Positions 1-53,007 of a stretch of DNA of 53,007 nt are shown piece by piece (position 1 is the first letter of the stretch; every line of letters begins with the position of its first letter). The notes below the pieces were generated by a model. It was not told the DNA's origin and searched no databases. It worked only from the letters and a program-made list of their open reading frames with translations. Source of the DNA: Acetomicrobium hydrogeniformans (GTDB lineage: Bacteria > Synergistota > Synergistia > Synergistales > JAFGMB01); contig JAENYO010000006.1 in assembly GCA_016841745.1 (NCBI GenBank), forward strand, positions 1 to 53,007, written 5' to 3'. The translations under genes and the position numbers were made by a program.

Positions 1-54
1 TACTGTACCTATGTTCAAATGCGGCTTCGATCTTTCAAATTTCGCCTTTGCCAT
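1..54 (-). CDS. tuf: Elongation factor Tu, first 18 codons (truncated by window edge)
   Basis: Only the first 18 codons are present and the gene continues beyond position 1. The peptide begins MAKAKFERSKPHLNIGTV, the characteristic N-terminus of EF-Tu just before its first GTP-binding loop. The ATG at 52-54 follows a strong ribosome binding site (TAAGGAGGGA, 61-70). EF-Tu delivers aminoacyl-tRNA to the ribosome as a GTP complex. It is the last gene of the str operon here, 26 bases after fusA, which is the classical order. Identity is secure; nothing can be said of the rest of the protein. Confidence 0.95.
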   Translation of the reverse strand, partial: MAKAKFERSKPHLNIGTV

Positions 55-80
55 TACAAGTCCCTCCTTAAATAAGACCT

Positions 81-2138
81 TTAACCTTTTAATATCTTCT
101 CTGCTATGCTCTGCGAAACAGGTTCATAATGGTCAAACTGCATGGAATAAGTAGCTCTACCTGACGTCCTGCTCCTAAGATCCGTGGCGTAACCGAACAT
201 CTCAGCCAATGGTACAAAAGCCTTTATAGCTCTTGTGTTGGCTCTCATTTCCATTCCCTCAACATGACCTCTACGGGAAGAGAGGTCTCCCATAACATCT
301 CCGACATATTCTTCAGGCGTGACAACTTCTACAGACATTATCGGTTCCATCAGCACAGGCCCAGCTTTTCTTACTGCTTCCTTGAAACCCATTGAGGCGG
401 CAATCTTAAAAGCCATTTCGGAACTGTCTACTTCATGGTAACTGCCATCGACAAGTGCTATCTTAATGCCGACAACGGGATAACCGCCAAGAACTCCGTT
501 GGACATTGCTTCTTCAAGACCTTTCTGAACCGCTGAGATATATTCTCTCGGAACAGCACCGCCTACGATCTTATCTTCAAATTCAAAGCTTTTCTGGTCC
601 TCAATGGGCTCGATTTCAAAGACAACATGTCCATACTGACCCCGTCCACCAGACTGCTTTACAAATTTACCCTCTGCTCGAGATGGTTTGGTAACTGCTT
701 CTCTATAGGCTACCTGGGGCCTACCGACCCGAACATCTACACTGAATTCTCTTCTAAGACGATCAACAATTATCTCGAGATGAAGTTCACCCATTCCAGA
801 GATAATTGTTTGCCCTGTTTCTTCATCAGTTTTCACTCTGAAGGTAGGATCTTCTTCAGCCAGGGCCATAAGACCTTTTGTAAGTTTTATTTTGTCCGCC
901 TTTGTCATGGGTTCAACCGCAAGGTGGATTACGGGATCCGGGAAAGTAAGATTTTCAAGGACAATGGGTGCTCCTTCATCACACAGGGTATCACCTGTGC
1001 GGGTCTTCTTCAGCCCAGGCAAAGCAACTATCATGCCAGCGGACGCCTCATTAAGGTCCTCCCGTTTATTAGCATGCATCTGAAGAATTCGTCCTACCCT
1101 TTCCCTGGTATTGGTAACAGGGTTATAGACCGAACTCCCCTTGGTAACTGTTCCGGAGTATATCCTGCAGAAGACGAGGCGTCCCACAAAGGGATCTACC
1201 ATGATCTTAAATGCAAGAGCTGTAAATGTTGAATCTGCAGAAGCAGTTCTCTCCAGAGTCTCTGAAGAATCAAGTGACATCCCAACAACAGGAGGAAGGT
1301 CCATGGGACTTGGAAGATAGTCCACAACTGCATCAAGAAGGGGCTGAACACCCTTATTCTTAAAGGCAGTACCACACATCACAGGAATGATGTTTATTGA
1401 AATGGTATTCTGTCGAATAGCTTTTTTTATAAGTTCCTGAGGAACTTCCTGACCATCAAGATAGAGAGACATTATTTCCTCGTTAAAATCTGCAAGGGTT
1501 TCAATAAGTTTATCCCTGGCAGCAAGAGCCTCCTCTTTCAAATTAGAAGGTATATCAAGTAACTTGGGTTCATTACCAAGTTCATCTGTGTAAATTAGTG
1601 AGTTAAAAGATACAAGATCGATAATACCCACAAAGGTATCTTCAACACCCACAGGGAGCTGGATAGGGATTGCCCTGGCACCAAGGCGATCACGAATACC
1701 ATTAACTACTCCGTAAAAATCAGCACCAACCCTGTCCATTTTATTAACAAAGGCGATTCGCGGAACATGGTATTTATCAGCCTGACGCCATACGGTTTCA
1801 GACTGGGGCTCAACTCCACCTACAGCACAGAATACAGAGACTGCTCCATCAAGTACACGCATGGAACGCTCAACTTCAACTGTGAAGTCCACGTGGCCGG
1901 GTGTATCAATTATATTTACAAAATTGTTCTTCCACATACAGGTAGTAGCAGCAGAAGTTATGGTAATACCCCGCTCGCGCTCCTGTTCCATCCAATCCAT
2001 GGTAGCTGCTCCCTCATGGACTTCTCCAATCTTGTAATTCCGACCAGTGTAAAACAGGATACGCTCAGTGGTTGTGGTTTTCCCGGCGTCTATATGAGCG
2101 GCGATACCGATATTACGGATAAGACTAAGATCTTTCAA
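81..2138 (-). CDS. fusA: Elongation factor G
   Basis: Translational GTPase that moves tRNAs and mRNA through the ribosome and, with ribosome recycling factor, splits post-termination ribosomes. The 685-residue length is normal for EF-G. Visible GTPase motifs are the P-loop AHIDAGKT at residues 14-21, DTPGH at 78-82 and NKMD at 132-135; the rest covers the usual domains II to V. The start is a TTG at 2136-2138. The nearby ATG (2141-2143) runs into a stop after one codon, so it cannot be used. A GGTGGTGA ribosome binding site precedes the TTG. It lies between rpsG and tuf as in the standard str operon. Confidence 0.97.
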
Positions 2139-2179
2139 TTCATTTCACCACCAAGCACATTAGTTAACATACATCAAGC

Positions 2180-2650
2180 TTATAAACGATAGTGAGCAAA
2201 AGCTCTGTTGGCTTCAGCCATTTTGTGAGTATCTTCCCTCTTCTTGATCGAGGAACCTTCTCCCTTATAGGCGTCAACAAACTCTCTAGCAAGTCTCTCG
2301 GCCATAGGCATACCTTTTTTGGAACGGGAATAATTTATTATCCACCTGATGGCAAGCAACTGAGCCCTCTCTGGTACAACTTCTACAGGAATCTGGTAAG
2401 TTGCTCCTCCAACCCTTCTTGGCCTTACTTCAACAAGGGGTTTAACGTTATCCATAGCTTTTTTAAACACTTCAAAGGGTTCAGTGTTAACCCTTTCGGC
2501 AGCAAGATCAAGAGCTGTGTACATCACTTTTTCCGCAACACTCTTTTTGCCACCTGTCATCAAACTATTAATGAACTTTGAAATCGCCTGACTTCCATAT
2601 TTTGTATCAGACAATAATACTCTTTTCTTAAGGTGCCCCTTACGTGGCAT
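2180..2650 (-). CDS. rpsG: 30S ribosomal protein S7
   Basis: Primary binding protein of the 3' major domain of 16S rRNA; it nucleates assembly of the small-subunit head and lines the tRNA exit site. The 156-residue product starts MPRKGHLKKRVLL and contains the family region around KPLVEVRPRRVGGATYQIP. The length is typical. The ATG at 2648-2650 follows AGGGAGGA. Gene order rpsL-rpsG-fusA-tuf is the canonical str operon. In other bacteria S7 represses its own operon by binding the rpsL-rpsG intercistronic mRNA. Here that spacer is only 28 bases, too short for the large E. coli-type site, so any autoregulation would use another structure. Confidence 0.98.
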   Translation of the reverse strand: MPRKGHLKKRVLLSDTKYGSQAISKFINSLMTGGKKSVAEKVMYTALDLAAERVNTEPFEVFKKAMDNVKPLVEVRPRRVGGATYQIPVEVVPERAQLLAIRWIINYSRSKKGMPMAERLAREFVDAYKGEGSSIKKREDTHKMAEANRAFAHYRL

Positions 2651-2678
2651 GATTCATATTCCTCCCTTAAACCTAACT

Positions 2679-3050
2679 CTACTTGGGCCTCCTGGCACCA
2701 TATTTGGAACGCCCTCTTTTACGATTTTCAACGCCGCCACAGTCCAGAGTACCTCTTACAATATGATACCGGACACCAGGAAGGTCCTTTACTCGGCCGC
2801 CTCTCACGAGAACCACGGAGTGCTCCTGAAGGTTATGTCCAATTCCCGGGATATATGATGTTACTTCAATACCATTGGTCAATCGAACACGGGCTACCTT
2901 CCTTAAAGCAGAATTCGGCTTCTTTGGAGTTACGGTATAAACACGGGTACAAACTCCCCTGCGAGCTGGATTTGACTGTAAAGCAGGAGCATTGGTTTTC
3001 TGCCTCTTTTCCTTCCGTCCATGTCTTATCAGCTGGTTAATTGTTGGCAC
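2679..3050 (-). CDS. rpsL: 30S ribosomal protein S12
   Basis: Decoding-centre protein and the classical site of streptomycin resistance mutations. I choose the GTG at 3048-3050, giving 123 residues beginning (V/M)[12 protein letters not shown], the conserved S12 N-terminus. A strong AAGGAGGG lies just upstream. A longer in-frame ATG at 3068 would translate that ribosome binding site and is rejected. The [13 protein letters not shown] segment carries the wild-type lysines, so no streptomycin-resistance change is evident. The KDLPG segment holds the aspartate that RimO methylthiolates in other bacteria. Confidence 0.97.
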
Positions 3051-3085
3051 TGTATTCCCTCCTTCCAATTAATTCGTAAACAATG

Positions 3086-3340
3086 TTAATTTATCTTCTT
3101 TGCAAGACCGGCTACTGAGGCTCCCCTCGAAATAGCACAGGCTCTTCCAAGTACCTGCATTGATACAGCATGTTCTATCTCGATTTCCGATTCAACAGCT
3201 AGTTCTATCAAGTATTCGATCCTGGACCGGTTTGCATCTTCTGCGATAAATAGTTTTATAATATTTCCATTTATCAATGCTTTCTTTACCTGGCGCTCTC
3301 CAACAACCCTGTTTGGAACTGCGAGCTCGCTTAAAGGCAT
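3086..3340 (-). CDS. L7Ae/L30e-family kink-turn RNA-binding protein (YbxF/RplGB-like)
   Basis: Small 84-residue protein of the L7Ae/L30e/S12e superfamily, which binds kink-turn RNA. Its position between rpoC and rpsL matches Bacillus ybxF (rplGB), a k-turn binder associated with ribosomes. The chosen ATG (3338-3340) is preceded by AGGAGGGTG with 7-base spacing. A longer in-frame ORF starting at 3382 would overlap the str promoter -10 region and is not credible. It contains the family-style run IKLFIAEDANRSRIEYL followed by a short conserved core. It is the first gene of the str transcript predicted here. Family assignment is good; the precise RNA target is unknown. Confidence 0.88.
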   Translation of the reverse strand: MPLSELAVPNRVVGERQVKKALINGNIIKLFIAEDANRSRIEYLIELAVESEIEIEHAVSMQVLGRACAISRGASVAGLAKKIN

Positions 3341-3372
3341 GAGACACCCTCCTGTGCAAGTCGCACCGAGTG

Positions 3373-3402
3373 ATAATATCAAAATATATTGGGAGATGTC
3401 AA
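3373..3402 (-). promoter_or_regulatory. Promoter of the str operon
   Basis: Read on the minus strand: TTGACA (3397-3402), 18-bp spacer, TATTAT (3373-3378). It is a near-consensus housekeeping promoter that places the start of transcription about 25 bases before the L7Ae-like gene. The -35 box lies inside the descending arm of the rpoC terminator hairpin. Confidence 0.75.
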
Positions 3403-3423
3403 GGCTTTATCTTGACATCTCCC
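3391..3423 (-). terminator. Hairpin at the end of the rpoBC operon
   Basis: Perfect 13-bp inverted repeat (3391-3403 and 3411-3423) with a 7-base loop, located 7 bases after the rpoC stop codon. The minus strand continues AATATATTTTG, a weak uridine tract, so termination may be partial. It overlaps the str promoter. Confidence 0.7.
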
Positions 3424-3429
3424 CTGTAA

Positions 3430-6400
3430 CTATAAACTATCTTCTACTACAGACTTTGATTCTTCTTCATCCTTTGACGCTTCGGAACTCTTCAGGACCA
3501 ATTCTATGTCCTTGAATGCATCCACGCCAGTCCCAGCTGGGATAAGGTGACCGATGATAACGTTTTCCTTCAATCCTTCAAGGATATCAACATCACCCTT
3601 AACCGCTGCACCTGCAAGGATCTGTGCTGTCTGCTGGAAAGAAGCTGCGCTCAGGAAGCTGTCAGTGGCTAAAGCAGCTTTAGTAATTCCGTGTACAAAG
3701 GGTTGACATTTGGGCCCTTCCCGCAGTTTTCTGACAAAGGTTATTCTATGAATAAGTTCTTTTTCCTCTGAATGAGCATAGATCGGTCTGACCACAAAGT
3801 TTTCAGCTTCGGCCTTTACAAGTTCATCCAGAACTACCCTGTTTACATCCTGGCCGGCTTCAGCAATTATTGCTCCAGAGGCATCCATAACAGGGTCAAG
3901 AAGCACTTTGCCGTATACCATATCCGAGAGAAATTCACTCACAAGTTTATCCCTGGTAATAATGCCGTCATCTATTTCGATAGCCGTTATTTCTCCATCC
4001 ATAATGCTCCGGACCACCCTGCCATCGACCATATGAGCAATATCCTGCACTGCATTGCCATCCCTGTCTATGGCCTGGGAAAGAGGTTTGCCCCATATCT
4101 TGTCTATCAATCTTTCCTGAAGGGCATCTGGAACATGGATCCTCTCTATGGTTTTCCAGATCTTAACAGACGAAACGTTGGCTATTTTGAGAAGATCAAC
4201 AACATCTCCTGTTAAGAGTCTGTCTGATTTACCGATAATTTCTCCATCCACGATTATGTCTTCAGCCAGATAAGCACTGTCAATTAAAGCTTCCATAGCC
4301 TCCACATTACGAACATCGAGCGGCGTAGGTACATTACCTGTTATTATGGCAAGCTGACCAGGCGTAAGAGGCAGACCTTTCTGAACTGTCTTTCCATCAG
4401 CTGAAATAAATTCTTCGATGAGTTCCATTCCCTCAAGTTTTTTCCGGAATGAAGCCTCTCCTATCACCACAGACAATATCCCCTTCTCATCCTCAACCTT
4501 GATTTCATTAACACTGGCACCTGGTCGAAGAAGGGCTCGTATTGCTTTATCATCAAGTTCTGAATCTTTTTCCAGGAGAGTCCCCTGAGTATTACGCTGC
4601 ACTTTCATATCCCTGAGTATTCTCCCTGAGAAAGTATCTACAGCCTCTCGGACATTGGCCTCGTTCTCTTCAAGGATATTCTGATTTTCAGTTTCTATAT
4701 CCCTTGTCCAGACCAGTTCCCCTGCAACAAAGGAGGTATCTCCTTCCTCTGTAACCCGAAGCCTGTTAACAGGTGCAACTTTCCTGAGAATAACTTCAAT
4801 ATGTTTATTATTGATAGAAACCCCCTGAGAACGGTAAACACCCTGAATCTCGTCTACGAGTGAAGATTGTACTGCTTCGATCCCTTCGACTTCAAGGAGT
4901 TGCTGTGGATCGATATAACCCTCTGTGAGCTTCTGACTTCTGGAAACATCTTCTCCCTCCTCTACAAGAAGGTTCTGTGAAGAAGGGATGTTATAAGAGA
5001 CCTTTTCATCCACACCTGATGTATCTGAATTTATTATTACTTTACGTTTTCCTTCCATTTCTCTTATCTCAGTCACTTTACCGTCAAGGCCGGCAAGATA
5101 AGCCACTTTTTTCGGACGTCGAACCTCAAAAAGCTGCTCGATACGGGGAAGACCCTGGGTTATATCTTCTCCCGTCAGCCTGACCCCTCCAGTATGGAAG
5201 GTTCTCATGGTAAGCTGTGTTCCCGGTTCACCAATGGACTGAGCAGCCACAACACCCACAGCTTCTCCAATGGCAACTTCCTTCCTTGTCGAAAGATCCA
5301 TGCCGTAACATTTCTGACAGATCCCATGACGAAGGCCGCAAGTGAGAGGGCTGCGCACCCATACGAGAGATATACCAGCATTTTCAATACGCTGTGCATC
5401 CACAACAGAAATACAGTCATCTTTGCTTACGATGACATCTCCCGTTTCAGGATGGAGTATATCCTTAAGTACTGTCCTTCCCGCTAAACGCTCACTTATG
5501 GATATCATCACCTTGCCATCCTGGAGAAGGGGCTGTATGCATACTCCCTGATCTGTACCACAGTCATGATCGCGAACAATAAGGTCTTGAGCTACATCAA
5601 CAAGCCTTCTAGTCAGATAACCAGACTTTGCTGTCCTCAAGGCTGTATCAGCAAGTCCCTTTCTCGCTCCATGGGTTGAAATGAAGTATTCAAGCATGTT
5701 CAGGCCTTCCCGAAAATTGGCAGTAATTGGATAATCGATGATCCTTCCGGAAGGATCGGACATAAGTCCCCTTATGCCAGCCATCTGTGCTACCTGACTT
5801 TTACTTCCTCTGGCTCCTGAATCTACCATCATTCGGACAGGGTTTTCCTCATCCATATTGGCAACGATATGATCCGCAATGTTCCTGGAAGCCTCAGACC
5901 ACAACAATTCCTTCTCCCTAAGATATTCATCTTCAGTCAGAATACCCATTCCATACTGAGATTTGAGATCATGTTCCCTTTCAAGGGTATCATCCATGAT
6001 CGCTTCTTTCTGGGGAGGAATGATGATAGCGTTTACTCCTATGCTGATACCACTTTTTGTAGCCCAGTGATAGCCAAGGGATTTTATCGCATCCAGCATT
6101 TCAACAATAGCAGTTCTGTCTATCAGGTCATAAGCCTGGTCAATAAGAGAACTCAGAGCCCTTTTCCCAAGCTGGGAATTAATGTATCTAAGCTCCGGGT
6201 GAATGACACTATTAAAAAGCACCCTTCCTGGAGAAGTCTTGATCCATTTTAGAGAAAGATCTCCGGACCAGGAAGGATCGCGTTTCAGATTGATCTCTGC
6301 ATTTGCGTGCACTATCCCATGATCCAGGGCTGTTAGTGCATCCTCTATATCAGAAAAATATTTTCCTTCACCCTTCAGGCCAGACCTCATCGAAGTAAGA

Positions 6401-8430
6401 TAGTAAATACCAAGAACTATATCCTGGGTCGGGGTAACTATAGGCTTCCCACTAGCTGGTGAAAGAATGTTATTGGCTGAAAGCATAAGCATCCGAGCTT
6501 CAGACTGAGCCTCCAGAGAAAGAGGCACATGGACTGCCATCTGGTCACCATCAAAATCGGCATTAAAAGCAGTACACACCATTGGGTGAAGCCTTATAGC
6601 CTTGCCTTCCATCAGAACAGGTTCAAAAGCTTGAATACCAAGTCTGTGAAGAGTTGGAGCCCTGTTGAGAAGAACCGGATGGTCTTTTATGATCTCTTCA
6701 AGAATTCCCCAGATCTCTTCTCTTCCTCGCTCTATAAGTCGTTTCGCACTTTTGACATTGGGAGCCAGTCCCCGTTCAACAAGCTGTCTTATAACAAAAG
6801 GCTTGAAGAGTTCCAGCGCCATCTGTTTTGGAAGTCCGCACTGGTAGATCTTTAATTCAGGTCCGATAACGATTACTGAACGGCCTGAATAATCTACACG
6901 CTTTCCAAGAAGGTTCTGTCTGAACCTGCCTTTTTTCCCTCGAAGAAGATCTGTAAGACTCTTAAGTGGCCTGTTTCCTGCACCGAGAACAGCTTTACCC
7001 ATTCTACCGTTATCAATAAGAGCATCAACGGACTCCTGAAGCATACGCTTCTCGTTACGGATTATGATCTCCGGAGCTCGAAGTTCCTGTAGTTTCCGGA
7101 GTCTGTTATTCCTGTTTATGACTCTTCTGTACAGGTCGTTCAGATCTGATGTCGCAAAACGACCACCATCAAGTTGCACCATAGGCCTGAGGTCAGGTGG
7201 AATGACAGGAAGTACCTCGAGAACCATACTTCGTGGAGAAAAACTGCTTTTGCGGAAGTCTTCAGCAACCTGTAGTCGTTTGATCAGTTTTCTTTTTTTC
7301 TGACCTGTTGTTTCAGAAAGCTCTTCCCTGAGGGAAGATGCAAGGAGGTCAAGATCAATATCATCAAGAAGAAGCTGTACGCCTTCGGCCCCTATGCCCG
7401 CCTTGAATCTTTTGTCATAAGCAGAACAAATATAATGCTCCCGTTCAAGGATTATACTTGCCTGCTCGAAGGAAGAATTTCCTTCATCTATAACTATATA
7501 ACATGGATCCTCAATGGTTATGGTTTCTACCTGGGCCATAAAACGTCCAGGATATTTCTGATGAAATAGTTGAAATTCACTTGTAGAAACGATATCTCCC
7601 TTGGCAAAGGGAAGGTGAGCAACAGCAGTTACAATAAAGGCTTCCTGTTTCCCGACAAGAGCCCTTTCAACCTCAACATTCATGCCAAGATCCCTAAATC
7701 TCTCATATTCCATTTGTGAGATCACATCGTTCTCATTGTAGTTAAGGTTCTCAGGAGCAGAAAGAATTCTGAAAGCTGGCTCAGCCTTAAAAACACTGTC
7801 TCCATAGTCTGCCTTCATGCGTGACATCTGGTTGGCAGAAAGAAGATCACCTTCGTTCATCGGAATGTCATCTACAGTAGCTATCCGGTAAGCTTCTTCT
7901 GCTTTGACCTTAGGATCATAATGACTATGGATCTTCACCTCGCATTCAGAGATCACATCTCCTCTTTTGAGAAGATCTGCTCTCCGTCCGTCCATAACCA
8001 CCTTGTAAGCGACTTCCCTTCTCCTGGTCGGAGCAAAATAAACGACCTTTTCAAGATCCCGGGTACTAGTGCCAAGGAGAAGACTAAGCCTGCTGGGTAT
8101 TCCCCTTAGGTACCAGATGTGAACAACAGGAGCTGCGAGTTCAATATGACCCATACGTTCCCTTCTGACCCTGTTGTCTGTAACTTCAACTCCACAACGG
8201 TCACAGACCACACCTTTGAACTTGGGACCACTCCTCTTGTATTTACCACATGAACACTCGTAACTCTTGGTTGGACCAAATATGCGTTCACAGAAAAGAC
8301 CATCTTTTTCGGGTCTCAGAGTACGATAATTAATGGTTTCCGGTTTTTTTACCTCACCACTTGAGAGCTCCCTTATCCTTTCAGGACTGGCAAGTTTTAT
8401 CCTTACACCCGTAATTTCACGCCTGGCCAT
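3430..8430 (-). CDS. rpoC: DNA-directed RNA polymerase subunit beta'
   Basis: Catalytic subunit of RNA polymerase, 1666 residues. Zinc-ribbon cysteines C59, C61, C76 and C79 are present. The magnesium-binding NADFDGD motif is at 623-629 (Asp 625, 627, 629). A second zinc cluster ([11 protein letters not shown]) lies near residue 1040. Between about residues 140 and 345 there is a large insertion of barrel-like repeats, resembling the N-terminal beta' insertion of Thermus and Thermotoga and explaining the length. The C-terminus ends in an acidic Glu/Ser tail. The ATG directly abuts the rpoB stop (TAG at 8431-8433), so the two genes are translationally coupled. Confidence 0.98.
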
Positions 8431-11400
8431 CTAGTTTTCAGCCCCCTTCGGGTCATCATCGGAATATCCTGCATCATTTGAAGGACTGCCAAATATCATT
8501 TCCGCAGTTACAGATGGTACATTTTTCTTATCATCCCTGGAAACGATCTTGTTTTTTTCCATACTGAGAGAAGGTTTGCTAATTCCCATAATCTCTTCTT
8601 CATCTTCAATGACAAGTTCTCCTGAAGATCCGTCACTGTAATTGATTTCCACATCAAGTCCCAGACCCTGAAGTTCTTTAACAAGGACTCTGAAGCTTTC
8701 GGGAACACCAGGCTTGGAAAGATTCTGTCCTTTGACAATCCTCTCATAAGTCTTTAATCTGCCTCTGATGTCATCCGATTTAACTGTAAGCATTTCCTGC
8801 AGGATATTAGCAGCACCATAACCTTCAAGCGCCCAGACTTCCATTTCCCCAAAACGCTGACCTCCAAACTGGGCTTTGCCCCCAAGAGGCTGCTGTGTTA
8901 TCAGACTGTAAGGACCGATGGACCTGGCATGAATCTTGTCATCCACAAGATGGATGAGTTTAAGCATGTACATACACCCAACGCTTACCTTATGTTCCAT
9001 TTGTTCACCTGTCCGACCGTCAAAAAGAGTGATCATTCCATCTGAGGTAAGATCCGGATACATTTTGTCCCTTAATTCCTCCAACAGGTCAAATATTTCC
9101 TGTTCTTTTGCACCCTCAAATACAGGAGTTGCAACAAACCAGTCATTCTTAAGAGCAACAAATCCCATTATTGTTTCAAGAACCTGTCCCAGGTTCATTC
9201 GGCTTGGAACTCCCAGGGGATTAAGAACCACATCCACAGGCGTACCATCTGGAAGATAGGGCATGTCCTCAACAGGGAGAATTCTTGAAACAACACCCTT
9301 ATTCCCATGTCTCCCCGCCATTTTGTCTCCAACCGTTATTTTCCTTAACTGGGCAACATAGATCTTTACAACCTTATTAACCCCAGGACTTAGGGCATCG
9401 CCATTTTCGGACCTCGTAAGAGTTTTAACTGCAACTATCTTCCCTCTTGCCCCGTGAGGAACCCTTAGGGACGTATCCCTGACTTCTCTGGCTTTTTCAC
9501 CGAAAATAGCCCTTAAAAGCTTTTCTTCAGGGGTCTGATCCGATTCTCCCTTAGGAGTAACCTTTCCAACAAGAATATCTCCTGCATTTACTTCTGCCCC
9601 GGTCCTAACAATTCCATCCTCGTCAAGGTTCTTAAGAACATCTTCCCCAACGTTCGGGATATCCCTTGTTATTTCTTCAGGACCAAGTTTTGTATCTCTG
9701 GCTTCAACTTCATATTCTTCAATGTGAATGGAAGAATAGAGATCCTCTTTTACAAGTCTTTCGCTCAGAAGGATAGCATCTTCAAAGTTGTATCCTTCCC
9801 ATGACATAAAGGCGATAAGTACATTTCGTCCTAAAGCAAGTTCTCCACTGTCAACAGACTGACCATCGATTATTATCTCTCCTGCTCGGATCGAGTCACC
9901 CTTGGAAACAATTGGCCTCTGATGTATTATCGTTCCCTGATTAGACCTCCGAAACTTGACCATTTCATAGACGTCTGTTCCCTGACTTGTTCGTACTTCG
10001 ATCTTGTTAGCATCCACATAATCTATGACACCCTCTCGCCGGGCAACAACACAGGAACCGGAATCCTTGGCGATCCTGTGTTCAATTCCCGTCCCGACCC
10101 TCGGTGCTTCTGGAAGGATCAGAGGAACCGCCTGCCTCTGCATGTTAGATCCCATAAGGGCTCGATTGGCATCATCATGTTCAAGAAAAGGGATCAGGGC
10201 AGTTGATGCTGAAACTATCTGTTTTGGAGAAACATCGAGAAATTGAACCTGTTCCCGTAGTACTGTACTGATAGCACCCCGATGTCTTACATGACACTCC
10301 TCTTCCAGAAGACGACCCTGTTCATCAAGTGGAGTATTAGCACGACCAACAAGGAATTCATCTTCCTCATCGGCGGCAAGGTAGTAGATCTTGTCCTGTA
10401 CGACACCATTCTCAACTTTTCTTCTTGGGGTCATCAGGAAACCATATTCATTTATCCTTGCATAAGTAGCAAGAGACGTAACAAGTCCTATATTCGGTCC
10501 TTCGGGAGTTTCAATAGGACACACCCTTCCATAATGGGTGTAATGGACGTCTCTGGCTTCAAACCCTGCCCTTTCACGGCTCAGACCACCTGGTCCAAGG
10601 GCGGAGAGACGTCTTCTATGGGTAATCTCAGCAAGTGGATTAGTCTGATCCATGAACTGGGAAAGCTGACCAGAACCAAAGAATTCTCTCAAGGCTGCAG
10701 CGATAGGTCTGACATTAATAAGATCTCTTGCCATAGCGGATTCCAGATCTGGGATAGTGGTCATCCGTTCTTTGGCAATCCTCTCCATACGGAGAAGTCC
10801 AATACGAATCTGATTCTGAAGCAGTTCTCCAACAGAACGAACTCTCCTGTTGCCAAGATGGTCAATGTCATCGATCCTATCTTCTCCGTTTCGGAGAGCG
10901 AGGACTCCATTGATAATACTGGTAATATCTTCAATGGTAAGGAGACGGTTCGTTTCTACGATATCTAGTCCAAGTCTGCGATTCAGTTTATAGCGCCCAA
11001 CTCTGCCCAGGTTATATCTTCTTGTATCAAAGAAAAGCCCAAAGACATATTCCCTTGCATTTTCAATTCGTGCTGGTTCATTTGGCCTGAGTTTTCTAAA
11101 GAGCTCCATTACTGCATCGTCGGAAGAAAATGTTGAATCTCTTTCAAGGGTAGACGCAAGGGCTGGGTCAACTTCCCAGACAGGGATTTTTGTCCTGCCC
11201 TGATCCCACAGGATCTCAAGATGCTCCTTGGTAAGTCTGTCATTTTTCCTGATAAGTACAGATCCTTCCGGATCAAGGATAGAAGTAGCTATAAGTTTTC
11301 CTTTAACTTCATCTTCAGCAATTTCCATTTCAACCTGTTTTGCACCGAAGATCTCCAGAATACCGTCATTATCAGGGATTCCAAAGGCTTTCATAAGAAC

Positions 11401-12006
11401 TGTAGCAGGTAATTTCTTTCTGTTATCAATGTTTACAGATAGCACATCTCCAGGAGTGAGACTGAACTCAAGCCAGGCTCCCCTGTCCGGTATAATTTTC
11501 GCGGCAAAGGTTTCCTGTCCTGGAGTTCCCATTTCAGCGGAAAAATATACTCCGGCTGAACGAGCAAGCTGGTTCACCACGACTCTTTCCGTACCATTAA
11601 TAATAAAGGTCCCCCGGTCGGTCATCACGGGGAAATCACCAAGAAAGATCTCCTCTTCCTTGATCTCTTTCGTTTTTCTGTTGACAAGGCGTATTGTGGC
11701 TTTGATAGGCTTGGACCATGTCAAATCACGCTGCCTTGCTTCTTCGATATCCACTTTGGATGCTTCCAGAAAATAGCGAACGAACTCAAGAGCAAAAGAA
11801 CCGTCATAGCTCTCTACAGGAAACACTTCGTCAAGCAATTCCTGAAGACCGTGTTTCACTCGAAGTTCAGGGTCAACGTTCTCCTGGTAGAAGGACGCAT
11901 AGGAACTTCTCTGGATCTCAATCATGTCAGGAATTTCTACTAGATCCCTGACACGTCCGAAAGTCAACCTCTGGCGCTGTCTGCCGACGGGAACGAATTC
12001 GGCCAT
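8431..12006 (-). CDS. rpoB: DNA-directed RNA polymerase subunit beta
   Basis: Second-largest RNA polymerase subunit, 1191 residues. The rifampicin-binding cluster (residues 442-475) carries the sensitive-type residues D453, H463 and S468, equivalent to E. coli D516, H526 and S531. The GRHGNKG motif and the C-terminal clamp region that pairs with beta' are present. The protein ends with an extra acidic, low-complexity stretch of about 60 residues. The ATG at 12004-12006 follows GGGAGGTC. Unlike most bacteria, rplJ-rplL is not directly upstream; tRNA-Leu and a Sua5-type gene are there instead. Confidence 0.98.
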
Positions 12007-12064
12007 AAGTCTTTTGACCTCCCTGTTAGTCTAAAATAAGAGGAACAGAACACTGCGAAACTTA

Positions 12065-12093
12065 AAGATAACAAAAAGGGTGCATCATGTCAA
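12065..12093 (-). promoter_or_regulatory. Promoter of rpoB-rpoC
   Basis: Minus strand: TTGACA (12088-12093), 17-bp spacer, TATCTT (12065-12070). The leader to the rpoB ATG would be about 50 bases. The -35 box spans the loop and descending arm of the terminator hairpin after tRNA-Leu, and that terminator's T-tract forms part of the spacer. Confidence 0.75.
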
Positions 12094-12109
12094 TGACATG
12101 ACACAACCC
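12073..12109 (-). terminator. Terminator between tRNA-Leu and rpoB
   Basis: On the minus strand a stem of about 14 pairs, with one bulged base and two G-U pairs, closes on a 3-base loop at 12092-12094. The core arms are TCATGTC and GACATGA. The stem ends in GGG/CCC and is followed directly by TTTTT (12073-12077). It has the form of an intrinsic terminator. It overlaps the rpoB promoter and a possible competing hairpin at 12102-12119. Confidence 0.7.
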
Positions 12110-12159
12110 CATTGTTGTGCATTTCGTTTAGCACAAGCAATATAATCTGGCCTTCACTA

Positions 12160-12247
12160 TGGTGCCGAAGCGGGGACTCGAACCCCGACAGGCAAAATGC
12201 CCACTAGAACCTGAATCTAGCGCGTCTACCAATTCCGCCACCCCGGC
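12160..12247 (-). tRNA. tRNA-Leu (anticodon CAG)
   Basis: 88-base tRNA with a long variable arm. The acceptor strands GCCGGGG and CTTCGGC pair with two G-U pairs, and the 3' CCA is encoded (12160-12162). The anticodon stem CTAGA/TCTAG encloses the loop TTCAGGT, giving anticodon CAG, which reads CUG. The T-arm contains GGTTCGAGTCC. It has its own promoter and a terminator, so it is probably a separate transcript between the Sua5-type gene and rpoB. Confidence 0.96.
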
Positions 12248-12267
12248 ACATTTTAAGCACAGCGACA

Positions 12268-12296
12268 ATTTTAACAAGGCCAGTCGAGTTTGACAA
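12268..12296 (-). promoter_or_regulatory. Promoter of tRNA-Leu
   Basis: Minus strand: TTGTCA (12291-12296), 17-bp spacer, TAAAAT (12268-12273). This places transcription start about 15 bases before the mature tRNA 5' end at 12247. Confidence 0.65.
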
Positions 12297-12388
12297 GTCC
12301 ACACCGTAAATATTTTCCGATGGTTCCAGTTGCACACAAGTAAGGGATAGCGCCACACTAATTCTGGAAGGATCAGGAAAATGATTAT

Positions 12389-14484
<2,096 letters not shown>

Positions 14485-15270
14485 TTACTCTCCACCCCAT
14501 TTAAAGACCCTGCAGGAATTATTCCACACAGAGTCAACAAAGTTTTCCAGATCCATATCCCGTAACTGGGCAATAAACTGGAAAGTATATACGACATATG
14601 ATGGTTCATTCATCTTACCTCTTTTGGGTTGAGGTGCCAGGTACGGGGAATCTGTTTCACAGAGCAGTTTTTCCATGGGGACCCTGCATGCTATCTCTCG
14701 AAGATCCTTATTTCTTGGATAGGTAACCGGACCAGCAAATGAAATATAAAACCCAAGATCAAGGACTTTAACAGCGTCATCCCATGACCCTGAAAAACAG
14801 TGTATTATTCCACCACACTCCTCTGCTTTCTCACTTACAAGGATATCAATCGCATCATCAAATGCCTCACGAATATGTATAATAAGCGGTTTACCGGCCC
14901 GTTTTGCCAGATCGATATGCCATGCCATGGAATCTCTCTGTTGAGATCTTGAAGAAAGATCATAGTGATAGTCAAGACCTGTTTCTCCTATGGCGCGTAC
15001 GCAGGGTTCATGTGAAAGTGAAATCAACACCTCGGGTATGCCTCCCGGAATGGAACTACTGTCATGGGGGTGAACTCCTACTGCGGCATACAAACCTGAA
15101 GATGCAAAGTGCTTTGAAAGATCCACTGCTTTGATACTGCTATCAATATCTGCACCAACTACCATAATTCTTGTAACATTCTGAGCGATAGCTCTCTGGA
15201 GGATATCTGCAAGATCCTTTTCCAGTTCTTCCGAATTCAAGTGGCAATGTGTATCAACGAGATTTAACAT
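14485..15270 (-). CDS. tatD: TatD-family metal-dependent DNase/hydrolase
   Basis: TIM-barrel metallohydrolase of 261 residues; family members have 3'-5' exonuclease or other phosphoesterase activity and a role in DNA quality control. Metal ligands of the family are all visible: H8 and H10 (DTHCH), E96 (IGETGLD), H132, H157 and D207 (CETDSPYLAP). The ATG at 15268-15270 follows AAAGGAGC. It is the first gene after the metG hairpin; I find no convincing separate promoter, so it may depend on read-through. The exact substrate cannot be told from sequence. Confidence 0.92.
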   Translation of the reverse strand: MLNLVDTHCHLNSEELEKDLADILQRAIAQNVTRIMVVGADIDSSIKAVDLSKHFASSGLYAAVGVHPHDSSSIPGGIPEVLISLSHEPCVRAIGETGLDYHYDLSSRSQQRDSMAWHIDLAKRAGKPLIIHIREAFDDAIDILVSEKAEECGGIIHCFSGSWDDAVKVLDLGFYISFAGPVTYPRNKDLREIACRVPMEKLLCETDSPYLAPQPKRGKMNEPSYVVYTFQFIAQLRDMDLENFVDSVWNNSCRVFKWGGE

Positions 15271-15297
15271 TAAGAATGCTCCTTTACTTCATAAACT

Positions 15298-15326
15298 TAT
15301 CGGGCTTCCTGAGAGGAAGCCCGATA
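15298..15326 (-). terminator. Hairpin after metG
   Basis: Perfect 13-bp stem (15298-15310 and 15314-15326) with a 3-base loop, 41 bases after the metG stop. The following minus-strand bases AAGTTTATG form only a weak uridine tract, and tatD starts 27 bases on. It may terminate partially or protect the upstream mRNA end. Confidence 0.6.
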
Positions 15327-15367
15327 GATGATATATTTTATCCTTACCTCAGGTTCCAGAAAATGAT

Positions 15368-17296
15368 CTAGCTGACCCGGCTTCCCAGTGGGATATCCCT
15401 ATCCGGGGTTAGAAGGGCAAGCTCTTCCTTACCCTTTGGACTTGCTGCAAGAAGCATTCCATTGCTAAGTACACCTCTAAGTTTAGCAGGTTTGAGATTG
15501 CAGACTACAATAATTTTCTTCCCCAAAAGCTCTTCTTCGGAAAAGTTCTCCTTGAGGCCTGAAACGATGGTCCTCTTTTCATATCCAAGGTCTATCCCTA
15601 TTTTATACAGTTTGTTGGCCTTTGGGATACCTTCAATAGAAACGATCTGAGCGACCCTCATCTCCAGATTCTTGAAGTAATCAATCTCAACTTCCTCTTC
15701 ATGATCTCCAGGATCAGTAATTATACCCTTTGACATATCCCTTTCTTCTTTTTCTTTCTTCCACTTGTCCATATCTATTCTTGGAAACAGGATATTTCCT
15801 TTATTAACTGTGGCATTCTTCATTTGAGAACCCCATTTATACTCAGCAAGGTTCTGTTCAAGTGGCTTACCTTCCTGTCCAAGCTGAATCCACATCTTCT
15901 CGGCAGTTTCAGGCATGAAGGGGGCTATAAGGAGACATGAGACAGACAGAATTTCGTAAAGAACTGCCAGCACTGTGTCAAGACGTTCAAGGTTCCCCTC
16001 TCGTCCCAGTTTCCAGGGCATAGTCTGATCAATATATTTATTACCCCTGCTGATAAGGCTCCAGATGGTTTTAAGGACTTCATCAAAAGCAAAGGAATCC
16101 ATATTAGTTTCAACTTCTTTAAGGGTAAGCTCCATCGTGGTTTTAATTTCCAGATCCAGGTCTTCAAGAGTAGTGGCAGAGGGGACAACATTTTCCCTGT
16201 AACCTTTAATCATCTGGAGTGTTCTATTGAGAAGGTTTCCCAAATCATTAGCTAGATCCGAATTGATCCTCTGTACCATTGCCATTTCAGAAAAATCTCC
16301 ATCCAGTCCAAAGGGAACTTCTCTCAACAGGAAGTAACGGAATGCATCGACACCATATAGATCAGCCATTTCAAAAGGATCTACTACATTTCCTTTTGAC
16401 TTCGACATCTTCTCTCCTTCAAATGTCCACCAACCATGTGCAAATACAGTAACTGGAGGATTGATGCCCAGCGCTATGAGCATGATAGGCCAGACAACAC
16501 AGTGGAAACGGATGATATCTTTACCTACAAAATGTCTTGCCTCAGGCCAGTAGCGATTCATAAAATCTCCATCGGGATACCCGCAGACCGTCAGATAGTT
16601 TATCAGGGCGTCAAACCATACATATATTACGTGCTCCTCATCTCCTGGGACAGGAATTCCCCATTTGATGCTGGTCCTGGAGATGGATTGGTCACGGAGA
16701 CCCCCTCTGATAAAACTAACTATTTCATTGTATCGAGTCCTGGGCATAATAGACTTAAGATTATGTTCATAATAATCAAGCAAGTCTTTTTCGTATTTTG
16801 ATATTCTGAGGAAATAACTTTCTTCAGTCATCTTTTCAAGAGGTCGGCCGCAATCAGGACAGGTTTTACCATCACCCATGCTGCTCTCCGGAACGTAGGT
16901 CTCACAAGGTACACAATACCATCCTTCATAAGTACCTTTATAAATATCCCCCTGTGACATCAGTCTTTCAAATATCTGTTTAACCGTAATCTCATGGCGT
17001 TGTTCTGTGGTACGGATAAAATCATCATTAGATATGTTCAAGACCTTCCAGAGGCTTTTGAAATTCTCGACAGTCTTATCGGCCAACTCAATAGCTGTCA
17101 TACCCTTTTCAAGGGCACTTCTCTGTATCTTCTGACCATGTTCATCTGTGCCCGTGCAAAAGAAAACATCGTATCCGCACATTCTCTTATACCTTGATAT
17201 CACATCTGCTGCGATGGTGGTGTAGGAATGACCGATATGAGGGATATCATTCACATAGTAAATCGGCGTAGTTATATAAAAGTGTTTACTTGGCAT
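15368..17296 (-). CDS. metG: Methionyl-tRNA synthetase
   Basis: Charges initiator and elongator tRNA-Met. The chosen ATG (17294-17296) follows AAGGAGG and gives 642 residues; an in-frame extension to 17377 overlaps rsmI and lacks support. The catalytic motifs are HIGH at 20-23 and KMSKS at 296-300. Zinc-knuckle cysteines are C128, C131, C146 and C149. An anticodon-binding helical domain follows. A C-terminal OB-fold tRNA-binding domain (roughly 540-642, ending in NLKPAKLRGVLSNGMLLAA) allows dimerisation in homologues. It closes the long gene run and is followed by a hairpin. I see no T-box leader. Confidence 0.97.
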   Translation of the reverse strand: MPSKHFYITTPIYYVNDIPHIGHSYTTIAADVISRYKRMCGYDVFFCTGTDEHGQKIQRSALEKGMTAIELADKTVENFKSLWKVLNISNDDFIRTTEQRHEITVKQIFERLMSQGDIYKGTYEGWYCVPCETYVPESSMGDGKTCPDCGRPLEKMTEESYFLRISKYEKDLLDYYEHNLKSIMPRTRYNEIVSFIRGGLRDQSISRTSIKWGIPVPGDEEHVIYVWFDALINYLTVCGYPDGDFMNRYWPEARHFVGKDIIRFHCVVWPIMLIALGINPPVTVFAHGWWTFEGEKMSKSKGNVVDPFEMADLYGVDAFRYFLLREVPFGLDGDFSEMAMVQRINSDLANDLGNLLNRTLQMIKGYRENVVPSATTLEDLDLEIKTTMELTLKEVETNMDSFAFDEVLKTIWSLISRGNKYIDQTMPWKLGREGNLERLDTVLAVLYEILSVSCLLIAPFMPETAEKMWIQLGQEGKPLEQNLAEYKWGSQMKNATVNKGNILFPRIDMDKWKKEKEERDMSKGIITDPGDHEEEVEIDYFKNLEMRVAQIVSIEGIPKANKLYKIGIDLGYEKRTIVSGLKENFSEEELLGKKIIVVCNLKPAKLRGVLSNGMLLAASPKGKEELALLTPDRDIPLGSRVS

Positions 17297-17360
17297 AATT
17301 ATGCCTCCTTCCGAATCTCCATGAAAATATATTGATAAATCATAACTGACCGACGAATGC

Positions 17361-18185
17361 TCAGTCAGTGTTTTCAAGAAGAAATTTCTTGATCCTGTTC
17401 TTCGGCAAATCGTACCGTTTCTGGATCTGGAGAACTATATTCTTTACAGACATGCCTAATCTTAAAAGATCTAATGCTTCAGCATTCCACTCTTTTTCAT
17501 CAGAATTAACGGTAATCGGAGCTTCATCGACAACAAGAACCAGCTCTCCCTTTATGCCCCCTTTGTCGTTTATATAAGACATAAGCCCAGAGAGGGACAT
17601 TTTCAGGGTTTCCTGATAAATCTTGCTCATTTCCCTGGATAAGGCACATCTACGTTCTCCAAAGACCTGGATCATATCCTCAAGGTGCTTCACTGCTTTA
17701 TGTGGCGAAAGAAAAAAAACAACAGGCCACGAAATATCTTTGAATCTTTCCAGATATTTGATTCTCTCTCCTTTTTTATCGGGAAGAAACCCTACAAAGG
17801 TAAAAGGATGAGGTTGAAATCCAGAAAAGAGTACAGCCGGAATAATTGCAGAGGCTCCAGGCAGAACATCTACCTGAATACCCTCATCAAGTGCAGCCTT
17901 AATAATAACATAGCCTGGATCAGAAATCCCCGGGGTTCCTGCATCTGAAACAAGTGCCACCTTCCTGTCTTCCTTCAGAATCCTGAGAAGGTAGGAAGTT
18001 CTGGCCTTTTCATTATGTTCATAGTAGGAGATAAGTTTGTTCCTGATCTCGAAATGCTTCAAAAGTCGAGAGGTTTTGCGTGTATCTTCACAGGCTATAA
18101 GATCCGCATCTTTCAAGACTTCAAGGGCCCTGAGAGTGATATCTCCCAGATTGCCGATCGGGGTCGGTACAACGATCAAAGGCAT
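17361..18185 (-). CDS. rsmI: 16S rRNA 2'-O-ribose C1402 methyltransferase
   Basis: SAM-dependent methyltransferase that 2'-O-methylates C1402 in the 16S decoding centre. The 274-residue length fits. The N-terminus MPLIVVPTPIGNLGDITLRA is diagnostic of the family, followed by CEDTRKTSRLL and the SDAGTPGISDPG motif near residue 80. A short C-terminal helical extension (LPKNRIKKFLLE) completes it. The ATG at 18183-18185 lies inside the end of the preceding methyltransferase gene (10-base overlap), implying translational coupling. In several bacteria rsmI follows a tRNA1(Val)-type methyltransferase gene exactly as here. Confidence 0.95.
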   Translation of the reverse strand: MPLIVVPTPIGNLGDITLRALEVLKDADLIACEDTRKTSRLLKHFEIRNKLISYYEHNEKARTSYLLRILKEDRKVALVSDAGTPGISDPGYVIIKAALDEGIQVDVLPGASAIIPAVLFSGFQPHPFTFVGFLPDKKGERIKYLERFKDISWPVVFFLSPHKAVKHLEDMIQVFGERRCALSREMSKIYQETLKMSLSGLMSYINDKGGIKGELVLVVDEAPITVNSDEKEWNAEALDLLRLGMSVKNIVLQIQKRYDLPKNRIKKFLLENTD

Positions 18186-18919
18186 GGATTATCCTCCAAT
18201 GAATAAGCTCTCTTCAGCTCTTCTGTATATTCTCCATTTTCATTACACACCAGTAAAGGAGGATCTAGATTTAAACCTTCGCCAGCATTTTTACAGGCGT
18301 AAATTAGCGCAACCGAAGCCTTTTTGCCAGGACAGGGGTAAACAGGTCTGAACCTTTTGACCATAGTTCTATTTTTAACCAGAAGAGACATTAGTTCATC
18401 TACCCGACCAGCGTTGAAAACAAGGTAAAGGCGCCCCTTGTTTCGAAGCAGATAAGTTGCCGCAACAATTACATCCTGAAGGGTACAGGATAAACCGTGA
18501 TTAGCTACAGCTGAACTTTCATCAGAACTTGGTCTGTTACGTAATTTTTCAAAATATGGAGGATTAGCAACTACAACGTCAAATGATTGAGGCTTGTAGA
18601 TATTACTTATATTCCTAAGATCTCCCTGTCTAAACCTTACTCTGTTCTCAAGATTGTTTTTTTGAATATTCTCCACACCAAGTGACCAGAGGTCTTTCTG
18701 GATCTCCAGTCCCTCTATCAGACGGGCTGAGGGATACCTCAGAGCAAGAAGGAGGGAAACAGCACCATGTGCACTCCCCAACTCAATAGCACTCTCTCCT
18801 CCTTTGATCTTGACAAAGGCGGAGAGAAGCACCGTATCAATGTTGACACGAGGCCCACACAAGGGCTGGAACAACTTAAGTTTTCCATAAAGTATATCGT
18901 CACATGTTCTATCGGTCAT
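18176..18919 (-). CDS. tRNA1(Val) A37 N6-methyltransferase-like protein
   Basis: Rossmann-fold SAM-dependent methyltransferase with the adenine-N6 signature NPPY at residues 119-122 and a SAM-binding loop ELGSAHGAVS near 46. It most resembles TrmN6/YfiC enzymes that methylate A37 of tRNA-Val. I choose the ATG at 18917-18919 because it overlaps the smc stop as ATGA, giving 247 residues; a TTG two codons earlier (18925) is the alternative. It is coupled to rsmI by a 10-base overlap, so two nucleic-acid methyltransferases are made together. The exact substrate is inferred from family resemblance only. Confidence 0.87.
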   Translation of the reverse strand: MTDRTCDDILYGKLKLFQPLCGPRVNIDTVLLSAFVKIKGGESAIELGSAHGAVSLLLALRYPSARLIEGLEIQKDLWSLGVENIQKNNLENRVRFRQGDLRNISNIYKPQSFDVVVANPPYFEKLRNRPSSDESSAVANHGLSCTLQDVIVAATYLLRNKGRLYLVFNAGRVDELMSLLVKNRTMVKRFRPVYPCPGKKASVALIYACKNAGEGLNLDPPLLVCNENGEYTEELKRAYSLEDNPCL

Positions 18920-21900
18920 TTCCAATCATCCAATTTAACTCCAACAATCTGCGACAGACCGGGCTCTCTCATGGTAACACCATACATTATATTGGCATTT
19001 TCCATGGTAATCCTTCTATGGGTCATAATAACGAGTTGAAGAGATGTAGAATAATCCAGGATAAGATCAACAAACCTTCCAAGGTTTACATCATCCAGAG
19101 CAGCATCCACTTCATCAAGAACCGCTAGAGGAACTTCTGCCACCTCCATAGATGCAAAGAGGAGCGAAATAGCTGTCAGAGATTGCTCCCCCCCTGATAG
19201 TTGATTGAGGTTCTGCATTTTTTTGCCAGGAGGCCTGGCTATTATATCTACGCCACAATCCCAGATAGAACCGCTTTCCTGTATTGTCAGATGTGCTTCT
19301 CCTCCCCCAAAAAGTCTTTTAAAAAGAGAATCAAACCTCTTATCAACTTTCTGAAGAGCACCTCGAAAAATCTGTTCAACCTGCTTATCAAGGTTCTCGA
19401 TCATATTTTTCAACTGACCTGAGCCAGTCATGATATCGTGGGTCTGTTCCTCAAGGTAAGATATCCGTTCCTTCAGCGAAGAATCTTCAGACAAACATCC
19501 CTGGTCAATTTCACCAAATCCTCTGATCTTCTTTTCAAGTACCCTGATCCTGTTCTGAAGATCTGCCTGATCGACTTGAGATAGATCCAGATCACCCTGC
19601 GCGGTAAACCTATCTCCCCACATCTCCAAAAGCTGTTCCATATCCCGTTGTACAGATAATCTATCATTTTCAAGTCTGTTCTGATCATTTTCAAGCAGCC
19701 GCAGTATTTCAGAAGCCCCATTATATCTGGAAGTGATAGAATCCAGTTTCCTTCCATAATTTTCCATGGATTCCCGGTCAAGTCTGATCTTCAATCTCTC
19801 CGCATTAAGATCAGCCCATAGTTCCAACCCATACAATCCATTATTTTTAAGTTTTCCCAAGGATTCGATAATCAGGGTTTCAAGGTTACGTTTTTCAGAC
19901 TGGATCTCCAAGAGCGTTCTTTCAAGTCTGGTTTTTTCTTCCACTATTCTTTTGATTATCTGATTGGAAGATTTCAACTTTTCTTTCAGAAGGTTAACCT
20001 TATTCTCCTCCTGGGACAGTTGGACTTTCAGTTGACTTATATCAGTACTATCCAAGGTATCGCTTACCATCTTGATCCCAAGAGATCGATATTCAAGCTG
20101 AATCTTACGTCTTTTTTCCCAGAATAGGATAAGATTATCACTTGATTTAACCTTAGCATCTCCAACATGATTCAGCTCGGACGTAAATGATGACAATTGA
20201 ATATCATTCTGTTTAAGGGAAGAACTCAGGTCATGTAATTCCAGATTGATCTTTTCTTTCAGTTCCGCAAAGTTTTGTTCTTTTTTTTCTAAATGATCAA
20301 GTTCAATAGCAAGCATTTTTATCCTGGAGATATTTTCTTCAAAGATAGTCTTTTTCTTTTCAAGTTCAAGCTTCTGTTCTACGATACCTGGACCTCTTCG
20401 CCTGAATCCACCTGATACATGACCTTGAGGCGAAAAAACCTCTCCATCCAGAGTAACTACAGGAAAACGGACCCTCCGGGATACAAGTTCCCTTGCATTC
20501 ACAAAGGTTTCAACAAATAGGACATCCCCTATCAGATGCTCCAGAGCCGGCAACCATTTATCCTCTACAGATATCAAATCTATAGCCCATCCGATTACAC
20601 CGGACTTATGATCAAGATCAGTTCCATTGTGCAACTTGGGTCGACACCGGTCCAAAGGGAGCATGGTGACCCTTCCTGCTCCTCGTTTCTTAAGATAATC
20701 AATACAGATCTGGGCTTCGTCCATATTGTCTACCATTAGCCAGAATAATCTTCCTCCAAGGAAAGAATCCAATCCTTGAGCTAATCTTGTAGGGGCGGTA
20801 AAGACTTCTATTAAAGGGACAGGCGAAACATTCAATCTGCCAAGCCTTGACCCCGAGGTGAGAAAACGAACTGGTTCAGGATACCCTTTTTCCTCAACAG
20901 TCGTTCGCAGATCATCAAGAAAGACTTCAAGATTTCTTTGTTCTTTTTTAAGGACCTGAAGATTCCCTGCTATATTCCGGCATTGTGTAAAGATCTGGGA
21001 ATGTTGATCCGTCAATGAAACAGATCTGGAAGCAAGTAAGTCCTGTTTATCACTCTGGTTCCTACCTTTTCTCTCCAGATCCACTATTTCCCGTTCAAGT
21101 TGTCTTTTACGATTTTTCAGGTTCCTGAGAGATCTGATAAGTGTTTCGATTTTTACTGTTATCTGCCCCTTCTGCTGACGCAATTCAGTAAAATATCTTG
21201 TCTGATCTCTCCTCTGTTTTTCCTGGTCTTCAAATATTTTCTCTTTAGAAACACATTCATCTTTTAGCAAATTGAGAACTGAAAGCCTGTTTTGGAGATC
21301 AGACTGCAGCATCCGTACCCCTTCAGATGATGATTGAGTTTCTTTTTTCAGAGCAGCCAGGTCTTCCTGTAATTGACGCTCTTCTTTGTTTATGACATCT
21401 ATCCGCTGTCGGGCATTCTTCAGTGATGTTGCAGTTATGAAACATTGACGGAACAGGTTCTCTCTAACAGTCAGTATCTTATCAATAGTTTCATAACGAA
21501 GGTTTAAACCTTCTTCAATTTCCTTTTTCTTTCTTCTGTATTTGTGTAAAGATTTGCTCCATATATCACTCCAGAACATCCTTCCTGCAGCTTCATTCTG
21601 AAGTCTTTTTTCTTTTATAGACAGACTCTCATGTTTTGCTTTTAAAAAAGATATCCTCGTGAAATAGTATAATTTTCTCTGTTCTTCAAGCTCTTCAAGA
21701 ACAACTCGTGCCTGAGATGCTTTTCTGACGTGAGGTTCTATCTGTTTTCTTCGACTCTGCAGCTCAGACATTAGAGTCTGAAGTCTCAATAACTCCGAAG
21801 AAGCGAGATCGAGCTTTCTATTCGCTTCATCTCGTTTCTTACGGTATTTATCGATGCCAAAGAGACTTTCAAGATGAAGACGTCTCTGGAAAGGTCTGTG

Positions 21901-22332
21901 TCTTATAGCTTCTGCGACTTCACCCTGACCGATAAAAGCAAACTGTTCCCCTTCAAGTCTGAAACCGGATTTTATCTCCTGCAGGTCCTGAAGACGAACT
22001 TTTTCACCATCAACCATTAAAAGGGTCCCTTTAACCGTGGAATAAGTTCTCCGAATTGTAACTGATTTTGATATATCAGAAAGTTGAAGGATCGACTCAG
22101 CCTCATTGGAGGAAGGTATACTTATGCTTCCCTGAAATAGAAGGTCACTCTGTCTCTGGATCCTTAGCCTTGCTGGAGTTGGATCCCCCAGAACCCATCG
22201 AATAGCGTCCAGAATATTACTTTTTCCACTCCCATTTGGACCAACTATGGCAGTGTAACCTGGAGATAATTCTATTTCATGGTTTCCCCCAAAACTTTTA
22301 AATCCCTTAAGACGAAGACGACTGATGTACAA
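18916..22332 (-). CDS. smc: Chromosome segregation protein SMC
   Basis: Condensin ATPase that organises and separates sister chromosomes, normally with ScpA and ScpB (not in this window). The 1138 residues show the full architecture: Walker A GPNGSGKS at 31-38, a long first coiled coil, a globular hinge at about 500-650 with its GG-rich segment, a second coiled coil, the LSGGEQ signature at 1045-1050 and a Walker B/D-loop VLDEVDAALDD near 1068. The start is TTG at 22330-22332 after GGGAGG, overlapping the end of rng by 26 bases. It sits between RNA-processing genes in the long run. Confidence 0.97.
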   Translation of the reverse strand: MYISRLRLKGFKSFGGNHEIELSPGYTAIVGPNGSGKSNILDAIRWVLGDPTPARLRIQRQSDLLFQGSISIPSSNEAESILQLSDISKSVTIRRTYSTVKGTLLMVDGEKVRLQDLQEIKSGFRLEGEQFAFIGQGEVAEAIRHRPFQRRLHLESLFGIDKYRKKRDEANRKLDLASSELLRLQTLMSELQSRRKQIEPHVRKASQARVVLEELEEQRKLYYFTRISFLKAKHESLSIKEKRLQNEAAGRMFWSDIWSKSLHKYRRKKKEIEEGLNLRYETIDKILTVRENLFRQCFITATSLKNARQRIDVINKEERQLQEDLAALKKETQSSSEGVRMLQSDLQNRLSVLNLLKDECVSKEKIFEDQEKQRRDQTRYFTELRQQKGQITVKIETLIRSLRNLKNRKRQLEREIVDLERKGRNQSDKQDLLASRSVSLTDQHSQIFTQCRNIAGNLQVLKKEQRNLEVFLDDLRTTVEEKGYPEPVRFLTSGSRLGRLNVSPVPLIEVFTAPTRLAQGLDSFLGGRLFWLMVDNMDEAQICIDYLKKRGAGRVTMLPLDRCRPKLHNGTDLDHKSGVIGWAIDLISVEDKWLPALEHLIGDVLFVETFVNARELVSRRVRFPVVTLDGEVFSPQGHVSGGFRRRGPGIVEQKLELEKKKTIFEENISRIKMLAIELDHLEKKEQNFAELKEKINLELHDLSSSLKQNDIQLSSFTSELNHVGDAKVKSSDNLILFWEKRRKIQLEYRSLGIKMVSDTLDSTDISQLKVQLSQEENKVNLLKEKLKSSNQIIKRIVEEKTRLERTLLEIQSEKRNLETLIIESLGKLKNNGLYGLELWADLNAERLKIRLDRESMENYGRKLDSITSRYNGASEILRLLENDQNRLENDRLSVQRDMEQLLEMWGDRFTAQGDLDLSQVDQADLQNRIRVLEKKIRGFGEIDQGCLSEDSSLKERISYLEEQTHDIMTGSGQLKNMIENLDKQVEQIFRGALQKVDKRFDSLFKRLFGGGEAHLTIQESGSIWDCGVDIIARPPGKKMQNLNQLSGGEQSLTAISLLFASMEVAEVPLAVLDEVDAALDDVNLGRFVDLILDYSTSLQLVIMTHRRITMENANIMYGVTMREPGLSQIVGVKLDDWK

Positions 22333-23803
22333 CTACCGTTGCCTCCCGAACCTTCATTAATGAAAGTTTATGTTCGATCTGCTCCAGTGGACCCTGATAA
22401 TCAAGTCTGTACTTACTCCAGGGAAATTCCGGTTCCTCCTTGATAAAGATCTTCCTGTCCAGTTCATCTTCCCACCCATTCAGATATGTCTCAGCAATGT
22501 ATCTGGCTATAACAGGATGTGTTTCAAGAAGAAGGGCTTCGGATCTATTTGAATGTATAACCTTTCGAAGGAACCTTTTAATCCCTACCGCAATGCTGTC
22601 CTCTTTCAGAACCCATCCATATCCACCGCAGAAGGGACATCCCCTGGTAAGAGTAGCACGGATATCCTGCCTTGCCCGTTTTCTTGTTATCTCAACTAAT
22701 CCCAGTTGGGTTACCCCAAATATTTTAGCTTTATATCGATCACCCTGAAATATTAATTCAAGTCTACTGATGAGCAAGTTACGATCTTCTTCATGATCCA
22801 TGTCTATAAAGTCAATAACAACAATTCCGCCTATCGCACGAACCCGGAGTTGACGGGCTATCTCTTCTACTGCTTCAAGATTAGTATTCAGGACTGTGTG
22901 CCTGAGATCCTTACTGCCGATATATTTGCCAGTGTTAACATCGATAAGGGTAAGTGCCTCAGCCTGATCGATAACAAGATAAGCACCTGATCTTAACCAG
23001 ACCTTCTTGTCCAGAATAGTTTCAAGTTCTCTTTCTATACCATAAGATTCAAAGATCGGGATTGACCCTCTGTAGAGATCTATTTCAGGGCAACGTCCCC
23101 TGGATATATTATCAAGATGGTCAGCTATTCTGTCATATTCCTCCTGGTTATCTACAATTATCTCCGAAACATCCTCAGTAAGCTCATCCCGAAGAATTCT
23201 CCCGACAAGACCCAGATCTCTGTAAATCAGACAGGGAGCACTCTGTGTTATTGAATTACGTTCAATTTCTCTCCATAACCCGATCAGATACTCCATATCG
23301 TTAATCAGGTCAGTTTCTTCAACACCATCTGCAGCAGTTCTGATAATTATCCCAAAACCATCTTTCCTGATATGTTTGGCAATACTCCTGAGCCTTTCTC
23401 TTTCTTCTTCATTGTCTATTCTTTTAGATACCCCTATCTCATGACCACCTGGGACCACAACGAGATAACGTCCTGGAAGGGATATTCTTGCTGTAACTCT
23501 TGCACCTTTATTCTTTCTGGCTGTTTTGACTACCTGAACTACTACCTGATCGTTAGGTTTAAGGTCAAGGCCTCTGGCATCGTTAAGATAAAGAAAGGCA
23601 TTTCGGCCATCTCCAAGGCTGACAAAAGCAGCATGAATACCAGGAAGAACACTTTCAACCCTAGCGGTATATATTTCACCAGTTTTCTGTCGTTCCCACA
23701 TTCGTTCATAAAAAATATCCTGAAGTTTCCCATCTTCCAAGATGGCAACACGCATTTCTTCACTATCTATGGTATTTGCTATTATTTTTCTATCTATTGA
23801 CAA
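22307..23803 (-). CDS. rng: Ribonuclease G (Rne/Rng family)
   Basis: Single-strand endoribonuclease of the RNase E/G family, acting in rRNA maturation and mRNA decay. At 498 residues it is the short RNase G form without the RNase E scaffold tail. An S1 domain lies at about residues 35-110. Catalytic Asp 288 (DVNTG) and Asp 331 (VIDFID) match RNase E D303 and D346 in spacing. The zinc-link RGCPFC has Cys 389 and 392, the dimerisation site. The start is TTG at 23801-23803 after GGGGAGGT. It directly follows the radical SAM/DUF2344 pair, a linkage known from several phyla. Confidence 0.96.
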   Translation of the reverse strand: MSIDRKIIANTIDSEEMRVAILEDGKLQDIFYERMWERQKTGEIYTARVESVLPGIHAAFVSLGDGRNAFLYLNDARGLDLKPNDQVVVQVVKTARKNKGARVTARISLPGRYLVVVPGGHEIGVSKRIDNEEERERLRSIAKHIRKDGFGIIIRTAADGVEETDLINDMEYLIGLWREIERNSITQSAPCLIYRDLGLVGRILRDELTEDVSEIIVDNQEEYDRIADHLDNISRGRCPEIDLYRGSIPIFESYGIERELETILDKKVWLRSGAYLVIDQAEALTLIDVNTGKYIGSKDLRHTVLNTNLEAVEEIARQLRVRAIGGIVVIDFIDMDHEEDRNLLISRLELIFQGDRYKAKIFGVTQLGLVEITRKRARQDIRATLTRGCPFCGGYGWVLKEDSIAVGIKRFLRKVIHSNRSEALLLETHPVIARYIAETYLNGWEDELDRKIFIKEEPEFPWSKYRLDYQGPLEQIEHKLSLMKVREATVVVHQSSSS

Positions 23804-23833
23804 GGCAGTTACCTCCCCGAATACCGAAGGGTT

Positions 23834-24454
23834 TCATCGATCTTCTCCAATCAATGAAAGAACAGCAGAACCGTTCCACTCTCCAACAATTGACCTTACA
23901 AGACAGATCTCTGACCATTTCTGTATAATTCCCTTGGCCTGAAAATACTTGATCAAAACACTGGGGCCAAGTCCTCCAGGATTGGATAAAACAATAGTTA
24001 CAGAGTCGTTTGACCGAGAACAGTACAGAATGGACTCCTCAAAAGGGGGCGCCTGATTCAAAGCCAAGAACATAGAAGACACTTTCTTACCATCTCTCGG
24101 GATTAAAACATAAGAAGCTGATCCACATTTTTTATTGAGAGATGGCCCTTCTACTTCGATCGAACGCCGTATTTCAAGTCCCTCTGGTAGATGTTCATTC
24201 AGGATGGAAGTAAAAGATCCAACCCTATTTCCAAACCAGACCTCTGCCGGTTCTTCAAGTGCAACAATACCAACGGGGAGGGCTGGACCAAGGGTTATCC
24301 TGGGACGGGGAGAGAACCCTTGTGACATAAGAGGCTTCATCCCAGCTCTACGTAAAGATCTGTAAAAGATCTGAGGCAAAACAACATGCGGGATGAAGCA
24401 GGTTTTGCCTCTTTTCGAATATGTAAACCTTATCCTGAAAACAGAATCAGACAT
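23834..24454 (-). CDS. DUF2344 radical SAM-linked protein
   Basis: 206-residue protein of the DUF2344 (TIGR03936) family, recognisable from its N-terminus SDSVFRIRFTYSKRGKTCFI and the MSQGFSPRPRITLGPALPVG segment at about 40-60. It always accompanies, or is fused to, a TIGR03960 radical SAM protein, and is so here: the ATG at 24452-24454 overlaps the radical SAM stop by eight bases. A longer in-frame start at 24535 is rejected because it would lie within the upstream gene. The function is not established. The constant partnership suggests that it presents substrate to, or completes, the radical SAM enzyme. Confidence 0.9.
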   Translation of the reverse strand: MSDSVFRIRFTYSKRGKTCFIPHVVLPQIFYRSLRRAGMKPLMSQGFSPRPRITLGPALPVGIVALEEPAEVWFGNRVGSFTSILNEHLPEGLEIRRSIEVEGPSLNKKCGSASYVLIPRDGKKVSSMFLALNQAPPFEESILYCSRSNDSVTIVLSNPGGLGPSVLIKYFQAKGIIQKWSEICLVRSIVGEWNGSAVLSLIGEDR

Positions 24455-26258
24455 TGTGTACCCACCCGCATCCTTTAGTCTGAAGTCCACAGTTGTTACA
24501 ACCATTCCAGCGACAATCCGGCGTAAGTATTTCACCTAATGCTCTTGCCCTTTCTTCAAGGAGAAAGGATTTTGTGACCCCAACATCAATATGTTCCCAA
24601 GGAAGAATTTCCTTCACAGATCTGCCTCGAGTATATTTCAAAGGATCGATCCCGGATTCGTCAAATGATGAAAGCCATCTTGCAAGGTTAAAGCATTCAC
24701 TCCAACCATCAAAACGGGCCCCTTTTCTCCAGGTTAATTCTATAATATCAGCAAGCCTGCTGTCTCCTCTTGCGAATACACCTTCAAGGAATGTCTGTTC
24801 CGGTTCATGGTATCCAAGGGATATATGTTTGTTCCTGACCCGGGATTTTACCATACGACCTTTATCTCTGAGACCCTCAATTGATTCCTGCTCTTCCCAT
24901 TGAAAGGGAGTATGTGCTTTTGGAACAAATCCGGCTACTGAGACATTTATACTAGCCTTTCTCTTATAATTTCTGGCAATTCGATGCGCAAGTTCTGCTA
25001 TGTCTAAAATACCCATTAAATCTTCTTCAGTTTCTGTGGGAAGACCCATCATGAAGTAAAGCTTTACTCTCTGCCATCCATGTTTGAAAGCAGCGTCAAG
25101 ACTCTCGTGAATATTTTCTTCAGTTACCCCTTTATTTATGACATTTCTGAGTCTTTGTGTCCCTGCTTCCGGGGCAAAGGTAAGTCCACCTGTCCTCAAA
25201 ACTTTAAGGGTAGATGCCATATCGATCGAAAAAGCATCCATACGAAGACTTGGAAGACTCAGCTTCGTCTCCCTTTCATTCAGGAAAGGAGTAATTCTCT
25301 GAATTAACTCATCAAGACCGGAATAATCACATGAAGCAAGAGAAAGAAGACCAACCTCTTCCCATCCTGTAGAGTTAACAAGGGCCTTTATTAGCTTCTC
25401 AACTGTCTCGGGTTTTCTTTCCCTGACAGGGCGATATATCATACCAGCCTGACAGAAACGACATCCACGGGTACAGCCCCGAAATAATTCAACGGGAATA
25501 CGGTCATGCACAACAGAAGCCGTCGGAACTATCATTTTCTCCGGGTAATAACTTTCGTCAAGATTATGGATAATGTTTCTGGAGATAGATCTTTTCTGAC
25601 CAGAAAGAGTAAGATCTGCAAAAAGAGCAGGAACATAGGCTCCTGGGATCTTGGCTATTTCAGAAAGGATATCCCGCCTGTCCATTCCTCTGGTAGACTC
25701 AATAACCTTAAGGAGAGTGGGTAGAAACTTCTCACCATCACCAAGGCAGAATACATCTACAAATGGAGCGACAGGTTCTGGAGTAAGGGCACACGGCCCA
25801 CCTGCAACAATAATGGGTGATTCATCTCCCCTATCTTCTGACCTGAGGGGAATTCCTCCCATATCAAGCATTGTCAATATATTAGTGTAAGTAAGTTCAT
25901 ACTGTAGAGTAAAACCAACTACATCAAAATCCTTAAGAACCCTTTTACCTTCAACCGATTTCAGAGGAACACCTGATTTCCTCATCTTCTCTTCCATATC
26001 AATCCATGGACAGTAAGCCCTCTCTACATCGGCATACCCCAGTTCCTTGACCAATGGATACAGAATCTGGTAACCGACATAACTCATACCAATTTCATAA
26101 ACATCCGGAAAAGCAAGACAAACCCTGACAAGGTCTGAAGATCCATTTTTCGGCTCGGTATTTCCCCATTCGTTTCCTACGTATCGGGAAGGACGCTTAA
26201 CATCTGCCATTAAAGGCCAAATGTTATCATCAAATTCCCTGAAGTTCACTTCATCCAT
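24447..26258 (-). CDS. B12-binding-like radical SAM protein, TIGR03960 family
   Basis: 603-residue radical SAM enzyme of unknown reaction. An N-terminal B12-binding-like domain covers about residues 40-190. The iron-sulfur motif is CTRGCRFC with Cys 262, 266 and 269, followed by a TIM-barrel radical SAM core to about 500. The C-terminus carries four more cysteines (582, 587, 590, 597) that could hold a second cluster. The ATG at 26256-26258 follows AGGAG. It is translationally coupled to the DUF2344 gene and followed by RNase G, so an RNA-modification role is plausible but is inference. Confidence 0.92.
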   Translation of the reverse strand: MDEVNFREFDDNIWPLMADVKRPSRYVGNEWGNTEPKNGSSDLVRVCLAFPDVYEIGMSYVGYQILYPLVKELGYADVERAYCPWIDMEEKMRKSGVPLKSVEGKRVLKDFDVVGFTLQYELTYTNILTMLDMGGIPLRSEDRGDESPIIVAGGPCALTPEPVAPFVDVFCLGDGEKFLPTLLKVIESTRGMDRRDILSEIAKIPGAYVPALFADLTLSGQKRSISRNIIHNLDESYYPEKMIVPTASVVHDRIPVELFRGCTRGCRFCQAGMIYRPVRERKPETVEKLIKALVNSTGWEEVGLLSLASCDYSGLDELIQRITPFLNERETKLSLPSLRMDAFSIDMASTLKVLRTGGLTFAPEAGTQRLRNVINKGVTEENIHESLDAAFKHGWQRVKLYFMMGLPTETEEDLMGILDIAELAHRIARNYKRKASINVSVAGFVPKAHTPFQWEEQESIEGLRDKGRMVKSRVRNKHISLGYHEPEQTFLEGVFARGDSRLADIIELTWRKGARFDGWSECFNLARWLSSFDESGIDPLKYTRGRSVKEILPWEHIDVGVTKSFLLEERARALGEILTPDCRWNGCNNCGLQTKGCGWVHNV

Positions 26259-26287
26259 TTTATTCTCCTAAAATATTATTCACACAA

Positions 26288-27382
26288 TTATTCATACATC
26301 TTAACAGAAGAAAGGCCGACACTTGAGATCAGTCCAATAGCTATAATAATGGCCAGGAGCGAACTCCCACCGTAACTTACAAATGGTAACGGAAGTCCGG
26401 TCACGGGAAGAATGCCCATGCTCATTCCTATACTCTCTACAGTCTGAAACCAGATCCAACCTGCCACCATCGATATGAAGACCTTGGCACGCTGATCCTT
26501 AGCTTTAATAGCAATAGATATCATTCTGCAGAAAAGTAACCCAAAAATAGCCAGCAGGAATACAGTTCCGAGAAAACCGAATTCTTCTGCAAACACACTG
26601 AAAATAAAATCAGTATGTGGTTCCGGAAGAAAATGAAGTTTGCTCTGAAGTCCCTGCAGAAAACCCTTACCCAGAAATCCTCCCGAACCAACTGCAATCC
26701 GCGACTGAATAACATTATATCCAGCCCCAAGAGGATCGACAGCGGGATTGAGAAATACCATTAACCTCAATTTCTGATAACCTTTGAGAAAATTCCACGC
26801 AATGGGAAGCATTCCTAAAGAGCAGGCAATAAGTGTACCTGTATATCTCCATGGAGTCCCGGATGTAATAAGAGCAATAAAAACCATAAAGCAGTAGACG
26901 AGAGTACTCCCAAGGTCAGGCTGTAAAAGCACCAGGAACGCAGCAGGAGCAGCTACTGCAAGCCCTCCCAGAAAACCAGAGAGTGTATTGGGAGGATATC
27001 TGCAAAGATGTCTTGATAGGACCAGAGCAAGGGATATCTTGCCAATTTCCGAAGGTTGAAGATGGAAAGGGCCGATACTCAACCAACTTTGGGCACCCTT
27101 TACAGAAGCTCCTGAAACAAGAACTACGACAAGGAGGGTAAGGCTGATGAAATAGATCATATAGGACCACTCCATCAACTTGGAGAACCCTTTTCCAAGA
27201 ATTATAAAAAATGGGATCATCGATATGCCTGTCCAGACAAACTGTTTTGCAGCAAACATTGAACCACGGGTACCTGGTCCTCCCCCTGCGCTATAGATCA
27301 CAACAAGACCTATGGCGATAAGGGCAAAAGCAGAGAGAAACAACAGCAAGTCGATATTCCTGATCTTCTTAAGCAGATCCAA
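26288..27382 (-). CDS. rodA: RodA, SEDS-family peptidoglycan polymerase
   Basis: Multi-pass membrane glycosyltransferase (SEDS family) that polymerises glycan strands for cell elongation together with PBP2. At 364 residues with about ten hydrophobic segments it fits RodA. The extracytoplasmic loop KGAQSWLSIGPFHLQPSE is the family signature, and the C-terminal GLPLPFVSYGGSS is diagnostic. The partners mrdA (PBP2) and mreBCD are upstream in the same run, which favours RodA over FtsW. The start is TTG at 27380-27382 with a modest ribosome binding site (GGATATGGAAAG). Confidence 0.95.
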   Translation of the reverse strand: MDLLKKIRNIDLLLFLSAFALIAIGLVVIYSAGGGPGTRGSMFAAKQFVWTGISMIPFFIILGKGFSKLMEWSYMIYFISLTLLVVVLVSGASVKGAQSWLSIGPFHLQPSEIGKISLALVLSRHLCRYPPNTLSGFLGGLAVAAPAAFLVLLQPDLGSTLVYCFMVFIALITSGTPWRYTGTLIACSLGMLPIAWNFLKGYQKLRLMVFLNPAVDPLGAGYNVIQSRIAVGSGGFLGKGFLQGLQSKLHFLPEPHTDFIFSVFAEEFGFLGTVFLLAIFGLLFCRMISIAIKAKDQRAKVFISMVAGWIWFQTVESIGMSMGILPVTGLPLPFVSYGGSSLLAIIIAIGLISSVGLSSVKMYE

Positions 27383-27409
27383 TTTATTATCTTTCCATAT
27401 CCTGAGAGG

Positions 27410-27679
27410 TCAATCCCTCTCCTGTTTAATTCTTTTAACCTTCAGAATAGGGATATTGGCAACTAAAGCTACTGAACCGTTCTCTCTGTCAAGATCCATT
27501 TCAATATTGCTTGTATCAATCTCCATATACTTATTTATCACTTTAATAATATCTTCTCTAAGTTTTTCCAGAATCTCCGGAGAAATATCCGTTCGATCAT
27601 GGATGAGAACAAGTTTGAGCCGTTTTTTTGCTGTATCTTTTGAAGAATTACGAGAAAAAAATCTTTTCAAGAAATCCAT
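27410..27679 (-). CDS. minE: Cell division topological specificity factor MinE
   Basis: 89-residue protein that binds MinD, stimulates its ATPase and confines the MinCD division inhibitor to the poles. The N-terminus MDFLKRFF is the membrane-targeting helix. The segment AKKRLKLVLIHDRTDISPE followed by the LREDIIKVINKYMEID helix is the conserved MinD-binding and dimer core. The ATG is at 27677-27679. It directly follows minD, as in most minCDE loci. Its presence means division-site placement uses the oscillating MinE system and not DivIVA/MinJ. Confidence 0.96.
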   Translation of the reverse strand: MDFLKRFFSRNSSKDTAKKRLKLVLIHDRTDISPEILEKLREDIIKVINKYMEIDTSNIEMDLDRENGSVALVANIPILKVKRIKQERD

Positions 27680-27713
27680 GTAAGTCCCTCTCTTCTATTA
27701 AACCTGACGAGGT

Positions 27714-28514
27714 CTAGATGCGAAATATCTTTTTCAATCCGGCAAAGAAACCGGATTGCTCGTTAGCATTCAAATCCATAAGTGGGACATCCACCCCAAC
27801 CAGTCTGCTTGCAATATTACTGAATGCTTGAGAAGCAGGGGATTTAGAACCAAATGTAAGGGGCTCTCCGCTATTGGCTGACTTAATAACTGAATCGTCA
27901 TCAGGAATGACACCTATGAGTTTGACTGCCAGAACATCAAGGACATCATCCACGTCCAACATCTCGCCCTCTTTAACCATATTGGGCCTTACCCTGTTGA
28001 TAATAAGCCTTATAGGCGATTTATTCATGGACTCAAGCATGCCAATGATCCTATCTGCGTCTCTCACCGCGGAAACCTCAGGAGTTGTAACAACCAGGGC
28101 TTCATCTGCACCAATAACAGCATTCCTGAATCCACCTTCAATTCCAGCTGGACAGTCTATAAGAACAAAGTCAAACTCCTTCCTCAGTTCTTCACAGAGA
28201 GTAACCATCTGTTCAGGAGAAACAGCATCTTTTGTCCTTGTCTGAGCAGCCGGTAAAAGAAAAAGATTTTCGACCCTTTTATCTCTGACCAGAGCCTGTT
28301 GCAATCTGCAATTCCCTTCGATGATATCAATAAAATTATATACGACCCTGTTTTCCAAGCCCATGATCAGGTCAAGATTTCTTAAGCCGATATCCGCATC
28401 AATAGCGACAACTCTGAAACCAGCTTTAGCCAGACCAACCGACAGATTCGCAGTTGTAGTGGTCTTGCCTACCCCACCTTTACCGGATGTTATGACAATT
28501 ACACGAGAATCCAA
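27714..28514 (-). CDS. minD: Septum site-determining ATPase MinD
   Basis: Deviant-Walker ATPase that dimerises on the membrane with ATP and recruits MinC and MinE. The 266 residues show KGGVGKTT at 12-19, the ADIGLRNLDL segment near 40 and the switch region LIDCPAGIE near 120. The last eleven residues (FFAGLKKIFRI) form the amphipathic membrane-targeting helix. The start is TTG at 28512-28514, which places the Walker motif at the usual distance from the N-terminus; GGAGGG lies upstream. It is flanked by minC and minE. Confidence 0.97.
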   Translation of the reverse strand: MDSRVIVITSGKGGVGKTTTTANLSVGLAKAGFRVVAIDADIGLRNLDLIMGLENRVVYNFIDIIEGNCRLQQALVRDKRVENLFLLPAAQTRTKDAVSPEQMVTLCEELRKEFDFVLIDCPAGIEGGFRNAVIGADEALVVTTPEVSAVRDADRIIGMLESMNKSPIRLIINRVRPNMVKEGEMLDVDDVLDVLAVKLIGVIPDDDSVIKSANSGEPLTFGSKSPASQAFSNIASRLVGVDVPLMDLNANEQSGFFAGLKKIFRI

Positions 28515-28540
28515 TCTTCGATCCCTCCATTCACAAAAGT

Positions 28541-29218
28541 CTAGATCTTTAATTCTTTGAAAAGCAGGGAACCTTTTTCCGGAGAAACAATAACGTAACG
28601 TCCCCAGAAGTCTGCTTCTTCGGACAATGTACTCACCTTTGTACCAAGTCTAACCTGTTTGGTTTCAAAACTGGCTGCTATTATAGCCCGGTCTTCCTCA
28701 CTATTGTATCCAGCGTGTACCAGACCTTTAAGTTTTCCCATTACCGAAACGTTCCCTTCTGCAATTACTTCAGCACCATCGTTAACGTGTCCGATTATAA
28801 GCACATCACCATCATGTTCTATCCTCTGACCTGATCGTAGAGAGCTGTGAATAACAAGCGTTTCAGATCTTCTGGCGGATCGTCTGGACTGTTTTATATC
28901 TTTCCTGGAGAGGTTAAGCCCCATGGAAAGAATGGCTTCGCGGCTTGATTCATCGTTTGCTTCCCAAGATGATAATCGGATATCATGGGAGATAACGAAA
29001 TCTTTAAGAAATCTCAACAGGAAGCCCCTTGAAATGACTCTCCCCCCAAGATGTATTACAAGATCCACTCCTGTAAAAAGATTTGAAGCATCCAGGGCAG
29101 TATGATCAAGTTCTTTCCACATTGTTCCCTCAGGCATATTTTCCGGAATGATAACTTTAAGTTTATTGGCACTACCTTTAAGACTGATCTTTTCATTAAT
29201 CGGGAGGTCCGAACTCAT
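28541..29218 (-). CDS. minC: Septum site-determining protein MinC
   Basis: FtsZ assembly inhibitor, 225 residues. The C-terminal half (about 118-215) is the right-handed beta-helix domain that dimerises and binds MinD, with the typical repeats SGQRIEHDGDVLIIGHVNDG and AEGNVSVMGKLKGLVHAG. The N-terminal domain is more divergent, as usual. The ATG at 29216-29218 follows AAAGGAGGGG. Gene order minC-minD-minE directly downstream of mrdA matches the clustered elongation/division loci of Clostridia and Synergistota. Confidence 0.94.
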   Translation of the reverse strand: MSSDLPINEKISLKGSANKLKVIIPENMPEGTMWKELDHTALDASNLFTGVDLVIHLGGRVISRGFLLRFLKDFVISHDIRLSSWEANDESSREAILSMGLNLSRKDIKQSRRSARRSETLVIHSSLRSGQRIEHDGDVLIIGHVNDGAEVIAEGNVSVMGKLKGLVHAGYNSEEDRAIIAASFETKQVRLGTKVSTLSEEADFWGRYVIVSPEKGSLLFKELKI

Positions 29219-29236
29219 AGGTACCCCTCCTTTATA

Positions 29237-30985
29237 TTAATTTTGTTTAGAATATGTTTCATCATGAGTAACCAGGTAAGCCAGAAGTTCTCCTACGATA
29301 GGTGCAGCAACTGAACTTCCATGTTCCCCGGCTTCAATAATGACAGCTGCGGCGTAACGGGGCTCCTTATCTGGAGCATATCCTACAAAAAGAGCATGAT
29401 CAAGCCCATGGGGATTCTGAGCAGTCCCGGTTTTTCCCGCAACCGAAACACCAAATTCTCCTGCCTTCATTCCTGTTCCCCTTTTTACAACATCAATAAG
29501 GCCATTTCTCACCAGATTTAGATTATACCCGTTAAGATCAAGTTGTGTATACTGTGGTTGATTAACAGAAACAAGCCTTGGCAGGAATAGTTTCCCTCCA
29601 TTTGCAAGGGCTGCATACATTCTTAACATCTGAATAGGCGTAACCAGAAGATAACCCTGCCCAATTGAATAGTTGACAGTGTCACCCTGATACCATTTTT
29701 CATGGAACTTTTCCATTTTCCAGTCTTTGCCTGCTATGTTTCCAGTGCTTTCTCCAGGAAGATCAATCCCTGTTACTTTGCCCACTCCAAAGAGGTTTCC
29801 CCATTTGACAAGGTTATCGATACCTGTTTTCAGACCTGCCTGGTAGAAAAAGATATCGCAGGAATCCTTGATTGCAGATACAATTCTCTCATTGCCATGG
29901 CCATATTTTTGCCAACACTTGAATACTCTCCCGCCAAACCTGAATGTTCCCCCGCAAAAAAAAGAAGTATTCCTCGTAATTGCTTTTTCACTCAAGGCAG
30001 CAAGCCCGACCAATGGTTTAAATGTTGATGCAGGAGGATATACCCCACTGATAGCCCTGTTCATCATGGGTTTTGATTCATCATATATCAAATGAGCCCA
30101 TTCTGTCCCAGAAACTCCCCATGCGAGGGGGTTATTATCATAACCGGGAGCTGAAAACAAAACCCGGATTTCCCCGGTTTCGACATCCATGGCTACTGCA
30201 GCCCCTCTAAAATCACCAAATAGGGTTTCCACAAGTCTCTGAGCACCCAGATCAACAGTAAGATGGAGATCTTTCCCTTTTTCTGGAACTTTTTCTGTAA
30301 GACTTCTTATCTTCCTTCCCCTGGCATCTACTTCAAGTATCTCTTCTCCAGATTTTCCCCTGAGCAGGTCTTCATATTGTTTTTCTATTCCATTCTTGCC
30401 TATGAAATCTCCGCCCTTATAACCTGAATCTCCTCTGGATACCAGTTCTTCTCGACTTATTTCCGCAACATATCCAAGGATGTGGGACGCAATTGAACCA
30501 GCCGGATACGTCCGACAGGTTACCTGGATAGGAAAAAGAAGCCTGGGAAACACTGGATCAGACAAAATTGCTGTCATCTGTGTAAGGGTTAGATTCTGGA
30601 CAATTATTACGGCCCTGTAAGGTGCCCAATACTGTTTTTCTATCCTTGAAGAAAGATCTTCTGGAGAAGAAGGTATCCCATGCTTGGTAAGAACATCCGA
30701 AATAATCGGTAGAAGATCATATTTTTTAATATCAAGAGGATAACCCATAATGTTGAAAGTCTTAAGGTTTAAGGCAAGAGGAACTCCATTACGGTCAAAA
30801 ATCTCTCCCCTAATAGGTGGGAATCGGAGCATCCTAAGACGGTTTTCAGATGCCAGCCTCACATATCTGTCAGTGCGTACTACCTGAAAGAACCAGAGTG
30901 CAACGACGAGTGCTAATAAACCCGCTAACATGAATAGAAGCCAGATCCTTAAACGTTTATCGATACTTCGACGAATATCAACCAT
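29237..30985 (-). CDS. mrdA: Penicillin-binding protein 2 (elongasome transpeptidase)
   Basis: Class B penicillin-binding protein that crosslinks peptidoglycan during elongation with RodA. The 582 residues contain an N-terminal membrane anchor (about 13-35), a dimerisation/pedestal domain starting with FPPIRGEIFDRNG near 55, and the transpeptidase domain. Active-site motifs are S320-T-F-K323, S375-C-D377 and K518-T-G520. Asp in place of the usual Asn in the second motif is common in PBP2 proteins. The ATG at 30983-30985 overlaps mreD by eight bases. Confidence 0.96.
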   Translation of the reverse strand: MVDIRRSIDKRLRIWLLFMLAGLLALVVALWFFQVVRTDRYVRLASENRLRMLRFPPIRGEIFDRNGVPLALNLKTFNIMGYPLDIKKYDLLPIISDVLTKHGIPSSPEDLSSRIEKQYWAPYRAVIIVQNLTLTQMTAILSDPVFPRLLFPIQVTCRTYPAGSIASHILGYVAEISREELVSRGDSGYKGGDFIGKNGIEKQYEDLLRGKSGEEILEVDARGRKIRSLTEKVPEKGKDLHLTVDLGAQRLVETLFGDFRGAAVAMDVETGEIRVLFSAPGYDNNPLAWGVSGTEWAHLIYDESKPMMNRAISGVYPPASTFKPLVGLAALSEKAITRNTSFFCGGTFRFGGRVFKCWQKYGHGNERIVSAIKDSCDIFFYQAGLKTGIDNLVKWGNLFGVGKVTGIDLPGESTGNIAGKDWKMEKFHEKWYQGDTVNYSIGQGYLLVTPIQMLRMYAALANGGKLFLPRLVSVNQPQYTQLDLNGYNLNLVRNGLIDVVKRGTGMKAGEFGVSVAGKTGTAQNPHGLDHALFVGYAPDKEPRYAAAVIIEAGEHGSSVAAPIVGELLAYLVTHDETYSKQN

Positions 30986-31439
30986 TCTGAGAGGCTACCT
31001 TCCAGGAATAGTACACGTATATAATGATAACGGCAGGAAGAAGGCATAACTGTTGGACTAAAAAACCTGTATAAAAGGGAAATACAGGGATATCCCATAC
31101 AAAGACTCTTGCTAAATAAATGTTTAATGCTCCAAACCAGACAAGTAGAGCAAGTAACAGAGGAGTTTTACCCGTACCTGGAAAGAGATGCCATATCCAA
31201 TTAAGGATAAGCACTGCTACGATATATAAACCTGAAGACATACCAACTAGTCCTGTCCATCTAAGGTCCCAGAGAATACCACCAATAAAAGCTATCCAGA
31301 TAGATGATTTCCCAGATCCCTCCTGAGATAGAGTTCTGTAAAGGAGAAAAAGAAGGAAATATTCAGGGGCCAGAATATTCTGAGTTAAAAACGCCTGCAG
31401 GATATCCTGGAACAACCAGGAAGCTCCTATCCATATCAT
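30978..31439 (-). CDS. mreD: Rod shape-determining protein MreD
   Basis: 153-residue integral membrane protein of the elongasome with about five hydrophobic segments. The segment FIGGILWDLRWTGLVGMSSG is the recognisable MreD core (near 53-72). MreD links MreC to the membrane complex that positions PBP2 and RodA. The ATG at 31437-31439 overlaps the mreC stop as ATGA, and its own end overlaps mrdA by eight bases, so the three genes are tightly coupled. Sequence conservation in this family is low and the assignment leans on context. Confidence 0.9.
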   Translation of the reverse strand: MIWIGASWLFQDILQAFLTQNILAPEYFLLFLLYRTLSQEGSGKSSIWIAFIGGILWDLRWTGLVGMSSGLYIVAVLILNWIWHLFPGTGKTPLLLALLVWFGALNIYLARVFVWDIPVFPFYTGFLVQQLCLLPAVIIIYVYYSWKVASQNG

Positions 31440-32227
31440 TGTGATAATGCCTCTTGCGGATTATAGATATCAACATCAAACAACCGGGAAAGATCTCCTC
31501 CCAATTGCACATAGAAAGCTTTTGTACCAGCTATTCTCTTGCTCAACGAGGTATCTAGTCTACCAATGGGGAGACCGGGAGGAAGCATTTCGCTTACAAG
31601 GGCAGTCGAGATTGTCATACCTCTGGCAACCTCTGATGATTCTGGGAGATATAAAAGCCACGTTTTTCCCAAACCATCTCCCACAATTACTCCAAGCTCC
31701 CTCGTTTCATCAACCACTACCGGGATCATCATTGAACTGGATGTAATAAGTTCAACCCAAGATGAACTGTTTTCCACTCCCGCAACACGTCCTACCACAA
31801 ATCCGTTCTGAAGAACAGGCAAACCAACGGACATTCCATCCTTCTTGCCACGGTTGATCCTTACTTCAGCCCACCACGACGAAGGCGAACGGAATGTTAT
31901 CCTGGCCCTTGATGTCTGTTCATCCATGGAACGGATAAGTGTCTGAGCTTTCTCGGTACCAAGGATTCCCTTTAGTCTGATATTTTCAAGTCTAAGGGAT
32001 TCCAGCTCCATTTCAAGTTCCATTTCATCTTCAAACCATAAACTCACATTGTGAATGGAATTACGTAAAAGAACGGATGGATACTCAGGAATAGACAGGA
32101 TTCTTGTAGTCAGCTCCATAACTCCCATGCGAAAGGGCATATGGGGCACTGCTACAAGCAGGGACAGGCTCAGTATAATAGCGATAAGACCATGTATCCA
32201 GTGAATTTCAAGATCTTTACCTGTCAT
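31436..32227 (-). CDS. mreC: Rod shape-determining protein MreC
   Basis: 263-residue bitopic membrane protein. It has a short cytoplasmic start, one transmembrane segment (about 11-28), an extracytoplasmic coiled coil (about 65-90) and a beta-barrel domain recognisable from VGRVAGVENSSSWVELITSS. MreC binds and activates PBP2. The ATG is at 32225-32227. It lies 72 bases after mreB with no evident terminator between them, and overlaps mreD by four bases. Confidence 0.93.
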   Translation of the reverse strand: MTGKDLEIHWIHGLIAIILSLSLLVAVPHMPFRMGVMELTTRILSIPEYPSVLLRNSIHNVSLWFEDEMELEMELESLRLENIRLKGILGTEKAQTLIRSMDEQTSRARITFRSPSSWWAEVRINRGKKDGMSVGLPVLQNGFVVGRVAGVENSSSWVELITSSSMMIPVVVDETRELGVIVGDGLGKTWLLYLPESSEVARGMTISTALVSEMLPPGLPIGRLDTSLSKRIAGTKAFYVQLGGDLSRLFDVDIYNPQEALSQ

Positions 32228-32299
32228 GTATCTTCATGCCTTTCTCTGTTGTATTAAAAGTCAGAAAGAACTCACTGATCATAACAATGATCTTGAGAG

Positions 32300-33355
32300 C
32301 TATCTTGTTCCTCTTTCAACGGACATAAGTATCTTTTTCATTGTATCCAGATTATCCAGGATCTTTCCAACCCCTCGGGCAACAGATAGTAAGGGATCTT
32401 CAGCTACTATTACAGGGGCATTAAGACTCCGGGAAAGTCTTTCAGCAAATCCTGCCAGTTGGGAGACTCCTCCGGAAAGGATAATACCTTGGTCAACTAT
32501 GTCTTTGGATAACTCAGGTGGGGTTTTTTCCAGTGCCACCTTTACCATATCCTCTATCTTGAGAATAATAGGGTTAATGGCCTCCCGAACTTCCACAGAA
32601 GAAACTGTATCAGCTTTTGGAAGTCCATTGGCAAGATCTCTCCCCTTTACAACGATGTCCTTTTCATCTTCAAGGGGAAGGGCAGAACCTACAGCGATCT
32701 TGACTTCTTCTGCCGTGGATTCTCCTATAAGAAGACCGTGGTTTTGTCTCAGCATGGCCAGGATGGCTTCATCCATATCGTTTCCAGCTGCTCTCAAGGA
32801 ATTACTGATAACAATCCCACCCATGGACAGTATGGCTACTTCGCTTGTACCTCCCCCGATATCCAGTATCATGCTTCCTCGAGGTTCCTGTATGGGAAGG
32901 CCTACACCGAGGGCCGCAGCTATGGGTTCTTCAACAACATATGCTTCTTTCGCACCTGCTCCAAGGGTTGCATCGATAACAGAACGTCTCTCAACCTCAG
33001 TTACTTCAGCAGGAACAGAAATGACAACTCGTGGATGGGAAAGAAGTTTTGTTCCTCCACCAATCTTGATAAGAAAATGACGGATCATAGTCTCAGTCAT
33101 ATCATAATTCGCTATAACTCCATCCTGAAGAGGTTGGAGGGTAGTCACTCCTATGGGAGTCTTCCCCACCATGGCCTTAGCTTCCTTCCCTACTGCAATG
33201 ATATCGACTTTCCCGCTTTTGCTGCGTTTTCTGACAGCTACACATGAGGGTTCGTTAAAAACAATACCCTTACCACTTACATAGACTACTGTGTTTGCAG
33301 TACCAAGATCTATCCCTACGTCAGAACCTAGAACACCGGATAAAAATCTGAACAA
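32300..33355 (-). CDS. mreB: Cell shape-determining actin homologue MreB
   Basis: Bacterial actin that forms membrane filaments guiding the cell-wall elongation machinery. At 351 residues it is of normal length. It shows the phosphate-1 loop DLGTANTVVY (16-25), the phosphate-2 motif LDIGGGTSEVA near 165 and the adenosine motif ILSGGVSQL near 295. An N-terminal hydrophobic MFRFLSG helix could bind membrane. The start is TTG at 33353-33355 after GGGAG; no ATG fits the family N-terminus. radC is just upstream and mreC-mreD-mrdA follow. Confidence 0.97.
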   Translation of the reverse strand: MFRFLSGVLGSDVGIDLGTANTVVYVSGKGIVFNEPSCVAVRKRSKSGKVDIIAVGKEAKAMVGKTPIGVTTLQPLQDGVIANYDMTETMIRHFLIKIGGGTKLLSHPRVVISVPAEVTEVERRSVIDATLGAGAKEAYVVEEPIAAALGVGLPIQEPRGSMILDIGGGTSEVAILSMGGIVISNSLRAAGNDMDEAILAMLRQNHGLLIGESTAEEVKIAVGSALPLEDEKDIVVKGRDLANGLPKADTVSSVEVREAINPIILKIEDMVKVALEKTPPELSKDIVDQGIILSGGVSQLAGFAERLSRSLNAPVIVAEDPLLSVARGVGKILDNLDTMKKILMSVERGTR

Positions 33356-33386
33356 TTTATCTCCCTCTCCTTCTGATACACTGTTA

Positions 33387-34052
33387 TTATCTTGTTATAG
33401 CTATTTCGGTAATGTTACCGGCAGCACATAAATAATGGCCTATCATTTCAAGTCCGAGGACAGAAAGCTGCCTGGATATATACTCTGTAAGAATAATATC
33501 ATCATTGCTGGGCACTTCACTTCCATCGGGATGATTATGAAGAAGCACCAGCCCTTTTGCCCCAAGCCTGATGGCCCTTCTGAGAAGATAACCTGTATCC
33601 AGAAAAGCCCCATCGATTCCTCCATATGATACCTTATCATCTTCTATTACTCTATTCCTGTCGTCAACATATATGGAGATAATATACTCTCTTTCCTGCA
33701 AAGAAAGTTCAATCGCCCAGAGCTGCAGAGATTGTTTCCAATCACCATTTTTTACAAGTGAAGGACTATCACCAACTGCTCTTTTACCAAGTTCCAGAGC
33801 TGCCAGTAATATCCCAGCCTTGGCTCTACCTATGCCAGTAAGGGAACACAGTTCAGAAAGAGTTGCTCTCGAAAGACCGGAAAGATCCCTGAATTCTCTC
33901 AATATGGATGCTGAGACTTCAAGAACATCTTTTTTGGCTCCGCATGAACCCAGAAGAAGGGCGATCAACTCTACAGAAGAAAGACATGATATACCCTGCA
34001 TAAGTAGACGTTCTCTTGGTCTGTCCCAATCTGGAATATCAGAAAGTTTCAT
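33387..34052 (-). CDS. radC: RadC-family JAB-domain protein
   Basis: 221-residue RadC (UPF0758) protein. A helix-hairpin-helix region (LCSLTGIGRAKAG, about 69-81) precedes a JAMM/MPN+ metalloprotease-like domain with H172, H174 and the downstream S182/D185 (HNHPDGSEVPSNDD). The metal ligands are intact. The name comes from a historical link to DNA repair that was later withdrawn; the true function is uncertain. It sits directly before mreB, a pairing found in many bacteria. The ATG is at 34050-34052. Confidence 0.94.
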   Translation of the reverse strand: MKLSDIPDWDRPRERLLMQGISCLSSVELIALLLGSCGAKKDVLEVSASILREFRDLSGLSRATLSELCSLTGIGRAKAGILLAALELGKRAVGDSPSLVKNGDWKQSLQLWAIELSLQEREYIISIYVDDRNRVIEDDKVSYGGIDGAFLDTGYLLRRAIRLGAKGLVLLHNHPDGSEVPSNDDIILTEYISRQLSVLGLEMIGHYLCAAGNITEIAITR

Positions 34053-34061
34053 ACTATTTGT

Positions 34062-34691
34062 TTACCTGGGCCAGAAGGGATTATTTGTTTTTTCTCTTCC
34101 AAGCAGGGTTTCAGGTCCATGCCCAGGAAGGACCCTGATCTCATCTGGATATACGGAGAGTCTGGATATAGAATTGAGGAGAGCTTCATAATCTCCTCCC
34201 GGCAGATCTGTACGTCCAACACTGGAGGCAAACAACGTATCTCCTGATAAAAGGAGGGAATCATTTTCATCTTTTACATAAAAACAACAGCTTCCTTTTG
34301 TATGACCTGGCGTATGTATCACATATATCTCCATGTTACCTATAGTTAATTTTTCCCCTCCAGAGAGAATCCTTACATCAAATGAAAATGAAATTGAAGT
34401 ACCAAGAAACTGTGACAGATTAAGATCTGGGTTGCCTATCATCTCAACATCAGCTTGATGAATATAGACACCACTCGTAGCCATAGTAGACAATGTTTTT
34501 AGACCACCTATATGGTCACTGTGACCATGAGTTAAAAGTATGGCCTCAAGTTGAATACCATTGTCGGCCATAAATGATAAGACTTCCTCCGGATCTCCAC
34601 CCGGATCTACAAAAAAGGCTTTTTTCATTTCGTCCCATATAAGAAAACCATTGGTCCATAAAGGACCCAGCGGGAAACGTTTATCCTTCAT
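34062..34691 (-). CDS. MBL-fold metallohydrolase (glyoxalase II-like)
   Basis: 209-residue metallo-beta-lactamase-fold enzyme. Metal ligands are visible as THGHSDH (H55, H57, D59, H60), a later HTPGHT histidine, the GDTLF aspartate and a final PGHG histidine. The [10 protein letters not shown] and C-terminal [10 protein letters not shown] segments are typical of the YcbL/small glyoxalase II subgroup. Substrate cannot be assigned; thioester hydrolysis is the best guess. The ATG at 34689-34691 overlaps the end of dtd by 11 bases. The order rel-dtd-MBL is widespread in bacteria. Confidence 0.88.
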
Positions 34692-35145
34692 TTACTTGTA
34701 CCTCCCCTGGGGAATCAATTATAAGAGTCACAGGTCCATCGTTATTGATAGATACTTTCATGTAAGCCTGAAATTCCCCAGTCTGGACTGTAATGCCCTT
34801 GTCTTTGAAAAGAGAACAGCATTTCCCATACAATTCATTCGCTATTTCAGGGCGTGCTGCTTTGACAAATGACGGTCGGCGTCCCTTCCTGCAATCGCCA
34901 TATAATGTAAACTGTGATACAAGAAGTATAGATCCTCCAACATCGGTAAGGGATCTATTCAACTTGCCTTCCTCATCCTCGAATATCCTTAGTCCAATTA
35001 TCTTGTTGACAATCCATTCTGCATCCTTTTCGGTATCACTATGGGTGACACCAAGAAGTACACAATAACCTGTATTTATCTCTCCAATGATCTTATCTTC
35101 CACCTCTACTCTGGAAGAAGTAACTCTCTGAATAACCGCCCTCAC
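34681..35145 (-). CDS. dtd: D-aminoacyl-tRNA deacylase
   Basis: Proofreading enzyme that removes D-amino acids and glycine mischarged on tRNA. I choose the GTG at 35143-35145, giving 154 residues starting [13 protein letters not shown], the conserved N-terminus; GGGGGTGAT lies just upstream. Another GTG three codons earlier overlaps the rel stop. The chiral-selectivity motif SQFTLYGDC (near 78) and the NDGPVT motif near 137 (the Gly-Pro element) are both present. It follows rel closely, a conserved arrangement. Confidence 0.96.
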
Positions 35146-35150
35146 AAATA

Positions 35151-37454
35151 TCACCCCCGAAAAACTACAATAACGCTTTTCACAGAATTGAGTCTGGCAA
35201 TTGTAAAATAAAGATGCTCAAGATCTTTAACTTCAACTTCTATCTTCATGCGAGCCTGGTTATTACCAACCATATTGGCTTTGAGACCAATTATATTGCA
35301 ATCTGCAGACATAAGGGCCTGTGCAACATCCGAAAAAAGCCCAGGTCTATCTATTCCTTCAAGTTTAAGTCTGGCGTGATATTTTTTATTACCATGGTTA
35401 CCCCAGGATACTTCAATCTTTCTTTCTTCAGTTGATTTGGAAATATTGGGACAATCAAGTCTATGAACTGTAATACCTCTTGTCCGTGTAGAATAACCCG
35501 CAATAGAATCCCCTGGCACAGGGAGACAGCAATTGGCCAAAGTTACCAGTACTCCTTCTGCACCTTCAACTATTATGTCAGAATCCTGCTTTGCCTTAAG
35601 AGAAGGTTTCAATTCCTCAACTAAGATATTGGGTGTTTTAGACGCTTTAAAGAGGGATGAGGTAGATCCCAGTTTCTGGGCCACGTTGGAGGCAGTCTGA
35701 TTACCTGAACCAAGAGCAAAGAAAAGGTCTTCAGTCCCGGAATAACCTAGATCCCGAGCTACTTTATTCAGATAGGGAGATAGATCTTCAAGTCCTTTAT
35801 CAAAAGAAACATCGCGCCTCTTGAGTACCTTAAGGAGAAGATCCTGTCCCCTCTCAACTCTATCTTCTCTCTCCAGCCTGCTTTGCTGTCTGAAAAAAGA
35901 TCGGATCTTTTCTCTGGCCTTGCTGCTCCTGACAATTTTGAGCCAATCCATAGAGGGAGTACCCTGAGGTGAAGTGATTACCTTAATGATATCCCCATTG
36001 TTTAATTTATAATCCATCGGGACTATTCTGTTATTTACCATAGCCCCAACACATTTATTTCCCACTTCTGTATGAATGGCATATGCAAAATCAATGGGCG
36101 TTGAATCTCCTGGAAGGGTAACTACCTGTCCTTTGGGTGTAAAGACAAAAACTTCCGAACTAAGAACATCCTCCTTGAGTCTCTCTAGAAATTCAGAAGG
36201 TTCACCCTCTTCATGATCGCTTTCAAGGGCCTGTCTGATCCAGGTAAGTTTTTCATCAAGTTTGTCCAGTTTCCCCGGTCCACCCTTGTATCTCCAGTGC
36301 GCAGCAATGCCATACTCCGCCAGCCAGTGCATTTCCCATGTCCTTATCTGAACTTCCAGTGGTTCACCTGTAGGACCTACAACAGTTGTATGAAGGGACT
36401 GATACATATTGTTCTTTGGATTAGCTATATAATCATCAAATTGTCCAGGAATAGGGTTCCACATTGCATGAACAATCCCCAGAACCGTATAACATTCCGT
36501 GACCGATTCTACTACCACACGGAGTGCCAGAAGGTCATATAGCTGTTCTATGGAAAGATGCTTACGGTTCATTTTTTCGTATATGCTGTAAAAATGTTTG
36601 GCTCTGCCTTTTATCCGGGCCTGTATCTCTTCCTTTTTTAATCTTTCCTGAAGCATTTCAAGTGCTATTGTTACTGTCCGCTCCCTTTCGGGAAGTTTCT
36701 GCCTGACTTTCTTTTTGATCTCATAATACATATCCGGGTCCGAGAATTTAAAGGCCAGATCTTCCAGGCCCCTTTTCACCTGGTAAATCCCCAGGCGGTG
36801 GGCAAGAGGAGCATAAATCTCCAGTGTTTCCTTTGCAATACGTGACTGTTTGTCCTTTCTGAGGGCACTTAAGGTGCGCATATTATGAAGTCGATCAGCA
36901 AGTTTGATAAGGACAACCCGGATATCCTTCGCCATTACAAGAAACATTTTTCTTAAATTTTCAGACTGATAATCTTCAAAAGATTTGAATGGAAGTTTTC
37001 CGAGTTTCGTTACTCCATCTACTAAGGTAAAGATATCCTGTCCGAATCTTTCTATAATGTACTGCGAGTCTACTTCTGTATCTTCCAGAACATCATGAAG
37101 TAGTGCTGCCTGAAGGGTTGGAGAATCCATTTGCATATCTGCAAGGATAGATGCCACGTTCAAACAATGTACTATGTAGGGGTCACCAGTGGATCGTTTT
37201 TGGTCTCCATGGCTGTTAGCAGAATAGATAAGAGCCTCCCCCACAGCCATCAGATCCTCTTTTGATAAATATCTGGATATCTTTGACCAGACCTCATGCC
37301 AGGCGAACTTCACAGAAACAGATCTCTGGGATTCAGGGATCCTACCCATAAAACTGTCCCGGAGCTTTTTAAGTTCCTTTTGGACAACAACCCTGGAACC
37401 GGTCTGAAATCTCCGATCTTGATGGTCAGTAAAGTACTTATTGCCTTCTTCCAA
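35151..37454 (-). CDS. rel: Bifunctional (p)ppGpp synthetase/hydrolase
   Basis: Stringent-response enzyme that makes and degrades (p)ppGpp. The 767 residues run HD hydrolase (intact [15 protein letters not shown] at about 118-125 and LADRLHN), synthetase (about 260-390), TGS (near 420-480) and C-terminal ACT domains. Unusually the synthetase motif reads [10 protein letters not shown], the acidic form seen in hydrolase-dead RelA, while the hydrolase ligands are intact. I choose the TTG at 37452-37454 behind AGAGAGGTGA; a GTG at 37463 within that site is the alternative. It lies between recJ and dtd. Confidence 0.95.
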
Positions 37455-37535
37455 GAATTTCACCTCTCTGGAATCTGTCCTGGCATTTAATGAAAAAGCA
37501 TACCTAAAGGATTTTGATTTACCACCAGGGATGAT

Positions 37536-39200
37536 TCAATCAGGAATCACTACACAATCGAGGATAAACTGTAACCTGGGTCTACCTCTCCATACGTCAA
37601 GTCTGGGATGATAAACCCAACCCAGAGTAGAACCATCTTTTAGCTCATCAAGAAGATCTCCTATATTAAAAGCCAGAATCTCAGATGATCCCAGAGATAT
37701 CTTGAAATGTTCTCCAGTTCTACCAAGAGATGTAAACTTTTCAATACCCTGCCTGGGATGATAAAAAGAAGGAACAGGATTACCCTGTCCAAATGGCCCT
37801 AGAACGGTTAGTTCCTGGAAAACCCTGGAATTGATATTATCGGGATTAAAGTCCAGAGCATTGATGGAGATATCAGGGGTGTCGAATAGACATAAATGGT
37901 CTTCAAGTTTATTCCTTATCAGATCCCAATGTTCAGGAGCAACGGAAAAACCTGCAGCGAATTTATGTCCTCCCCATTCTTGAAGATAATCTGATACGAT
38001 ATCAAGAGTAGCGATAGCATCTCCTCCCGTGGGAACTCTCACTGTACCTCTGATACTTTTTTTATTAGGGGCTGCAAGGATCACGGGTTGACTACTCATA
38101 TTGCATACTTTACTGGCTACCCCGCTGAGAATTCCTATAGGCCATGTTTTTCCAAAAATAACATGGCATGACTCCCTCTCCATTACAGAAGATACCTGCT
38201 TTGATATTGTAAGGGACAATTCCTGTCTTTTCCTGTTAAGACTTACAAGTTTTTCCGCAAATCCGGATACAGGTTCTACCCCCGCAAGAAGGTTAACCGA
38301 GGGATCGGCAAGTTCCATTCTGCCTGCCGCATTGAGACAGGGAATCACCTTCATAGCGAGATGTTCTTCAGTAAGATAAGAACTTGATAAATCAAGCTTT
38401 TTTAAAAGTTCCCTGAGACCAGGTCTTGTAAATCGCTTGATCTGATCCAGACCAATGTTAACAATAGACCTGTTAAGTTCATTAAGGGGCATACAGTCTG
38501 CCACCGTAGCCAAAGCGACAAGATCAAGTCGTTCCATAAGCCAGTCGGTTGGCAAACCGCTGTGAAGGAAAGCCCAAGTCCATAACACCGCAGTAGCACA
38601 TAATTGCCTGGAACGTGGATCTCCGTCTATCTGGGGATTCACGACAAAAGAGGGGGCACAATAGCCATCATCTACAAGGTGATGATCAAAAACAAAGACA
38701 TTCAGTCCCGCCTCACGAGCCTGTAAAAGCATTTTCTTGTCCTTTGAACCACAATCAACGATTACAAGAGTTTCACAGCCTGTGTTGATGAGGCTTTCCA
38801 AGACATTCCAATGAAGCCCGTAACCTTGATGATGACGATGAGGAATAAAATATCTCACTTTCGCCCCGACTCTCGTACATAGCTCCATGGCAAGTACAGT
38901 AGCAGAAATACCATCCACATCATAATCACCATAAACGACAACATTTCCAAGAGTTGCAATGGAATTCCACAACTTACTGGTTTCCATTGCATTTCTGCCA
39001 AGATCAAGACAGGAAAGCATAGAGTTAAGGCTCGGACTTAGCCAGGCCCGAGCCTTTTCTATATTTTCCATATCTGCAAGTCCTCTCATTTCGAGGACAG
39101 ATGCAACAAGTACAGAACATTGAAGTTGTCGGGAGATTTCTAAAGTACTTTCCTTTGGCTCAAAGAGGCAAAGTCCAGATCTACGACAGAAGGATGTCAA
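37536..39200 (-). CDS. recJ: Single-stranded-DNA-specific exonuclease RecJ
   Basis: 5'-3' single-strand exonuclease of the DHH phosphoesterase family, used in recombination and mismatch repair. The 554 residues carry DYDVDG at 92-97, VDCGS at 148-152, DHH at 172-174, and the DHHA1 motif GGHKFAAG near 397; a C-terminal OB-like domain follows. All catalytic motifs are intact. The start is TTG at 39198-39200, overlapping the upstream LapA-like stop as TTGA; the ribosome binding site is weak, so a slightly later start is possible. Confidence 0.94.
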   Translation of the reverse strand: MTSFCRRSGLCLFEPKESTLEISRQLQCSVLVASVLEMRGLADMENIEKARAWLSPSLNSMLSCLDLGRNAMETSKLWNSIATLGNVVVYGDYDVDGISATVLAMELCTRVGAKVRYFIPHRHHQGYGLHWNVLESLINTGCETLVIVDCGSKDKKMLLQAREAGLNVFVFDHHLVDDGYCAPSFVVNPQIDGDPRSRQLCATAVLWTWAFLHSGLPTDWLMERLDLVALATVADCMPLNELNRSIVNIGLDQIKRFTRPGLRELLKKLDLSSSYLTEEHLAMKVIPCLNAAGRMELADPSVNLLAGVEPVSGFAEKLVSLNRKRQELSLTISKQVSSVMERESCHVIFGKTWPIGILSGVASKVCNMSSQPVILAAPNKKSIRGTVRVPTGGDAIATLDIVSDYLQEWGGHKFAAGFSVAPEHWDLIRNKLEDHLCLFDTPDISINALDFNPDNINSRVFQELTVLGPFGQGNPVPSFYHPRQGIEKFTSLGRTGEHFKISLGSSEILAFNIGDLLDELKDGSTLGWVYHPRLDVWRGRPRLQFILDCVVIPD

Positions 39201-39766
39201 TTGTCAACTTTTCCCTCATCCTCAAGTTCTTCCTTAAGGGTAAAATCTGTGTCTTCATCGACTTCAACTTTATCTCCTTCGCATGGTGCACATGATCGAT
39301 CCCTCTGTTCGGACTCTTCCCAGACCACGGTCCCTTCCGAACATGACTCCAGCGAGGAATCAACCGATGATTCCACATAATCTCGTACATCCTGCTCCCA
39401 TTTTGCAGGGCCCTTTGCAGCTTCATCCTGGACTGGGATTTCAAAATCCGACCCGCTTCTCTTGAGAGCTATCATAAGAGATTTACGTTCGTCCCTAAGG
39501 ACCGATAAATCTTCTTCAAGTTCTGTAAGCCGAGTTTTCTGATCCTTTACTATACCGGTATACCTATTGCGGTTCTCTACAATTGCTGAGAGAGATATAA
39601 CCCACATAACAACACAGCCTAAGGCAAATAGCGCTATCTCCCATACTCCCTGAGGAAGAACTCTTTCCCCGGTAAGGAACCTGACAACCACTTCTCCCTT
39701 GTTCTGAAAAGCATAAAGAGCAGCTACAAGCATGGTAAAAGATATTCCTAATCCATAACTCCTCAT
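39197..39766 (-). CDS. LapA-domain (DUF1049) membrane protein with acidic Cys-containing tail
   Basis: 189-residue protein. Two hydrophobic segments (about 5-20 and 42-62) with the intervening LTGERVLPQGVWEIALFALG match the LapA (DUF1049) domain. A coiled coil of about 35 residues follows (TRLTELEEDLSVLRDERKSL). The last 85 residues are strongly acidic and contain three cysteines in ESCSEG and RSCAPCEGD. E. coli LapA works with LapB in lipopolysaccharide assembly control, but that link is not shown here and the tail is not part of the family. The ATG at 39764-39766 follows AGGAGG. It overlaps recJ. Confidence 0.78.
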   Translation of the reverse strand: MRSYGLGISFTMLVAALYAFQNKGEVVVRFLTGERVLPQGVWEIALFALGCVVMWVISLSAIVENRNRYTGIVKDQKTRLTELEEDLSVLRDERKSLMIALKRSGSDFEIPVQDEAAKGPAKWEQDVRDYVESSVDSSLESCSEGTVVWEESEQRDRSCAPCEGDKVEVDEDTDFTLKEELEDEGKVDN

Positions 39767-39886
39767 TGATAACCCTCCTAGCCAGAATCATATTCTAAAA
39801 AACCGAACAACAGACAAAATGCCCAAATCAGAATGAAATGCGCATGTTCCAATAATTACAATAGTTTTGGAAAGATAAAAGAGCTA

Positions 39887-40147
39887 TCATTGATGGTTAA
39901 GAAAAGTACCATTTTCGGCTTCGACAGATAGTATTGATGTAAGCTTTTTGATTTCTGAACTGATACAACTTATCATCTCTTTTCTTTTTTGATGAACATC
40001 CTGATCAATATCAGAAAGTATAGCTCTGAACTCCGAATCGCTGAGAAGTCCTTTCTTGACCAATCCGGATAAACGCTTGCGGCAAATCTCGACTGCAGAG
40101 TCTCCTACTGCAAGACCTTCTGCTATCATCCTCAAAATGGGTTCCAT
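39887..40147 (-). CDS. Small helical protein of unknown function (possibly phasin-like)
   Basis: 86-residue, predicted all-helical, charged protein with no membrane segment or signal peptide. Pattern: amphipathic start (MEPILRMIAEGLAVGDSAVE), then a helix-turn with KKGLLSDSEFRAILSDIDQDV and a coiled-coil-like KRKEMISCISSEIKKLTSIL. The arrangement recalls small phasin-like or UbiK-like proteins that form trimeric coiled coils, but I cannot assign it with confidence. The ATG at 40145-40147 follows AAGGGGGATGGATA. It is the first gene after the secF terminator with its own promoter, so it heads the long gene run. Confidence 0.75.
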   Translation of the reverse strand: MEPILRMIAEGLAVGDSAVEICRKRLSGLVKKGLLSDSEFRAILSDIDQDVHQKRKEMISCISSEIKKLTSILSVEAENGTFLNHQ

Positions 40148-40180
40148 TATCCATCCCCCTTAATCCGTATTCCAAGCATT

Positions 40181-40209
40181 ATTGTAATACTGCTGTATCT
40201 TTTCGTAAA
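40181..40209 (-). promoter_or_regulatory. Promoter at the head of the long gene run
   Basis: Minus strand: TTTACG (40204-40209), 17-bp spacer, TACAAT (40181-40186), followed about 30 bases later by the small helical protein gene. A 13-base palindrome (40214-40226) sits just upstream of the -35. Confidence 0.55.
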
Positions 40210-40213
40210 CCAC

Positions 40214-40226
40214 AGTATGGCATACT
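40214..40226. repeat. 13-base palindrome upstream of a -35 box
   Basis: AGTATG and CATACT flank a single base. It lies between the secF terminator T-tract and the -35 box at 40204, a plausible operator position, but it is short enough to arise by chance. Confidence 0.4.
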
Positions 40227-40250
40227 AAAAAGGGAGCCACGAGGGCTCCC
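40227..40250 (-). terminator. Terminator after secF
   Basis: Minus strand: GGGAGCC, 5-base loop, GGCTCCC, then TTTTT (40227-40231). It is a textbook intrinsic terminator about 70 bases after the secF stop. Confidence 0.9.
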
Positions 40251-40317
40251 CGGACTTATCTAAATAAAAGATAAGGAAAATAATCAGGTTCAAAGGAGAA
40301 ACCGAAAGGTCAGTTGA

Positions 40318-41193
40318 CTATCTGGCAGAAGACCTTTCATACCACTCAGAAAGAAGCGATCCTGCAATATAGATGGAACTGTATGTGCCAACGACTATTC
40401 CTATAAGCAATGCAAAAGAAAAATTCGCAAGGACAGGACCACCTAGAATGAAGAAAGCCATTACCGGAAGAAATGTGGTGATTGATGTATTCACGGTTCT
40501 CGAAAGGGTCTGGTTCAGAGAAACGTTGAGAAGTTTCACTATTCCCCATGACTTAAGATTTTTCCAATTCTCCCTGACTCTATCGAGAACAACTATCGTA
40601 TCATTGAGAGAGTAACCTACGATCGTAAGTATGGCAGCAATGAAAGGGAGGGAAACTTCCATACCTGTAAGACTGAAAACCCCAAGGGTTATAAGCGAAT
40701 CATGCATGAGGGCCAAAACACTTACCACAGCAAAACGGAACTGGAAACGTATAGTTATATATCCCAGGATACCTAACAAAGCCATACAGACCGCTATAAA
40801 GGCCTCTTTGCGAAGTTGTTCTCCGACAACAGGCCCAACTTTTTCGAATCTCAACAGTTCCACATCAGGATATTTCTCTCTTATTGCCTGGAGTACTTCT
40901 TTTCTTACAGTCTCTTCCTGGGCATTCAGGCGAATCATAAATCCGTCATTACTATAAGACTGGATAACAGCTTGAGACTGGCCTACATCTGAAAGGATAT
41001 CCCTAAGATCACTGACCTCTACTGCAGCGGGAAACTTCAATTGCATGAGATTCCCACCCACAAAGTCTATACCCAGATTAAGTCCCCTGGTAAATAAAAG
41101 CAGAATGCTTGCTAACAGAAGAATTCCACTAAGGATCAAGGCCTTTCTGCGAAATTTCATAAAATCTAGATTTATTGAAGATAAGCTGAACAT
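40318..41193 (-). CDS. secF: Protein translocase subunit SecF
   Basis: RND-type membrane protein that, with SecD, uses the ion gradient to pull secreted proteins out of the Sec channel. The 291 residues show TM1 (about 17-36), the LGIDFVGGNLMQLKF motif near 40 and a periplasmic domain to about 130. Five further hydrophobic segments follow, with the conserved GYSLNDTIVVLDRVREN motif near 193. The ATG at 41191-41193 follows GAGGAGGT, 16 bases after secD. A strong terminator ends the secD-secF transcript. Confidence 0.97.
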   Translation of the reverse strand: MFSLSSINLDFMKFRRKALILSGILLLASILLLFTRGLNLGIDFVGGNLMQLKFPAAVEVSDLRDILSDVGQSQAVIQSYSNDGFMIRLNAQEETVRKEVLQAIREKYPDVELLRFEKVGPVVGEQLRKEAFIAVCMALLGILGYITIRFQFRFAVVSVLALMHDSLITLGVFSLTGMEVSLPFIAAILTIVGYSLNDTIVVLDRVRENWKNLKSWGIVKLLNVSLNQTLSRTVNTSITTFLPVMAFFILGGPVLANFSFALLIGIVVGTYSSIYIAGSLLSEWYERSSAR

Positions 41194-41209
41194 GGAAATA
41201 CCTCCTCAG

Positions 41210-42604
41210 TTATCCACGACGTGTAAGAGAGGGAATTCTTGTCCCGCTCATCAGTACCTGGAGCAAAGCTCTTGTAACAACAACAGCAGTGAATACACTT
41301 GCTAAAATACCAAGGCTCAGAGTGACAGCAAATCCTCTTACAGGACCACTACCAAAATAATACAGAACACCAGCAGCAATAAGGGTCGTTACATTGGCAT
41401 CAAGAATCGTTGTTAAAGCCTTCCGGAACCCTGAATCTATAGAAGCATGAGGCGTCTTTCCTGAACGGAACTCTTCTTTAACTCTCTCGTAAATCAGTAT
41501 ATTACCATCTACTGCCATTCCTATTGTAAGGATTATACCTGCAATACCTGGAAGGGTCAGTGTAGCTCTCAGGCTTATCAGACCTGCAAACACAAGAAGA
41601 AGAGCAACTGCAAGGGCTGAATCAGCGGCAATGCCAAGAACATGGTAGTAGACAAGCATGAAAAGGATAACAAGGACTGCTCCAATGATACCGGCTCTAA
41701 GTCCCTGCTTTATTGAATCTGCACCAAGAGATGGTCCTACGGAACGGTTCTCCAGTACCTCTACTGCCACTGGGAGAGCACCTGCCCTCAACATGATGGC
41801 AAGGCGCTGCGCCTCAGGAACTGAGAACCTGCCGGAAATCTGTGCATTACCTCCACTGATCCTTTCCTGCACAACCGGAGCTGAAACCACTACTCCGTCA
41901 AGGACAATAGCCAACTGTTCACCAACAGATTCGGAAGTCGCTTTGTCAAAGAGCTTGGCTCCTTCATTATTAAATGCTATGGTAACAACAGGCCTGCCCA
42001 GGTTATCATACTGTGTACCAGCATTTTTCAGGTCTTTACCGGTGACATATGGAGTTCCAAGAAGATAGTATTTTTCATCTTCATCTCTTGACAGGAGAAG
42101 TCCCTTTCCCTTGTCAGCTTCGGCTTGAAGTTCATTTTTTATCGTTAATATCTGTTGTTTTGCTTCTTCCCATCTGGAAAGGGCACTGTTATACTCCTCA
42201 TCACTATCATAATTGGGCCTCTGTGGACCAGGAGGTACCGCAGGAGTTCCCTTAAGAACTTTCCTGAATTCCAGAAGGGCCGTCTTGCCTATTAGTTCCA
42301 GAGCCGCTTCAGGATCTTCCACTCCGGGAAGATCTACTATCACCCTGTCCTTACCTTGTCTCTGGATCAGGGGTTCCGATACTCCATACTGGTCAATACG
42401 GTTTCTCAGAACAGCAAGAAGCCTTTCTATGCTGTCTTCCGTAAGAGGATTTGTATCTGTTCCCTTAGCTTGAAGGACAATGTGGGCTCCACCCTTAAGA
42501 TCCAAACCCAGATTAATCCTACCCTTTATTGGAAAAACAGATACAATCGCTACTATAACAACCAATGCTACCAAGAGAAGCCGCCAACGGTCTCTTTTCT
42601 GCAT
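41210..42604 (-). CDS. secD: Protein translocase subunit SecD
   Basis: Partner of SecF in proton- or sodium-driven late translocation. The chosen ATG (42602-42604) lies nine bases after AAGGAGG and gives 464 residues; an ATG at 42610 is too close to that site, and a longer start at 42667 would translate a leader hairpin. TM1 (about 9-26) is followed by INLGLDLKGGAHIVL, a periplasmic P1 region with a Glu/Gln-rich insertion, the GRFSVPEAQRLAIMLRAGAL motif and five C-terminal membrane segments with AVDGNILIYERVKEE. Confidence 0.96.
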   Translation of the reverse strand: MQKRDRWRLLLVALVVIVAIVSVFPIKGRINLGLDLKGGAHIVLQAKGTDTNPLTEDSIERLLAVLRNRIDQYGVSEPLIQRQGKDRVIVDLPGVEDPEAALELIGKTALLEFRKVLKGTPAVPPGPQRPNYDSDEEYNSALSRWEEAKQQILTIKNELQAEADKGKGLLLSRDEDEKYYLLGTPYVTGKDLKNAGTQYDNLGRPVVTIAFNNEGAKLFDKATSESVGEQLAIVLDGVVVSAPVVQERISGGNAQISGRFSVPEAQRLAIMLRAGALPVAVEVLENRSVGPSLGADSIKQGLRAGIIGAVLVILFMLVYYHVLGIAADSALAVALLLVFAGLISLRATLTLPGIAGIILTIGMAVDGNILIYERVKEEFRSGKTPHASIDSGFRKALTTILDANVTTLIAAGVLYYFGSGPVRGFAVTLSLGILASVFTAVVVTRALLQVLMSGTRIPSLTRRG

Positions 42605-42640
42605 CTGCATATACCTCCTTAACCGAATTATTCCTACAAA

Positions 42641-42655
42641 ATCACAGTCTGTGAT
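42641..42655. repeat. Inverted repeat in the secD leader
   Basis: ATCACA and TGTGAT are separated by three bases, about 37 bases before the secD ATG. It could be an operator or a small leader hairpin; no function can be assigned. Confidence 0.45.
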
Positions 42656-42712
42656 CTGAGAGTTCAAACAGGAAAGTCAAATAATAAAACCGAAAAAAAA
42701 GATAAAAAATAG

Positions 42713-42743
42713 AAAAAGGAGCGGACGCACATGCATCCACTCC
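42713..42743 (-). terminator. Terminator after yajC
   Basis: Minus strand: an 11-bp stem with two G-U pairs (42718-42728 with 42733-42743), a 4-base loop, then TTTTT and a further T-rich stretch. It separates rex-yajC from secD-secF. Confidence 0.85.
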
Positions 42744-42770
42744 AAGATGTTTAGCACCGGAGCAGACTAA

Positions 42771-43112
42771 CTATTCCTCATCAGTTTTCGCATCATTATC
42801 TTCGACTGGAGCATCCATTTCCTTTGCTTCCGGGGCAGAAGCTCTCTTGTTAGCGATAGAACCTTTAAGGACTCTCGCTTTAACACCATCTGCAATCTCG
42901 ATAATTAAACTGTCATCCTTGACTTCTCTTACTATACCCCAGAATCCTCCCGCGGTAACAACCTGATCCCCTCTACCAAGGGAAGCTATCAATTCGTCAT
43001 GCTGTTTCTGCTTCTTTTTCTGGGGACGAATGATGAAAAAATAGAAAATCAGCACAAATATTGCTAATGGGAAAAGCATACCCACCAAGCTACCCTGACC
43101 ACCAGTCTGCAA
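42771..43112 (-). CDS. yajC: Preprotein translocase subunit YajC
   Basis: Small inner-membrane accessory of the SecDF complex. One transmembrane segment (LFPLAIFVLIFYFFIIRP) is followed by the conserved PQKKKQKQHDELIASLGRGD stretch, a small soluble domain with VVTAGGFWGIV, and an acidic tail. Start uncertain: the TTG at 43110-43112 has AAGAAGGAG at nine bases and gives 113 residues. An ATG at 43166 would add 18 residues, but its putative binding site lies within a hairpin. It sits between rex and secDF and ends at a terminator, so it is transcribed with rex. Confidence 0.92.
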   Translation of the reverse strand: MQTGGQGSLVGMLFPLAIFVLIFYFFIIRPQKKKQKQHDELIASLGRGDQVVTAGGFWGIVREVKDDSLIIEIADGVKARVLKGSIANKRASAPEAKEMDAPVEDNDAKTDEE

Positions 43113-43167
43113 GAACACCATCTCCTTCTTCGATACGTTTCCTTCTGTCACAGGACATTCTAACATG

Positions 43168-43183
43168 ATACCTTAAAAGGTAT
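43168..43183. repeat. Inverted repeat between rex and yajC
   Basis: Seven-base arms ATACCTT and AAGGTAT with a 2-base centre, located 12 bases after the rex stop. It could be an mRNA processing or translation-control hairpin, or a palindromic protein site. Confidence 0.4.
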
Positions 43184-43194
43184 AAACCCCAATC

Positions 43195-43827
43195 TTACTT
43201 TTTTTTCTCTTCCTCCTTGAGATAAAACAGTAGCTTTTCAAGTTCCACAGAGATATCAACGCTTGTAACAAGGACATCAGCCGGAGTGACAATGGATATT
43301 GGTGAAAAGTTGAGGATTCCCTTTACACATCCGCTACTGACAATGGAATCAACACAACTCTGCGCTGCACTTGAAGGAACTGCAAGAATGACTACCTCTA
43401 TCCTGTCCCTGCAGATTATTTTCGCAGCATCATCTATGTGATGACATTCAACTCCGAAAAACACTTTGCCAACCTTTGATTTGTCATTATCAAATAGAGC
43501 ACTTATCTCGACCTTGTCATTGCGAAGGGCTCCATAACCAAGCAATGCACTCCCAAGATGACCTACTCCGATAAGTCCCAGTTTCCATTTTCTGGGTGAA
43601 GAAAGGATCTCATTAATATGTTTATAGAGTTTTTCGACATGATATCCCACACCGCGTTTACCAATTTCACCAAAATATGAGAGATCTTTCCTTACCTGAC
43701 TGGCCTTAAAAGCGAGGGATTCCCCGATCTCCTGGGATGAAACAACTTTTTGCCCTTCCATGTACAAACGCTCGAGCAGCCTGTGATACTGTACCAGTCT
43801 TCCCACAGTTGGTTCAGCAATTTTCAT
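43195..43827 (-). CDS. rex: Redox-sensing transcriptional repressor Rex
   Basis: 210-residue repressor that senses the NADH/NAD+ ratio and controls fermentation and energy genes in anaerobes and facultative bacteria. The N-terminal winged helix (about 1-78) contains SSQEIGESLAFKASQVRKDL and the conserved SYFGEIGKRGVGY. The Rossmann domain starts with LGLIGVGHLGSALLGY near 83. A C-terminal swapped helix completes the dimer. The ATG is at 43825-43827. I could not find a convincing Rex operator in the 257-base upstream gap. Confidence 0.96.
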   Translation of the reverse strand: MKIAEPTVGRLVQYHRLLERLYMEGQKVVSSQEIGESLAFKASQVRKDLSYFGEIGKRGVGYHVEKLYKHINEILSSPRKWKLGLIGVGHLGSALLGYGALRNDKVEISALFDNDKSKVGKVFFGVECHHIDDAAKIICRDRIEVVILAVPSSAAQSCVDSIVSSGCVKGILNFSPISIVTPADVLVTSVDISVELEKLLFYLKEEEKKK

Positions 43828-44084
43828 TTAAGCCTGCTTTCCTGAAGCACGATGACTTCATAATAATTATGTAAACCTTAAGACTGGACTAGTCTAACTT
43901 CTTTTAAGCAGAATTTCTATTCTGACAGACTCCCGAGATGGATGCCCACATTGATTAAATACCCGGCATTTTTATATTCCGCGTCTTGTATCAGAAATAT
44001 AATAATGCCCCATCAACTTTTACAGGAGAAAAGATAGTTTCATTTCTTGCCTCTTTATTCAATCGATCATAAGGTAAAGAAGAT
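43828..44084. other. Intergenic region between eno and rex
   Basis: 257 bases, the largest gene-free stretch in the window. It is AT-rich near rex (minus strand GTTTACATAATTATTATG, 43859-43876) and holds an imperfect inverted repeat (TTAGACT with AGTCTTAA, about 43879-43898). I see no small ORF, no confident promoter, no terminator for eno and no clear Rex operator. Confidence 0.5.
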
Positions 44085-45365
44085 TTATCTGGCACATTTT
44101 ATTCGACATAAACCGGAATAAGGAGCAACTTCAAATGCCTCTTCCTCTATCCTTAATAACTGATTGTATTTAGCCACTCTATCAACTCTTGCTGGTGCAC
44201 CACTTTTTATCTGACCAGCAGATGTGGCAACACTTAAGTCGCTTATAAAGGTATCGGAAGTTTCCCCGGATCTATGTGATATTATCGTTCCAAAACCGTT
44301 GGATCGGGCAATATCAATTACTTCCAACGTTTCGGTAAGAGTACCTATCTGGTTGAGTTTTATCAGGATAGCATTGGCCGATCTGTCATTTATCCCTCTG
44401 CAGAGTCTTTCCGGGTTTGTAACGAAAAGATCGTCACCTACTATCTGGACCTTGCTTCCAAGTTTTTGGAGCAATCCTCCCCATCCTTCCCAATCTTCCT
44501 CTGACATCCCGTCTTCTATCGAAATAACCGGGTACCTACTGCATAAATCAGTATAATAATCCATCAGTTCCAGCGATGAAAAAGTTTTCTGTTCTCCTTT
44601 AAAAATATAATTACCCTCTTCAAAGATCTCCGTAGCAGCTACATCAAGACCAAGACTTATATCCTCTCCAGGAACATAGCCAGCTTTTTCTATTGCAGAA
44701 ATAATTATGTCAATAGCTTCTCTGTTAGTTTTCAGATGAGGAGCAAAACCTCCTTCATCTCCAAGAGCGGTATTCAGTCCCTTTTGGATTAGAATTGTTT
44801 TCAATGCATGATAAGTCTCCGTACCCATTCTCAGAGCTTCTGAAAAACATTCGGCCCCATGGGGAATGATCATAAACTCCTGGATATCGAGATTATTGTC
44901 CGCATGTTTACCTCCATTAATAACGTTCATCATGGGAGTAGGAAGAGCAAAGGGACCAAGTCCTCCTATGTAGGACCATAAGGGCATTTCATATTCCTTT
45001 GCTGCAGCTCTGGCTACGGCAAGGGATACCCCTAAAATCGCATTGGCTCCCAGGTTCCCCTTGTTATGTGTCCCATCAAGTTCTATCATAACTCTGTCAA
45101 TATATTTCTGCTCTCCTGCATCGAGACCTATTATCTCAGGAGCTATTCTGTCATTCACATTTTGAACAGCAGAACGTACCCCCTTACCCATATACCTGTC
45201 GCCTCCGTCTCTTAACTCCACTGCTTCAAAAGAACCGGTAGAAGCTCCAGACGGAACTGAAGCTGTAGCTACTATTCCGCTCTCCAGCCATACTTCACTT
45301 TCAAGTGTGGGATTACCCCGAGAATCCAGTATTTCTCTTGCATGAATTCCTATAATTGAACTCAA
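44085..45365 (-). CDS. eno: Enolase
   Basis: Glycolytic and gluconeogenic enzyme converting 2-phosphoglycerate to phosphoenolpyruvate. The 426-residue length is typical. Landmarks are ILDSRGNPT at 12-20, the [11 protein letters not shown] metal-ligand segment near 287, VGDDLFVTN near 313, the catalytic lysine in [10 protein letters not shown] near 338 and SHRSGETSD near 367. The start is TTG at 45363-45365 with AGGAG nine bases upstream. It follows the S4-domain gene by 49 bases and is probably co-transcribed with it. Confidence 0.98.
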
Positions 45366-45414
45366 TTAGCTCATCTCCTTTTAAAACAGAAAAAATCGGA
45401 CCTTCAGTACCATA

Positions 45415-45690
45415 TTACCAAGGTCGTTCTTCCGGATTAACTCTTTTTTCTTCGATCAATTTGTATGGAACTGCATCTTTTCTTTTAAGAAGAGCCTCAT
45501 CCGCAGTTAAAGCTTCAATGGCAATAACACGGGAAGTGTATGCAATCTCTACAATATCGCCCTCTCTAACAATACTTGAAGGCTTTACCTGCCGCTTGTT
45601 GATCCTCACTGCTCCTACTGAAATCATTTCCTGAGCTACAGACCTTCTTTTCACAAGTCGGGCAAGTTTAAGGAATTTATCTATTCTCAT
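45415..45690 (-). CDS. S4-domain RNA-binding protein, RqcP/YabO-like
   Basis: 91-residue single S4 domain protein beginning MRIDKFLKLARLVKRRSVA, closely matching the RqcP (YabO) family. That family binds stalled 50S subunits and supports alanine tailing by RqcH in ribosome quality control. The ATG at 45688-45690 follows GGAGG at seven bases; an in-frame start eight codons earlier lacks a site. The C-terminal IEEKRVNPEERPW is short and basic/acidic mixed. It lies between dnaG and eno with a good promoter in front. The relationship is clear; the quality-control role is inferred. Confidence 0.9.
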   Translation of the reverse strand: MRIDKFLKLARLVKRRSVAQEMISVGAVRINKRQVKPSSIVREGDIVEIAYTSRVIAIEALTADEALLKRKDAVPYKLIEEKRVNPEERPW

Positions 45691-45721
45691 CTTTGTGCCT
45701 CCATACACAAGCAACAGAGAG

Positions 45722-45751
45722 AGTATATCAAATTAACTTCATTCTTTTCAA
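45722..45751 (-). promoter_or_regulatory. Promoter of the S4-protein/eno pair
   Basis: Minus strand: TTGAAA (45746-45751), 18-bp spacer, TATACT (45722-45727), with the S4-protein ATG about 32 bases after the -10. Confidence 0.65.
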
Positions 45752-45765
45752 CAAAGGCATGGATG

Positions 45766-47487
45766 CTAAAAAACAACATCTTTAAGCTCGGATGAAAGTT
45801 GCGAATACTCTTTTAATTCCTCTCCTGAAGCTTCCATTCTTATAAGTTTTCCTTTGAGGATCTTGTACCGGGTTATCTTCTTTTTTCTCTCAAGGGATTC
45901 AATTATCACACTGCATAGACCTTCTTTTTCAGGAAACTGTTCAAGATAGGAGCCACCCTTTGCAATAACCTGCTGGGCAAATTTCTCTCCAAGAAGCAAC
46001 CAGCGCTTCTCAAGGTCAACTGGATCCTCACCCGAGATGAGGGCTGAGGTGATGGTCTGCATCCTCTCATCTTCGAACAGAGAGATAATATTATGGGATG
46101 TTGTCGTTTTTCTTATATCCGGATTATTCCACAACAGTGTAAAGAGAGCGGCCTGGAGAGGTTCAATATCATTTGCAACAAGATTATCTGTTTGTCTTTC
46201 AATCCTGTCCCTTCCCACTTCCGAAGATTTCCTTTGATCCTGTTTTCTTAAAGAATGGAGCTGATCCTGGAGTATATGAGGAAGGATACCTAATTCACGT
46301 GAAATGTGATTGAGGTACTGCGAAACTGTTTCAAGGGGAAGCTGCGATATCTTGACCAGAAATTCATCAGTAGATCTGCGGGAACCGGTCATGCCTCCAT
46401 TTCGCCCCATATATAGATGATAAAGGACTAAAGGTTTTGCCTTTACAATCATTTCTTCAAATAAATCCCTTCCCTGGGGCAGGGAAAGCAGGTCATCCGG
46501 ATCTTTACCTTGGGGAATCTGAACTATAAACACATCAAGCCCCAGTCTCTGAAGAATATACATACCTCGAATAGTGGCATCCTGTCCTGCAGCATCAGAG
46601 TCGTAACAGATATAACATTTATCGGCAAGTCTTTTAAGCAGAGATGCCTGTTCTTCCGTAAGTGAAGTTCCCAGGCTCGCGACTGTTTCCGGATACCCGG
46701 AAACATGAAGCCTTATGGCATCCATGTATCCCTCTACCAGGATTGCTCTACCTTTTTCACGGATAGATCTTTTGGCCTTGTTCAGAAGATATAGATTCTG
46801 TCTCTTGCTATACAGACTACCTTCAGGACTATTAATATACTTTGCACCATCACCATCAACAAGTCTTCCACCAAAAGCGATCAGTTTGCCCACGATATCC
46901 CTTATAGGGAAGATCAATCGCCCTCTGAACCTATCGTATGGTCCGTGCTTGCCTTCAAGCACAAGACCACATTCAAGCGCATCCTTAAAGGAGATCTGGT
47001 GATCTTTCAGCCAAGTCCATAATGAATCCCAACTCGCTGAAGCCCATCCGATTTCAAAGGCCGAAGTGAGGTCCATTGAAATCGACCTTTTCTTCAAATA
47101 TTTACGGGCACTTTCTCCTCTATCAGAATGGAGGGAACATTGATAGAACTGACAGGCAAGTTCCATAACATCGTAAAGATTTTTGCCTCTAGCTTCCGTT
47201 CGTTTCTCGGCGATGTCGATCCCTGCTCTTTTCCCAAGTAATTCCAGGGCCTCACGAAAATCGATACTCTCTGCTTCCATTATAAAACTGAAAAGATCTC
47301 CTCCATTCCCACATCCAAAACAATGATAGGTCTGCCTTTCCGGAGAAACATAGAATGAAGGGGTTTTCTCGCTGTGAAAGGGACAAAGGCCCCTGAAGTT
47401 CTTTCCGACTTTCCGGAGTCGGACGTAGTCGCCGATAATTTCTACAATATCGAGTTTTTCCTTTATATCCTGGACGTGATCAATCAT
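45766..47487 (-). CDS. dnaG: DNA primase
   Basis: Makes RNA primers at the replication fork. I choose the ATG at 47485-47487 (573 residues, GGAGG upstream). A longer frame to 47547 would translate the hppA terminator hairpin. The CHC2 zinc finger has C35, H38, C56 and C59. A catalytic TOPRIM core includes ILVEGYMDAI near 255 and CYDSDAAGQDA near 302. The C-terminal helical helicase-binding domain is the most divergent part. rpoD, often next to dnaG, is not adjacent here. Confidence 0.96.
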   Translation of the reverse strand: MIDHVQDIKEKLDIVEIIGDYVRLRKVGKNFRGLCPFHSEKTPSFYVSPERQTYHCFGCGNGGDLFSFIMEAESIDFREALELLGKRAGIDIAEKRTEARGKNLYDVMELACQFYQCSLHSDRGESARKYLKKRSISMDLTSAFEIGWASASWDSLWTWLKDHQISFKDALECGLVLEGKHGPYDRFRGRLIFPIRDIVGKLIAFGGRLVDGDGAKYINSPEGSLYSKRQNLYLLNKAKRSIREKGRAILVEGYMDAIRLHVSGYPETVASLGTSLTEEQASLLKRLADKCYICYDSDAAGQDATIRGMYILQRLGLDVFIVQIPQGKDPDDLLSLPQGRDLFEEMIVKAKPLVLYHLYMGRNGGMTGSRRSTDEFLVKISQLPLETVSQYLNHISRELGILPHILQDQLHSLRKQDQRKSSEVGRDRIERQTDNLVANDIEPLQAALFTLLWNNPDIRKTTTSHNIISLFEDERMQTITSALISGEDPVDLEKRWLLLGEKFAQQVIAKGGSYLEQFPEKEGLCSVIIESLERKKKITRYKILKGKLIRMEASGEELKEYSQLSSELKDVVF

Positions 47488-47512
47488 TACCAGGTACACC
47501 TCCGAACAGAAT

Positions 47513-47540
47513 AGGGGGAAGAGTATATACTCTCCCCCCT
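47513..47540 (-). terminator. Hairpin after hppA / before dnaG
   Basis: A G-rich arm and a C-rich arm (AGGGGGGAGAG and CTCTTCCCCCT on the minus strand) enclose a TATATA loop with one mismatch, followed by ATTCTGTTC. The stem is strong but the uridine tract is poor. It lies 62 bases after the hppA stop and directly before dnaG. Confidence 0.6.
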
Positions 47541-47542
47541 TA

Positions 47543-47569
47543 ATCATAGCATTTATGCTAACGAGTCAA
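47543..47569 (-). promoter_or_regulatory. Possible dnaG promoter with palindromic spacer
   Basis: Minus strand: TTGACT (47564-47569), a short 15-bp spacer, TATGAT (47543-47548). A palindrome (TAGCAT and ATGCTA, 47547-47560) fills most of the spacer. The short spacing makes this tentative. Confidence 0.35.
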
Positions 47570-47601
47570 CTCAGACGTTCAGAAGTAGAATCCTGAAAAT
47601 A

Positions 47602-49563
47602 TCAGATAAACAGGGGAGCCAGAACCACAGCAACGACAGACATCAGCTTAATCAGGATGTTAAGACTTGGACCTGAGGTATCCTTAAAGGGGTCTCCTAC
47701 TGTATCTCCGACCACTGCCGCAGCATGGTTTTCGGTTCCCTTACCCCCATAATGACCTTCCTCTATGTATTTTTTTGCATTGTCCCATGCTCCACCAGCG
47801 TTAGACATAAATATTGCCATCATAACGCCTGTGACTATAGAACCGCCAAGAAGTCCGCCAAGTGCTTCAGGACCCAGGATAAATCCTACAGCAACTGGGG
47901 AAACGACAGCAAGCAGACCCGGAACGACCATTTCCTTAAGAGCCGATGACGTAGAGATCTCAATGCATTTTTCATATTCAGGACGTGCTTTTCCTTCCAT
48001 TATCCCTGGAATATCCCTGAACTGTCTTCTTACTTCATCGATCATTGCCTGGGCAGCGCGGCCAACAGCCTGTATGGTAAGCGCACTGAACAGAAAGGGA
48101 AGCATACCTCCCAGGAAAAGGCCTACCATGACTTTGGGTTCTTTAAGATCAATGGAATTCAGCTGGACAGCATGAGCGTATGCAGCAAACAGAGCCAGCG
48201 CTGTGAGAGCGGCTGAACCGATGGCAAGTCCCTTACCCATAGCAGCAGTTGTATTACCAACAGCGTCTAGTTTATCGGTAATCTTTCGGACTTCGGGTGG
48301 AAGATGGCTCATTTCAGCGATTCCACCTGCGTTATCAGCTATGGGGCCGTAAGCATCCACGCTGAGGCTCATTCCTGTAATTGAAAGCATTCCGACTGCA
48401 GCACATGCTATACCATAAAGGCCACCAAACCTATAGCCTACAAGTGTTGCAACACAGATAAGAATAACGGGAATAACGGTTGACTTCATACCAACTGCCA
48501 TACCGGCAAGGATAGTAGTTGCAGATCCAGTTTCAGTAGCAGCAGCTATCTGCTTTACAGATTTAAAATCAGAGGAGGTATAAATCTCAGTCACAAAACC
48601 GATCAGGACTCCCACTGCAACTCCAGAAAGGACAGACCAGAAAAGAGTTATTTCTCCGAACATTCCCTTGGTTATGAAGAAGGCACCAATCATCATAAGG
48701 CCGCCCGTGACAAAAGTGCCGATCCTCAAGGCTACCTGGGCATTACCACCTTTTTTTACCTTAACGAAGAATGTCCCTATTATGGCAGCAACTATACCTA
48801 CAGAAGCAAGCATGAGAGGATAGGCTACACCGCGGCCGCCAAATATTGCAAGTCCAATAGCCATAGCAGCTATTACAGAATTGACGTAGGATTCAAAAAG
48901 GTCTGCACCCATTCCAGCTATGTCTCCTACATTATCTCCAACATTATCAGCAATGGTGGCTGGGTTACGGGGATCATCTTCCGGAATCCCGGCCTCAACT
49001 TTTCCTACAAGGTCTGCTCCAACGTCTGCAGCTTTTGTATAAATACCACCACCTACACGTGCAAAAAGAGCAATTGAACTTGCACCAAAACCGAATCCTG
49101 TAATAACGTTAGGATCTTTAAAGAAGAGGTAACAGAGTGAAATGCCAAGCACACCAAGACCCACAACGGACATTCCCATGACACTCCCACCACCGAAGGC
49201 AATAGTGAGTGCCTCGTTTATACCTTTTGTGGCAGCAAAGGCTGTTTTGCCATTTGCCCTGGTTGCAACCTTCATTCCAAAGAATCCAGCAAGGCCACTG
49301 CAAAGCGCCCCCAGAATAAAACATATGGCCGTAGCGAAACCTATCTTAATTCCTAAAAGAATGGCGACAAGAATGACAAAAGGTGCCAGCCATTTATACT
49401 CCCTTGATAGGAAAGCCATTGCACCCTTGTGGATGATCTCGGAAAGTTCATTAACTCTTTCATTCTCAACCACAAAGGCATTGATCTTGTTAAACGAAAT
49501 TACAGCAAAAACCAGAGCAATAACCCCTGCTCCTACGACTACAAACAGCGTTAGAAGACCCAT
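47602..49563 (-). CDS. hppA: Membrane-bound ion-pumping pyrophosphatase
   Basis: Hydrolyses pyrophosphate and pumps protons or sodium. The 653 residues have about 16 hydrophobic segments. Catalytic motifs are [13 protein letters not shown] near 180-192, the [17 protein letters not shown] run near 198-214, [10 protein letters not shown] near 405 and the C-terminal [23 protein letters not shown] (436-445) has alanine where potassium-independent enzymes have lysine, so it is predicted to be potassium-dependent. Whether the ion is sodium or proton cannot be settled here. The ATG at 49561-49563 follows AAGGGAGGT. It has its own promoter and leader hairpin. Confidence 0.96.
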
Positions 49564-49610
49564 AAAAAGTACCTCCCTTTAATCTAGAACAATACATAAA
49601 AACATCTATA

Positions 49611-49629
49611 GCTCGCCATTACGGCGAGC
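49611..49629 (-). repeat. Hairpin in the hppA 5' leader
   Basis: Perfect 7-bp GC-rich stem (GCTCGCC and GGCGAGC) with a 5-base loop, between the hppA promoter and its ATG. Minus-strand TATAGATGTTTTTA follows it. It could be a stabilising leader hairpin or a weak attenuator. Confidence 0.55.
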
Positions 49630-49649
49630 AAGCTGACAAAGCGGAAATA

Positions 49650-49678
49650 ATTATAGACAGCAAAAGAAATAAATACAA
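49650..49678 (-). promoter_or_regulatory. Promoter of hppA
   Basis: Minus strand: TTGTAT (49673-49678), 17-bp spacer, TATAAT (49650-49655). The -10 is perfect and the -35 weak. It implies a leader of about 80 bases containing the hairpin at 49611-49629. Confidence 0.65.
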
Positions 49679-49749
49679 GTTTTTTTACTACTAAATATCA
49701 GTTTTCTTTCATTTACGAAAAGGAAAGTTCCTAATTAGCAGAGAACGAT

Positions 49750-50385
49750 CTAATTATTCTTTTTGCTTTTGATAAAGAGGGAAATGCCAGAGTCAAAGGA
49801 AGAAACTCCATGAAGGGCACTCAACATACCTCTCAGTCCTCTAGCTAGAAAGTCCGAAACAAATTCTTTGACTGGAATTCTTTTATTACCGATATAAAGC
49901 TCGATCCTGTTTCCTTCAGATCTCTGCCAGAATTTATATATGTAAGAAGCAATCTCATCTTCCTCTCCCGGCGTAAAGGTAAGCAAGTCTTCCTCGGTCC
50001 TGGAGCAATAGCAAGCAAGAACTCCACGTACATGGAGCGGAATATCAGTAGGTGAACCTACCCAGATTTTCGGACAACCCATATTCTTACCCCCCTCCAT
50101 GATCACTATATCCTTTCCCTTAAAAGCTAGAGAGAGTGCTTTTTTTCTGTCAAGGTCTTTATCTCCAAATTCCATAATGAGACCATCAGACCCCCATAGT
50201 CCTCTTGGAAGACATAAATCTGATCTTTTCCCAGTATCAGTATTGTCTGGAGATAACACTTTCTCATGGGTATGTTTCACATAGGCTACATCCAGCCCCT
50301 TTTCTTTAAGGAGGGAAAGGATCTTCCAGCACAGAGTAGTTTTTCCGGAATTCTTGAAACCTGCAATAGAAAAAAGTAATGGCAT
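49750..50385 (-). CDS. mobB: Molybdopterin-guanine dinucleotide biosynthesis protein MobB
   Basis: GTP-binding adaptor for molybdenum (or tungsten) cofactor maturation. The chosen ATG (50383-50385) follows GGAGG and gives 211 residues; a start at 50421 lacks support. Walker A is GFKNSGKT at 9-16, followed by VAYVKHTHE, a switch-like VIMEGGKNMGCPK near 98 and the IPVKEFVSDFL tail found in many MobB proteins. It follows the permease gene by 45 bases. No other cofactor gene is in the window, so the pathway lies elsewhere. Confidence 0.9.
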   Translation of the reverse strand: MPLLFSIAGFKNSGKTTLCWKILSLLKEKGLDVAYVKHTHEKVLSPDNTDTGKRSDLCLPRGLWGSDGLIMEFGDKDLDRKKALSLAFKGKDIVIMEGGKNMGCPKIWVGSPTDIPLHVRGVLACYCSRTEEDLLTFTPGEEDEIASYIYKFWQRSEGNRIELYIGNKRIPVKEFVSDFLARGLRGMLSALHGVSSFDSGISLFIKSKKNN

Positions 50386-50430
50386 ACTTGTTCCTCCTGA
50401 AGGAAAGTATATACTGGACACACTGCAAGA

Positions 50431-51525
50431 TTATTCACTTCTAAAACGCATTTTCCACTCTTTTCGGTAAGTATCCAGCATAAATACAAAAAGAGAAATT
50501 ACAAGAGGTCCAAGAAAGATCCCTATAAATCCCCAGGTAGTTAATCCTCCAAATACTCCAATAAATATTATCAGAATATGGATCTTACTACCCTCGGAGA
50601 TAAAAAGAGGCCTGAGGAAATTGTCGATAAGACTTACTACGAGAAGTCCCCATATAAACAGGACAAGTGCATTTTTCCATTGCCCCAGGTAAAGGAGATA
50701 AAGGGCTCCGGGAATCCAGACAAGAGGAGTACCTATTATGGGGAACATGGCCAGGATAGCCATAAGGGCACCAAATAAAAGTGGGGTTGCCAACCCGACA
50801 TACCACCACCCAAACCCTCCAAGAATACCCTGAATTATTGCAGTCAGGGTTATTCCATACAGCACTCCCTGCAGAATCCGTTTTGCCTGACCGAAGAAAG
50901 CTTCCTTGTCCTGTCGCAACAACGGTGTTATATCCTTGACATAACCAAGTATCAGGTGCCCATCTCTTATCATGAAGAACGATGCTACTGCGATAACTAT
51001 TAGTTGAAGCACTATCCTAATGGCATTACCCAGAAAACCCCTCGATACCGCTGCTATGGAAGAAGCTGCCCATCTCCCCGTCTGACCAAAAATCGTTCCC
51101 AAAAATTCAAATTCCTTAAAAAAAGGGGTAAATCTCTCTGCAAGAGCAGGAGGCATGATCATCGTGAGAGGGTGTACAGTGCTGCCATCTATCCCTTTAA
51201 GAAAATCAGCAACATTCCCGTACAGGCGAATTCCCTCTCTTGCCATTACAAAACCAACCATTACAGTTGGAAGCACTATTATCAGTATGACAAAAGCAGT
51301 CATGATAACTGCTGTAAGATTAGGCCATCTTCCTTTAAAAACGTGATGATGAAGTACCTGATGGAGCGGATAGACCAGGAAAGAAAGAAGGGCCGACCAT
51401 GCAAGGGGCCTTAAAAGGCTAAAACTGATAAGATAAGAAAGTCCTGCCAGGAAAAACAGCACAAGAATAAAGGGTAAAAACCAACCTCTTACTTTTCTGA
51501 ACGTCAATCCGTACCCTGAGTCCAC
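50431..51525 (-). CDS. AI-2E family permease
   Basis: 364-residue integral membrane protein of the AI-2E/PerM/TqsA family, with about eight hydrophobic segments and the typical C-terminal pattern YGITLTAIIQGILGGFGWW, FPIIGTPLVWIPGALYLL and NFLRPLFISEGSKIH. Family members have been linked to autoinducer-2 export or sodium/proton exchange, so the substrate cannot be stated. The start is GTG at 51523-51525. A run of eight G residues (51533-51540) lies seven bases upstream and doubles as the ribosome binding region. mobB follows it. Confidence 0.9.
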   Translation of the reverse strand: MDSGYGLTFRKVRGWFLPFILVLFFLAGLSYLISFSLLRPLAWSALLSFLVYPLHQVLHHHVFKGRWPNLTAVIMTAFVILIIVLPTVMVGFVMAREGIRLYGNVADFLKGIDGSTVHPLTMIMPPALAERFTPFFKEFEFLGTIFGQTGRWAASSIAAVSRGFLGNAIRIVLQLIVIAVASFFMIRDGHLILGYVKDITPLLRQDKEAFFGQAKRILQGVLYGITLTAIIQGILGGFGWWYVGLATPLLFGALMAILAMFPIIGTPLVWIPGALYLLYLGQWKNALVLFIWGLLVVSLIDNFLRPLFISEGSKIHILIIFIGVFGGLTTWGFIGIFLGPLVISLFVFMLDTYRKEWKMRFRSE

Positions 51526-51539
51526 CTTATTACCCCCCC

Positions 51540-51570
51540 CTTGTTAGAACAAGCTTGTAACATTAATGTT
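51540..51570. repeat. Cluster of overlapping palindromes before the permease gene
   Basis: Three elements in 31 bases: CTTGTT/AACAAG (51540-51553), the perfect palindrome ACAAGCTTGT (51549-51558) and the perfect palindrome AACATTAATGTT (51559-51570). They lie in the predicted leader and are candidate operators or alternative RNA structures. Confidence 0.5.
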
Positions 51571-51625
51571 CAGTGTAAAAACTCTGGTCTGCAGGTAAAA
51601 CAACCTCAGATATTCTTCATTTCAG

Positions 51626-51634
51626 TATATATCA
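51626..51634 (-). promoter_or_regulatory. Possible extended -10 promoter of the permease gene
   Basis: Minus strand TGATATATA: TG, one base, then TATATA (51626-51631), with only a weak -35 (CTGTGA). It lies 30 bases after the guaA terminator and would give a leader of about 95 bases. Confidence 0.35.
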
Positions 51635-51663
51635 TTTTGTTATTTTTCTCACAGTATGTCCCC

Positions 51664-51688
51664 AAAAAAGGGTGCCATTAAGGCACCC
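51664..51688 (-). terminator. Terminator after guaA
   Basis: Minus strand: GGGTGCC, 5-base loop, GGCACCC, then TTTTTT (51664-51669). It is a textbook intrinsic terminator 17 bases after the guaA stop. Confidence 0.92.
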
Positions 51689-51705
51689 CAAGAATTACAC
51701 AGTTG

Positions 51706-53007
51706 TTATTCCCATTCTATAGTAGATGGCGGCTTGCTTGTAACGTCCATCACAACTCTGTTAATACCTCTGACTTCGTTACAGATCCGTCTCGATACCT
51801 TATCTATGAGATCATAGGGTAACCTGACCCAGTCTGCAGTCATTCCATCCTGGGATTCAACAGCCCTGAGTGCCACAACCTCGGAATAGGTTCTGGCATC
51901 TCCCATTACCCCTACGGTTCTTACTGGAAGAAGGACGCAGAAAGCCTGCCACATCTTATCATAGAGTCCAGTTCTAAGAATTTCTTCTGTGAAAATTGAA
52001 TCCGCAGCACGTAAAGTATCAAGTCTATCTGTCACGAGTTCACCAAGACACCTGACGGCAAGTCCGGGACCTGGAAATGGATGACGATCAATAATTTCGA
52101 AAGGCACATTGAGGAGACGGCCTATTTCTCTGACCTCGTCCTTGAAGAGATCCCGAAGGGGTTCCAGAACTTCAAGATCCATGTCCTCCGGCAATCCCCC
52201 TACGTTGTGGTGACTCTTTATGACAGCCGCTCCTTTTCCTGTATGTCCGCTCTCGATAACATCGGGATAAAGAGTACCCTGAAGAAGCCACTTTGCACCC
52301 TGGATCTTCTCTGCCTCTTTCTCGAAAACCCTGACAAAAGTTTCTCCAATGATCTTTCTTTTGGATTCAGGATCTGTAACCCCTTTAAGAGATCTCATGA
52401 AGACTTCCGAAGCATCTACATAATGAACTTTAAGGTTGAGTCTTTTATACCGTTCCAGTACACCTTCAGATTCCCCTTCACGAAGAAGACCGTTGTTCAC
52501 GAAAATACATTCGAGTCTTTCACCTAGAGCCTTTTGAGTCAGGACAGCGGCAACAGTTGAATCTACTCCACCGGAAAGGCCACATACCACAGAATCATCC
52601 TTTACCTGGTCCTGGATAACAACCACCATTCTCTGGATCCAGTCGCCAAGGTTCCAATCCCCCTGGCATTTACATATCTTAAATAGGAAGTTGGCCAGTA
52701 TATCAATTCCATGTTGGGTATGAACAACCTCTGGATGAAATTGCAGACCTGTGAAAAAACCGTCTTCATTAGCCATGGCTGCTGGAACACCTTCATGAGT
52801 GCTGGCCAAAAGATGCATTTCAGGAGGAATCTGATCAATGTGGTCTCCATGACTCATCCACACCTCAAAAGAAGAAGTTATCCCTGAAAAAATGGGGGCA
52901 TTGGAATCTACAATGGAAATACCTGTTCTTCCATATTCCCTTTTACAGCCACTTCCAACAACACCACCCATAAGTTTCGTCATCAACTGCATTCCATAGC
53001 AAAGTCC
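51706..53007 (-). CDS. guaA: GMP synthase (glutamine-hydrolysing), N-terminus cut by window edge
   Basis: Converts XMP to GMP using glutamine and ATP. The frame stays open to the window edge; the first visible residues GLCYGMQL contain the catalytic cysteine of the glutamine amidotransferase domain, so about 80 N-terminal residues lie outside. An apparent ATG at 52992 is internal. Visible parts are the rest of the amidotransferase with the HPEVVHT histidine/glutamate, the ATP-pyrophosphatase P-loop GLSGGVDSTV, HPFPGPGLAVR, and the C-terminal dimerisation domain ending TSKPPSTIEWE. A strong terminator follows. Confidence 0.97.
   Translation of the reverse strand, partial: GLCYGMQLMTKLMGGVVGSGCKREYGRTGISIVDSNAPIFSGITSSFEVWMSHGDHIDQIPPEMHLLASTHEGVPAAMANEDGFFTGLQFHPEVVHTQHGIDILANFLFKICKCQGDWNLGDWIQRMVVVIQDQVKDDSVVCGLSGGVDSTVAAVLTQKALGERLECIFVNNGLLREGESEGVLERYKRLNLKVHYVDASEVFMRSLKGVTDPESKRKIIGETFVRVFEKEAEKIQGAKWLLQGTLYPDVIESGHTGKGAAVIKSHHNVGGLPEDMDLEVLEPLRDLFKDEVREIGRLLNVPFEIIDRHPFPGPGLAVRCLGELVTDRLDTLRAADSIFTEEILRTGLYDKMWQAFCVLLPVRTVGVMGDARTYSEVVALRAVESQDGMTADWVRLPYDLIDKVSRRICNEVRGINRVVMDVTSKPPSTIEWE

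Follow-up and report, generated by a model that had tools for sequence, protein, structure and literature searches.

Closest described systems

The gene pair described here can be compared with radical S-adenosylmethionine (SAM) enzymes on the one hand and with pseudouridine synthases on the other. The methylthiotransferases MiaB and RimO carry three N-terminal cysteines for a second cluster and a C-terminal TRAM domain; in these enzymes, as in LipA, an auxiliary [4Fe-4S] cluster is used in sulfur insertion, and RimO modifies uS12. AprD4 is taken here to be a related fold without cobalamin, and DxHxxG is a motif of cobalamin proteins. The aspartate of the TruA motif GRTDxGVHA is the catalytic residue of that enzyme, and inactive TruA-fold proteins serve in mitoribosome assembly. 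In PMC11796369, MgmA is described as a cobalamin-dependent methylase, the MCR glutamine C-methyltransferase, without a lower cobalt ligand. Mmp10, according to PMC8828468, lacks the canonical motifs including DxHxxG, yet binds cobalamin.

The two families of the pair itself are named "B12-binding radical SAM protein" (TIGR03960) and "radical SAM-associated" (TIGR03936/DUF2344) in the Pfam and NCBIfam models, with no function given. No description of the function of TIGR03960, DUF2344 or TIGR03936 was found in open-licence PMC papers, a search in which a paper using only the name TIGR03936 could be missed. The pair is thus a real, widespread and catalogued family with no function described in the literature searched.

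Gene order and family assignment

The window (the whole stretch of DNA that was analysed, 53,007 nt) encodes the pair and the gene that follows it as listed.

24447..26258, minus strand: TIGR03960 radical SAM protein, 603 aa, with Radical_SAM_N2 at residues 62-210 and Radical_SAM at 257-419 (family search)
23834..24454, minus strand: DUF2344/TIGR03936 partner, 206 aa, TruA-type pseudouridine-synthase fold (family search, model)
22307..23803, minus strand: RNase E/G family ribonuclease (RNase G), the conserved gene after DUF2344 (TIGR00757)

The initial annotation had recognized a radical SAM/DUF2344 pair beside RNase G, and its coordinates proved exact, with all three families above their cut-offs. 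The radical SAM open reading frame matched TIGR03960 at 712.1 bits (cut-off 462.3) and belongs to the radical SAM superfamily by its PF04055 match of 74.8 bits. The partner matched DUF2344 at 77.2 bits (cut-off 23.8) and TIGR03936 at 80.2 bits (cut-off 71.9), and RNase G matched TIGR00757 at 434.6 bits (cut-off 325.95). The 8-base overlap of the two genes was likewise confirmed at 24447-24454, between the end of the radical SAM stop codon (24447) and the DUF2344 ATG (24454). The list of open reading frames also offers a GTG farther upstream, at 24535, as a DUF2344 start, which is taken not to be the true one. The closest named relatives among the matches listed were four Synergistales/Synergistaceae MAGs with 54-58% identity, which makes Synergistota the probable origin of the window.

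On the minus strand the genes run in the order RadC, MreB-MreC-MreD, a PBP2-like protein, MinC-MinD-MinE, RodA, radical SAM, DUF2344, RNase G, SMC, a small methyltransferase and RsmI. Names for the pair, RNase G, the methyltransferase and RsmI came from family searches, and the remaining window genes were named from sequence reading. The small methyltransferase between SMC and RsmI (18176-18925, minus strand) was nearest to TrmN (NF047853), at 69.9 bits against a cut-off of 350.

Conserved motifs of the radical SAM protein

Relatives were compared in 95 loci, a non-random sample rich in Clostridia that comprised the top 15 matches found in the relatives (L001-L015) and the best 80 of 592 (L016-L095). 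From the loci among the matches listed, 51 radical SAM sequences were chosen by hand (11 fused, the window protein and 39 others) and aligned. Three motifs of the window protein were followed through these sets.

26088..26105, minus strand: D52-x-Y54-E55-x-G57, in the early part of the N-terminal Rossmann-like domain (sequence pattern)
25452..25475, minus strand: CxxxCxxC radical SAM cluster motif, C262/C266/C269, within RGCTRGCRFCQAG; Cys in 51/51 rows
24468..24515, minus strand: C-terminal four-cysteine motif, C582, C587, C590 and C597; first three Cys in 51/51 rows

Invariant in all 51 rows were, among others, the radical SAM cysteines, QAG, RPxR, D52, G62, GG 153-154 and the three C-terminal cysteines. 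An intact CxxxCxxC had been noted before, as had four extra cysteines at exactly these C-terminal positions. With C262/C266/C269 and C582/C587/C590 conserved as Cys in every aligned row, the cysteine motifs are, judged by conservation, not due to chance. The position of the fourth C-terminal cysteine moves: the C597 column is Cys in 25 of the 51 rows, and a fourth Cys was present no more than 25 aa from the third in 95/95 loci among the matches listed. A greedier pattern caught 90 of the listed loci, with the fourth Cys in 89. We infer that this motif forms a second metal site, either Fe-S or Zn.

The D-x-Y-[ED]-x-[GA] pattern was present in all 95 loci among the matches listed. DxHxxG was not found in the window protein, and in our reading of order and pattern, D-x-Y-[ED]-x-[GA] appears to stand where cobalamin proteins have DxHxxG. 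The missing histidine is compatible with B12, because Mmp10 still binds cobalamin without the canonical motifs (PMC8828468). A role of the DxYExG tyrosine as a cobalt ligand, by analogy with Mmp10, was considered and ruled out, since the Mmp10 paper has Tyr115 binding an iron-sulfur cluster and a Leu under the cobalt. No cobalamin riboswitch was found in the window or in the 9 loci scanned.

The window protein has further cysteines at 47, 83, 156 and 171, and these columns are Cys in 11, 10, 39 and 10 of the 51 rows, respectively. A conserved N-terminal Cys triad of the methylthiotransferase type was not found in these rows. The Pfam search gave no UPF0004 or TRAM match in the window protein, and its match to TIGR00089, the MiaB/RimO profile, was weak (19.4 bits, cut-off 251).

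A second, weaker TIGR03960-like protein was observed in 22 of the 41 genomes searched (for example G018:C3:148510-149805). Its frame is about 500-545 aa, it scores below the cut-off, and its match ends at about position 480-531 of the 605 model positions. One genome, G027, holds only this weaker protein. The paralogue may lack the C-terminal site and could then reveal the contribution of the partner.

Fold of the catalytic half

The structure was modelled for a natural fusion of the two proteins from Geobacteraceae (L082), and the fold match of the catalytic half is therefore that of a relative of the window protein. The model reached a pLDDT of 93.7 and a pTM of 0.93, and suggests that the halves are packed in a defined way. 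For residues 31-498, the best match was MgmA (9ccb; Z 22.5, 371 aa, 3.0 Å), followed by CysS (Z 18.9), MiaB (18.5), AprD4 (17.8), RimO (17.6) and TsrM (17.1); OxsB, TokK and lipoyl synthase chains also matched.

The B12-like domain proposed in the initial annotation thus found support in the fold of a relative, where the match to MgmA covers the Rossmann-like domain, but is weak in the window sequence, where DxHxxG is absent and the Pfam B12-binding match fell below the cut-off (E=0.0015, 18.8 bits, cut-off 32.1). Based on the modelled fold, cobalamin use by the TIGR03960 protein is predicted.

The same enzyme might instead work without cobalamin methylation, with its Rossmann-like domain empty or with the C-terminal site holding an auxiliary [4Fe-4S] cluster for sulfur insertion. 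The matches to MiaB, AprD4, RimO and lipoyl synthase chains, the TIGR00089 match, the invariant Cys-rich C-terminal site and the absence of DxHxxG all agree with such chemistry. MgmA, a cobalamin methylase, is however clearly the best match, and sulfur insertion is further disfavoured because the aligned rows show no conserved equivalents of the N-terminal cysteines found in methylthiotransferases, and UPF0004 and TRAM gave no match. We consider non-cobalamin chemistry unlikely, though it deserves serious attention.

The DUF2344 partner has a TruA fold that lacks the catalytic aspartate

AlphaFold modelled the DUF2344 protein of the window with a pLDDT of 95.2. Its best VIA-align match was TruA (1dj0; Z 12.9, 182 aa, 3.1 Å), and rows 1-45 of the 50 listed (Z 12.9 to 7.1) were pseudouridine synthases by title or chains presumed to have the same fold, the latter being from H/ACA particles and a trypanosome mitoribosomal small-subunit assembly intermediate. 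The first unrelated match, in row 46, had a Z of 5.3. Foldseek also ranked TruA/PUS chains first. When a profile of 71 DUF2344 sequences was compared with PDB sequences, T. thermophilus TruA (1vs3) was matched at E=7.7e-5, and pseudouridine synthases made up 10 of the 14 matches, the other 13 matches being weak (E of 0.05 or more). When profiles were compared between DUF2344 and the one TruA of this genome, no more than 49 columns aligned (probability 27%, E=0.00068), and the homology therefore rests on the PDB profile, Foldseek and VIA-align.

The 71-row alignment comprised the window protein and 70 of the 95 loci among the matches listed; L005 (the window itself), L039 (cut short) and 23 others, removed for thinning, were left out. 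Two stretches of the partner were of interest.

24308..24319, minus strand: G46-F47-x-P49 loop; G in 71, F in 64 and P in 70 of 71 rows (alignment)
24269..24277, minus strand: P60-V61-G62, aligned to D-A-G of TruA GRTDAGVHA (71-row alignment)

In the column of the catalytic Asp, the 71 rows had P (28), S (26), A (9), G (5), T (2) and Q (1), with no D. DUF2344 is probably an RNA-gripping partner and not a synthase. The genome of the window has its own TruA at another place, with the motif GRTDSGVHA. DUF2344 is named among pseudouridine-synthase families in PMC7955657, so the relation as such is not wholly new; the lack of Asp at this position in all aligned rows appears, as far as found, to be new.

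The window DUF2344 protein is basic (pI 9.5, net charge +8), and the median of the 71 sequences is near neutral (pI 7.8, net +1); calculated from sequence, the family-wide charge does not argue for RNA binding. A shared fold alone shows no function, and RNA binding by DUF2344 is a prediction from the model. The TruA fold of the partner is better evidence for RNA than the linkage to RNase G, and it turns a vague guess about RNA into a directly testable prediction.

The genome's own TruA gene (L096:1483-3399) is followed by a second gene that reads as MreB-like and is distinct from the mreB of the window.

Two of the best fold matches, MgmA and RimO, modify proteins, and rplU lies directly after DUF2344 in L034 and L052; both points would agree with a protein substrate, for example the nearby-encoded ribosomal protein bL21 or bL27. 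Against this, the constant partner has the fold of an RNA enzyme, and we regard a protein substrate as improbable.

Pairing and fusion of the two genes

By their positions the two genes act as one unit. DUF2344 was fused into the radical SAM open frame in 11/95 loci among the matches listed; in 83 it followed on the same strand at a distance of no more than 300 nt, and in one (L019) it was 1.2 kb away. In the Geobacteraceae phylum sample, all 58 DUF2344-positive genomes carried DUF2344 in an open frame of 760-935 aa, in keeping with a fusion in the whole sample. The two genes were on different contigs in 2 of 26 comparable relatives, G003 (C9/C1) and G012 (C21/C10), which belong to one genus. 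The partnership therefore survives separation, and these two unlinked cases slightly lower our confidence in the explanation favoured below.

Linkage to RNase G

The rng gene adjoined the pair in 163 of the 183 sampled genomes holding both DUF2344 and RNase E/G. It was downstream on the same strand in 99/99 co-occurring genomes of the Ruminococcus phylum sample, and in 23/26 and 41/58 of the two other phylum samples; in the three misses of the 23/26 sample, DUF2344 lay no more than 650 bp from a contig end. Among the matches listed, 87 fetched loci had 500 bp or more of downstream sequence, and 38 of them lacked rng there. No RNase E/G match was found in the genomes of these loci (0/38, many being MAGs of which the completeness was not given), compared with 7/7 comparison genomes. 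All 38 kept the radical SAM motif, the C-terminal Cys motif and the DxY motif intact.

DUF2344 occurred without RNase E/G in 9/119, 6/60 and 0/59 genomes of the Ruminococcus, Acidimicrobiales and Geobacteraceae phylum samples, respectively, and RNase E/G without DUF2344 in 8, 23 and 1. As G100 was counted both in the 38 and in the 9, the further DUF2344-positive genomes without RNase E/G number 14, not 15. In the Ruminococcus phylum sample the presence of the two was not significantly associated (Fisher p=0.08).

RNase G, where kept, mostly sits beside the pair, but the pair can do without it, so that RNase G counts as a conserved neighbour and not as an obligatory partner. It is dispensable because the 38 genomes lacking an RNase E/G match keep intact radical SAM motifs, and the linkage accordingly says little for a shared target. 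Of the earlier proposal that conserved linkage suggests a shared RNA target, the linkage stood and the argument was weakened. It is thus very unlikely that the pair serves RNase G, whether by a cofactor, in maturation or through a shared pre-rRNA substrate; the constant downstream position favours this, but the 38 genomes, the 14 further ones and the 32 reverse cases (8, 23 and 1) oppose it, and RNase G as an obligatory relation is largely refuted.

In one locus (L092:9571-13002), the gene directly after DUF2344 encodes an RNase E/G-type protein whose open frame, at 1144 aa, is unusually long.

Other neighbours and distribution

The recurrent neighbours are rng and, in some loci, then rplU, rpmA and obg (names by sequence reading), which point to ribosomes in general. 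Nine loci from RNase G-less genomes were scanned, and four of them (L083:9804-9877, L088:9816-9889, L080:10245-10325 and L077:10753-10842) carry a tRNA gene at most about 1.3 kb downstream of DUF2344.

DUF2344 was present in 60/61 genomes of the window's phylum sample and in 108/119, 32/60 and 58/59 genomes of the phyla of a Ruminococcus, an Acidimicrobiales and a Geobacteraceae genome, respectively. Left out of the Ruminococcus count were G181 and G211, and of the Acidimicrobiales count G240, where the only match was weak and in the range of TruA. The partner gene is thus kept by nearly all genomes in two of these samples (108/119 and 60/61), yet neither the libraries nor the papers searched assign the pair a function. 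DUF2344 was found in two of the 14 control genomes, those of Synechococcus elongatus and Thermotoga maritima; Haloferax volcanii matched neither TIGR03960 nor DUF2344, and the pair was absent from E. coli and B. subtilis. The pair may have been missed because it is absent from E. coli and B. subtilis. Among viral contigs, one stretch fitted a pattern and none encoded a relative.

Proposed function

From the families, invariant motifs, TruA fold, missing Asp, natural fusions and persistence without RNase G computed here, we favour, with somewhat more confidence than doubt, a two-part radical SAM enzyme, fused in some lineages, that modifies a base in a structured RNA, likely by methyl transfer and in rRNA or tRNA. 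C262, C266 and C269 of the TIGR03960 protein would bind a [4Fe-4S] cluster, and SAM would be cleaved to give a 5'-deoxyadenosyl radical. The N-terminal Rossmann-like domain would occupy the place of cobalamin in MgmA-type methylases, and because of this placement, radical transfer of a methyl (or other small) group to a base carbon seems likeliest. DUF2344, with its TruA fold lacking the Asp, would grip the RNA and bring the nucleotide to be modified to the radical active site. By sequence order the four C-terminal cysteines fall at the joint of the halves, where they may hold an auxiliary cluster or form a metal site with a structural role. As target, rRNA would be most likely, given the neighbouring genes for RNase G and, at certain loci, for bL21, bL27 and Obg; tRNA would come next. 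Radical modification of RNA, also suggested in the initial annotation, is now the best reading on account of the TruA fold without Asp, the argument from RNase G having been weakened.

A more specific version is plausible but tentative: a dead pseudouridine synthase was recruited as the RNA-gripping half of an enzyme for an unassigned, carbon-centred rRNA hypermodification, near-universal in the samples of clostridia-like Firmicutes, Synergistota and the Geobacteraceae phylum. If the pair does modify rRNA or tRNA, modification maps based on E. coli and a few other organisms leave out a type of radical chemistry that anaerobes use. Methylated dihydrouridine 2449, reportedly found in Clostridium sporogenes 23S rRNA, was thought of as a possible product. 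N-330, a cytidine derivative at 16S rRNA position 1404, was reported in T. maritima with its enzyme unassigned in 2008 (PMC2584109); T. maritima has both N-330 and DUF2344 and E. coli neither (PMC2584109 table, control genomes), but Haloferax volcanii makes N-330 without the pair, so a second, unrelated enzyme would be needed, and this product is extremely unlikely.

Comparison with known systems

By score, the window pair is an ordinary member of the TIGR03960 and TIGR03936 (PF10105) families with no structural difference, and in the alignment the second half of its DUF2344 is shorter than in many relatives. MgmA, TsrM, CysS, TokK and OxsB share with TIGR03960 a Rossmann-like domain and radical SAM barrel (Z about 15-22, 370-400 aa); unlike them, TIGR03960 has the C-terminal four-Cys site and a TruA-fold partner, and its cobalamin is putative. 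MiaB and RimO resemble it in the fold of the core and N-terminal domain (Z 18.5 and 17.6), whereas TIGR03960 lacks their conserved N-terminal Cys triad and a TRAM match. TruA, PUS1 and PUS3 share the whole fold of DUF2344 (Z 12.9), from which they differ in the catalytic Asp, replaced in 71/71 DUF2344 sequences.
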